A stretch of DNA of 36,882 nucleotides from a virus. Location: positions 1 to 36,882 of IMG/VR virus record IMGVR_UViG_3300044638_000429, one strand, 5' to 3'. Every line of letters starts with the position of its first letter. The first letter of the stretch is position 1. Both the position numbers and the translations under genes were made by a program. Shown piece by piece: positions 1 through 36,882 of the stretch. Under the pieces are notes generated by a model that was given only the letters and a program-made list of their open reading frames with translations, made no database searches and was not told the DNA's origin.

Positions 1-133
1 GAAACTTAGGATTCATCGACATACACCTTGCGCTCCAGCCCCCAATGAGACTTGAACGGATGCCAAATGCTTTTTGTTTTTATGGTCAGCTTTTGGTTGA
101 TAACTTTTTCAAAGTCCTTGTAGTCGGCCTCGG
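1..133. repeat. Terminal direct repeat, left copy
   Basis: Bases 1-133 recur at 36750-36882 with one difference: C at 117, T at 36866. The repeat covers the 3' part of the 78-aa gene and the start of the glycosyltransferase gene, whose reading frames continue correctly across the join. It most likely reflects assembly of a circular or circularly permuted molecule. A true physical terminal repeat is possible but not shown. Confidence 0.95.
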
Positions 134-242
134 TATCAAACCTGACGATTAGCTCTTTAAATGGCTCTTTTCTTTCCTGAACAAACTCAGGCATGCCGAC
201 CCATTCGGGATACTCGTCAAACAAATCCTTGTCTCCGGTCAC
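6..242 (-). CDS. Conserved small phage protein, 78 aa, unknown function
   Basis: A 78-residue acidic/basic mixed protein with no membrane segment. The second half carries a basic and aromatic stretch (KTKSIWHPFKSHWG) and the protein ends in YVDES. I recognise the general pattern from small phage proteins of unknown role but cannot assign a function. Its start overlaps the end of the DUF2800 nuclease gene by 4 bases (ATGA). Its end overlaps the start of the glycosyltransferase gene by 17 bases once the genome is circularised, so it is translationally linked to both. The single difference between the terminal repeats lies in this gene and is synonymous (Lys AAG versus AAA). Confidence 0.75.
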   Translation of the reverse strand: MTGDKDLFDEYPEWVGMPEFVQERKEPFKELIVRFDTEADYKDFEKVINQKLTIKTKSIWHPFKSHWGLERKVYVDES

Positions 243-1288
243 TGCTGCTTCTCCTTGACCAGAGATGCAGCAGCGTGCTTCTCACCGATCAGGTCTTCGC
301 TGATCTGAATGTCCAGTTTGGCAATGGCCGAGGGAGACTTCAGATCGAATGCCTGCGGATAGGACTTCAAAGCCTCGTAGGCCAAGGCGTCACTCTTCCA
401 AAACTTGGTCTTGCGCCCTGGCCGCAGTGTCCAGCCTTGGATGGTTGACCCCTCGGTGATCTGCCGCTTGGCTGACTCCAGCACTGCATCCGACCATAGC
501 GCTGCAAGCTGCGCCAGTTCAATGTCTTCAGGTGTAACGGCTGGCACTGTTATGGCCTCATCCTTGTCGGCCTGCTTCACAAGGTCTGCAAACTCTTTGC
601 GTGCGTTGTCCTGCACCTTCTGCCGCATGGATGGGCAGATGGGCTTGGCCTTGCAGTAGCGGCAAGCACTAGTGCTTGGGTTGGTCGGCGCGTCATCGGT
701 CAGCGCGAGGTTGGCAGCGGCCAGCAGTTCCTCGCCGTGCTTGATGAGGTCAGCGCCTGAGACTGTCCACTTGCTGTGGCCGGCACGGGGCTGGAAGATG
801 TGCATGGTGCATTGGATGGATTCAGGCGCATTCAACATGCGCATGACGCCCAGAGCGTAGGTCAGCATCTGCTTGTTGTCCTCAGCCTCGACCAGCACTC
901 GGCCCGTCTTGAGGTCGATGACATGGAGGTGGTCACCATCCACCAGCACGGCATCAGCAGTGCCGCCCAGCGACTGGTGCAGGGTCTTGAGGCCAGCGTC
1001 CACATTCACCTCGATCATGCGCTTGCGGGGATTCTCGACCAGCGTGTTGACAAAATCGGCGTACTCACCAGCCATGACGATGTGGTCATCGGGATAGTCT
1101 TTGGCGTCTACCGCCTCGCCGCGCAGGAAGCGCTCGGATAGCTCATGGATAGCCGTGCCGATGGCAGCGGCCTCACCCGCTGGCTCGTAGGGCATCTTGC
1201 TTTCCAAGCGGTAAGAGCCTGGGCAGCTCATCACCCTGTCCATGCGGGATGCTGAGAGACGGGCGTGTTTTCTGGTTTCATGTTGCAT
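239..1288 (-). CDS. Cas4/RecB-like PD-(D/E)XK nuclease (DUF2800 family)
   Basis: A 349-aa product from the ATG at 1288, chosen because AAAGGAGA lies just upstream; the frame stays open further but overlaps the HNH gene. Residues expected for a PD-(D/E)XK exonuclease are visible: His48 in GTAIHELSERF, Asp112 in GGTAD, Asp125-Leu-Lys127 in VIDLKTG, and Gln140/Tyr144. One Cys near the N terminus (SCPGS, Cys22) and three near residues 209-218 (CRYCKAKPICP) match the 4Fe-4S pattern of Cas4/AddB-type nucleases. DUF2800 proteins commonly neighbour DUF2815 ssDNA-binding proteins, SNF2 helicases and VRR-NUC nucleases in phage replication modules, and all three occur here. A role in DNA end processing or recombination is inferred. 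Confidence 0.85.
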   Translation of the reverse strand: MQHETRKHARLSASRMDRVMSCPGSYRLESKMPYEPAGEAAAIGTAIHELSERFLRGEAVDAKDYPDDHIVMAGEYADFVNTLVENPRKRMIEVNVDAGLKTLHQSLGGTADAVLVDGDHLHVIDLKTGRVLVEAEDNKQMLTYALGVMRMLNAPESIQCTMHIFQPRAGHSKWTVSGADLIKHGEELLAAANLALTDDAPTNPSTSACRYCKAKPICPSMRQKVQDNARKEFADLVKQADKDEAITVPAVTPEDIELAQLAALWSDAVLESAKRQITEGSTIQGWTLRPGRKTKFWKSDALAYEALKSYPQAFDLKSPSAIAKLDIQISEDLIGEKHAAASLVKEKQQ

Positions 1289-1299
1289 AGCTTTCTCCT

Positions 1300-1830
1300 T
1301 TAAATTGATTTTTCTACTAAATATCCACGGCATCGGCCACCGCGACTCCAAGCGCTTTGGACTGCATTGGTGGTCACTTCCAAGTGTCTTGCGGCATCAG
1401 CCATCGATCTAAACCAGCCGACTGTTTCGTTCTTCTTGTTTTTAAGGAACACTGGAGACGCTGGCTTGCTGAAGCATTTGATTTGATATATCGCGTGATG
1501 AGTGTTTTCTAAAGCTGAAATCCATTCCAAGTTCTCTGGCTGGTTGTCTGTTTTGATGTTGTTCTTGTGGTTGACAGTCAGCGAAAAGTCGCCATCAACA
1601 AACGCCATTGCAACAAGTCGATGCACCACCATTTTTTTTCCAAACCTCAATTCAACCTGGTGGTATCCATCCTTTGTGATCCAAGGCTTTAAAAGTCTGC
1701 CTTTGTACAAAACTGGGCCAACACTGCCCCACTTGTTTTTCTTGATGACTGTCCTGTTCACGCTTCGCACTTGACCCAAGTTGCTGGCCTCGTAGCCGCT
1801 GTGATTCGGAATTGCTTTCCATATTTCCAT
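1300..1830 (-). CDS. Free-standing HNH homing endonuclease (NUMOD4-HNH_3)
   Basis: A 176-aa product from the ATG at 1830; an in-frame ATG at 1857 would overlap the helicase gene. The N terminus (EIWKAIPNHSGYEASNLGQVRS) is a NUMOD4 module. The middle holds an HNH_3 core: VHRLVAMAF, then VNHKNN, then NQPENLEW and N-T-H-H. The C-terminal part (GWFRSMADAARHLEVTTNAVQ) resembles a NUMOD1 DNA-binding helix. Such enzymes cleave intron- or gene-less alleles and spread themselves. It sits between helicase and nuclease genes, overlapping no core gene by more than a few bases, as usual for a stand-alone homing endonuclease. It could act in trans on the two ORF-less capsid introns, but that is speculation. 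Confidence 0.85.
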   Translation of the reverse strand: MEIWKAIPNHSGYEASNLGQVRSVNRTVIKKNKWGSVGPVLYKGRLLKPWITKDGYHQVELRFGKKMVVHRLVAMAFVDGDFSLTVNHKNNIKTDNQPENLEWISALENTHHAIYQIKCFSKPASPVFLKNKKNETVGWFRSMADAARHLEVTTNAVQSAWSRGGRCRGYLVEKSI

Positions 1831-1837
1831 GATGGCC

Positions 1838-3064
1838 TCAAATGATTTGTGAAACAATTTTCTGCTTTTTAATCACGCGATCCAGAATTGTGTGATCGAG
1901 TGATGCCCTGACTGTCAGCAAATAAATCAGCGGCTTCACGCCGTTTTTATTGATGTTCTCAACCCTGCTGGACGCTTGCTCTAAGGCGCTGGTCTGCCAT
2001 GTTGGCTCAACAAAAACAATCGTGTCTGATGCCGACAGATCGATGCCCTCACCGCAAGAACTGATGTTGCCAATAAAGCACTTTGTCTTGCCCGACTGAA
2101 AGTCATCAATGTTTTTTGTTCGCTGGTCTTTGGGCGTGTCACCTACAACCATGACCGGCTTAAACTCTTTGAGGCCATCAAAAAGGATTGAGACAACATC
2201 CTTGTGGTGAGCAAAGACCACCACAGGCTCACCAGACTGAAGTAAGTCATTGATAAATTCCACAGCCAGTGGGGCTTTGCGGATTCCAGCTTCGCGCATG
2301 ATCTCTGACAAGCCCTCGAATGCCAGCAAGGCATTGGGGTTTGCCATCAATGAGTCAGCGTCAAAGTTTTGCTCACGCTTGTCAATTGGCAGGTCAAAGG
2401 TGATGAGGCTGATTTGCGGCTCTTTGTAGTCCATGAAGATGTCTTCTTTCCTGCGCCTTAAAAGGTGCGGCCTGACCAGCGCCTTAAGTTCAGGGATGTT
2501 GGATGCACCAGACACATCCAGACCGCCCCACGGGGGATTCCATGCCTTGGCGTACCGATAAACAAAGTCAAACCAACCCCCCCTGTAAATCCCTAGTCCA
2601 TGAAGTATAGGCCATAACTCAGCCGGCCTGTTTGGCACGATAGTCCCGCTGAGGGCATAGACCCTGTCGATCTTTTTCATCATCAGCATGGCGGCTTTGG
2701 TACGGATGGCCTTGTTGTTTTTGAGCCTGTGGCACTCGTCAAACACCACAGTTTTAATTCCTGTAAAAGCCGTGACACTGCTAAGAATATCGTAGTTCAC
2801 GATGGTCACGCCAGAGGCGATAAGCTCACCAGCCTGCTTCTTGCCGGTAATGACTTTGACGGGGATGGACGGGTTGAGCTTGTTGAAAGCCGCCTCCCAG
2901 ACTGTCTTGGCAATGGCTGGGCAGACCACGATGGCCGGCAGGTGCTCAAGTGCCGCCGCTGCCGCCGGCAGGGTCTTGCCCACACGGGGCTGGTCGGCAA
3001 GGATGCAGCGCCGGTTGGCCAGCAGAAAGTCTCTGGCCTCTTCTTGATGGGGGAACAGTTTCAT
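1838..3064 (-). CDS. SNF2-family DEAD/DEAH-like helicase
   Basis: A 408-aa product from the ATG at 3064, preceded by GAGGAAA; the open frame runs 45 codons further upstream into regulatory DNA without a convincing start. Helicase motifs appear in order: Gln7 after an FPHQ motif, Walker A ADQPRVGKT (23-31), motif II DECH (109-112), SGT (139-141) and motif VI QASSRVENIN (363-372, arginine at 367). Size and spacing fit the compact SMARCAL1-like SNF2 helicases of phage replication modules. It is the first gene of the long minus-strand series. DNA remodelling or fork processing is inferred; no DNA polymerase gene accompanies it. Confidence 0.9.
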   Translation of the reverse strand: MKLFPHQEEARDFLLANRRCILADQPRVGKTLPAAAAALEHLPAIVVCPAIAKTVWEAAFNKLNPSIPVKVITGKKQAGELIASGVTIVNYDILSSVTAFTGIKTVVFDECHRLKNNKAIRTKAAMLMMKKIDRVYALSGTIVPNRPAELWPILHGLGIYRGGWFDFVYRYAKAWNPPWGGLDVSGASNIPELKALVRPHLLRRRKEDIFMDYKEPQISLITFDLPIDKREQNFDADSLMANPNALLAFEGLSEIMREAGIRKAPLAVEFINDLLQSGEPVVVFAHHKDVVSILFDGLKEFKPVMVVGDTPKDQRTKNIDDFQSGKTKCFIGNISSCGEGIDLSASDTIVFVEPTWQTSALEQASSRVENINKNGVKPLIYLLTVRASLDHTILDRVIKKQKIVSQII

Positions 3065-3213
3065 CGTTTTCCTCGTTTTCAGCGGTTTATGGAATCTTGA
3101 TTGTGGATCAAAGAAAAAACACTTGCAACATTTATTTGTGCTAAAGTGCAATTGTCTGACCGCTTTGGTCAGGCTGAAAACCTGAAAACGATCAACCAAT
3201 AGGAAACGATCAA
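3065..3213. promoter_or_regulatory. Divergent control region between helicase and SSB genes
   Basis: This 149-bp intergenic stretch separates the minus-strand helicase from the plus-strand ssDNA-binding gene, so it should hold both promoters. It contains a perfect inverted repeat, CTGACC-gcttt-GGTCAG, at 3156-3172. It also has a 10-bp direct repeat, AAACGATCAA, at 3186-3195 and 3204-3213, the second copy touching the plus-strand start codon. An extended -10-like TGCTAAAGT at 3139-3147 has no good -35 partner, so the exact promoters are uncertain. The dyad is a plausible operator for one of the two small DNA-binding proteins encoded nearby. Confidence 0.55.
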
Positions 3214-3780
3214 ATGTCTACAAGAGTCACAACCGGCGAGGTGCGCACCTCCTACTTCTCAGGCTTGCAAAGCCGCAAAAACGAAATGAATGGCAAGGAT
3301 GAGTACAGCACTCAGATCCTCATTCCCAAGACCGACAAAGAAACGCTGGCCGCTTTAAAGGCAGCAGCCAAAGAGGCACTGGTCGCCAAGTTCGGCGACA
3401 AAGTGCCGAAAAACATCCGCAACCCATTGCGTGATGGCGACACTGAAACCAAGACAGACGGGTCGCCGCTTGGCAAAGAGTACGCCGGCCACTTCTTTTG
3501 CAATGTCAAAAGCACCGCCAAGCCTGGTGCTATTGACGCCCACGGCAACGACCTGATTGGCGCTGACGATATTGTCAGTGGCGACTATGTGCGGGTGAGT
3601 CTGAATGCCTACGCCTACAGCCAAGCCGGCAACAATGGCGTGTCCTTTGGCCTGAACAACATCTTGTTGCTCAAGAAGGGTCAGCCTCTGGGTGGCTCTA
3701 AGCCGTCTGCTGCGGATGATTTCGGCATTGGCAAGTCGGCTGCACCAGCCGCCGCTGCCGCCGAGTCTTCAGACTGGTGA
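3214..3780 (+). CDS. Phage single-stranded DNA-binding protein (DUF2815)
   Basis: A 188-aa plus-strand protein preceded by AGGA at suitable spacing. It has the DUF2815 layout: an N-terminal OB-like region (TGEVRTSYFSGLQ), a K/E-rich helical middle, a beta-rich GDYVRVSLNAYAYSQAGN segment, an Ala/Pro-rich linker and an acidic C terminus ending ESSDW. Acidic tails of this kind recruit partner proteins in many SSBs. The family typically travels with DUF2800 nuclease, SNF2 helicase and VRR-NUC genes, all present. Unusually, it is transcribed away from the other replication genes. The last 12 bases overlap the end of the convergent repressor gene. Confidence 0.88.
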   Translation: MSTRVTTGEVRTSYFSGLQSRKNEMNGKDEYSTQILIPKTDKETLAALKAAAKEALVAKFGDKVPKNIRNPLRDGDTETKTDGSPLGKEYAGHFFCNVKSTAKPGAIDAHGNDLIGADDIVSGDYVRVSLNAYAYSQAGNNGVSFGLNNILLLKKGQPLGGSKPSAADDFGIGKSAAPAAAAAESSDW

Positions 3781-3963
3781 TTTCTGCTCAATCAGCTTGA
3801 GCAGCGCCTGCTCAAGTTGGTTGACTGAATCCCAAAGGGGTTTAACAGACCCAGACATCCAGCGGCTCACCTGCGGCTGCTGGATGCCAGCCTCACGGCA
3901 GACGGCATTCATCCTGATGCCATGCTCTCTGGCCTTATCCCGAATATCTTGTACTGATTGCAT
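3769..3963 (-). CDS. Small Cro/XRE-like helix-turn-helix regulator
   Basis: A 64-aa protein that is mostly one helix-turn-helix: residues about 16-40 (IRMNAVCREAGIQQPQVSRWMSG) match the Cro/XRE or YdaS-like pattern, with a recognition helix around QPQVSRWM. It is too short to carry an oligomerisation or cleavage domain. It is flanked by the two plus-strand transcription units and overlaps the end of the SSB gene by 12 bases. The neighbouring palindrome at 3987-3998 is a natural candidate operator. A role as the lysis/lysogeny or early-gene switch is inferred from position only. Confidence 0.75.
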   Translation of the reverse strand: MQSVQDIRDKAREHGIRMNAVCREAGIQQPQVSRWMSGSVKPLWDSVNQLEQALLKLIEQKSPV

Positions 3964-4060
3964 AGGTGTATTTTAGCAACAACAGATCAATTTATTGACT
4001 ACTATGCAATATTGTTTATTTGATGTAAACTTCGTAACACTACTAACTCAAGGGGACAAC
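3964..4060. promoter_or_regulatory. Divergent AT-rich operator/promoter region
   Basis: An AT-rich 97-bp gap between the repressor gene (minus) and the small-ORF operon (plus). It holds a perfect palindrome TCAAT-tt-ATTGA at 3987-3998, which overlaps a -35-like TTGACT at 3995-4000. It also has an inverted repeat GTTTA-N7-TAAAC at 4014-4030. The matching -10 (TATTTG at 4017-4022, spacing 16) is weak. A strong ribosome site AAGGGG precedes the ATG at 4061. The arrangement suggests repressor control of the plus-strand operon. Confidence 0.5.
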
Positions 4061-4165
4061 ATGAACAAATTAAGCAATCGTGCCGATGCGGCGCTGGACT
4101 ATCTGCTGTGCTTGGTGATTGGCTGCGGCTTGGCTGCTGCGCTGGTGGCATGGTGGTCAGCATGA
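4061..4165 (+). CDS. Small single-pass membrane protein, 34 aa
   Basis: A short ORF with a good ribosome site (AAGGGGACAAC before ATG). The 34-aa product has a polar N terminus with an RADAALD stretch and then a hydrophobic segment rich in Leu, Ala, Gly and Cys (about residues 14-30), ending WWSA. Its TGA overlaps the next start in the ATGA arrangement, as do the following gene pairs, indicating coupled translation. Function unknown; small early membrane proteins in phages often alter host physiology or exclude superinfection, but nothing here proves that. Confidence 0.6.
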   Translation: MNKLSNRADAALDYLLCLVIGCGLAAALVAWWSA

Positions 4166-4323
4166 TCAAGACGCCGCCACCATCGCTGAACAAAACGCTC
4201 GGGGCGTACAACCCCCTTGAACTCAAACCCTTCACAGGCCGACCAGGTGCAATGGACGCATTCAAGCTGCCGTCCTTGATCGCCAATGTGCAGGTCTTTA
4301 GGAAAGATGCGGACAAACTATGA
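4162..4323 (+). CDS. Hypothetical protein, 53 aa
   Basis: The ATG at 4162 overlaps the previous stop by four bases (ATGA), and the gene's own stop overlaps the next start the same way. The product starts MIKTPPPSLNKTLG and is Pro/Leu-rich, with no membrane segment or recognised domain. The frame extends upstream, but coupling favours this start. Function unknown. Confidence 0.6.
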   Translation: MIKTPPPSLNKTLGAYNPLELKPFTGRPGAMDAFKLPSLIANVQVFRKDADKL

Positions 4324-4508
4324 GTGAGACAATCTTTGAGGCTGCCATCGAGGCTGCCATTGAACTGATGGACGATCTGCTGTCGCCGGAGATGTATGGC
4401 CATGCGATACCGGAAGATGTTCACACAAGGGTTTTCGTGGTGCGTTCCATACTGCGCCGTGAGTACACCCGCCGGATGCAAGATGCGCGGACTAAAACCG
4501 GTCTATAG
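4320..4508 (+). CDS. Hypothetical protein, 62 aa
   Basis: A 62-aa, mostly helical protein with an acidic N-terminal half (FEAAIEAAIELMDDLLSPEMYG) and a basic C terminus (RREYTRRMQDARTKTG). It is coupled by ATGA to the preceding gene and overlaps the next gene by 26 bases. No family recognised. Its place in a tight early operon suggests a host-interaction or regulatory accessory protein, by context only. Confidence 0.55.
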   Translation: MSETIFEAAIEAAIELMDDLLSPEMYGHAIPEDVHTRVFVVRSILRREYTRRMQDARTKTGL

Positions 4509-4863
4509 AGCCGCCATCATCCGGCTTTTGAGCATTGGCCCGTTGAGCGTGGCCGAGATAGCTGTGCGCCTGCCTTGCGCTTTGGCCACTGCTTACGACA
4601 ATGTCAGAGCATTACGCAAGGCTGGGTTGGTGCGGGTGTATGGCTATGAGAAGTCAGGCAACATGACCACGGCCTTGCTGACGATGGGCAGTGAGCCGGA
4701 TGCACCAAGGCCGCTGTCGTTCACGGCCGCCGAGCGCATGCGCAAGAAGCGCCACAAGATGAGCGCTGACGATAAGGATTTTCTGAATGCACGCCGCCGT
4801 CAGAGGAATCGAAAGATCAAGATCGACCCGCTGACGGCGGCATTTTTTGGGGGGATGCGTTAA
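4483..4863 (+). CDS. Winged helix-turn-helix DNA-binding protein
   Basis: A 126-aa protein from the ATG at 4483. Residues about 10-55 (RAAIIRLLSIGPLSVAEIAVRL, then ALRKAGLVRVYGYE) form a classical winged-helix core: helix, helix, recognition helix with TAYDNVRALRKAGL, and a beta wing. The C-terminal third is very basic (RMRKKRHK, RRRQRNRKIKI). It is probably a transcription regulator, but I cannot name its operator. The end of the gene encodes an intrinsic terminator, and the stop codon abuts the end of the convergent minus-strand series at 4860. Confidence 0.7.
   Translation: MRGLKPVYRAAIIRLLSIGPLSVAEIAVRLPCALATAYDNVRALRKAGLVRVYGYEKSGNMTTALLTMGSEPDAPRPLSFTAAERMRKKRHKMSADDKDFLNARRRQRNRKIKIDPLTAAFFGGMR
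4793..4848 (+). terminator. Intrinsic terminator of the plus-strand operon, inside the wHTH gene
   Basis: A perfect 11-bp stem (GCCGCCGTCAG at 4793-4803, CTGACGGCGGC at 4831-4841) encloses a 27-nt loop that contains a smaller GATC-aa-GATC dyad. It is followed by A and six T residues (4843-4848). It ends plus-strand transcription just before the convergent minus-strand genes, yet lies in the coding sequence of the last gene. Confidence 0.75.
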
Positions 4864-6380
4864 GGGGCGACCATGCCCAGAAGCCCCAATTGCTGGAGCT
4901 TGCGCATCTCTTCATCTTGCTGTGCAGCCAACAGGTCTGGGGCTGCCACACCCATAGACGCCGCAATGGCTGCACTTTTACGGAATGGGTCAAAGGCTGC
5001 AAAACGGGAGCGTAATTGCTCTGGCCTGAATGGGATAACAACTTGATGTGCCTCCCCACCCATCTTTCCACCAGTATCCAAAATTCCATTGAATCCCAAT
5101 TTTTCTAATTGCGCTGTAACTTTGTCTGGGATTGAAGTCCAAACGAATGAATTTGTGCCTTTAGAGAGATCATCCTCAAGCTGATTTACCCATTGCTTTG
5201 GCGTAAATCTTGTGTTTTTATCCCATTGATCTACACCGCCAGTTTTTACTCTTGTTCTATCGCTTTTGAATTGATCTTTTAAAAATGGTATGACAGTTTC
5301 TTTGATTGTTGCTGTGTCTGATGTGTTGATCGGATTGCTGATCATTGCCTTGCCAGTCATCACGCCTTTGGCAGATGTCCATGGCGCATTTGTTTGCGTG
5401 ATGTCGTAAGGAAATCCAGCCAACTTATAAATATCAGCCAATTCACTTGGAGCGTAAGCATCAAGCATTCCGCTTTCCGCATATGTTTTTCTTAAAGCTG
5501 TAAGTGGGTTACCTCTTGATTCTTTGTTCAAGGTGTAATCCCAATGGCTTTTTGCATATGGAGCACCTTCGCTGCTTTGATGCAAAACAAAACCTCCAGA
5601 TGCCTCCGCTGGGTCTGCATATCCAATACGACTTGCCTTATCAAGTATTTCTGATTTTTTCTCAGCGGGTAATCTGTACCAAACATTCTCAACATTGATT
5701 GGAGATGTGCCACGCTCACCCATTGCCTTGGGCAAGACTTGGAAATAATCTGCAAGATTTCCTTCATTTTGAAGTGCCAATGAAGTATCTGCTTTATTCA
5801 TGGCGTAATTTGATGCCATTGCTGGTGTATTAGTACCAAATGGCATTGGCCCAGATGTAGCCTTTTTCGGGTTTAAATTTTTACCTGCAAGCAATCTGTC
5901 CATGCGCTCAGTACCATGCAAATAATCAATTGCACCCATTGCTGTAGCCCTTTGCTCTGCCGTGTTACTGCCAAGCAAGCCAAGACCACCTTGCTCAACT
6001 GGCAAAGCTGCACGCTGCTGGGCTAAACGCAAAGCATTCTCTTGTGGGTAAACAAATTTTGACCCCACATTTTTAATGCTCGCACCAACTGGCAAGCCCT
6101 TTGTAATTGGCGCTAGGAATGGTGCAAGCTGTGCAGCAAGACCCAGGCCATAAGCTGGACGGGCCACATTCTGGATGGCTTGATAGTCAGGATTCATAAC
6201 ACTAAACCCCATCTGGTCAGGGGCAGTGCCAAGCAGGCCAGAGACGGCAGCATAGGTGCGCGGGTCGGGCAGGGTATTGACATCACGCTGCGCGGCCAAG
6301 GCTCTGGCCCTTGCACCTTGGCGCTGGATGTTGGGGTTGCCAAAAAATGGCAACAACTCTTCGTCATCAAGCAGGGCCAT
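4860..6380 (-). CDS. Putative virion protein with ADP-ribosyltransferase-like features
   Basis: A 506-aa protein, last in the virion-gene series, with AAGGA upstream of its ATG. Residues 149-200 (YLHGT at 153-157, then FGTNTPAMASNYA at 181-193) resemble the first strands of an ADP-ribosyltransferase fold: an H-G-T motif followed by a Tyr-Ala helix. The region at 429-466 (GFNGILDTGG, VVIPFRPEQLRSRFAAFDP) resembles the C-terminal end of polyvalent-protein ART domains, where a 'VVF-P-x-x-I-x-S' strand is typical. The NAD-binding and catalytic residues cannot be placed firmly. If the call is right, it may be injected with the DNA to modify host proteins. It may instead be only a structural ejection protein. 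Confidence 0.5.
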   Translation of the reverse strand: MALLDDEELLPFFGNPNIQRQGARARALAAQRDVNTLPDPRTYAAVSGLLGTAPDQMGFSVMNPDYQAIQNVARPAYGLGLAAQLAPFLAPITKGLPVGASIKNVGSKFVYPQENALRLAQQRAALPVEQGGLGLLGSNTAEQRATAMGAIDYLHGTERMDRLLAGKNLNPKKATSGPMPFGTNTPAMASNYAMNKADTSLALQNEGNLADYFQVLPKAMGERGTSPINVENVWYRLPAEKKSEILDKASRIGYADPAEASGGFVLHQSSEGAPYAKSHWDYTLNKESRGNPLTALRKTYAESGMLDAYAPSELADIYKLAGFPYDITQTNAPWTSAKGVMTGKAMISNPINTSDTATIKETVIPFLKDQFKSDRTRVKTGGVDQWDKNTRFTPKQWVNQLEDDLSKGTNSFVWTSIPDKVTAQLEKLGFNGILDTGGKMGGEAHQVVIPFRPEQLRSRFAAFDPFRKSAAIAASMGVAAPDLLAAQQDEEMRKLQQLGLLGMVAP

Positions 6381-6388
6381 GATGTTCC

Positions 6389-8392
6389 TTAATCGCCCAG
6401 CAAGCCTGGGACAAGTTGACCAGCACTGGTGGACGCACCTGCTGCACGGGTTTGCTGCTGCAATGCACGCCTTCTCAAGTCATCCAAGACGGGCGTCAGG
6501 CTTGTCAAAAGTTGTTGCTGCTGCGTAAAACTAGGATTCAAAACGCTTCGTGCTACTTGCTCTGCGACATTCTCATTCATGCCCTGCATGCGTGGGACAA
6601 GCTGGCCCATCAGATTAAGGCCGCCACCGATAAGATCTCCACGCATCAATTGACCACCAGCGGAAATGATCTCAGATGGAGCAGGCCCAGACAACTCAGC
6701 AATGTCCTGCCCAATTGGTGCTGTTGGCGAGCCACCCTCAATGCGTGACCGAGTGATTGCCATTTGACGCTCACGCTCAAGGTTTTTCACAAAGGATTCG
6801 TACTCTCCTTCTGAATTAAAAATGGTGCGCATACGATCACGCATTTCGCGTGAGTCCAAATACTTGTTGGCAATGTCTGCTGTCTCTTTCGTAGCATAAA
6901 TGTCATCACGCAAAGACTGAACTGCACCCAAGCGATACATCTGCCTTTCTGAGTCATTAGAAAATCTGGCAAGTTCCCTGTTAATTTCTGCTGGCTTTTT
7001 CTTCAGAAACTTTGTTGAGCCAGCCTCAAGCGCATCGTTCAGCAAAGACTCATCAGCAAAGGTTCTCACAGCCTGTCCGTAAACAGGCACTTTTTCAGTG
7101 ATTGCATTGAGCAAAGAGACGCGCAAATCATCAAGATCATTTGCTCGGTTTGTTTTGCCCGACTGCCTTGCTTCATTCGCAATGCCGCCAACATACTTGT
7201 ATGCTTTATCCAGCATGACAATATCGTTGTCGGGCAAGTCTGCAAACTGAGGCAATCGTCTTGCGTCATTGATGGCCTGTTGAATGTCTTTTGATTTCTT
7301 CAGCAAATTGTCGATGGCAAAAGAATTTACCTGACCCGCACTTCTGGCTTGCTCATACAGTGGAGCAGCCAGCAAAGATCGATTACGGATAATTTCATCA
7401 GCCACCTCCCGAATGTCACGCGCACCAACTGCCGTCAAGTCGGTGATGTCTTGTGTAATCCTTGGGCCTGCACCTCTGGCACGCTCGATGAGCATCTGGC
7501 GTGTTTCTGTTTGTGCAGATTGTGGAATTGCCATAGCGCCACGGGCCAAGCGCCTCATAGACTCACCAGCGTAGTCGGCCAAGGTTTCATCTTTTACGCC
7601 CAAGGCAAGGTTTCTTTGTGCCTGCTGCTGGGCCAGCGCCACTGGATCAAGACCTTCTTGCGCCAACTTCTTGGCAATAAGTTCTTGCGCTTTTCTAACC
7701 GCATCTTGTGGCTGGGTCGGAGTGAAAGCGCCTTTAACTGCTTTGCCTGTTGAACTTACCGCACTTGTAACCAATGGGGTTGCGCCGCCGAATACGCCGC
7801 CAGTTACTGCACCTAATGTTCCACCTCCTACTCGGCTTCCCAATCCACCTTCAGCGCCGCCAGCACCAGAGACAGCACCAGAGGCCGCGCCATATCCAGC
7901 ACCGCGCAAAGCAATGCCGCCCAAGGTTGGGACTTTAGTGGCAATGCGTGCAGTACCCGCTGCGACTGCTGGCAATGTTGCGCCACCAGTAAATGGTGCA
8001 GCAATCAGAGCCGCCGCTGTTGGAGCCAAACCGCCGACCAGTTCCCCAGCGAATGCTCGTCCAGGATATTGCTGCTCGTACTGCTTGATGCCAGCCCTGA
8101 CCCTTGCCAACTGGTCTTGATAATCTTTGTTTGACAAAGAGCCAGACTTCAGTGCCGCCTCAATCTCATCAGCAAAGTTAAAGGACAGACCCTGCAAAAG
8201 TGAACGGCCAAAACCAGCATCCACAGGTGGGCCGGTTAGCTTTCTAAAACTTGCGACTGCCGCCTCAAACTTGGTCGGAGTAAAGCCTTCAGATTTAAGG
8301 TAGCCAACAACATCATTCGCAGGTGCATTTTGCTCTTGCATCCTGCGAATGTTTTCCTGCACTCTCTCAATGTTGGATATTGTTGCCATCAT
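6389..8392 (-). CDS. Large internal virion (ejection) protein
   Basis: A 667-aa protein. The N terminus is helical and charged. Residues about 118-215 are very Gly/Ala-rich with hydrophobic stretches (AAALIAAPFTGGATLPAVAAGTA, then a GGAEGGLGSRVGGG run), and the remainder is a long predominantly helical region rich in Arg, Asp and Gln. Size, composition and position next to two similar proteins fit the internal or ejection proteins of podoviruses, which leave the capsid to form a trans-envelope channel. There is no lysozyme motif that I can see. The gene starts at the last base of the preceding gene's stop (TAATG). A second ATG follows immediately at 8389 and could be the true start. Confidence 0.6.
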   Translation of the reverse strand: MMATISNIERVQENIRRMQEQNAPANDVVGYLKSEGFTPTKFEAAVASFRKLTGPPVDAGFGRSLLQGLSFNFADEIEAALKSGSLSNKDYQDQLARVRAGIKQYEQQYPGRAFAGELVGGLAPTAAALIAAPFTGGATLPAVAAGTARIATKVPTLGGIALRGAGYGAASGAVSGAGGAEGGLGSRVGGGTLGAVTGGVFGGATPLVTSAVSSTGKAVKGAFTPTQPQDAVRKAQELIAKKLAQEGLDPVALAQQQAQRNLALGVKDETLADYAGESMRRLARGAMAIPQSAQTETRQMLIERARGAGPRITQDITDLTAVGARDIREVADEIIRNRSLLAAPLYEQARSAGQVNSFAIDNLLKKSKDIQQAINDARRLPQFADLPDNDIVMLDKAYKYVGGIANEARQSGKTNRANDLDDLRVSLLNAITEKVPVYGQAVRTFADESLLNDALEAGSTKFLKKKPAEINRELARFSNDSERQMYRLGAVQSLRDDIYATKETADIANKYLDSREMRDRMRTIFNSEGEYESFVKNLERERQMAITRSRIEGGSPTAPIGQDIAELSGPAPSEIISAGGQLMRGDLIGGGLNLMGQLVPRMQGMNENVAEQVARSVLNPSFTQQQQLLTSLTPVLDDLRRRALQQQTRAAGASTSAGQLVPGLLGD

Positions 8393-10011
8393 TAATTCCT
8401 TTTCAGAAGGTTGTATGTATCAAAAAAAGATTTAGGCTTTTTCTTTTTTTCTTCCTCAGTATCCGGTGTAACACGGGCAGCATCAGCAGCAATTTGTGCC
8501 GGTGTTTTGATGCGCTGAAATGGATCAAAGACAACTTGATTCGGATCCAATTTGTTTTGTAACGCAATGCCCCTGTATCTTTCTGCTATATCTTGTTGCA
8601 ACTGTCTCTGCGACTCAATCAGATTTCGTGCTTGAGCATAGAAATCTTGTCTTACAGGATCTGCCAATCTTGTTCCATCTAAGGCTTGGTTGTAAAGGGC
8701 CTTTACTCTGTCTGGAACTCCACCAGCATTTGATGCTGTGGCCTGCTCACCCTGCATCACAGTAGAATTCGGATCCAAAATTTTCATGTAGCCATAAACC
8801 ATTGAGATATCGCCAGCCGCTGAAGGATTTAAGGCCGCAGCCTCAACCTTCTTAAACGCCTGACCCAAGTCGGTAAACGGCTTCATTTGAGTCGTGTAAT
8901 CAGCCCTCAAATCTTTTTCTCTTGCAAAGGCTTTGCCAGTGCCAGGAATCAGAGGGACAGGGCCAGCAGTTGTCGGTGCTGCACTTGGTGCTGGCGCTGT
9001 TGCTGCTGGCGCTGTGCCTGCTGCTGGCGCCGCTGGTCGTGCTGCACCTGCGCCTGCTACTGTTGGTGCAGCAACGGGTAGGCGAGGCATGCCACCACCG
9101 CCACCGCCAACAACAAAATAACCATCTTCTGCATTTCCGACAACTTGCGGAGCCAGAGTTTTAGCAAATGATGTTCCGCTAGGAATGCTGTAAGGATCCA
9201 TAAATTGAGTGCTGCCACCCCTATCAATAGAAACTCTTGGTATCAATGGAGACACACCGGTGACAATCTTGTAAGTCCCGTCATCGTAGTTCTGCACCAT
9301 AACGGGCTGACCACTAGGCCCCATCACTTGCTGTGGCGCACCAGATGGTTTTGCTGCCGGTGCTACGGGTGCATCTATAACGCCACCGGTTTTGGTCATA
9401 AGGTAAAACTTACCATCTCGCCCTTGGAATGGCTGACCCACTGCTTCAGGCCGTGGGTTAAATCTTTCTGCCATTTCTTGAAATCGCTTGGCTTCTTCAG
9501 ACTTACCTTGTGCCGCATAAATGTCGGCAATTGTTAGGTACTGAGTAGCCTTTAATTCATTGGCTGTTGGCTGCGGCATGGAGTCCATCAACTCAGCACG
9601 CTGAATAGTTGGGCCAAGCGGCATGCCTGGTGCTGCCAATGCGGCTTGAGCCGTGTTCAATGGCTGTGGCGCAGTGGTCATAACATCTGCAATTTGCTTT
9701 CTCAATTGCTCGGCTCGTTTCGCCTCCTCCAGCTTTTGATTAAGCAACAAATCCTGCACCGACCCAGCACGCGCCTGTTGGTAGCCCTGCTGACCTGCTT
9801 GCAGAGCCGAGCCAAGAGCTTGGCCAAGGCCGATGGGGGTAGTGCTGCGGCCACTGGCTTGCAGCAGTGCAGCAGCCGCTGACAGGGCTGCATTTCGATT
9901 CATCAGCTTGCGCTGGTCTTCGTTGAGCAGCGCATCAAGACCAGTGGGCGTGCCGCCCATGCCGCCGCCGAAAATGCTGCCGATGTTTGAGAAGTCAAAT
10001 TGCGTTGCCAT
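8392..10011 (-). CDS. Internal virion protein with Ala/Pro-rich linker
   Basis: A 539-aa protein in three parts. First is an N-terminal helical region rich in Gln and Ala. Next is a low-complexity middle (a Gly6 run near residue 303, then about 50 residues of Ala/Pro/Thr). Last is a C-terminal helical domain with GDISMVYGYMKILDPNSTVMQGEQATA, a segment I recognise as recurrent in podovirus internal proteins. The tail end is Lys-rich (EEEKKKKPK). Flanked by other virion genes, it probably belongs to the ejected core. The low-complexity linker is encoded by a GC-rich CTG/CTGG-type repeat, which could be prone to length variation. Confidence 0.6.
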   Translation of the reverse strand: MATQFDFSNIGSIFGGGMGGTPTGLDALLNEDQRKLMNRNAALSAAAALLQASGRSTTPIGLGQALGSALQAGQQGYQQARAGSVQDLLLNQKLEEAKRAEQLRKQIADVMTTAPQPLNTAQAALAAPGMPLGPTIQRAELMDSMPQPTANELKATQYLTIADIYAAQGKSEEAKRFQEMAERFNPRPEAVGQPFQGRDGKFYLMTKTGGVIDAPVAPAAKPSGAPQQVMGPSGQPVMVQNYDDGTYKIVTGVSPLIPRVSIDRGGSTQFMDPYSIPSGTSFAKTLAPQVVGNAEDGYFVVGGGGGGMPRLPVAAPTVAGAGAARPAAPAAGTAPAATAPAPSAAPTTAGPVPLIPGTGKAFAREKDLRADYTTQMKPFTDLGQAFKKVEAAALNPSAAGDISMVYGYMKILDPNSTVMQGEQATASNAGGVPDRVKALYNQALDGTRLADPVRQDFYAQARNLIESQRQLQQDIAERYRGIALQNKLDPNQVVFDPFQRIKTPAQIAADAARVTPDTEEEKKKKPKSFFDTYNLLKRN

Positions 10012-10020
10012 TTTTATTCC

Positions 10021-10770
10021 TTAAAACAGACCAAGCAATGCGCCAAGTCCTGCACCCACGCCGCCGCTGATTGCGCCACCAGTCAGACCAGCCAACTGAG
10101 AGCCAGCCAGAGCACCGCCCAAAAGACCAGCGCCACGGTTTTGTGTGTACGGGGTTGAGACACTGCCGCCCAAGTTGGCTGGGCTTGCACCCAAGCTGGA
10201 CTGCACAATGCCAAGTTTTTGCAGGCCGATGTTGCGGATGGCATCAAGCTGTTGCTGCTCCAGAGCCTGACGCGCACCGCCCAAGGCCAGCACATTCTGA
10301 CCACCTTGCAAATTCTGGCCACGGGCGTATTGAGCCAACTGTGCAGCTTGGCCAAAGCCCTGATTGCGCAGGTTGGCTGACAGGTCAGCGGCCTGCTTCA
10401 AGGCAGCGGCATTGGTCAGTGAGGACTGCACACCTTGGCGTGAGCCGCCAAAGGCTCTGGCCTGTGTAGCGGCCTGACGATCTCTCAAGTCTTGCATCTG
10501 GCGGCTCGACTCAATGTCACCAAGGCTGCGGTCAATGACCTCCTGCTGATACGGATTCATAAACCCGCCAATTTCCTGGCCAGTGAACGGGGTCAGGGAT
10601 TGATTGACGATCTGCTCTTCACCCGCTTGGTACAGCGGATTGAATCCGGCAAACTGCTGGACAGGCAATGCCGCTGCGACATTCTGAGCCTGACCAAAGT
10701 TTGTGAGAAACGCACTCTTGATGTCAGGATCGATTGAAGTCGTTGATACTTGGTTTCCACCTTTAGACAT
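10021..10770 (-). CDS. Virion-associated protein, 249 aa
   Basis: A Gln/Ala/Gly-rich, mostly helical protein with the segment FMNPYQQEVIDRSLGDIESSRQ near residues 70-90, a pattern found in small internal or head-tail proteins of short-tailed phages. The C terminus is a Gly/Ala/Leu hydrophobic stretch (AGLLGGALAGSQLAGLTGGAISGGVG) that could insert into a membrane. AAGGGG precedes the start. Exact structural role not determined; ejection apparatus is most likely from composition and neighbours. Confidence 0.55.
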   Translation of the reverse strand: MSKGGNQVSTTSIDPDIKSAFLTNFGQAQNVAAALPVQQFAGFNPLYQAGEEQIVNQSLTPFTGQEIGGFMNPYQQEVIDRSLGDIESSRQMQDLRDRQAATQARAFGGSRQGVQSSLTNAAALKQAADLSANLRNQGFGQAAQLAQYARGQNLQGGQNVLALGGARQALEQQQLDAIRNIGLQKLGIVQSSLGASPANLGGSVSTPYTQNRGAGLLGGALAGSQLAGLTGGAISGGVGAGLGALLGLF

Positions 10771-10780
10771 TTTTTTCCCC

Positions 10781-11728
10781 TTAGCCGAGTAAAGATTTCA
10801 TTTTTTTGGCAGGTATCTTGCCAGCGTTGATCATGTCCAGCAGCCCTGCGCCGTACTTCTTGACCGCTGATTTTTTGATGACATACTCGCCGCTGAGTAG
10901 TGCGCCATAACCTTCGTCTGGGCCTTTAGGATCTGGGCCTTTGAGTCGATCTTTGGTGACCTTGCCACCTTTGGCCCATCCATCGCTGCCAGAATCAGTG
11001 CCGCCGCCAAAACCGGCTGAATCTCCAGAGCCGTAGCCGTCAGCAGCGCTCGATGCGGAATCCGAAATGCTGGTTTGGCCCTCTCCGACAGCAGCACCTT
11101 GGTTTGCGTCATTTTGAGCAGCAATTGCATCATTCATTGCTTGCTGTTCAGCCATTGATGCGCCACCATAACTTTCTGCCGCATCCATAGCGCTTTGAAA
11201 GCCTCCATTCATGTCGGCAATCTCACTGGCGCGGAAACTTTCTTTTGCGGCTTGGTATGCGGCAGGGTTGACACCCATTGCGATCAAGCTCTGGTCGCTC
11301 ACAAAGCCTGGATTCATTGCTCGTTGCAAAGCACCCATTGAAGTAAGCCCAAAAGCCTTTTGGCCAAGCTGAGTGATGGTCGCCATCGTTGGATTTGCAG
11401 CGTAGTATGCCGCCTGTTCCGCAGGGGTCATGCTGCTCCACGCACTAGGGGCAGCAGCCTCAGAGCCACCACTGCCACCACCACCAAAGCCAAGCTGACC
11501 AATTGCTCTTGGCGCATTGCTGTACATGTTGGGGTTGTAGCCACCTTGAAAATTATTGTAGCCACCCGACATGCTGGCGTATGGATTCTCAAGCAGTGGC
11601 ATCCGGCCCATGATCTGCTGGTACGGGCTGACGCCCACCTGAGAGGATGGAGTAACCCCTTGGCTCTGGCCAAGCAGTCGCCGGAGTTCCTCAAGACTCA
11701 GCATTCCGAGATTTACATCTGTTGCCAT
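10781..11728 (-). CDS. Putative virion protein, Gly/Ser-rich, 315 aa
   Basis: The N-terminal third is rich in Gly, Asn, Tyr and Gln. The middle has Gly/Ser/Asp low complexity (SGDSAGFGGGTDSGSDG). The last 65 residues are basic and ordered (KGGKVTKDRLKGPDPKGPDEGYGALLSGEYVIKKSAVKKYG, then LLDMINAGKIPAKKM). That C-terminal module recurs in phage virion proteins beside internal-protein genes, but its function is unknown to me. A good ribosome site (GGAG) precedes the ATG. Confidence 0.5.
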   Translation of the reverse strand: MATDVNLGMLSLEELRRLLGQSQGVTPSSQVGVSPYQQIMGRMPLLENPYASMSGGYNNFQGGYNPNMYSNAPRAIGQLGFGGGGSGGSEAAAPSAWSSMTPAEQAAYYAANPTMATITQLGQKAFGLTSMGALQRAMNPGFVSDQSLIAMGVNPAAYQAAKESFRASEIADMNGGFQSAMDAAESYGGASMAEQQAMNDAIAAQNDANQGAAVGEGQTSISDSASSAADGYGSGDSAGFGGGTDSGSDGWAKGGKVTKDRLKGPDPKGPDEGYGALLSGEYVIKKSAVKKYGAGLLDMINAGKIPAKKMKSLLG

Positions 11729-12097
11729 TTACAACTCCTTTGCAAGTACAGACCACTGTGGCCTGTAACCTTCGTCTTTTAAAAATGTCTTTGCCCAGCC
11801 CTTGCGGCCTGCCAAAGTCACTCTGGTGCAGCCAATCGACTTGCCCCAGGATTCGATCATTGGTCGCATCCGTGAGAGTTCATCTAGGTCGCCACCAGCC
11901 AAGAAGTAATGCAAGTTCTTGAGTCGCGGGTAGACAATGATCTCTGTCAATACCACCGAGTTTGAGGCTGGCCACAACTGCAATCTGTGATCCCCCACCA
12001 TCTCGGCAACATCGTCAAAATTGTGTGTGCCTCCAGAGTATTCTAAAGCAGCCTCCACATGATGGCGCAGTCTCTTCAAGTGCTCAGAATCGCTCAT
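11729..12097 (-). CDS. GNAT-like acetyltransferase-fold protein, 122 aa
   Basis: The start at 12097 overlaps the preceding stop as ATGA. The product has the compact alpha/beta pattern of a GNAT acyltransferase: WPASNSVVLTEIIVYPRLKNLHYFLAGGDLDEL, then MIESWGKSIGCTRVTLAGRKGWAKTFLKDEGYRP, the last part resembling motif B and the C-terminal strand. Proteins like this are common beside podovirus tail genes. The acetyl-CoA loop (Q/RxxGxG/A) is not evident, so catalytic activity is uncertain. Confidence 0.6.
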   Translation of the reverse strand: MSDSEHLKRLRHHVEAALEYSGGTHNFDDVAEMVGDHRLQLWPASNSVVLTEIIVYPRLKNLHYFLAGGDLDELSRMRPMIESWGKSIGCTRVTLAGRKGWAKTFLKDEGYRPQWSVLAKEL

Positions 12098-13572
12098 CGT
12101 TTCCCGCCGGCCACCGCCTCCAGCCGCATCACCCCGATGCGCCAATCAGCCAAAACCGCACCCGTCACCTTGACATTGACTTGCCGCGCCATAAACCGGA
12201 CATCCGTAGGGTTGGCCGCCGTATATGGCCCAAATGTGGACTGAGCACCTGTCGGGTAATTGCGGGTCTTGAATGAAACCACCGCCTCGCCAAGTGTCTG
12301 CTCATCTGGGACAACTTGCCGCACAGACATCAGGTTGTCGCCGTTGCCAAGCTGCACTGGCCCAGACTCAGCGTAGATGCTGGCGCTGTCATAGGCAAAG
12401 CCCACTTCGTGCTCGTAGATGTAGCCATCAGATGAGACCAGCAGCGGGTTGGTAAACACACCCGCATCAGTGCCAGCGGTACGGGCCAATGAGCCTATGT
12501 TCCAGTGGTTTTCGCGGTAGTTGTAGGTGACATAGCTGTCATTCTCATTGCTGCCGCTGCTTGGGTAATACCACCAGATTTCGCCAAACTGGCTGTTATG
12601 GACAGCGTATACCTTGGATGCTTGGTTGAAGTTCATGTTGCTGAACACATAGTCAGACACATCACTTGGCAGTGGCTTGAGGTAGCCGTCATAAGTCCAG
12701 AAACCGGACTTGCTCATCCAAATGGCCGCCGTGTCAATTGCCGCCACAGCTTGGGCTGAGATCAGGCCGCAGCCAGATCCGGCCTTCTCAAAGCCGTAAA
12801 CAAATGGTGCGCCAATGTACTGAGCCGTGTGGACATCCACATCGGTGAACAGTAGGTTGACGCCCTTGACGCGCTTGCCGGCCAGCAGAGTGCCTACTGT
12901 GGCCAACTCATAGTCACCAGCCTGATTGGTGGCCAGTGGCGTCCAGACTGTATTGTCCTCTTGGTCTGACCACTGCACCTTGCGGGAATTTCCACCAGCG
13001 CCAAGGGCAAACAGGATGCGCTCGGCAGTGACCAAGAGAGCCTTGTTGCCCGTTGGGGCATTGGTGATGGCCGCTGCCAAGGTCGGGGTTGTGAAGCCAA
13101 GCTGCCACTCGTAGAGCTTGCCGTCAGCGCTTGAGCACGCCACCAAATACTCGCCCCATGTGTCAAAAGACCATGTGGTGGCCGGAATGAGTCCACCTAA
13201 GTCTGGTCTGGCCACACCATAACTGTATGTGCCATAAGTGCCGTATCCGTAGCCGGTCTTGATCGTGGCATCGGCAATGCCGGCAGTGATGCCGGTTGGT
13301 GTGATTTCCTTGAGTGTCCCCGCCTCGTTCATGGCGTACAGCTTGGATTGCGTACCAGCCGCAATCCAGCGCTCGGCATCATTGGCACGCCAAGTGATGA
13401 AGCCCCTGCACAGACCCGTCATCTGGCTTTCCGAGCGCTTTCTCCAGCCGCCCATAGGCCGCAGGGTGTTCTCGTACCAGCGCACCAGATTCGCGTCATA
13501 CCAGCGCCCCGCAGCTTGGTACTCCGTGCCGTTCCTGTAAATGCCTGGTGGTAGTTTTAGTGGGATGTACAT
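12094..13572 (-). CDS. Beta-propeller-like tail protein (P22 gp10/tail-nozzle type)
   Basis: A 492-aa beta-rich protein with repeated Trp-containing blades (GRWYDANLVRWYENTLRPMGGW, WSFDTWGEYLVACSSADGKLYEW, VQWSDQEDNTVW, GEIWWYYPSSGSNENDSYVTYNYRENHWNIG). This layout is typical of the distal tail-hub or 'stabilisation' proteins that close the channel below the adaptor in P22-like and SU10-like phages. No enzymatic motif. It follows the jelly-roll-like 215-aa tail protein with a 2-base gap, and couples to the GNAT-like gene downstream. Confidence 0.6.
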   Translation of the reverse strand: MYIPLKLPPGIYRNGTEYQAAGRWYDANLVRWYENTLRPMGGWRKRSESQMTGLCRGFITWRANDAERWIAAGTQSKLYAMNEAGTLKEITPTGITAGIADATIKTGYGYGTYGTYSYGVARPDLGGLIPATTWSFDTWGEYLVACSSADGKLYEWQLGFTTPTLAAAITNAPTGNKALLVTAERILFALGAGGNSRKVQWSDQEDNTVWTPLATNQAGDYELATVGTLLAGKRVKGVNLLFTDVDVHTAQYIGAPFVYGFEKAGSGCGLISAQAVAAIDTAAIWMSKSGFWTYDGYLKPLPSDVSDYVFSNMNFNQASKVYAVHNSQFGEIWWYYPSSGSNENDSYVTYNYRENHWNIGSLARTAGTDAGVFTNPLLVSSDGYIYEHEVGFAYDSASIYAESGPVQLGNGDNLMSVRQVVPDEQTLGEAVVSFKTRNYPTGAQSTFGPYTAANPTDVRFMARQVNVKVTGAVLADWRIGVMRLEAVAGGKR

Positions 13573-13574
13573 GG

Positions 13575-14222
13575 CTATATGGTCGGTAGGTTGGACACAA
13601 ATGTCATTGTCGCAATAAGTGAGGCCGTTGATGGGTAACTTCCTGATGCAGCATAGGTCTGAATGCTCACCTGAGTGCTGTCAGTCTCCCACCACAACTC
13701 AATATAGTCACTTGCGTTTAAGCTCACAAAATAATTCCAGCCAACTAAGGCATGGCCATTGACCGAGCCATGCTTGCTTGGCACTGCAAAGAATCCAGTA
13801 GAGCCAACAACCACAGTCCCATTGATCTTGAGCCAGACTCTTACATCATGGTCTTGTGAGTCAGGGTTTTCAAACTGACCAGACCACTGCAAGTTCCAGA
13901 TGCCGGAGTCGGCCACTGTGATCCGCGAACTGCTCGCCACACTCACGCCGTTGGCGTAGTCTGTCGTGTTCAGTGTCATGGCATAGGCCGTATTGGCCAC
14001 CGCCGCAGTCTGGTCTACAGTGCTTTGAAAAGCCCCGTAGGGGTTATTCATAAACTTGCCGCCCCTTGGCCCAAACAGTGAGCCAAGGACGGAAGTCAGT
14101 TTTCTGGAAAAAATGTTCAGTGCGCCGTTGTTCTCGTTCAAGTTCCGGCGCTCGTACACCTCTGGTGGATAACCCAGAGGTGACAGTGAAGGTGTCTCTA
14201 ATTGTTGCTTGACATTGGCCAT
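13575..14222 (-). CDS. Tail appendage protein with jelly-roll-like C terminus
   Basis: A 215-aa protein. The first 60 residues look like a virion-anchoring region (SLSPLGYPPEVYERRNLNENNGALN). The remaining 150 form a beta-sandwich-like domain with alternating strands (SGIWNLQWSGQFENPDSQDHDVRVWLKINGT, YIELWWETDSTQVSIQT), resembling C1q/TNF-type or carbohydrate-binding folds seen in phage appendages. It probably decorates the tail and touches the host surface; the fold is inferred from pattern only. Confidence 0.55.
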   Translation of the reverse strand: MANVKQQLETPSLSPLGYPPEVYERRNLNENNGALNIFSRKLTSVLGSLFGPRGGKFMNNPYGAFQSTVDQTAAVANTAYAMTLNTTDYANGVSVASSSRITVADSGIWNLQWSGQFENPDSQDHDVRVWLKINGTVVVGSTGFFAVPSKHGSVNGHALVGWNYFVSLNASDYIELWWETDSTQVSIQTYAASGSYPSTASLIATMTFVSNLPTI

Positions 14223-14238
14223 GACATGATTATTTCAC

Positions 14239-14745
14239 TTATGCCATGTCTGCGCCTACTTTGCCAACTTCGGCAACCCTGCGACTCCAGCCCTTGCCAA
14301 AGGTCGGCCAGTGTGGCAAGTCCATCAGGAATGACAGTCTGCGCTTGCCATAATCGTCAACCAGATCGCCCTCAAATGCCGCCACGGCCTGCAAAGTCTT
14401 TGGGCCGATGCCGCCGTCAGGATCAACCCCCACGCACGCTTGCAGCCACTTTGCAGCCCGACCTGGGCCGCTGTTCACCGCCGCATCAAAAACCACATAG
14501 TCCACGCCAGCCGGCAGGTCATCGCCCTTGATCTTGTCCCAGTACTTGGCCTTGTACATCGGGCCGACAGTCTCGGGGGTTAGGCCGCGCATGGTTTTTT
14601 CATCCACCTCATGCCCGACCCACTCCTCCCAGACCTTCTTGGTGACGCCGAGGTTGGTCATGCCGCCAGGGTCGGATGGATGGTTTACAAAGCCGCCTTC
14701 ATGGTGGAGGACAGCAGCCAGTGCGGAGTCAAAGTTTTCTTTCAT
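14239..14745 (-). CDS. Endolysin, GH108-type N-acetylmuramidase
   Basis: A 168-aa lysozyme. The N terminus contains HHEGGFVNHPSDPGGMTNLGVT, the GH108 signature with catalytic Glu16. The middle has MYKAKYWDKIKGDDLPAGVDYVVFDAAVNSG, and the C-terminal half (VGVDPDGGIGPKTLQAV) is a PG_binding_3-like module. There is no signal peptide, so it depends on the holin. Its start overlaps the holin gene's stop (ATGA), forming a lysis pair. Confidence 0.92.
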   Translation of the reverse strand: MKENFDSALAAVLHHEGGFVNHPSDPGGMTNLGVTKKVWEEWVGHEVDEKTMRGLTPETVGPMYKAKYWDKIKGDDLPAGVDYVVFDAAVNSGPGRAAKWLQACVGVDPDGGIGPKTLQAVAAFEGDLVDDYGKRRLSFLMDLPHWPTFGKGWSRRVAEVGKVGADMA

Positions 14746-15239
14746 TTCACTGGCCCTGCCTTAGAGAGTAAATCGGTCTTGGCTTGTGAGCCAGCGGATG
14801 ATCCAAAGTAATAGGCAATGATGCCCGTCCATGCCGTACCAAGGCTGCCCAGCATCATCAAGATGGCAGGGTTGGCGCTGTCCACTTTGCCAATAAACAT
14901 CATCACCATGATGCCAAAAAAGCCCACTGTGACTGTACCCGCAAGTATTGGCGGCATCAGGCTGCGGGTGGTGGCCTGCATCTCCCGCGCTGACTTCCTG
15001 TCCTCAACCTCCAGCTTTTCAAAGTTGAGGCCAAGCTCTTGCGCTTGCTTTTGCAGTTCGATCTCGGCAATCTTGACCTGGGCAATCTGCTCTGCTGACA
15101 GCTTGTTGTTGGAGATCAGGTCGCCCACCTTGTCGGGGTCAACACCGATGGCCTTGGAGATGGCAGACACTGCCATGCCTGCCAGTGGGCCACCCATTGC
15201 CGTGGCAATCGTTGGTGCAATTTGTTTAAGCCAATCCAT
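14742..15239 (-). CDS. Holin (3TM family)
   Basis: A 165-aa membrane protein with an N-terminal hydrophobic helix (about 5-30), a charged coiled region (about 55-90, KLSAEQIAQVKIAEIELQKQ) and two strongly hydrophobic segments (about 94-115 and 123-147). It ends YFGSSAGSQAKTDLLSK, a hallmark of the 3TM holin family also found in gene-transfer agents. It is immediately upstream of the endolysin. It should permeabilise the inner membrane to release the endolysin. Confidence 0.85.
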   Translation of the reverse strand: MDWLKQIAPTIATAMGGPLAGMAVSAISKAIGVDPDKVGDLISNNKLSAEQIAQVKIAEIELQKQAQELGLNFEKLEVEDRKSAREMQATTRSLMPPILAGTVTVGFFGIMVMMFIGKVDSANPAILMMLGSLGTAWTGIIAYYFGSSAGSQAKTDLLSKAGPVK

Positions 15240-15847
15240 TACTGTTTACTCCTTGAAAGCATTGTTGCGGCAATTTGCAGCATTGCACGGGCGCTGTCCA
15301 TGTCTTCTGGCTCTGTTGCCCAGCCGACTGTGATCTGGCCAACAAAGCGACCAGGCTCTGGCGGCACTGAAATGCGGCATGTGTAGGCCACGCCCTTGGC
15401 GATATACCAAAGCCCCATTTCACTCTGCGCTGACTTGTACTCACCGCATGGAATCTCGCTGGCCATCAGCTTGACCACATCGGCGTTGTTGGCAGCATTC
15501 TGGGTAAACAGTCCGACATCCAGCCCGTCATTCGTTTTGTCTCTGCCGTTCTTCCCATAAGCCCGATACAGGATGCGCGTGCCAAACATGCTGTTGACCT
15601 TGAACACTGCCACCACGATAGCACCAGATTGCTTGAACAGATGCGCCGCCGCATCCTCCACCCGATCCTCTGCAATGCTGGGGATCTTCTTGGACTCTTT
15701 GTATGCGCCAATCAGCAGGTCTTGGTTTGTATATACAAAGTAGCCGGCAAAGGTGAGCACGGCCATCAGCACCATTGCGAACAGCCGGAAGGGACTGGAC
15801 ACATAGGCCAGAATTTTGTCAACCAAGGCAAGACGCTCATCTGCCAT
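15239..15847 (-). CDS. Membrane-anchored protein with periplasmic domain, lysis region
   Basis: A 202-aa product from the ATG at 15847, chosen for the GGAGG nine bases upstream; another in-frame ATG is at 15865. It has one transmembrane helix near the N terminus (SPFRLFAMVLMAVLTFAGYFVYT, about 18-40) followed by a soluble domain of some 150 residues with two or three Cys. The domain lacks the coiled coil of an i-spanin. Its stop overlaps the holin start. A role in lysis control is possible from context; function unknown. Confidence 0.6.
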   Translation of the reverse strand: MADERLALVDKILAYVSSPFRLFAMVLMAVLTFAGYFVYTNQDLLIGAYKESKKIPSIAEDRVEDAAAHLFKQSGAIVVAVFKVNSMFGTRILYRAYGKNGRDKTNDGLDVGLFTQNAANNADVVKLMASEIPCGEYKSAQSEMGLWYIAKGVAYTCRISVPPEPGRFVGQITVGWATEPEDMDSARAMLQIAATMLSRSKQ

Positions 15848-15904
15848 CAGAACTTGCCTCCGCATTCATCACCTGAAAGATCAGCCAACCCATATTTGAA
15901 TTTC

Positions 15905-16093
15905 CTACAGAGGCGTTTTAGAAATAATGAAATCTACGATTCTTTTGGAGTCATTGACAGGCAAGATGTAGAGCAGGTCTAGAAACCAATCAATTGCAAG
16001 AGCACCAGCGCAGCACTTGATAAAACGATCAGCCCCAAGTCGCCAGTCATCGCCGACATCAAACCACTTGAGTAAACCGAACACATCAAACAC
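15905..16093 (-). CDS. Small membrane-associated protein, 62 aa (GTG start)
   Basis: A 62-aa frame beginning at GTG, overlapping the end of the 163-aa gene by 8 bases. It contains a hydrophobic stretch (FIKCCAGALAIDWFLDLLYILPV) in the middle. A second, overlapping frame (15979-16086, ATG, 35 aa, hydrophobic C-terminal end) uses the same ribosome site GGAAGG at better spacing. Only one need be real; both encode a membrane-spanning segment. This lies in the lysis/accessory block. Confidence 0.4.
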   Translation of the reverse strand: MFDVFGLLKWFDVGDDWRLGADRFIKCCAGALAIDWFLDLLYILPVNDSKRIVDFIISKTPL

Positions 16094-16577
16094 ACCTTCC
16101 TGTTTTTTGGCAGAAGTCTATTAGTTCGCTCACACCAAAAACCGCAAAAAACATCAAAAAGCAAACAACAGCTATGACCAAAGCAATCTCAGTCATCTCC
16201 TCTGCTTTTTGTTTGGCTTTCTTTTCTTCGGCTTTTAGTGCGCTAATTTCTTTGGCATCATCCCTGTCCATCTCTGCTTGCCTAGCCTTGATACGGCTCC
16301 ACACGTCTGCACGGCCACTAGCTTGGAAAATCAGTTTTAGCTCTTCTTCAAACCTTTTCGCTTCATCTAGTGCAACCTCGATTTGGAGGGCAACCCCCAT
16401 ATTCGATCCCTTTTTAGATCGCTTGGCCTCAAGCATCGATTTTCTAGCTACGCTGGCGGCATCAAACAAATTTGCAACCATCGGAGCTATGCTTCCGAGG
16501 TCGTTGGCGACTTTCGCTGCCTTCTTGACTAGCGAAATAGCTGAAGTGATGCCAGCGAGGGCTGTTACGGGATCCAT
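16086..16577 (-). CDS. Coiled-coil protein with C-terminal membrane anchor, 163 aa
   Basis: The N terminus is amphipathic (TALAGITSAISLVKKAAKVANDLGS). The middle is a charged helix rich in Glu/Lys/Arg (about 75-130, KARQAEMDRDDAKEISALKAEEKKAKQKAEEM). Then comes a strong transmembrane segment (IALVIAVVCFLMFFAVFGVS, about 131-150) and a short tail with two Cys. Preceded by GGAA. It may belong to the lysis machinery or be a virion/membrane protein; no family recognised. Confidence 0.6.
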   Translation of the reverse strand: MDPVTALAGITSAISLVKKAAKVANDLGSIAPMVANLFDAASVARKSMLEAKRSKKGSNMGVALQIEVALDEAKRFEEELKLIFQASGRADVWSRIKARQAEMDRDDAKEISALKAEEKKAKQKAEEMTEIALVIAVVCFLMFFAVFGVSELIDFCQKTGRCV

Positions 16578-16738
16578 TGGCTTTCCACTTCTGAAACTTT
16601 TTTAGGCTCTGTCTTGCCTTTTTCTCGCCACTTTAAGCACCAAACATCTAGCCTATCAGATGACCATGACCACCTGACGCACTCAAAGGCCGGTGCTGGG
16701 GCTTGTGCTGCTGGCGGTGGTGGCGGCAGCGCGTCCAT
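16565..16738 (-). CDS. Proline-rich small protein, 57 aa
   Basis: The ATG at 16738 lies just after the stop of the 75-aa holin-like gene. The protein opens MDALPPPPPAAQAPAPAFECV and ends with a Lys/Glu-rich segment (KWREKGKTEPKKVSEVE). The proline-rich N terminus and the embedded position in the lysis block recall Rz1-type o-spanins, but there is no signal peptide or lipobox Cys in the right place, so that is not claimed. Overlaps the next gene by 13 bases. Confidence 0.5.
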   Translation of the reverse strand: MDALPPPPPAAQAPAPAFECVRWSWSSDRLDVWCLKWREKGKTEPKKVSEVESQWIP

Positions 16739-16739
16739 G

Positions 16740-16967
16740 TCAGCGTGCCTTGAAGTGTTCCCAGAAGGCCGCAGCCGCCACGAACAGACCACCCAGCCAC
16801 AGCAGGGGCTTGGCCAGCTTGCTGAGTGTCTCCAACACCTTGAATGCACCTTGGGCAGCGCTGAAAGCAGCAGTCACATCCTTGGTGCTTTCAGTCAGGG
16901 CATCCACCTTCACCTCAACAGCGACAAGCCTGTCGTAGATCTCTCGGTGGGTGATGTCTTCGGTCAT
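16740..16967 (-). CDS. XhlA-like holin/haemolysin-type membrane protein, 75 aa
   Basis: The N-terminal two-thirds is a predicted coiled coil (REIYDRLVAVEVKVDALTESTKDV), followed by one transmembrane helix (KPLLWLGGLFVAAAAFWEHF) and a short basic tail. This is the layout of XhlA-type phage lysis accessory proteins. It overlaps the upstream XkdW-like gene by 4 bases. With the 3TM holin, the phage would have two candidate holins. Confidence 0.6.
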   Translation of the reverse strand: MTEDITHREIYDRLVAVEVKVDALTESTKDVTAAFSAAQGAFKVLETLSKLAKPLLWLGGLFVAAAAFWEHFKAR

Positions 16968-17224
16968 GGCTTAGGAAACTCTTGTTTTACCGCAGTGATT
17001 GCGGCCTTCCATGCGTCCATGCCGCCGTGGTAGAGCAGATCAAACTGGTCAGGGATTGATGGGTAGGCAGCAGCGCGTTGGCCTTTATAGGCGTTGGGAT
17101 TGACCCATGCGTTGACCGCAGCCATGTCAATTTCTACCTTGTTGCCTTGTGCGTCAGATGCGCCAGCGCCATCATCAACAGACACAACATTTGGATACAG
17201 TGCATAAATTGCTTGATGGTTCAT
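16964..17224 (-). CDS. XkdW-like small phage protein, 86 aa
   Basis: An 86-aa protein with [19 protein letters not shown], then [43 protein letters not shown]. This pattern is common in small proteins encoded just after tail-fibre genes (XkdW-like). Such proteins are suspected tail-fibre assembly helpers, but this is not established. It overlaps the fibre gene by 4 bases (ATGA). Confidence 0.7.
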
Positions 17225-18015
17225 GCTGCGATCTCCATAAGGGTAATGGTTGATTGACCAGTAAAAGTAGTGTCTAACGCTCTACGGTTGACAAAAATTG
17301 TGTCCGCACTAACATAAACTTGAATCTTGTATGTTGTCGCTGAAGTGGTTGCCGGAGAATCTAAATAAGATTGCGCCAAACTGAACATTGAAAATGTATA
17401 AGCCCCATTTAATACTGAACCTGTAACTCCAGTAGGAATAACAGTAGAACCTCTTAAAACCTGAAAAGCTGCATCACGACCAGCACTTGCGGAGTAAGAA
17501 AGGTTTGCAATTACTAATATTTTGCTTGATGAACTTGTTGGGGTAATTGTTGCGGCCAATCCAGTCACATCAACATAAGAGCCTGATGTTGTAGTAAAAA
17601 CATCGCTTTTAGTTGTGCTCACAACTTGCAATACAGAACCAGCCGGCAGTCTTGCAGCAGGAATTGTTCCCGTTAACTGTGTAGCAACTATGCTTTTATT
17701 GGTTAAGGTGTCTGTGGTTGCTCTGCCAACTAAAGTATCGGTAGCAGCAGGCAGCGTCAAGGTAGTAGTTCCGGCCACCGCTGTTGCTTTAACTGTTGTA
17801 GTTCCTGAAGTAGAGCCAGCAAATTTTGTTGTTCCGGCAAGCGTAAGTGTCTTACCAGTTCCAATGTTTAGGCCGACAGATGTGCCTGTGCCGGCTGCTG
17901 CAAAGATGGCGTCCACCGAGTCCAGGTCGGTGTTGATCTTCGTCCCCCATGTGTCTGTCGATGCGCCTACCTCTGGCTTCGTCAGCAATAGGTTGGTGGT
18001 GGTGGTATCTGCCAT
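17221..18015 (-). CDS. Tail fibre protein
   Basis: A 264-aa Thr/Ser/Gly-rich beta protein. The first 40 residues ([39 protein letters not shown]) are the conserved N-terminal anchor of many phage fibres. The shaft follows ([49 protein letters not shown]). The last 120 residues probably form the receptor-binding head. No enzymatic motif or chaperone domain. Confidence 0.8.
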
Positions 18016-18024
18016 GCGTTACTC

Positions 18025-18900
18025 CTAAATGGATGTCCAAGTCTCTGAATTATCAACGATTGAGACCCAAGTTTCTGCACTGTCGCTGATCGTTGTGTAA
18101 GTTTCTGCCGTATCGCCGATTGTCGTGTAAGTCTCAGCCGTGTCGCCGATGGCCGTGTAGCTTTCTGCCGCATCCGGTATCGCACCCCAGCCAAATCCAA
18201 AGATGATGCCAACAGCGCCGGCGGCTGCATTGCCGCTGATTTCAATTGAAATGACACTGCCAACACTGTCAACTGACCCCGTACCCTCAACACCAGTGAT
18301 GTCTTGGAACGATATGACCTCTGCGCCCATCGTGCCGACATCACCCGTGGCGCTGTTGCCGGTGACAATTGGCGATACAAAGACGGCTTGAACATCACCT
18401 ATGGCCGCATTGCCAGTGATGGCAATAGATACAGACAGCCCGATTGTTCCAACATTGCCTGTGGCAATTGTTCCATCTTCCTGAACAGATCTTGATGCTA
18501 AAACGCTGTCAACAGATAAAGTTGATTCGTTTCCATCTGCTTGGGCAGATGTTGATGTCGAAACGCTGCCAACAGATAAAGTTGACTCATTCCCATTTTC
18601 TTGAACAGATGTTGATACCGAAACGCTACCAACATTGCCAGTGGCAGCATTGCCACTTTCCTCAATAGTTCTAGCTGTTGTAACGCTACCAACAGCACCT
18701 GTGGCCGCATTGCCGGTGATGGCAACGGTTTTAGTAAAAGTTACAGTCCCGACACTGCCAGTGGCAACATTCCCATTCTCTTGGATAGACCTGGTGGCCA
18801 GTAATGTCCCAACAGCACCAGCGGCTTGATTGCCGCTGATGACGACATTGCCTATCCCGTAGACGCCCCTGCCGTAATAGCCCGTCCCATAAGCAGCCAT
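18025..18900 (-). CDS. Repeat-built tail-region protein, 291 aa
   Basis: After a Gly/Tyr-rich start (AAYGTGYYGRGVYGIGN), about ten imperfect repeats of about 20 residues run from residue 20 to 235. Each opens like GNxATGxVGTV and continues with a Ser/Thr-rich strand and a turn. The C terminus is a second repeat type: five tandem copies of a 10-residue unit, each centred on AET(Y/W). It is probably a fibrous or solenoid beta structure, between the fibre gene and a small tail protein. No homologous domain recognised. Confidence 0.65.
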   Translation of the reverse strand: MAAYGTGYYGRGVYGIGNVVISGNQAAGAVGTLLATRSIQENGNVATGSVGTVTFTKTVAITGNAATGAVGSVTTARTIEESGNAATGNVGSVSVSTSVQENGNESTLSVGSVSTSTSAQADGNESTLSVDSVLASRSVQEDGTIATGNVGTIGLSVSIAITGNAAIGDVQAVFVSPIVTGNSATGDVGTMGAEVISFQDITGVEGTGSVDSVGSVISIEISGNAAAGAVGIIFGFGWGAIPDAAESYTAIGDTAETYTTIGDTAETYTTISDSAETWVSIVDNSETWTSI

Positions 18901-18915
18901 GCCGCTGCCCCTTGG

Positions 18916-19371
18916 TTAAGCCAGACGAATCAGGCCGGTGCTTGCATCGTTGGTTGGCATGGTAAGCGTGAATGTTCCAGCGGTCACTGTCTGTGAGCCA
19001 AAGGTGTGGACGCTGACCGCCTTGTTGCTTTGCGTGCTGTTGTAAATCAGGACAGCATCAAACGCTGTGCCAAGCGTGACCGAGGAATAAGTGATGCTGG
19101 CGCTGGGGGTCACAAAGGCTGTCGTGCCGCTGGTGCTTGGCGCAGTGCCAAAGGTCACTGTGACACCGCCGGCAGTGTAGCCAGTACCTGTCACTTCGCC
19201 TGTCGCGCTGTAGGCGGTAGTGGTCGCATTGACAGTGGCGCTGGCCAAGTACAGCGCGGCCTTGAAGGTGTCGGCAGTCGTTGCTGCACGGATAACGCCA
19301 GTGCCAAAGTTGTGGTGACCGACAAGCAGTTGGCCTTTGAAACTTGTACACATTGCCTGAGTATTCGCCAT
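18916..19371 (-). CDS. Tail/virion beta protein, 151 aa
   Basis: A Thr/Ala/Ser-rich beta-sandwich-like protein starting MANTQAMCTSFKGQLLVGHHNFG, with the segment FKAALYLASATVNATTTAYSATGEVTGTGYTAGG. This pattern is widespread in phages, encoded near adaptor and tail-fibre genes, and is usually listed as structural. Exact location in the particle unknown. Confidence 0.6.
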   Translation of the reverse strand: MANTQAMCTSFKGQLLVGHHNFGTGVIRAATTADTFKAALYLASATVNATTTAYSATGEVTGTGYTAGGVTVTFGTAPSTSGTTAFVTPSASITYSSVTLGTAFDAVLIYNSTQSNKAVSVHTFGSQTVTAGTFTLTMPTNDASTGLIRLA

Positions 19372-19381
19372 GATTTATTCC

Positions 19382-19570
19382 CTAAATTTGTTGGCTGATG
19401 CCATCAGCAAAAACACTGCGCTTGAGTGCCATATGAACAGATCGATGCACCATCTCGCCGTCTAACCAGTACTCGACCCAACTTGTTGTCTCAGTGTCGT
19501 TCTCCAGTGATCCTTCGCGCTTTTCAAGCAAAGAATCATCCATCTCGCCCTTGGTCGTTGTCACCAGCAT
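19382..19570 (-). CDS. Conserved hypothetical, 62 aa
   Basis: A small acidic protein with MLVTTTKGEMDDSLLEKREGSLENDTETTSWVEYWLDGEMVHRSVHMALKR. I recognise the VEYWLDGE-VHRSVH core as recurrent beside phage adaptor genes, but its role is unknown. It starts 3 bases after the adaptor gene; its ribosome site is weak. Confidence 0.55.
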   Translation of the reverse strand: MLVTTTKGEMDDSLLEKREGSLENDTETTSWVEYWLDGEMVHRSVHMALKRSVFADGISQQI

Positions 19571-19573
19571 AAT

Positions 19574-20197
19574 TTATCCAAAAGTCTTTGCACGGGTCAA
19601 CAAAGCTCCACCAGAGGAAGCGCTTCGATCATCGGCGGTTTGTGAATCGTTTAAGGCACGCTCATACAGCGTTGCCCATGTCTGAATTCTCGCATCATCT
19701 TGCAGGTATGGCGCAGCTTGGAGCAATGCTCCATAAAGATAAATGTCGGGGTTTGACGCCAAAAGCCAGTTGCTGGCCACGCTGTCCGACAGCTTTGTCA
19801 GTTTTGCGTAATAGGTCAACTCAATCGTGTAGTTTGCGTCCGGTGTCGGGACAATCCGAAACTGGTTGCCGACCACGCCAAAGAACTTGGGCTTGCCACT
19901 GGCCGTGTAGTTGGTTGCCTCGTTGTCCAGCGCATCAATGCTTAAAAACCCCAATGGGGTCTGCGGGTTGGTGCTGGTCAACTTCAGGGATTTTGTCTCT
20001 AGAAAGTCATCAGGCACAGCGCCATACTGCGCGTCAAAGTACGCATTGGCCCTGACAATCATCTGCCTTGTGCGCAGAGTGCGCTCCACTTGCGCCTCAG
20101 CCAAAGAGATAAAGTCAGGAATAGCAGCAGTCAAATCTGTACGATTCAACCAATCTGCAATGGATGCCTTTAGCTCGGTGTAGGTTGTCAGTGCCAT
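19574..20197 (-). CDS. Head-tail adaptor (SU10-type)
   Basis: A 207-aa protein opening ALTTYTELKASIADWLNRTDLTAAIPDFISLAEAQVERTLR, then PDDFLETKSLKL, YYAKLTKLSDS and NPDIYLYGALLQAAPYLQDD. This matches the adaptor family that forms the ring below the portal in SU10-like and P22-like phages. It is downstream of capsid and portal, as expected. Its ATG overlaps the preceding stop by one base. Confidence 0.75.
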   Translation of the reverse strand: MALTTYTELKASIADWLNRTDLTAAIPDFISLAEAQVERTLRTRQMIVRANAYFDAQYGAVPDDFLETKSLKLTSTNPQTPLGFLSIDALDNEATNYTASGKPKFFGVVGNQFRIVPTPDANYTIELTYYAKLTKLSDSVASNWLLASNPDIYLYGALLQAAPYLQDDARIQTWATLYERALNDSQTADDRSASSGGALLTRAKTFG

Positions 20198-20847
20198 TAT
20201 TGAGCCTCTTTTTCCATTTCCTCTTTGACGATCCAGGTGTGGTCATGGCGAAATTCAAATGTGCCAATGTGGCCAATTTCTTTTGAGACATCATGGTCGA
20301 TGTATATTTTGTAACCAAGCTCTTGCGCTTTCTTACAAAAGAACACATCCTCACCCATGTAGCCCCTGCTGGTCTGCCACGGCATATCGAACCAAGGCTC
20401 GCTCATGCCCTCAAACACCTCGCGCTTGATGAGCATTATGCCAGTGCCAATGCTTCCCACCTCTTCCAATCCGGTGGATTCTGGCATTGTGTAGACCGAC
20501 TGGCGCTTGCCTTCGGCGTCATAGTTCTGGGCAGTCGGGCCAGTTGGCATCCTGCGCCGTGCGCAGTTGGCCGCCACGATGGGCTGGTCGTGCTTCAAGA
20601 GCCGCTGCACCAGATCCTGTGGGAATGTCATGTCCGAGTCAATAAACAGGATGTGCGTGCATCCTTCAGCCATCGCGTCCAAGCAAAGGTCAGCCCTTTG
20701 GTTTTGGATAATTGTGCCTTGCATCAATTTCAGACTGATTGCGTCTGTGGTGTTGAGCGTGTGATAGGCCACCATGTTCACCATGCAGTAGGTGTAATTG
20801 GTGTGAACCTGATCACGGGCGGGGGTGCAAACGGCAATGTAGTTCAT
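20197..20847 (-). CDS. GT-A glycosyltransferase, 216 aa
   Basis: A 216-aa soluble protein with a GT-A layout: N-terminal strand IAVCTPARDQ, then GCTHILFIDSDMTFPQDLV with a metal-binding DSD (about 73-75), then GSIGTGIMLIKREVF, and a distal GYMGEDVFFCKKAQELGYKIYIDHD acidic motif. It lies between the adaptor gene and a small gene following the capsid gene, overlapping both. It may glycosylate a virion protein or host surface sugars; target unknown. Confidence 0.75.
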   Translation of the reverse strand: MNYIAVCTPARDQVHTNYTYCMVNMVAYHTLNTTDAISLKLMQGTIIQNQRADLCLDAMAEGCTHILFIDSDMTFPQDLVQRLLKHDQPIVAANCARRRMPTGPTAQNYDAEGKRQSVYTMPESTGLEEVGSIGTGIMLIKREVFEGMSEPWFDMPWQTSRGYMGEDVFFCKKAQELGYKIYIDHDVSKEIGHIGTFEFRHDHTWIVKEEMEKEAQ

Positions 20848-21161
20848 ACTTTCCCAGGTCGTGTTCTAAAAAATTGATTATCGGAATCGTTGAGCCAGCG
20901 CTTCATGTACTCTTGGTCATCGATCTTGCCCTCAGCCTTCATCTTGTAATAGAGAGCTTCGGGGATGGATGCCACCAAGTGCCACTCGCCTGTCCAGTTG
21001 GCTTTTTCATCAGTTGCGTTATAGATGGCCTTGTTGGCCTCAATAACCGCAGTCACATCTTGCTCAGTCTCAATGGTCACATCGCCGGTTTCTGCATTCT
21101 CATGCCAGTAGCGGGTTATGCCTTGATCCTTGTTTTCGCTAAATAGTCTTTTATGAATCAT
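20844..21161 (-). CDS. Conserved protein downstream of SU10-type capsid, 105 aa
   Basis: A 105-aa protein with HKRLFSENKDQGITRYWHENAETGDVTIETEQDVTAVIEANK and a C terminus ending WLNDSDNQFFRTRPGKV. The C-terminal 'WLND-D-RFFRTRPG' motif recurs in small proteins beside SU10-like capsid genes; function unknown. No clear ribosome site precedes the ATG at 21161, which lies right after the T-run of the capsid terminator, so this start is unusual. Confidence 0.6.
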   Translation of the reverse strand: MIHKRLFSENKDQGITRYWHENAETGDVTIETEQDVTAVIEANKAIYNATDEKANWTGEWHLVASIPEALYYKMKAEGKIDDQEYMKRWLNDSDNQFFRTRPGKV

Positions 21162-21163
21162 TT

Positions 21164-21189
21164 AAAAAAGAGCCAGATTTCTCTGGCCC
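21164..21189 (-). terminator. Intrinsic terminator after the capsid gene
   Basis: Read on the minus strand: an 8-bp stem with one G-U pair (GGGCCAGA at 21189-21182, TCTGGCTC at 21177-21170) with a GAAA tetraloop, followed by six T residues (21169-21164). It lies between the capsid stop and the next start. Partial termination here would raise capsid mRNA relative to downstream genes. Confidence 0.85.
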
Positions 21190-21205
21190 TTTCCGTTGCT
21201 TACTA

Positions 21206-22695
21206 TTAAGAAGTAATCAAGTCAGCAGCCAAGCCGTGGGCATTTTCAGCCGTCACTTTATGACCCCACTCAACGATCAGCATGCGCTTCTCAGCGTCAC
21301 CTGTCTTAGCCAATTCGACTTGCTGGTAAGGACGCAGCACAGTCATCTTGGCGTAGTCAGGATCGATCACCCACGCATCACGCTCACGCTGGAAGCGGTT
21401 CGCAATTACTTGCACATTGCCGAAATCACTGCATACATGTTAAATGAGATTCGCTATCTTCTCATCCCTCTTTCGAGGCTACCAGTTACTTGGTAGATCA
21501 GACTATCTCTTCACCCTCACTTTGAGGGGCTGGGTACTTCGAACCGCTTGGTTCTACGAGGCTCCCGCCTCTAGTCGTTACACCTTCCGATTTCTCGGCT
21601 TGGCTCGGTATTGTCCTTTGTCCGGCTTGACAGTTAGGAGGTTCACCGAATTCACCCAGTTACAAATAAGCATTGCTGCTTATCGACGCCATTAGTTAAC
21701 GTAGATATCGACAGCGCCCACTAGGGTTGCTGGCTTTGCGCCTCCATCAATGTTGAAACGGCTTGAAGCGATACCAGAGAAACCAGATACGCGCTGCTTG
21801 TTGACAGGGCCGCACATCAGGATCTTCGGTGTACCACCAGATGTCCAGACCTTCTGAATCACATTCTTGAGAATGGTTTCAGTGAAGGTACGCACATTGC
21901 CATCACTACGCGCATTGTTTGGCAATGTGGTGTAGCTTGGGTCAGCGCCGTTGGTCTGCTTGTCGGTGTTTGTTTTCACAAACGCGCCGAGGGATGCAGT
22001 CACACGGGCAGTCGTAGAGTCACCAGCCACAGCGATACCGCCGTTCAGCAGGACAAACTCTTGGTCGCGCTTCAACTCAGAACCACGCTTTGCGATCTGG
22101 TAAGCCAGTTCGCTACGGCGGCCAGCCTTGTTCACCACTTCTTCAGTGGCCGACAGGATGATCGTCTTGCGTGAGATCTGTGCGTAGTTTTGCAGACGCA
22201 CAGTTGCGGTCACAGCGTCAAACGATGCGACATCATCACCCTCAAGCTGAGCATTGGCAGCGGCTGCGGCCAATGTATCGGTTTGCCACTCGAACAGGCT
22301 GTTGGACACATTCTCGCGTCCAATGTTCGACATGTAAGGCGTTTCTTCCATCCGTGTTGGACAAGGATCGTTAAACCTTGCCTCCCTTTCGGGACTGCAT
22401 GTTTCCATGCAGATCAGACTATATCTTCACCCACTTTCGTGGGGCTAGGTGCTTCGGGCCACTTGGCCCTACGATCTTTCGATCTAGTCGTTGAACCTTC
22501 CTCTTGCGAGGCTCGGCTGCTGATTGCCCTCGGCTGCCTATCCGTTAGGGTTTCCCAGCAATTCTCCTAGTGTCAATTGCAAATTACTCTGCAACGGCCC
22601 TCAAGTTAAGGCGCAATGTTGGTGATCACATTGCTAAGATCTTCCCGAATACCCTTTGCAGAGTAGGTCAGGAATGTATTACTAACGATAGTCAT
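21206..22695 (-). CDS. Major capsid protein, SU10-like (DUF5309), split by two group I introns
   Basis: Three exons: 22695-22609 (29 codons, MTIVSNTFLTYSAKG to NIAP), 22351-21699 (or from 22348), and 21431-21206. Joined, they give 966 (or 963) nt, an uninterrupted frame of about 320 codons. Family landmarks appear only after joining: REDLSNVITNIAP followed by EETPYMSNIGRENVSN, FEWQTDTLAAAAANAQLEGDD, and DIYV followed by SDFGNVQVIANRFQRERD across the second junction. Unspliced, exon 1 meets TAA straight after the first junction, and exon 2 meets TAA two codons after its end. A GAGGAAA ribosome site precedes exon 1. The gene follows scaffold and portal genes. The order and length fit the SU10/N4-like capsid family. 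Confidence 0.9.
21432..21698 (-). ncRNA. Group I intron 2 in the capsid gene, about 267 nt, no ORF
   Basis: The minus-strand RNA starts after exon ACGU, which pairs with internal guide GCGU (intron nt 10-13), giving the U-G pair at the splice site. A GNRA-capped hairpin (AUAAGCA-GCAA-UGCUUAU) follows. P4 pairs UUCGGU (21650-21645) with ACCGAG (21609-21604). P7 pairs GACUA (21576-21572, in the GUGUAACGACUAGA element) with UAGUC (21505-21501, in AAGAGAUAGUCUGA). P9-like hairpins follow. The intron ends in G at 21432, so exon ...TACGT joins CAGTGATTTC in frame. Subgroup not assigned. Confidence 0.85.
22352..22608 (-). ncRNA. Group I intron 1 in the capsid gene, about 257-260 nt, no ORF
   Basis: On the minus strand, exon 1 ends GCCU, pairing with guide GGGC (22600-22597) with U-G at the splice site. 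P4: UGCUG (22560-22556) with CAGCA (22522-22518). P7: GACUA (22489-22485, in GUUCAACGACUAGA) with UAGUC (22421-22417, in AAGAUAUAGUCUGA). P8-like GAUC-gaaa-GAUC and P9-like hairpins (CUGCAUG-gaaa-CAUGCAG; UCCC-gaaa-GGGA) are clear. The 3' end is G at 22352, or at 22349 after a further AUG. Both keep the frame and differ by one Met codon. Confidence 0.87.
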
Positions 22696-22702
22696 GATTT
22701 CC

Positions 22703-23683
22703 TCATTTCAATAAAAGTTCAATTGCAGATGCCGCATCATCGATGCGACCGGTTTTTGCAAGACGCTGCTTTGCACGGACACTGTCAGTCGTTGTCGAAA
22801 CCCGACCCGCTGCACCTGGCTTGGCTGGTCGTGGGCCATTGTTCACCACAGGCTTGATGCCTTGACGCTTACTTACCATCTGGTCGAACAGTGCCGCTTT
22901 TCGCAGCAGTAAAACCAGCCGGTGATCGTAAACACTCTTCAAGTCTTCATCAGAAAAACCGGCAGACTTGGCAGACTCAATCAGCATTGCTTTTTCGAGC
23001 TTTGCTTTCTTTGGATCTTTCCACTCTGGCAGTGCCGCCAACAGCGCATCTTTCTGGCTTTCCAGATGCTGCTGCATAGACTGCTGCTGCTCTTGCTGAC
23101 TCAACTGGATAAGACGCTGCTGTTCGGCCTGAATAGCGTATGCCTTCTCCTGTCGCTCCCGCAAAACCTCTTTTTGCCGCACCCACTCGATTGGGTCTTC
23201 GTTGTAAAGACGATCCAAATCGACCTGCGGCTCTGAAGCCTGAAGCTGGGCTTGCAATGCTCCCAACAATTGAGCGTACTGTCCACGCTCGGCCCGAACT
23301 GCCTGCGTCTCTGCCTCGACTTGCTTTCGCACTTCGGCAATCTGCTGCGTTTTTCGGGTGTAGTCCTGAGTCCTTGAATAGCCTTTTTGGAGTTCGTCCA
23401 GCGTCACTGCGACTTCCTTACCGTCAACTTTGACGGTGAAAGTCTGTGGCTGTTCTTGCTCCTCTGACTCTTCCTCTTCTCCAGACTGTTCCTCCGAGGT
23501 TTCCTCCTCTAGCGCGTCTTCCACACCAGAGTCATCCTCCTCGGAGGCCGCTGCCGTTGAATCCTCTTCGGACTCTTCGGCTGGCTGCGTCTCGTCAAGT
23601 TCTGCTTGTCCTTCTTCAGGGGCTAACATTGCCGAGATAGCACTGGTCGCATCGACCATATTCATTGCTTGTATTTCTGCCAT
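22703..23683 (-). CDS. Capsid scaffolding protein
   Basis: A 326-aa protein between portal and capsid genes. The first 90 residues are extremely acidic (many EE and SEED runs). Next is a short beta segment (TFTVKVDGKEVAVTLDELQKGYSRTQDYTRKTQQ) and a long Gln/Glu-rich coiled coil (about 115-235). The C terminus is basic and helical (RAKQRLAKTGRIDDAASAIELLLK), as needed for capsid binding. Layout and position are classical for podovirus scaffolds. Confidence 0.8.
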   Translation of the reverse strand: MAEIQAMNMVDATSAISAMLAPEEGQAELDETQPAEESEEDSTAAASEEDDSGVEDALEEETSEEQSGEEEESEEQEQPQTFTVKVDGKEVAVTLDELQKGYSRTQDYTRKTQQIAEVRKQVEAETQAVRAERGQYAQLLGALQAQLQASEPQVDLDRLYNEDPIEWVRQKEVLRERQEKAYAIQAEQQRLIQLSQQEQQQSMQQHLESQKDALLAALPEWKDPKKAKLEKAMLIESAKSAGFSDEDLKSVYDHRLVLLLRKAALFDQMVSKRQGIKPVVNNGPRPAKPGAAGRVSTTTDSVRAKQRLAKTGRIDDAASAIELLLK

Positions 23684-23692
23684 GATATTTTC

Positions 23693-23956
23693 TTAAATTA
23701 GATTTTTCTGTGATTTGGAGATGGCGTTCTGTGCAATCTTGCCGTTGTCCATGATCCGGATCAACTCTTGCCGCAGGCCATCAATGGCCTGCATCATGCA
23801 CCACGCTGTCTCTCTCTTCACAGACTCTTCGGGTTTCGAGGATCGAAATGCCCAAAGTTGGTCGTTTTCCAATTTTGCGATTGCAGTGTTGAGGGTTTCG
23901 TCCTCAAGTAGCTGCTTGGCCTTGCGGCCTTTGTTTACCTGGTCTTCATTTGTCAC
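23693..23956 (-). CDS. Small conserved protein between portal and scaffold, 87 aa
   Basis: An 87-aa helical protein (NKGRKAKQLLEDETLNTAIAKLENDQLWAFRSSKPEESVKRETAWCMMQAIDGLRQELIRIMDNGKI). Helical proteins of this type with an 'A-E-LL-[ND]-[PE]-x-L' start occur next to portal genes in many phages. Function unknown; it could assist portal or packaging assembly. It starts at the base after the portal stop. Confidence 0.65.
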   Translation of the reverse strand: MTNEDQVNKGRKAKQLLEDETLNTAIAKLENDQLWAFRSSKPEESVKRETAWCMMQAIDGLRQELIRIMDNGKIAQNAISKSQKNLI

Positions 23957-26173
23957 TTACTGTGCCATTCCTTGAAAGGTTGATGGGGGCATCATCGGCT
24001 GCATCGGTGGCTGCTGCTGCTCAATAAACTGAGCCGCCTGCTGCTGAGCCAGCGCTGCCTGCTGACGAATTGCTTCACGATCAATATTCTGAGCCGCATT
24101 GATCTCAGCCGTACTGATCTGTGAGTTGTACTTTAACTCAATTTCATACTTTTTGAGGTACAGGTCTTGAGCCATCTGGTCGCGCTTCAAATCGTCATCC
24201 ATGACCATTTGCTGACGCTTGAGTTCCAACTCTGCCGCCTTCTTCTGGATGTCGGCCTTGATGGACTCGGCTTGCACCTGTGCCAGCAATTCCTCTGGCG
24301 TGGCTTTCGGCGCTGGTGGCGCTGGAGGCACATAGTCGGCAGGGATGTCCTGAAAGTAGCTGGACGCATCCTTGAACCCAGACAACTCCACGATTTTGCG
24401 CAGCGTGTTGGAAAACTGCTGTGGCGTGACCAATGGGTTTTGAGTGCCAAGCTGCTGCAAGATCTGCTCTTGCTTGGCCATGATCATCATCAGACCTTGC
24501 AAGCGCTCGTTGGTGTCGCCGTTGCCCAGACCGATGTTGATGTTGGCATCCATGCTGGCATCCCAATACCTTGGATCAATCTGCACCCACTCGTTGCGCA
24601 TACGCACAGTGCGTGCTTTGTCCTGGTGCGTTGTGGCCAAGAACAAAATTCCATGAAAGAGCTTTTTCATGCCCTCGGCCAGAATCCGCGCCGTCAACTC
24701 AATGCGGCCTTGGCTGGCTGAAATCGTTGCATTGACCGCCGCCTTGGTGGAAGATTGCAGCGCGTCAGCGTTCAGACCCATTGCCGCCTTGCTCATGCCG
24801 GTGCGGTCTTCCTTGATCTGATCCATGTATTCCAGCATCGGGAATGCGGCCTGCCCCACAAACGGGGTGGTCAGGGGTTGCACCATCCCAGGCGCACGCA
24901 TCCGGATGATCGCGCCCGTCTCATTGTTCAGCACATCGTCAATGTTGACTTGGCCTTCGACCACCGCCGTGCGGGGGTGGATCGACTGAGCCAGACTGTC
25001 CAGCGTATTGCGGAGGATCTCAGACTTGATCTCTTGCAGGTCACGGGTGATGTCGAAAACCGACATGGCCTCCAGTGGGCTGGTGTGTGGTTCTGGATCG
25101 CAGGGGAAGTCAGCAAAGGGAATGTAGCTGGCCGGCAGATTCCTGACCACCTTGTAGCCGCCACCCATGCAGCAGACCTTGCGCAACTCGGCAATGCCAT
25201 CATTGTCAAAGTCCACACGGGAATACGCCTCAATGTACAGAACCCTGCGCATCATCGGGTTGGCAGCGTCATTCGTGCCAAATGTCGTACTCAGTGGCTG
25301 CCGTGCCAAGTACTCGTCATTGCTGTCCAAGTCTGTCGTTGACAGATTCTCTTCAATCTCATCTTGGTCGTAGCCCATCGCAATCAGGTCGGCCACAGTG
25401 GCCATCTGCCTGTGGGCAATGATGGTGGAATCGTCAAATGACCGAGCGCGTCTGTCCAGCAGCAATTCCTCTGGCGGCACAGCCATGATCCTGATCCGGC
25501 CATCCTTGGTGATGCGCTTAATCTGCACATCGTGAATCATCGGCGCTGGCATCGTCACCGGCTGACCCGTCATTGGGTCAATGGTGGACATCTGCATCTC
25601 GTCAATATCTGGGTCTGGGTAGGAAACCACGATCTTGACCTCAGCCCCAGGCTCCTGCATCAGCATCTCAAGCGTCTGGTCATCAAGGCCGGAATACTCC
25701 TCAATCCGCACCTTTTCTTCGTCTTCCCACCAGAATTTTGCAATGCCGCACTTGCGAACCAGCGCATCCTTGAAAATTGCGTAGGTCGTTAAAAACCCGT
25801 TGTTGTCGTTCTGGAACACATAGTTGGCGTAGTCAGTAGCCTGCTGCGCCATCTTCACATCTTCTGGCCCACGGGGCGCAAACTCGACAACATTCTCAGA
25901 ATTGAAAAATACCCGCATCAGGCTGGGCAACATGGCGCTGACAGTGTCGCGCACCTCCATCGCCACCACCTTGCTGTTGCCCTCGACCTCGTTGCCAAAC
26001 AGGTCACCTCGGTAGTACTCAGTACCCCGCGCACGGGTTGGCGACAGGTCGCTGTCCACATAGCTGATGGCGTCAGTCAGGTCTTGCGTGATGATCGCTT
26101 GCAGTTCCGCATCGTCCATCTGATTCTGGGATGCAATGTCGGTGGATAAATTGTCGGTAATGTTTTCAATCAT
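23957..26173 (-). CDS. Portal protein (SU10/P22-like)
   Basis: A 738-aa protein. The N-terminal portion (LTDAISYVDSDLSPTRARGTEYYRGDLFGNEVEGNSKVVAMEVRDTVSAMLPSLMRVF) is the conserved portal start. Then come VEFAPRGPEDVKMAQQATDYANYVF, IEAYSRVDFDNDGIAELRKVC, and TGMSKAAMGLNADALQSSTKAAVNATISASQGRIELTARILAEGMK of the stem/wing region. The last 150 residues form a Gln/Ala-rich helical barrel. It should form the dodecameric DNA gate. It overlaps the methyltransferase gene by 4 bases (ATGA). Confidence 0.92.
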   Translation of the reverse strand: MIENITDNLSTDIASQNQMDDAELQAIITQDLTDAISYVDSDLSPTRARGTEYYRGDLFGNEVEGNSKVVAMEVRDTVSAMLPSLMRVFFNSENVVEFAPRGPEDVKMAQQATDYANYVFQNDNNGFLTTYAIFKDALVRKCGIAKFWWEDEEKVRIEEYSGLDDQTLEMLMQEPGAEVKIVVSYPDPDIDEMQMSTIDPMTGQPVTMPAPMIHDVQIKRITKDGRIRIMAVPPEELLLDRRARSFDDSTIIAHRQMATVADLIAMGYDQDEIEENLSTTDLDSNDEYLARQPLSTTFGTNDAANPMMRRVLYIEAYSRVDFDNDGIAELRKVCCMGGGYKVVRNLPASYIPFADFPCDPEPHTSPLEAMSVFDITRDLQEIKSEILRNTLDSLAQSIHPRTAVVEGQVNIDDVLNNETGAIIRMRAPGMVQPLTTPFVGQAAFPMLEYMDQIKEDRTGMSKAAMGLNADALQSSTKAAVNATISASQGRIELTARILAEGMKKLFHGILFLATTHQDKARTVRMRNEWVQIDPRYWDASMDANINIGLGNGDTNERLQGLMMIMAKQEQILQQLGTQNPLVTPQQFSNTLRKIVELSGFKDASSYFQDIPADYVPPAPPAPKATPEELLAQVQAESIKADIQKKAAELELKRQQMVMDDDLKRDQMAQDLYLKKYEIELKYNSQISTAEINAAQNIDREAIRQQAALAQQQAAQFIEQQQPPMQPMMPPSTFQGMAQ

Positions 26174-26739
26174 GGCTTGACCTTTGTTAGAACCACATAC
26201 ATGGAGTCCACAGCCCTCGGGGTGCGGATGATTTCGTCTTGTGGCAATTCTAGTGCTTCTCCCACCTTTGAGAGCCTCATTTCCAGCATGGTCAACTCAA
26301 ACCTGTCTGGCCATCCTAAGTACCAGTGCCAGTCAGTGTAATAGCGCCAAGAGTTCTCGTTGAATGCCCTGACATGGGTCGGGTCTTGCCATGCGCCAAG
26401 ACTCAACTCGTATGGCACATGAATCCGCATCTCCCCGCCCACCTTCAGCAATTCCTTGCAATTGGTCATGGCAGTAACCAAGTCAGGCAAATGCTCCAAG
26501 ATGTCATTGGCCAAGATCACATCAAACATGCCGCGCTCAATTGTCAGCAGCCCCTTGCGGGTCTTGAGCACTTCACCCCAATTGACTTTTGTGATGTCCA
26601 GCAGCCAATCCGGCTTGACCCTTGCCTGAATATCTGCATTCAAACAATCTTCACGCCAATCTTTTCCAGAGCCTAGATTAAGAATCAAACCATGCCTTTG
26701 CGTAAGTTGGACGATTTTCTTTGAGCCACGGCAGCGCAT
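26170..26739 (-). CDS. Class I SAM-dependent methyltransferase
   Basis: About 189 aa from the ATG at 26739 (MRCRGSKK). That start overlaps the glycosyltransferase gene by 62 bases; a TTG near 26689 is an alternative that nearly abolishes the overlap. Rossmann motif I is LILNLGSGKDW. Motif II-like DWLLDIT and the motif FDVILANDILEHLPDLV follow, then GGEMRIHVPYELSLGAWQDPTH. It resembles methyltransferases fused to or found beside glycosyltransferases in sugar modification. Substrate unknown; a partner role with the upstream glycosyltransferase is inferred from the overlap. Confidence 0.8.
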   Translation of the reverse strand: MRCRGSKKIVQLTQRHGLILNLGSGKDWREDCLNADIQARVKPDWLLDITKVNWGEVLKTRKGLLTIERGMFDVILANDILEHLPDLVTAMTNCKELLKVGGEMRIHVPYELSLGAWQDPTHVRAFNENSWRYYTDWHWYLGWPDRFELTMLEMRLSKVGEALELPQDEIIRTPRAVDSMYVVLTKVKP

Positions 26740-27373
26740 CGTTGTGTAGTTTGTTGCCGTCAAAGCCAATTGTGTTGCTGCCGATGTGGTGGACATAGCT
26801 GGCACTCACAAAATGTGAGTAGCCTTTTTCGATCAGATCCCTACAATGCACATCATCTGAGTACCAATTCAGAGGGGGAAACTTTGCCGTCTCAAATGCC
26901 TCGCTTGAAATCCACGCAAAGATCGGGCTAATTTCCCCGACCATCTTGATGTGGGCCTCAGACGGAAACTTGAAGAAGTTCAGCCTCTCCGGTTTCTCAG
27001 TAATTCTCACATTTTGACAAGCCCGTGCGGCATCAGTCCTTGATGCAACCCATCCAGCCTTGACGCTGTGCATGGTCTTGATGATCGCCACATCCTCCAT
27101 CAGCACCTTGACGCTGGTCGGGGTCAGCACGATGTCATCGTTGGCCACGATGCAAGATGACCAATCCTTGAGTGCAGCCTCAATCACCTCGTTGTAGTCA
27201 TCGCCAAAGTTTCTTGGTTGGCCGTAGATCTTGTGGTCAGCCTCAAAGTTCTCAAGCACTGACTCTGGCCCCCGTAAGTAGACCGGACACTCTGGCGCGT
27301 ATTGCTTGATTGACTCCAGCAACACCGCCAGACCATGCCCTTTGACTGTGGCAATGACAATGGGACAGATCAT
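26678..27373 (-). CDS. GT-A-like glycosyltransferase, 231 aa
   Basis: A 231-aa protein with an N-terminal strand PIVIATVKGHGLAVLLESIKQYAPECPVYLRGP, a FGDDYNEVIEAALKDWSSCIVANDDIVLTP core (the NDD acting as the DxD equivalent) and a later FPPLNWYSDDVHCRDLIEKGYSHFV segment typical of family 2-like enzymes. No membrane segment. It lies between small head-region genes and the methyltransferase, overlapping both. Target, whether virion, DNA or host envelope, cannot be told from sequence. Confidence 0.75.
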   Translation of the reverse strand: MICPIVIATVKGHGLAVLLESIKQYAPECPVYLRGPESVLENFEADHKIYGQPRNFGDDYNEVIEAALKDWSSCIVANDDIVLTPTSVKVLMEDVAIIKTMHSVKAGWVASRTDAARACQNVRITEKPERLNFFKFPSEAHIKMVGEISPIFAWISSEAFETAKFPPLNWYSDDVHCRDLIEKGYSHFVSASYVHHIGSNTIGFDGNKLHNDALPWLKENRPTYAKAWFDS

Positions 27374-27666
27374 TTCTTGGCCTTGTTTCTGGCGCTGATC
27401 GCCGCCGCCTTACTTTTGGCATCAGCCTTGGAGCTTGCGCCCCACGCCTTGAGACTCAGCAGCAGCCTTGTCGGCTCGCCTCCCTTCATCTCAGGGCCAG
27501 GCATGTTGCCCATCCTTGCCAAGAAACTTGCCCGTCTTGGGTTGTCGCCGGCCTTGACGGGTGCTTTCAAGTTCATGCCCTCGGCCTTCGCACTGGCGCG
27601 GCCCTTGGCATTCAAACCACCGGATGGGCTTTTGCCCTCCTTGCGCTGCCAAGCTGGGGTCTTCAT
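27370..27666 (-). CDS. Small basic DUF6321-type protein, 98 aa
   Basis: A very Lys/Arg/Ala-rich protein with PAWQRKEGKSPSGGLNAKGRASAK and GDNPRRASFLARMGNMPGPEMK, then GEPTRLLLSLKAWGASSKADAKSKAAA. This matches the DUF6321 pattern. Charge suggests DNA or RNA binding, perhaps a packaged or head-associated protein, but no function is established. ATGA overlaps on both sides. Confidence 0.75.
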   Translation of the reverse strand: MKTPAWQRKEGKSPSGGLNAKGRASAKAEGMNLKAPVKAGDNPRRASFLARMGNMPGPEMKGGEPTRLLLSLKAWGASSKADAKSKAAAISARNKAKK

Positions 27667-27815
27667 TTCTTCTTCACTGGCTTGGCGGTTTTAGCCGCTG
27701 CCTTAAAGTCACCAGCGCTTGGTGCGCCTTTAGCACCAGGCTTTCGCATTTTTTCTTTAGAGCCAGCAGCGATTCTTTCGCGTTTTGCATGAATGTTTGC
27801 ATATAGACCTTTCAT
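27663..27815 (-). CDS. Small basic conserved protein, 50 aa (KGLYANIHAK type)
   Basis: A 50-aa ORF running ATGA-to-ATGA between its neighbours. The product opens MKGLYANIHAKRERIAAGSKEKMRK and continues PGAKGAPSAGDFKAAAKTAKPVKKK. I recognise the opening as a widespread small phage protein near large-terminase and portal genes. It is strongly basic; function unknown. Short enough to be missed by length-filtered gene calling. Confidence 0.75.
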   Translation of the reverse strand: MKGLYANIHAKRERIAAGSKEKMRKPGAKGAPSAGDFKAAAKTAKPVKKK

Positions 27816-28282
27816 TCTTCGTCTCCCTCGTCCATGTCTTCACCCTCTTGCTCGCCCGTGTTCGGGCCGCCCACCACCCACGCATCGCATGTCCGGCTGG
27901 CCGCGCACTTGAAATCAAAAATCTCGCAGTAGCCCAGATCTGCCAGCTTGATCGTTCCCCACGGGTCTGCTTCCATGCCGATGCCCTCGGCAATGCATGC
28001 CTTGATGTTGTCGGAAACATTGAATGCCGCGCAGTTACCGCACAGGCTTTGCTTGGAATCGTCAATGCTCACATCCCATTGGTCAGCCTTCTTGCGCCAG
28101 AAAGCCTCGTTTGGCAGCTTGGGATTCTCAGGGCCGTAGGCCGCTGTGGTGATCGCCTTGGCTCGATTCTTCAGGTTTAGCGTGATGTCCTGCGTGGGCA
28201 TCGGGCAGTTCTCGCCTGCGCTCATGTCCTCGCCCTCTTCTTTGTCCATGACTTGGCTCATGGTGCGCTGTAGCGTGGCCAT
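27812..28282 (-). CDS. Cys-rich conserved phage protein, 156 aa
   Basis: The core (AAYGPENPKLPNEAFWRKKADQWDVSIDDSKQSLCGNCAAFN) is followed by ACIAEGIG and LADLGYCEIFDFKCAASRTCDAWVVGG. Six Cys in C-x2-C, C, C, C, C spacing suggest a metal or Fe-S site. The C terminus is very acidic (EQEGEDMDEGDEE). Common near portal/terminase genes in phages, function unknown. Coupled by overlapping start/stop codons to both neighbours. Confidence 0.7.
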   Translation of the reverse strand: MATLQRTMSQVMDKEEGEDMSAGENCPMPTQDITLNLKNRAKAITTAAYGPENPKLPNEAFWRKKADQWDVSIDDSKQSLCGNCAAFNVSDNIKACIAEGIGMEADPWGTIKLADLGYCEIFDFKCAASRTCDAWVVGGPNTGEQEGEDMDEGDEE

Positions 28283-28464
28283 TATTTTCTCGCCTTGTTC
28301 TTTGCCGTGCGCTGACCGCGCATGGGCAGCTTTGCCTCAGACATGGCAATCGCAATCGCCTGCTTTGGATTCTTGACCGGCTTGCCGCTAGAAGTCAGCT
28401 TGCCCGACTTGAACTCGCCCATCACCTTGCCGACCTTCTTCTGAGCCTTAGTCATCATTTTCAT
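28282..28464 (-). CDS. Small basic DUF6496-type protein, 60 aa
   Basis: The ATG at 28464 is preceded by AGGGGGA; the open frame extends upstream into the end of the terminase gene without need. The product MKMMTKAQKKVGKVMGEFKSGKL, followed by NPKQAIAIAMSEAKL and a Lys-rich tail, matches the DUF6496 pattern (GKVM-EFK-GKL, KQAIAIA-SEA). Positively charged, function unknown. Part of the cluster of small basic proteins between terminase and portal. Confidence 0.75.
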   Translation of the reverse strand: MKMMTKAQKKVGKVMGEFKSGKLTSSGKPVKNPKQAIAIAMSEAKLPMRGQRTAKNKARK

Positions 28465-28490
28465 AAATCCCCCTGGTTGTGAATGCCCAA

Positions 28491-29900
28491 TTATGCAACC
28501 CGCACCAAGTTTCGGCGTAAGGGTTGACTCCATTTGCTGCTGGCCGCTGACCCGTACATCCCCGCAATCGCGTCACTTGCAAAGGTCAAAACAAAGGCAT
28601 CGGCCTTGTCTGGTGACGGCAGACCCCGCTTTTTGATCTCATCCTTGCCCTCGATGGCAATTTTGCCATTGCTGGTGAAGGTGTAGCGCACTGTGGCCAA
28701 CTCGCTGATCAGCACCTCATCCTTGGCCAGTTTGCAGTCCCGCGCCTCCAGCCACGCCTTGGCTTTGTACCAAAGCTCGGCCTTCAGGTTGCGATATGTC
28801 CCGCCCATCGCTGGGCTTTCTGAGACATTGATCCCCCGCGCCGGCAGACCCAACTCCCGCAGCCGGTCAACCACCCCAGCCCCCAGACCGATGCTGTCCA
28901 CCAGGATTTCCCGTGGCTGCTCACTCGGGGCAAGCGCATTGAACTCGGCCACCACCGCCCCCGTCAACTGCATCAAGTCCAGATTCTTCCAAGTGCGGAT
29001 GCTCTCCGTCACCACATTGCCCTGCCGCTTGCAAAGCGCTGATCTATCGCTTCCAAACCGCGCCACATCCAGCCCCCAGACCATCGGCGCTGACTTGCTT
29101 GCCGCCACATCCCTGTGCAGCGCACTCTCCAGCAAGTCCATCGGGATCACTGTATCGTCATCGCCCTTGGGAAACTCCCCGATCACCCTGATCCGGTAGA
29201 CATTGCTCTCCTCGCCATAGCGCTGCGCCATCTCTTTGACATACTCATCCGATACCCGAGGCGAGTCGGTGCATGCCACCTGAAAGGTTGTCCACTCGCC
29301 GGCCAGCCTTGTGTGCGTGTCGTAGAAAAACCCGCTGCTCCTCACCGGATTACCCAGAAGCAGGGTGACAGCGTTGTGGCCAGACATTGATCCAGCCGCC
29401 GCCTCGAACACCTGCTCCGGCACGCCGCTGGCCTCATCGGCCACCAGCATCACATACTCAGAGTGAATGCCCTGCAAAGCCTCGGGCTGCTCGGCGCGAC
29501 TTGTTCTGGCCGATATAAACATCTCAGTCGGTGCAGCGTTGAACTCAATCCTCTCCTGCTTGACAGTCAGCAGACCCTGCAATGGCACGGGCATCGCGTT
29601 GATCCAGCGCTTCAACTCCGCAAACATCGCGTCATACAACTGGCTGCTGGTCGGCGCTGTCACCACCACCTTGACAGGGCTGCGGGTCATAAAGTACCAG
29701 AGCATCGCCCACGAACTGGCCGTGGACTTGCCCACCCCGTGGCCAGATCGCACGCTGATCTTTCGATCCCCTCGGGCAATCGCCCCCAAAAAACGCTCTT
29801 GCCACGGGTCTGGGTCTACGCCCAGCACCTCCTTGACAAACAGCACGGGGTCATTGTGGTATCGCTCAACCCACTCGGCAAAGACATTTTTTTTGATCAT
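28491..29900 (-). CDS. terL: Large terminase subunit (ATPase/nuclease)
   Basis: A 469-aa packaging motor. Walker A is GHGVGKST (53-60); Walker B is MLVADEA (151-157), with the catalytic Glu in DEA. An AP-TSSQLYD segment (about 82-90) lies between them. The C-terminal RNase H-like nuclease has DVARFGSD (278-285), ILVDSIGLG (Asp335) and a distal SPDKADAFVL (about 435) acidic site. Intact, without intron. Its ATG overlaps the preceding Zn-ribbon-like gene (ATGA). Confidence 0.95.
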   Translation of the reverse strand: MIKKNVFAEWVERYHNDPVLFVKEVLGVDPDPWQERFLGAIARGDRKISVRSGHGVGKSTASSWAMLWYFMTRSPVKVVVTAPTSSQLYDAMFAELKRWINAMPVPLQGLLTVKQERIEFNAAPTEMFISARTSRAEQPEALQGIHSEYVMLVADEASGVPEQVFEAAAGSMSGHNAVTLLLGNPVRSSGFFYDTHTRLAGEWTTFQVACTDSPRVSDEYVKEMAQRYGEESNVYRIRVIGEFPKGDDDTVIPMDLLESALHRDVAASKSAPMVWGLDVARFGSDRSALCKRQGNVVTESIRTWKNLDLMQLTGAVVAEFNALAPSEQPREILVDSIGLGAGVVDRLRELGLPARGINVSESPAMGGTYRNLKAELWYKAKAWLEARDCKLAKDEVLISELATVRYTFTSNGKIAIEGKDEIKKRGLPSPDKADAFVLTFASDAIAGMYGSAASSKWSQPLRRNLVRVA

Positions 29901-30220
29901 GTGGACTCTAACCCATTGTCAAAGGCCCACTTGTTCGGGTCGATCTCTGGTGGTGTGCATGTGTGAATTGTGGTTGGGTCAGCAGTGCGCTTGCCGCACC
30001 TCGGGCAGAAGTTGCGCTCCTCTGGCTGTGCTGCGGGTGGGTAGTTGTTGCTGCTGCAAGCTACGCACTCGTACAACACTGCGGCTTTGCATTCGGGGCA
30101 GGTAGGCTCCTGCTCTGGCTGTGCCGAGGCTTCTTTAATTGCCCATCGAACATGCCTACGCTCATGTGCATTTGTTTCAATGTACTCCAGCGCCAGCTTC
30201 AGTGCTTCGTCTTTGGTCAT
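29897..30220 (-). CDS. Zinc-ribbon-like protein, 107 aa
   Basis: The start at 30220 (MTKDEALKLALEYIETNAHERRHVRWAIKEASAQPEQEPTCP) is chosen by overlap with the previous stop. The N-terminal part is the helical 'EALKLALE ... AIKEA' module common in phage small proteins. Then come paired Cys motifs CPECK, CVAC and CPRCGKRT, which fit one or two zinc ribbons. Function unknown, possibly DNA binding near terminase. Confidence 0.7.
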   Translation of the reverse strand: MTKDEALKLALEYIETNAHERRHVRWAIKEASAQPEQEPTCPECKAAVLYECVACSSNNYPPAAQPEERNFCPRCGKRTADPTTIHTCTPPEIDPNKWAFDNGLEST

Positions 30221-30474
30221 ATCAGCAAGCTCCAAATCCAAAGCCCCGTAAAGAAAAACAGAACCGCTATCACCACCAGCGCCACCAGCACAAAGCCAAC
30301 GACAACACTGCCGATCACCTGCCAAGTTTCCGGCACTGGCTCAATATCCTCCGGCACTGCCGGATACGGCTTGACCTTGCGGGTTTCCAACTCTGCCGTG
30401 GTGAAGTGGCAGTCCATGCCGCAAGTCTGCTGGCGTGGGCATTCCCGATAACCCGTGTCGCACATCCTTGTCAT
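30217..30474 (-). CDS. Small membrane protein with N-terminal Cys cluster, 85 aa
   Basis: The N terminus MTRMCDTGYRECPRQQTCGMDCHF has four Cys in a compact, metal-binding-like pattern. A proline-rich segment follows, and then a transmembrane stretch (IGSVVVGFVLVALVVIAVLFFFTGLWIWSLLI) fills the C terminus. Function unknown; accessory block between recombinase and terminase. Confidence 0.6.
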   Translation of the reverse strand: MTRMCDTGYRECPRQQTCGMDCHFTTAELETRKVKPYPAVPEDIEPVPETWQVIGSVVVGFVLVALVVIAVLFFFTGLWIWSLLI

Positions 30475-30719
30475 GTCGCCACCTCCTCATAAGTCAGCGC
30501 AAAAATGTCCGGCTTGCATGGGTAGTGCTCACCCTTCACGCCAGTGATGATGAAGTCGCCAGGGGTGACGATGTGTCCACCTTCAAGAGTTTCAACCCAA
30601 CCATACGGCTCCAGCCCCTCAACAAACTTTTGGTTTCGATGGATAGTTACAGCAGGATGGTCACCCTCTTTGAACCACTGCGTAGCCTCAATCACTACAG
30701 GTTTCTTGCGGTATTTCAT
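30471..30719 (-). CDS. Conserved phage protein, 82 aa (PGDFIITGVKGE type)
   Basis: An 82-aa protein: MKYRKKPVVIEATQWFKEGDHP, then GWVETLEGGHIVTPGDFIITGVKGEHYPCKPDIFALTYEEV. This is a widespread small phage protein with a PGD-I-G-GE-YPCKPDIF core. It is beta-rich; no function is established that I know of. ATGA-coupled on both sides. Confidence 0.85.
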   Translation of the reverse strand: MKYRKKPVVIEATQWFKEGDHPAVTIHRNQKFVEGLEPYGWVETLEGGHIVTPGDFIITGVKGEHYPCKPDIFALTYEEVAT

Positions 30720-30922
30720 GCCACCTCCTCAGTGTTGGCTAAGTACGCCTTCAAGCGCTTCACCCTGTTCTTGTTGTAGGTCACCAGTGCTGTCGCGTAC
30801 TCGACCCCACTCTCAGCTTGCAGCAGCGCATGCTCAGCATGCATCAACTCATGCGCCACGGCCTGCGCTGGCGTCACGGTCTTGAGCATCAACCTCAATT
30901 CAGTCCACATATATTTAATCAT
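30716..30922 (-). CDS. Conserved small helical phage protein, 68 aa
   Basis: A helical protein MIKYMWTELRLMLKTVTPAQAVAHELMHAEHALLQAESGVEYATALVTYNKNRVKRLKAYL. The 'TPAQ-A-HEL-AE-ALL-AES--EYA' pattern recurs among phage small proteins. Function unknown. The start overlaps the HTH gene's stop. Confidence 0.65.
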   Translation of the reverse strand: MIKYMWTELRLMLKTVTPAQAVAHELMHAEHALLQAESGVEYATALVTYNKNRVKRLKAYLANTEEVA

Positions 30923-31086
30923 TGTTTCTCCCTTTTAATAATTCGACCAATTGTCGCTTCACTAACTCCAAACTTCTCTGCTATATCTTTCTTAGTTACT
31001 CCCTCAGAGAATAACTTTAATACCCTGCTGACAGATACATTGGCTCTAGGTCTGCCAGCACCCTTTCTTTTGCCGCCATGCGTCAT
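30919..31086 (-). CDS. Small helix-turn-helix protein, 55 aa
   Basis: A 55-aa ORF between 31086 and 30919. The N terminus (MTHGGKRKGAGRPRANVSVSRV) is basic. The rest (LKLFSEGVTKKDIAEKFGVSEATIGRIIKREKQ) is a resolvase/Hin-type helix-turn-helix. It could assist or compete with the recombinase two genes upstream, or regulate the operon. ATGA overlap with the upstream gene and overlap with the downstream start. Below usual ORF length cut-offs, but the coupling and the domain make it convincing. Confidence 0.75.
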   Translation of the reverse strand: MTHGGKRKGAGRPRANVSVSRVLKLFSEGVTKKDIAEKFGVSEATIGRIIKREKQ

Positions 31087-31319
31087 TTATATCTGTCCTC
31101 TTTAATCGCAATCTCAATTACTTCCTTCATGTCATCACTGATTAACTCGAATATATCCGCGCCATTTACCCAGACCTCAATTAATATTACCTGTTCAGGG
31201 ATAGCAGGCTCAATAACTACCCCCGCCTCTTTAACTTCAGGCTCTGCGGCCTCCCACTCATACCAGCATTCCAGTGGCTGGCGGCACAATCCCGTCACAT
31301 GTTCATGCATCAACTTCAT
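31083..31319 (-). CDS. Hypothetical acidic protein, 78 aa
   Basis: Starts MKLMHEHVTGLCRQPLECWYEWEAAEPEVKEAGVV and ends with ELISDDMKEVIEIAIKEDRYK. Acidic, mixed alpha/beta, no domain recognised. ATGA coupling with the recombinase gene upstream and the HTH gene downstream supports translation. Confidence 0.6.
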   Translation of the reverse strand: MKLMHEHVTGLCRQPLECWYEWEAAEPEVKEAGVVIEPAIPEQVILIEVWVNGADIFELISDDMKEVIEIAIKEDRYK

Positions 31320-31984
31320 GCTGTCTCTCCTTGTAGCGCCCTGCGGATGGCTTCGTGAGAAACAATAACCCCGTGGCTGGTTTTTAAAATTGCCGATATG
31401 GCCCTAAACGAAATTCCTGTCGCCCTCATCTCCTTGGCGTACTTCAGCGCGGCCTGCTCTTCAGGCTTTTCCACCAGGACTGCCGCCTGACCAGTGCCTT
31501 GGATGGTGTAGCCGAACTTGGCGCTGCCGCCCAGATGGCCGCCAGCCTTGCGCTTAGCAGCTTGACCCTGCTTCTGGCGCTCCTTGAGCACTCTGCGCTC
31601 ATGGCCGGCAAAGCTGCAAAGGATCTCCAGCATGAGCTGGGCGTAGATGTTGCTGCTGTCGGTGACATCCCCGTGGCCGTTGATGATCAGCTTGACACCA
31701 AGCTCCTTGCACTTCTTGATCGACTGAAGCGCATCCAACAGATCCCGACTAAACCGATCCAGCTTGGCCACGATCACAGTGTCGCCTTGCTGGAGCGTCA
31801 CGCTGTTGGCTTGCAGCCGTGCAAAGAAGGGGTCTGCACCACTCACGCCGCCATCCTCGATGAACTGCTCGATCACTAGGTTGTGGCTCATCGCGTTGCC
31901 GCTTATTTGCCTCTTCTGCTCCTGCATGCTGGTGTTGTCCACCTGCTCCGTAGTGCTGACCCTCACATACCCGTAGACTGTCAT
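31316..31984 (-). CDS. Serine recombinase (resolvase/invertase family)
   Basis: A 222-aa small serine recombinase. The catalytic domain begins VYGYVRVSTTEQVDN with nucleophile Ser10 and Arg8. KLDRFSRDLLD (74-84) carries the conserved Arg residues, and ILCSFAGHERRVLKERQKQG leads into the long E helix. The C-terminal part (GISFRAISAILKTSHGVIVSHEAIRRAL) is a helix-turn-helix DNA reader. This is too short for a large serine integrase. It may resolve multimers of a circular replicon, invert a segment, or be a horizontally acquired element. It is driven by the promoter immediately upstream. Confidence 0.92.
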   Translation of the reverse strand: MTVYGYVRVSTTEQVDNTSMQEQKRQISGNAMSHNLVIEQFIEDGGVSGADPFFARLQANSVTLQQGDTVIVAKLDRFSRDLLDALQSIKKCKELGVKLIINGHGDVTDSSNIYAQLMLEILCSFAGHERRVLKERQKQGQAAKRKAGGHLGGSAKFGYTIQGTGQAAVLVEKPEEQAALKYAKEMRATGISFRAISAILKTSHGVIVSHEAIRRALQGETA

Positions 31985-32195
31985 TTAGTTGCTCTCCCTG
32001 TTAATTTGTTGACCTTGTACGCAATTATCTAACAGGTTGGCAGGTTGTCAAGTGGTTTTTAAAAAAATTTTTTTTTAGGGTTGTAGGTTGGTAGGTGTTG
32101 AGTGCCGCATCAGCCGCCCCCACCGAGGCGCGGGACGGGGGGGGTCGCGGCGCGGCGGCGGCCAGCAGGCGGCCACCAGCCCCAGATTCCGAGGG
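31985..32195. promoter_or_regulatory. Non-coding spacer between small terminase and recombinase genes
   Basis: A 211-bp gap without a gene. From the recombinase side: the promoter, an A/T tract (runs of A and T at 32056-32076) likely to be bent, the second 13-bp repeat, then a G/C-dominated stretch (about 32110-32185) with a G7 run and CG-rich repeats. A perfect 16-bp palindrome, CGAGGGTTAACCCTCG, at 32190-32205 spans the small-terminase stop. It may include a packaging (pac/cos) or recombination site; nothing here proves which. Confidence 0.5.
32024..32051 (-). promoter_or_regulatory. Strong sigma70-like promoter for recombinase/late operon
   Basis: Minus-strand -35 TTGACA (32051-32046), 16-bp spacer, -10 GATAAT (32029-32024), about 40 bases before the recombinase start. 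The spacer carries the 13-bp sequence CAGGTTGGCAGGT (plus strand, 32033-32045). A near copy, TAGGTTGGTAGGT, lies at 32084-32096; the two differ at 2 of 13 positions. This suggests a repressor or recombinase binding site overlapping the promoter. It is the best promoter match I found in the window. Confidence 0.8.
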
Positions 32196-32705
32196 TTAAC
32201 CCTCGTCAATCACGGCTTTGTCAATCCCGTTTACGGGCGTGACAGATCGATGCCTCAATGCGTCCAGTGCCAAGCTGCCAAGGTCGATGTTCACCAGAGG
32301 CGCGGCCTTGTCGCTGTACTGGTCGTTTAGTTTGCCGGCCAGCCAGCGCCGGTTATCGGTGCGCAGCTTGGCAAGCTGCACCTCTTGGATGGTTGCGGCG
32401 TCTGCAATCTCGATAGTTTGTTCTGCTAAACTTTGCCCACCACGCGCACGCGCCTGCGCGTAGGCAGAGCGGCGCGTCTCGCCGCCTCTTTCAATCCATC
32501 TGTCGAATGTCGTAACCGCCACACCTAATGACTTGCAAAGTGCGGAAGTCGTGCCGCCGTTTGCAATGAATTCAAATGTGGCATCCTCACCACCGAACTT
32601 GTGGATCGCTTTATTTGCCCCGCTAAGTTCAGCTTTTTTGCTTTGGGCTGCCGCAATATTTGCAGCGCTCTGGTCTGCAATTTCGGCCAATGTGTCACGA
32701 CTCAT
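32196..32705 (-). CDS. terS: Small terminase subunit
   Basis: A 169-aa product from the ATG at 32705, inside the end of the VRR-NUC gene. It has a helix-turn-helix region (TFEFIANGGTTSALCKSLGVAVTTFDRWIERG, about 45-75). A typical small-terminase oligomerisation segment follows: YAQARARGGQSLAEQTIEIADAATIQEVQLAKLRTDNRRWLAGKLNDQYSDK. It recognises packaging sites and feeds DNA to the large subunit. It is separated from terL by about 2.3 kb holding the recombinase and small genes, an unusual interruption. Confidence 0.82.
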   Translation of the reverse strand: MSRDTLAEIADQSAANIAAAQSKKAELSGANKAIHKFGGEDATFEFIANGGTTSALCKSLGVAVTTFDRWIERGGETRRSAYAQARARGGQSLAEQTIEIADAATIQEVQLAKLRTDNRRWLAGKLNDQYSDKAAPLVNIDLGSLALDALRHRSVTPVNGIDKAVIDEG

Positions 32706-33069
32706 CCAAGTACTCCTCAATGATTTTGAAACCTTCTGAGGCTGACCTGGCGATAACGCACAGATAGCCCTCATCGTTCAGTTGCTTTGCAATGCAATTT
32801 TGCTCCTTGCTGACAACCCCGACCTTCGTCTTCATCTCCACAAACAACCCCCCAAAGCCCTTGGATCGCTTCAGGACGCACAGATCAGGCATTCCAGCCA
32901 GTACACCCTCACCATGCAGCCTGACGCGCTCTGACGCCGATCTGTCGCCCCCATTCGGTATTGCTGCAATCAGCACATCCGGATGGAAAGCCCTGACGCG
33001 CTGCACCAGCTTGACCTGTTCGGAATGCTCAATGCTTTTCCTCTTGCGCTTTATGTCAATTCCCACCAT
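32695..33069 (-). CDS. VRR-NUC domain nuclease
   Basis: A 124-aa product from the ATG at 33069; the longer frame only shadows the upstream gene. VRR-NUC motifs: HSEQ early (Glu17), AIPNGGDRSASERVRLHGEGVLAGMPDL (Asp62), GLFVEMKTK (Glu78-x-Lys80) and Gln90. Such stand-alone domains act as structure-specific nucleases in phage replication/recombination. Overlaps the preceding gene by 19 bases and the small terminase by 11. Confidence 0.88.
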   Translation of the reverse strand: MVGIDIKRKRKSIEHSEQVKLVQRVRAFHPDVLIAAIPNGGDRSASERVRLHGEGVLAGMPDLCVLKRSKGFGGLFVEMKTKVGVVSKEQNCIAKQLNDEGYLCVIARSASEGFKIIEEYLDES

Positions 33070-33389
33070 GCAGGTGATTCTACGGAATCGCTTGCACTTG
33101 CGGGAGGCCCATCGCTGAACATGTGGCAATGGTGTAATACTTTTTCTGGGATGCACAAGTTGTCGGTCTTTGTGCAGAAGTCCTGACTGAACGAAACCTT
33201 GGCCCACCCGTTCTTGACCATCACGGCGCTGAACATCCATTGCCCAGCCTTGTCGTTGACCCTGCGGAACTTCTCAAACTCCTCTGCCTTGAAATTCCAC
33301 TGCTGTATCCTCGACTCCAAGTTCGAGCAGTTTTTGCACAAAACGCGCTCCTCATCTTTCCAATCATCTGCCTGTGGATAACTTTTCAC
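33051..33389 (-). CDS. Hypothetical Cys-containing protein, 112 aa (GTG start)
   Basis: A GTG at 33389 follows AAGGAG at a good distance; the frame extends upstream through the candidate origin, which is not credible coding. The product has YPQADDWKDEERVLCKNCSNLESRIQQWNFKAEEFEKFRRVND, then FSQDFCTKTDNLCIPEKV. The paired Cys (CKNC; FC-x6-C) could bind zinc. The function is unknown; its place between origin and nuclease suggests replication. Confidence 0.6.
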   Translation of the reverse strand: MKSYPQADDWKDEERVLCKNCSNLESRIQQWNFKAEEFEKFRRVNDKAGQWMFSAVMVKNGWAKVSFSQDFCTKTDNLCIPEKVLHHCHMFSDGPPASASDSVESPAWWELT

Positions 33390-33417
33390 TGTCAAGCTCC
33401 TTAGTCGAGGTGACCAA

Positions 33418-33460
33418 GTCGAAGATACCTCCCAAAGAAAAAAACCGAGGTATCTCCGAC
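33418..33460. repeat. Long inverted repeat next to DnaA boxes
   Basis: GTCGAAGATACCTC (33418-33431) faces GAGGTATCTCCGAC (33447-33460): 14-bp arms with one mismatch and a 15-nt purine-rich loop. It is 30-60 bases before the GTG start of the 112-aa gene, and may be an origin element, a repressor site or an mRNA leader hairpin. Confidence 0.8.
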
Positions 33461-33495
33461 TTGTCAAGCTCATCAAAAATCGGTGATTAGGCTGT

Positions 33496-33528
33496 GGATA
33501 ACCTGTGGATAACTCCACAGGGTTATCC
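33496..33528. repeat. Inverted repeat built from DnaA-box sequences
   Basis: GGATAACC-TGTGGA, a TAAC loop, then TCCACA and GG(G)TTATCC: 14 base pairs with one bulged G. Both arms contain the TTATCC/GGATAA core of DnaA boxes, so the dyad creates opposed binding sites. No T-run follows on either strand, so it is not a terminator. Confidence 0.8.
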
Positions 33529-33614
33529 AACAGCTCCATCTTTGTCGGCGGGACTGTCCCTTCGAGGTCTCGCCGAGGTCGCGCCGACTCCTCGACTTAG
33601 ATGGAGATCTAAAT

Positions 33615-35801
33615 TCAGCCTTCATGGCGGCCACCATTGCCCAGCAAATTCCATGCATTGTTCTCTGCATCTGGTGCGAATCGGCGCAGCACTGACAGGC
33701 CAACGGAGCGTTTTACATCGCCTTTTGACGCTCCAGGCACGGCTGCATAGACTTCAGCCCATTCCAATTTGTAGGCATTCGGATGTAACTTGCATTCCTT
33801 GGGAGCGTTTGATCCCTTGCGGATAACGACCCCTTCGGGATGCTCGTTCAGGATTGACTGCACGAATGAGGCCGCCATGTCGCACTTGTCCATGACCCTG
33901 ATGGACTTGTTTTCTTCAATGCGTTGCGCGGCCTCCTGCTTTCTGGATGCTTCGCTTGTCGGGTATGGGATGACTGTGATGCACTGGACATCCTGCGGGT
34001 TGCCGTGCTTGGTGATGACCACCTCATTGTGGATGTGGGTCTGAAAGCTGATCTCCCTGTGGATCGGCTCGTATCGGGTCTTGATGAGCCGCATAAAGCG
34101 GTTCTTTTCCTCATCCATGAACAGGATGGCCGTCAGGGTTGCATCACCTGTGAAGGCACTTGCACCACGGGCCAGAGCGCTGTCGTCGTTGGTCTGTGCG
34201 GTCTTGGCGGTGTGGGTGATGATCTTGATCGGGGTGGAGAGTTGAGTGTAAATAGTCTGCTTGATGGCGGCCATATAACTACCGACCTCAGAGTTATCAT
34301 TCTCATTATCTATCTCTAAGGTTGCATTAGAAGTGTCAATAATTAATAATGGCCGTTCAGTAGTTGTGTGTCTGATTACATTCTCTGCTAAAAGTAATAT
34401 CTCCGGCACTTTAGACCGCTTTGATTCAATGACGATAAACCACTGGGAGACTTCAGTGGGGTCGAGATTCCAGTATTTCACATAAGCATAAAGAGATTGC
34501 CTGACTTGATTGGCATCCTCGGTGACATAAAGAATCTTCCTGCGGGATTCTGTTTTGAGTGGGGAATCGGACAGAGTAAATCCAGCGGCAATTAGGCAGA
34601 CGCTGACCATTGCCGTGGTCTTGCCCACACCAGGCTGGCCGGCGGTCACTGAGAAACTATGGGCGAGAAAGCCATCGATCAGGTATTCGACAGGGTAGAG
34701 CTTGGTCAGGTCGAGGTTTAATTCTTTCCAGTACGGGGCTGGCTGGTCTGTGGGTGTTGGCTGGTCACCGGCGACTTGAGCCTGCTGCGCTTGGATGTAG
34801 GTGGAGAAATCCTCGACTGCCGACTTTCGCTCTTCGGCGCGGCTCGGCGTTGAGTACCCGCCTTGCTTTGCGTGATGGAACAGCGTGCCGATAGAGACGC
34901 CCTTGCCTTGGTGGAAAGACTTCCAATGCGTGTCGATGTCCTGCTCTGACTTGTACTTCGCGCCTTGACTGCTCCAGCCGGCCCAGAGTTGGTGGCCTTG
35001 AGCGCCGAATGCCGTATGCAGCGCTTGGCCAATCTCAATCCATGTCGTGTAGTCTGAATCTGGGTTGATGAATTGCAAGGCTTGGGCTGCCTTGCTGTAG
35101 TCATCGGTGGAGCTTGACAGGGTTGGCTGGTAGACCGGCGTCTCAGGCTTTGGCCGTGGCACTTCGATTGGCTGGTTGGAGTTGTCCTGCTCAATGACGC
35201 CCCACATAGTGAGCAAAGACAGTAGATTGTCATGCACCTCGTTGGAGAGCTTGCCGACCAGCTTTGAGCCTGACAGCAGCACCGACTTGCCTGGCGATGT
35301 CGGCAGCCCGAACACCTCGATCTCTTGGCCGCCGCCCAACTTGTACTTGGGCTTGATCTTGTCCAGATCCTCATCAGCCACGAAAAGGAAGACATGCCGA
35401 CCCCTGCCGGAGACGCTTACCTCCGTGAGTTGATCCTGTTGCTTGACCCACTCGGCCATGCGCTTGATGGCGATATTGGTCGCACCTGTGGAGTGCTTCA
35501 TGTCCACATCAAGGCAGACAAGGTAAGCGCCACTGGACATGGATGGGGTCTGCATCACGATGCCCAGATAGCTGCCGGCAGGCGCGGCATCCATTGATAG
35601 CACCTCTGATGCGCTGTAAAGCTGGTCGGGTGTAGTGTCACGCGCCACACCTTGGCCGGTCTTTTTGTAGGGGATTTTCTTGCCATCGGCTGTGGTGGCA
35701 AAAGTGCAGAACACTGCTGACGGATGCTGCTCAATCAGCTTGACAGCAATGGCCTTTGAGTTGGTGAACTCAGTGGCCGTTGCTTTTGGTAAAATACTCA
35801 T
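33615..35801 (-). CDS. Primase-polymerase / RecA-like helicase fusion
   Basis: A 728-aa replication protein. The N-terminal half has archaeo-eukaryotic primase features: CLDVDMK (Asp98, Asp100), SVSGRGRHVFLF (131-136, the S-G-x-G-x-H motif) and GGQEIEVFG (about 157-165). Residues about 238-312 (LQFINPDSDYTTWIEIGQALHTAFG, WAGWSSQGAKYK, IDTHWKSFHQG) form a PriCT-2-like linker. The C-terminal half is a RepA/AAA_25-type ATPase: Walker A AGQPGVGKTT (387-396), Walker B LLIIDTSNA (485-493), ITHTAKT sensor (528-533). It should prime and unwind at the adjacent candidate origin. No separate DNA polymerase is present, so host or primpol synthesis must elongate. Confidence 0.88.
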   Translation of the reverse strand: MSILPKATATEFTNSKAIAVKLIEQHPSAVFCTFATTADGKKIPYKKTGQGVARDTTPDQLYSASEVLSMDAAPAGSYLGIVMQTPSMSSGAYLVCLDVDMKHSTGATNIAIKRMAEWVKQQDQLTEVSVSGRGRHVFLFVADEDLDKIKPKYKLGGGQEIEVFGLPTSPGKSVLLSGSKLVGKLSNEVHDNLLSLLTMWGVIEQDNSNQPIEVPRPKPETPVYQPTLSSSTDDYSKAAQALQFINPDSDYTTWIEIGQALHTAFGAQGHQLWAGWSSQGAKYKSEQDIDTHWKSFHQGKGVSIGTLFHHAKQGGYSTPSRAEERKSAVEDFSTYIQAQQAQVAGDQPTPTDQPAPYWKELNLDLTKLYPVEYLIDGFLAHSFSVTAGQPGVGKTTAMVSVCLIAAGFTLSDSPLKTESRRKILYVTEDANQVRQSLYAYVKYWNLDPTEVSQWFIVIESKRSKVPEILLLAENVIRHTTTERPLLIIDTSNATLEIDNENDNSEVGSYMAAIKQTIYTQLSTPIKIITHTAKTAQTNDDSALARGASAFTGDATLTAILFMDEEKNRFMRLIKTRYEPIHREISFQTHIHNEVVITKHGNPQDVQCITVIPYPTSEASRKQEAAQRIEENKSIRVMDKCDMAASFVQSILNEHPEGVVIRKGSNAPKECKLHPNAYKLEWAEVYAAVPGASKGDVKRSVGLSVLRRFAPDAENNAWNLLGNGGRHEG

Positions 35802-35853
35802 GTTGTTGATCTCGCGGTTGACGACAAGTTGTTCTCCTTCTGGAGTGATCCAG
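35802..35853. promoter_or_regulatory. Leader of the primase gene
   Basis: A short gap between the glycosyltransferase stop and the primase ATG. A good ribosome site (AGAAGGAGA, minus strand, near 35830-35838) is about 30 bases too far from the ATG at 35801, but is well placed for a TTG at about 35825. That TTG opens a possible 9-codon leader ending in TGA that overlaps the primase ATG (ATGA). A translated leader with coupling is possible, not shown. Confidence 0.35.
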
Positions 35854-36771
35854 TTACCCCTGACAGTTCACGCTGTCAGGGGTTTTTCTTTGGGAGGTTG
35901 ATTCTAGTACTTGGGTCATGCCGTAGTTGTTAATCTTCGGCATGGCACTCACATCTACAGTCCTGATAAGCCTGTTGTTTTTAAATCTTGAGTAATCGAC
36001 ATGGTGATGCCATCGATTGAACTTAAAAACAACTTTGGCCACATCTGGATGCAGATCGGCCAGCATCTGGCTCTTGGGCAAAGTCCCTTCTGCATCGTAA
36101 AAATCTGCACTGTTGCCACCACGCATTCGCTGTGTGGTGATCTTTCCGCACAGGAATGCATTGAACTGAATAGTGCAGAGTCCATCCTTTAGTACGCGAA
36201 TACTCAGGTCAGTGTCCTCGTTGTATCGCCCCCGCCAGCGGTAGCCGGAGTGGTTGTCGATCAGCAGGCATGAGTAGATGCGCGTGTTCAAAATGTACGG
36301 GGGAACGGGGTCGCCCTTCTTGCAGAAAGAGTAGTAGTTGAGGCCGGCCACCGGCACATTGGAATAGCGGCAAACAAAATCTTCTGCTGCAAGAAGGGTT
36401 GAGCCTGTCCTGACCTCAAATTTCTCGTTCCGGTTGAGGTAGTGGAAGGCGTCAATGTTGTCATCCATGACCCAATGACGGGGGTGCTTCATCCAGATAG
36501 AGTGATCGATGCAGAAGTTTCGTGCGGGGCCCGGCCCCGTGCTCTTCCCCGCATACCCCAAAGCATCACAGGTTTCGTACTCTGCCTTGTATATCGGCGG
36601 CAGCACCAGCAATTCCCCGTAGCACCTGCCGGCCCTGTACAGGTCAAGCTCCTGCTCCTCCACCACGATGTAGTGCGGCACTCCCATCTCATGCAGCGCT
36701 CTGGTCGTGAGGCCATTCGCATGGCGGCCCTTGGAAACGATGTAGACCGGAAACTTAGGATTCATCGACAT
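35854..36771 (-). CDS. TET-associated-type (TAGT-like) glycosyltransferase
   Basis: A 305-aa GT-A enzyme. It begins MNPKFPVYIVSKGRHANGLTTRALHEMGVPHYIVVEEQE, with an ATG six bases before this Met as alternative start (family members usually begin MNPK). Conserved parts: GPGPARNFCIDHSI (80-92), HWVMDDNIDAFHYLNRN (metal-binding DD 103-104), PYILNTRIYSCLLI, RWRGRYNEDTDLSIRVLKDGLCTIQFN (catalytic acidic region 180-204) and EGTLPKSQMLADLHPDVAKVVFKFNRWHHHVDY. This is the pattern I associate with TAGT enzymes proposed to glycosylate hydroxymethyl-pyrimidines in phage DNA. No TET/JBP oxygenase or hydroxymethylase is in the window. The C-terminal codons form a hairpin. Confidence 0.8.
   Translation of the reverse strand: MSMNPKFPVYIVSKGRHANGLTTRALHEMGVPHYIVVEEQELDLYRAGRCYGELLVLPPIYKAEYETCDALGYAGKSTGPGPARNFCIDHSIWMKHPRHWVMDDNIDAFHYLNRNEKFEVRTGSTLLAAEDFVCRYSNVPVAGLNYYSFCKKGDPVPPYILNTRIYSCLLIDNHSGYRWRGRYNEDTDLSIRVLKDGLCTIQFNAFLCGKITTQRMRGGNSADFYDAEGTLPKSQMLADLHPDVAKVVFKFNRWHHHVDYSRFKNNRLIRTVDVSAMPKINNYGMTQVLESTSQRKTPDSVNCQG
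35857..35891 (+). terminator. Intrinsic terminator oriented against the genes
   Basis: CCCCTGACAG (35857-35866), loop TTCACG, CTGTCAGGGG (35873-35882), then TTTTTCTTT: a perfect 10-bp stem and T-run reading in the plus direction. All nearby genes read minus; on that strand the hairpin is preceded by A residues and followed by no T-run. It lies in the last codons of the glycosyltransferase gene. Confidence 0.75.
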
Positions 36772-36882
36772 ACACCTTGCGCTCCAGCCCCCAATGAGAC
36801 TTGAACGGATGCCAAATGCTTTTTGTTTTTATGGTCAGCTTTTGGTTGATAACTTTTTCAAAGTCTTTGTAGTCGGCCTCGG
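36750..36882. repeat. Terminal direct repeat, right copy
   Basis: Matches bases 1-133 with 132 identities (T at 36866 against C at 117). Joining the ends gives a circle of about 36,749 bp with intact overlapping genes across the junction. Confidence 0.95.
36755..36882 (-). CDS. Partial second copy of the 78-aa gene (window end)
   Basis: The 3' part of the gene at 6-242, repeated because the window ends overlap; truncated at the edge. It differs by one synonymous base. Not a separate gene in the circular genome. Confidence 0.9.
   Translation of the reverse strand, partial: EADYKDFEKVINQKLTIKTKSIWHPFKSHWGLERKVYVDES

Follow-up and report, generated by a model that had tools for sequence, protein, structure and literature searches.

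Background

Trimeric fibres of T7-type phages have a fixed attachment site, which is built by the ring proteins of the tail, the adaptor gp11 and the nozzle gp12, and is not known to contain a repeat protein. The nozzle protein gp17 of the Kuravirus SU10 forms the fibre dock with one of its loops, where a trimeric fibre is gripped near its N-terminus by three tryptophans about ten residues apart; according to the published account, each of W839, W847 and W857 touches Ile24 in one chain of the short tail fibre (PMC9509320). The gp17 sequence at these residues is GPIWSDFQEITWDDPSIKELVW, with a spacing of 8 and 10.

Proteins comparable to the one analyzed here are encoded by the phages phiM5 (gp18), OH (gp46), Octadecabacter virus DB2 (gp11) and Venkman (gp51). 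All four share with it a C-terminal array of aromatic residues at ten-residue spacing and a slot between adaptor-side genes and fibre or nozzle genes, but their middle repeats are unrelated. A YG-containing start is present in phiM5 gp18 and OH gp46, whereas no MAAYG start is seen in DB2 gp11 or Venkman gp51. These proteins are without assigned function or misnamed. Counterparts have been annotated as a serine-rich adhesin (UOF77096), as ribonuclease E (URC15513) and as the E3 ubiquitin ligase HERC6 (QLF88126), names which look like errors arising from low-complexity matches. The repeat-protein family was not found described in the literature titles and abstracts that were screened, and a literal look-up of motif strings of the family and of its neighbouring fibre returned no phage paper.

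Genomic context and architecture

The window (the whole stretch of DNA that was analyzed, a virus record of 36,882 bases from a freshwater phage) carries a structural run on its minus strand, consisting of a terminase-like ATPase, a portal protein (PHROG 1216), a major head protein (PHROG 1328), the adaptor, a PHROG 644 protein, the repeat protein, a tail fibre (PHROG 6942) and, further on, the nozzle (PHROG 3287). The adaptor matched solved head-to-tail adaptors, including that of SU10 (E 9e-11), so that the tails of both phages contain an adaptor of the same family. Together with the likeness of the nozzle to solved podophage nozzle chains (Table 1), this indicates a short-tail machine of the podovirus type. 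The fibre gene, which the first-pass annotation had placed next to the repeat gene, indeed begins 9 nt downstream of it. An identical (100%) copy of the repeat protein is present in IMGVR_UViG_3300033993_000024.

Table 1. Features of the repeat-protein locus (positions in the window)
Feature	Position	Strand	Evidence or remark
Nozzle protein	12094..13572	minus	PHROG 3287; resembles solved podophage nozzle chains
Downstream tail fibre, 264 aa	18015-17221	minus	PHROG 6942 tail fibre, E 2.4e-7
Repeat protein, whole gene	18900..18025	minus	291 aa, ATG start
Array 2 with in-register W238, residues 238-291	18028..18189	minus	10-residue aromatic spacing
30-bp tandem repeat inside array 2	18069-18170		TRF; 3.4 copies, 79% match
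Array 1, ten full 20-aa GNxATGxVG units and a half unit, residues 23-234	18199..18834	minus	
60-bp tandem repeat inside array 1	18471-18634		TRF; 2.7 copies, 81% match
N-terminal YG block and linker, residues 1-22	18835..18900	minus	Alignments; near-invariant in GN-type relatives
Upstream gene, conserved neighbour	18916..19371	minus	PHROG match: PHROG 644 (no function assigned)
Head-to-tail adaptor	19574..20197	minus	SU10_adaptor PF24175; PHROG 2941

The protein begins with a YG block (residues 1-17, MAAYGTGYYGRGVYGIG), followed by two different arrays. About ten GNxATGxVG repeats of 20 residues and, after them, five repeats of 10 residues had been described at first pass, and both arrays were confirmed. 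The units of array 1 start at residues 23, 43, 63, 83, 103, 123, 143, 163, 181, 203 and 223; the unit at 163 has 18 residues, that at 181 has 22, and the last is the half unit. Those of array 2 start at residues 244, 254, 264, 274 and 284, and the tryptophan of the preceding GFGWG motif is in register with them, giving six aromatics: W238, Y248, Y258, Y268, W278 and W288. Over residues 19-234 the identity at lag 20 was 0.36, compared with 0.20 in the best of 2000 shuffles; over residues 235-291 the identity at lag 10 was 0.62, compared with 0.33 in the best of 2000 shuffles. In the DNA, the 30-bp period noticed earlier was recovered along with a 60-bp one, the units of both arrays being only about 80% alike.

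Searches of Pfam, PHROG and NCBIfam with the repeat protein revealed no credible family (best E 0.41 in Pfam and 0.4 in PHROG, no match in NCBIfam), and a PDB sequence search gave no convincing match. A tblastn search of 50,697 phage records produced no match at 1e-3, and a profile search of genome contigs found no relative. Structure prediction, which the first-pass annotation had recommended, yielded an AF2 model (29 sequences) with a mean pLDDT of 51 and two strands per array 1 unit; the model of a relative, L011 (67 sequences), had a mean pLDDT of 47. Apart from the beta-rich pattern these models are uninformative and, since they are poor, no fold backs the docking reading proposed below. 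Foldseek with the pLDDT-51 model retrieved nothing from the PDB at E <= 0.001; a single viral model was matched at 3.6e-4.

Conserved ends and exchangeable middle

The best match of the portal protein among phage records was in MW202879 (63%), which encodes in the same slot a protein of 226 aa whose start and ETW tail are the same but whose middle is an R/S-rich repeat. At least 85 close relatives and at least 470 profile-level stretches were found in IMG/VR. The ends were compared in 304 distinct proteins among the matches listed, from scans by start, scans by tail and P0002 relatives (119). By regular expression 230 of these carry both ends, 23 the start only and 51 the tail only, and their middles differ, being of the GN type or of the R/S-rich type. 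At least three aromatics at exact ten-residue spacing were found at the C-terminus of 301 of the 304 proteins, the average in shuffles being 0.85 of 304. The three exceptions are L160 and L398, which are false regular-expression matches and not members of the family, and L202, which is frame-shifted. Part of the set was gathered by its tail, yet the array is present in 252 of the 253 proteins that have a YG start. In a wider count, a W/Y array occurred in 310 of the 4336 distinct ORFs of at least 100 aa in the sequences gathered. Of these, 291 belong to the repeat-protein family, 7 are its counterparts in other phages, 11 are shadow ORFs or chance cases and 1 is a fragment of a family member. 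Most of these counts are not independent, because the GN-type relatives are close kin.

The two arrays are not equivalent: array 2 is kept, whereas array 1 is replaced by unrelated repeats in relatives, a pattern suggestive of a stalk that carries a docking tail. ETW-type tails were also seen behind other starts (MFGF..LSEAAFSSL) and other middles (SETAAAxDS) in L368, L409, L366, L373, L376, L393 and L401; the N-terminus and the middle are therefore both exchangeable.

The protein is acidic, beta-rich in its predicted pattern and almost free of Lys and Arg, and it adjoins a fibre gene, features which would also suit a side fibre or adhesin in its own right, with repeats that attach directly to glycans of the cell surface and aromatics that stack on sugars. 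Variation of repeat number between lineages is compatible with such a role. However, receptor-binding ends normally diversify, while in this family it is the middle that varies between two conserved ends. The aromatic array, moreover, is shared by phages that infect Sinorhizobium, Ochrobactrum and Octadecabacter. We regard a side fibre as improbable.

Repeat number and its rate of change

Comparison of repeat number among related phages, another check suggested at first pass, revealed that it is not fixed across divergent relatives, whose lengths range from 171 to 353 aa (complete proteins among the first 80 loci). In the 253 listed proteins with a YG start, lengths cluster at 11-15 modulo 20 (154 of 163 GN-type and 76 of 90 other-type proteins), and both arrays therefore change by about 20 aa at a time. 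Since repeat number differs between relatives, expansion and contraction of repeats has happened.

The rate of this change was estimated in 231 entries with both flanks by comparing the identity of the upstream 450 nt with protein length, a difference being defined as at least 8 aa. Length differed in 0 of 10 pairs at >=99.5% upstream identity, in 0 of 48 at 97.5-99.5%, in 16 of 147 at 95-97.5% and in 319 of 969 at 90-95%. The pairs in which both flanks were close are few; among them length differed in 0 of 7 at >=97.5% and in 1 of 10 at 95-97.5%. The repeats change over lineage time and slowly, although short-read assembly may hide recent changes.

These results bear on the view that the gene encodes a variable surface protein of the contingency type, with tandem DNA repeats that grow and shrink in number within populations. 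Tandem repeats of 60 and 30 bp, and a length quantized in 20-aa steps between relatives, are what such a locus would be expected to have. On the other hand, none of the 58 pairs at >=97.5% upstream identity differed, which argues against a fast contingency locus, subject to the masking of recent changes by short-read assembly, and the repeat units, only about 80% alike in DNA, also speak against it. We consider this explanation very unlikely. The expansion and contraction of units put forward in the first-pass annotation is thus supported by the 20-aa steps between relatives but is slow, and the potentially variable surface protein envisaged there, in the sense of a hypervariable switch, was not borne out: the variation is lineage divergence, and of the two neighbours it is the downstream fibre that is variable, from about residue 40 onwards.

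Association with the KPEVG fibre

After removal of L160 and L398, 302 listed members remained, 12 of which had too little downstream sequence, leaving 290 that could be read. A fibre with a KPEVG start lies 3' of the repeat gene in 288 of them, within 200 nt in 272 and about 550 nt away in 16; L162 and L070 are without such a fibre in the sequence at hand. An HNH-like homing-endonuclease ORF lies between the repeat and fibre genes in L163, L190, L249, L020 and L059, and an ORF of this kind fills the gap in those that were read of the 16 members with the more distant fibre.

The start of the fibre is near-invariant (KPEVGAS.DTWG). In 209 distinct fibres the consensus was 0.94, 0.99 and 0.94 for residues 1-10, 11-20 and 21-30, respectively, and about 0.25 at residues 71-110 and from residue 71 on. 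With a conserved array at the end of one gene and conserved first 30 residues in the next, two conserved elements face each other. In the fibre of the phage itself, W23 lies within the conserved DTWG motif, at the same distance from the start as Tyr23-Ile24-Tyr25 of the SU10 fibre, a likeness which we give as an observation and not as proof.

The association was also approached from the fibre. Ten phage records, representing nine distinct phages, contain a KPEVG fibre start at E <= 0.01, and six of the nine have a clear array directly upstream (MW202879, DB virus 2, MW202496, MW202711, phiM5 and OH), one has a partial array and two have none. The arrays of two of them, MW202879 and Octadecabacter virus DB2, had already been found from the repeat-protein side; the remaining seven comprise four clear cases and the partial one. 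The upstream genes of MW202496 and MW202711 encode six tryptophans each, with one 9-residue step in MW202711; phiM5 gp18 has W171, W181 and W191, plus Y161, and OH gp46 has W147, W157, W167 and W177. The partial array, in MJing1, reads W, W, F, W with one longer step. In CV-1-33 an adaptor precedes the KPEVG fibre and in Tunturi_4 another fibre does, both without the array.

At new loci found by the fibre start, four or more aromatics spaced by exactly ten residues occur in 44 of 103 distinct upstream ORFs, compared to 7 of 358 among the remaining plus-strand ORFs of these loci, which served as controls; dropped beforehand were 39 loci in which the fibre start was not matched, 2 without upstream DNA and 1 without an upstream ORF. 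With a stricter W/Y test 44 of 104 new loci passed, with array sizes of 6 (21), 4 (14), 3 (5), 5 (2) and 7 (2), and 60 failed, many of which have an adaptor directly upstream. The association between array and fibre is strong, yet not obligatory for the fibre, and these frequent KPEVG fibres without an array neighbour count against docking. In some of the failing loci, among L498-L513, F or Y takes the place of W at ten-residue steps (e.g. TYSEQTSPTTTFSSQSA), and these F/Y arrays sit before a further C-terminal segment.

An assembly factor outside the virion, a chaperone whose array holds the fibre N-termini during trimerization and is then released, would be expected to have the same gene linkage, so that linkage fits it exactly as it fits docking. 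Moreover, phiM5 gp18 is without the GenBank note 'detected in phage particle proteome', unlike its flanking proteins gp17 and gp19, which speaks for the chaperone and against docking. Nevertheless, gp17, its upstream neighbour, is a virion protein, placing the slot within a structural cluster, and repetitive beta stalks with a YG-rich start are not known as a usual chaperone design. A chaperone thus appears unlikely.

A proposed stand-alone fibre dock

The explanation that we prefer, at about even odds (a probability of roughly 0.5), is that the repeat protein is a stand-alone virion protein joining a podovirus-type tail to a trimeric fibre, in which array 2 docks the fibre and the stalk is exchangeable. 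The YG-rich N-terminus would anchor the protein to the tail, and array 1 would form a beta-rich stalk that tolerates changes in the type and number of its repeats without loss of function. Array 2 would wrap around the fibre trimer, the product of the next gene, at its N-terminal end and offer each fibre chain one aromatic side chain, in the manner of the three tryptophans of the SU10 dock loop. The virion location, the anchor role, the trimeric partner, the physical contact and the stoichiometry are inferred.

By analogy we propose that array 2 is an SU10-type dock on a separate protein. Its aromatics, from W238 to W288, recur at a spacing close to that in SU10, and a fibre with a conserved N-terminus is encoded nearby. 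The two differ in that the SU10 dock is a loop of the nozzle beta-propeller, whereas the candidate dock forms the C-terminus of a small, repeat-stalked protein that is encoded separately from the nozzle (Table 1), and it carries 3, 4 or 6 aromatics at a spacing of exactly ten. These differences count against docking, as does the fact that no homology of array 2 to the SU10 dock was demonstrated. The N-terminus of the nozzle itself (residues 24-43) contains W24, W32 and W43, whose spacing of 8 and 11 recalls the SU10 dock; these residues may instead belong to an ordinary propeller blade.

Array sizes in the 301 listed proteins were 3 (21), 4 (96) and 6 (184), none having 5. Under the docking model a size of 3 would supply one aromatic per chain and a size of 6 two rounds; a size of 4, which is common and no multiple of three, is left without explanation and counts against docking. 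A rule that array size is always a multiple of three was dropped for the same reason.

More tentatively, at somewhat below even odds, the ten-residue aromatic array could serve short-tailed phages in general as a portable socket for fibres. It would then be part of a stand-alone adaptor whose stalk is interchangeable, would come in sizes of 3, 4 or 6 but hardly ever 5, and would allow the exchange of fibres that have no more than their first 30-40 residues in common. If the docking reading is right, a gene labelled hypothetical or misnamed in many environmental phages would be the piece that holds the fibre, and its signature, an aromatic at every tenth position before a KPEVG..DTWG fibre, would find attachment points and fibre genes in metagenomic phages. 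It would also be a natural example of attachment, in the conserved ends, kept apart from reach, in the replaceable repeats.

In the R/S-type relatives (many loci among L186-L240) the gene upstream of the repeat gene often belongs to another family (LFTAAPSDTGGGTEVSGNAYAR), which is similar to phiM5 gp17, a virion protein according to its GenBank note.
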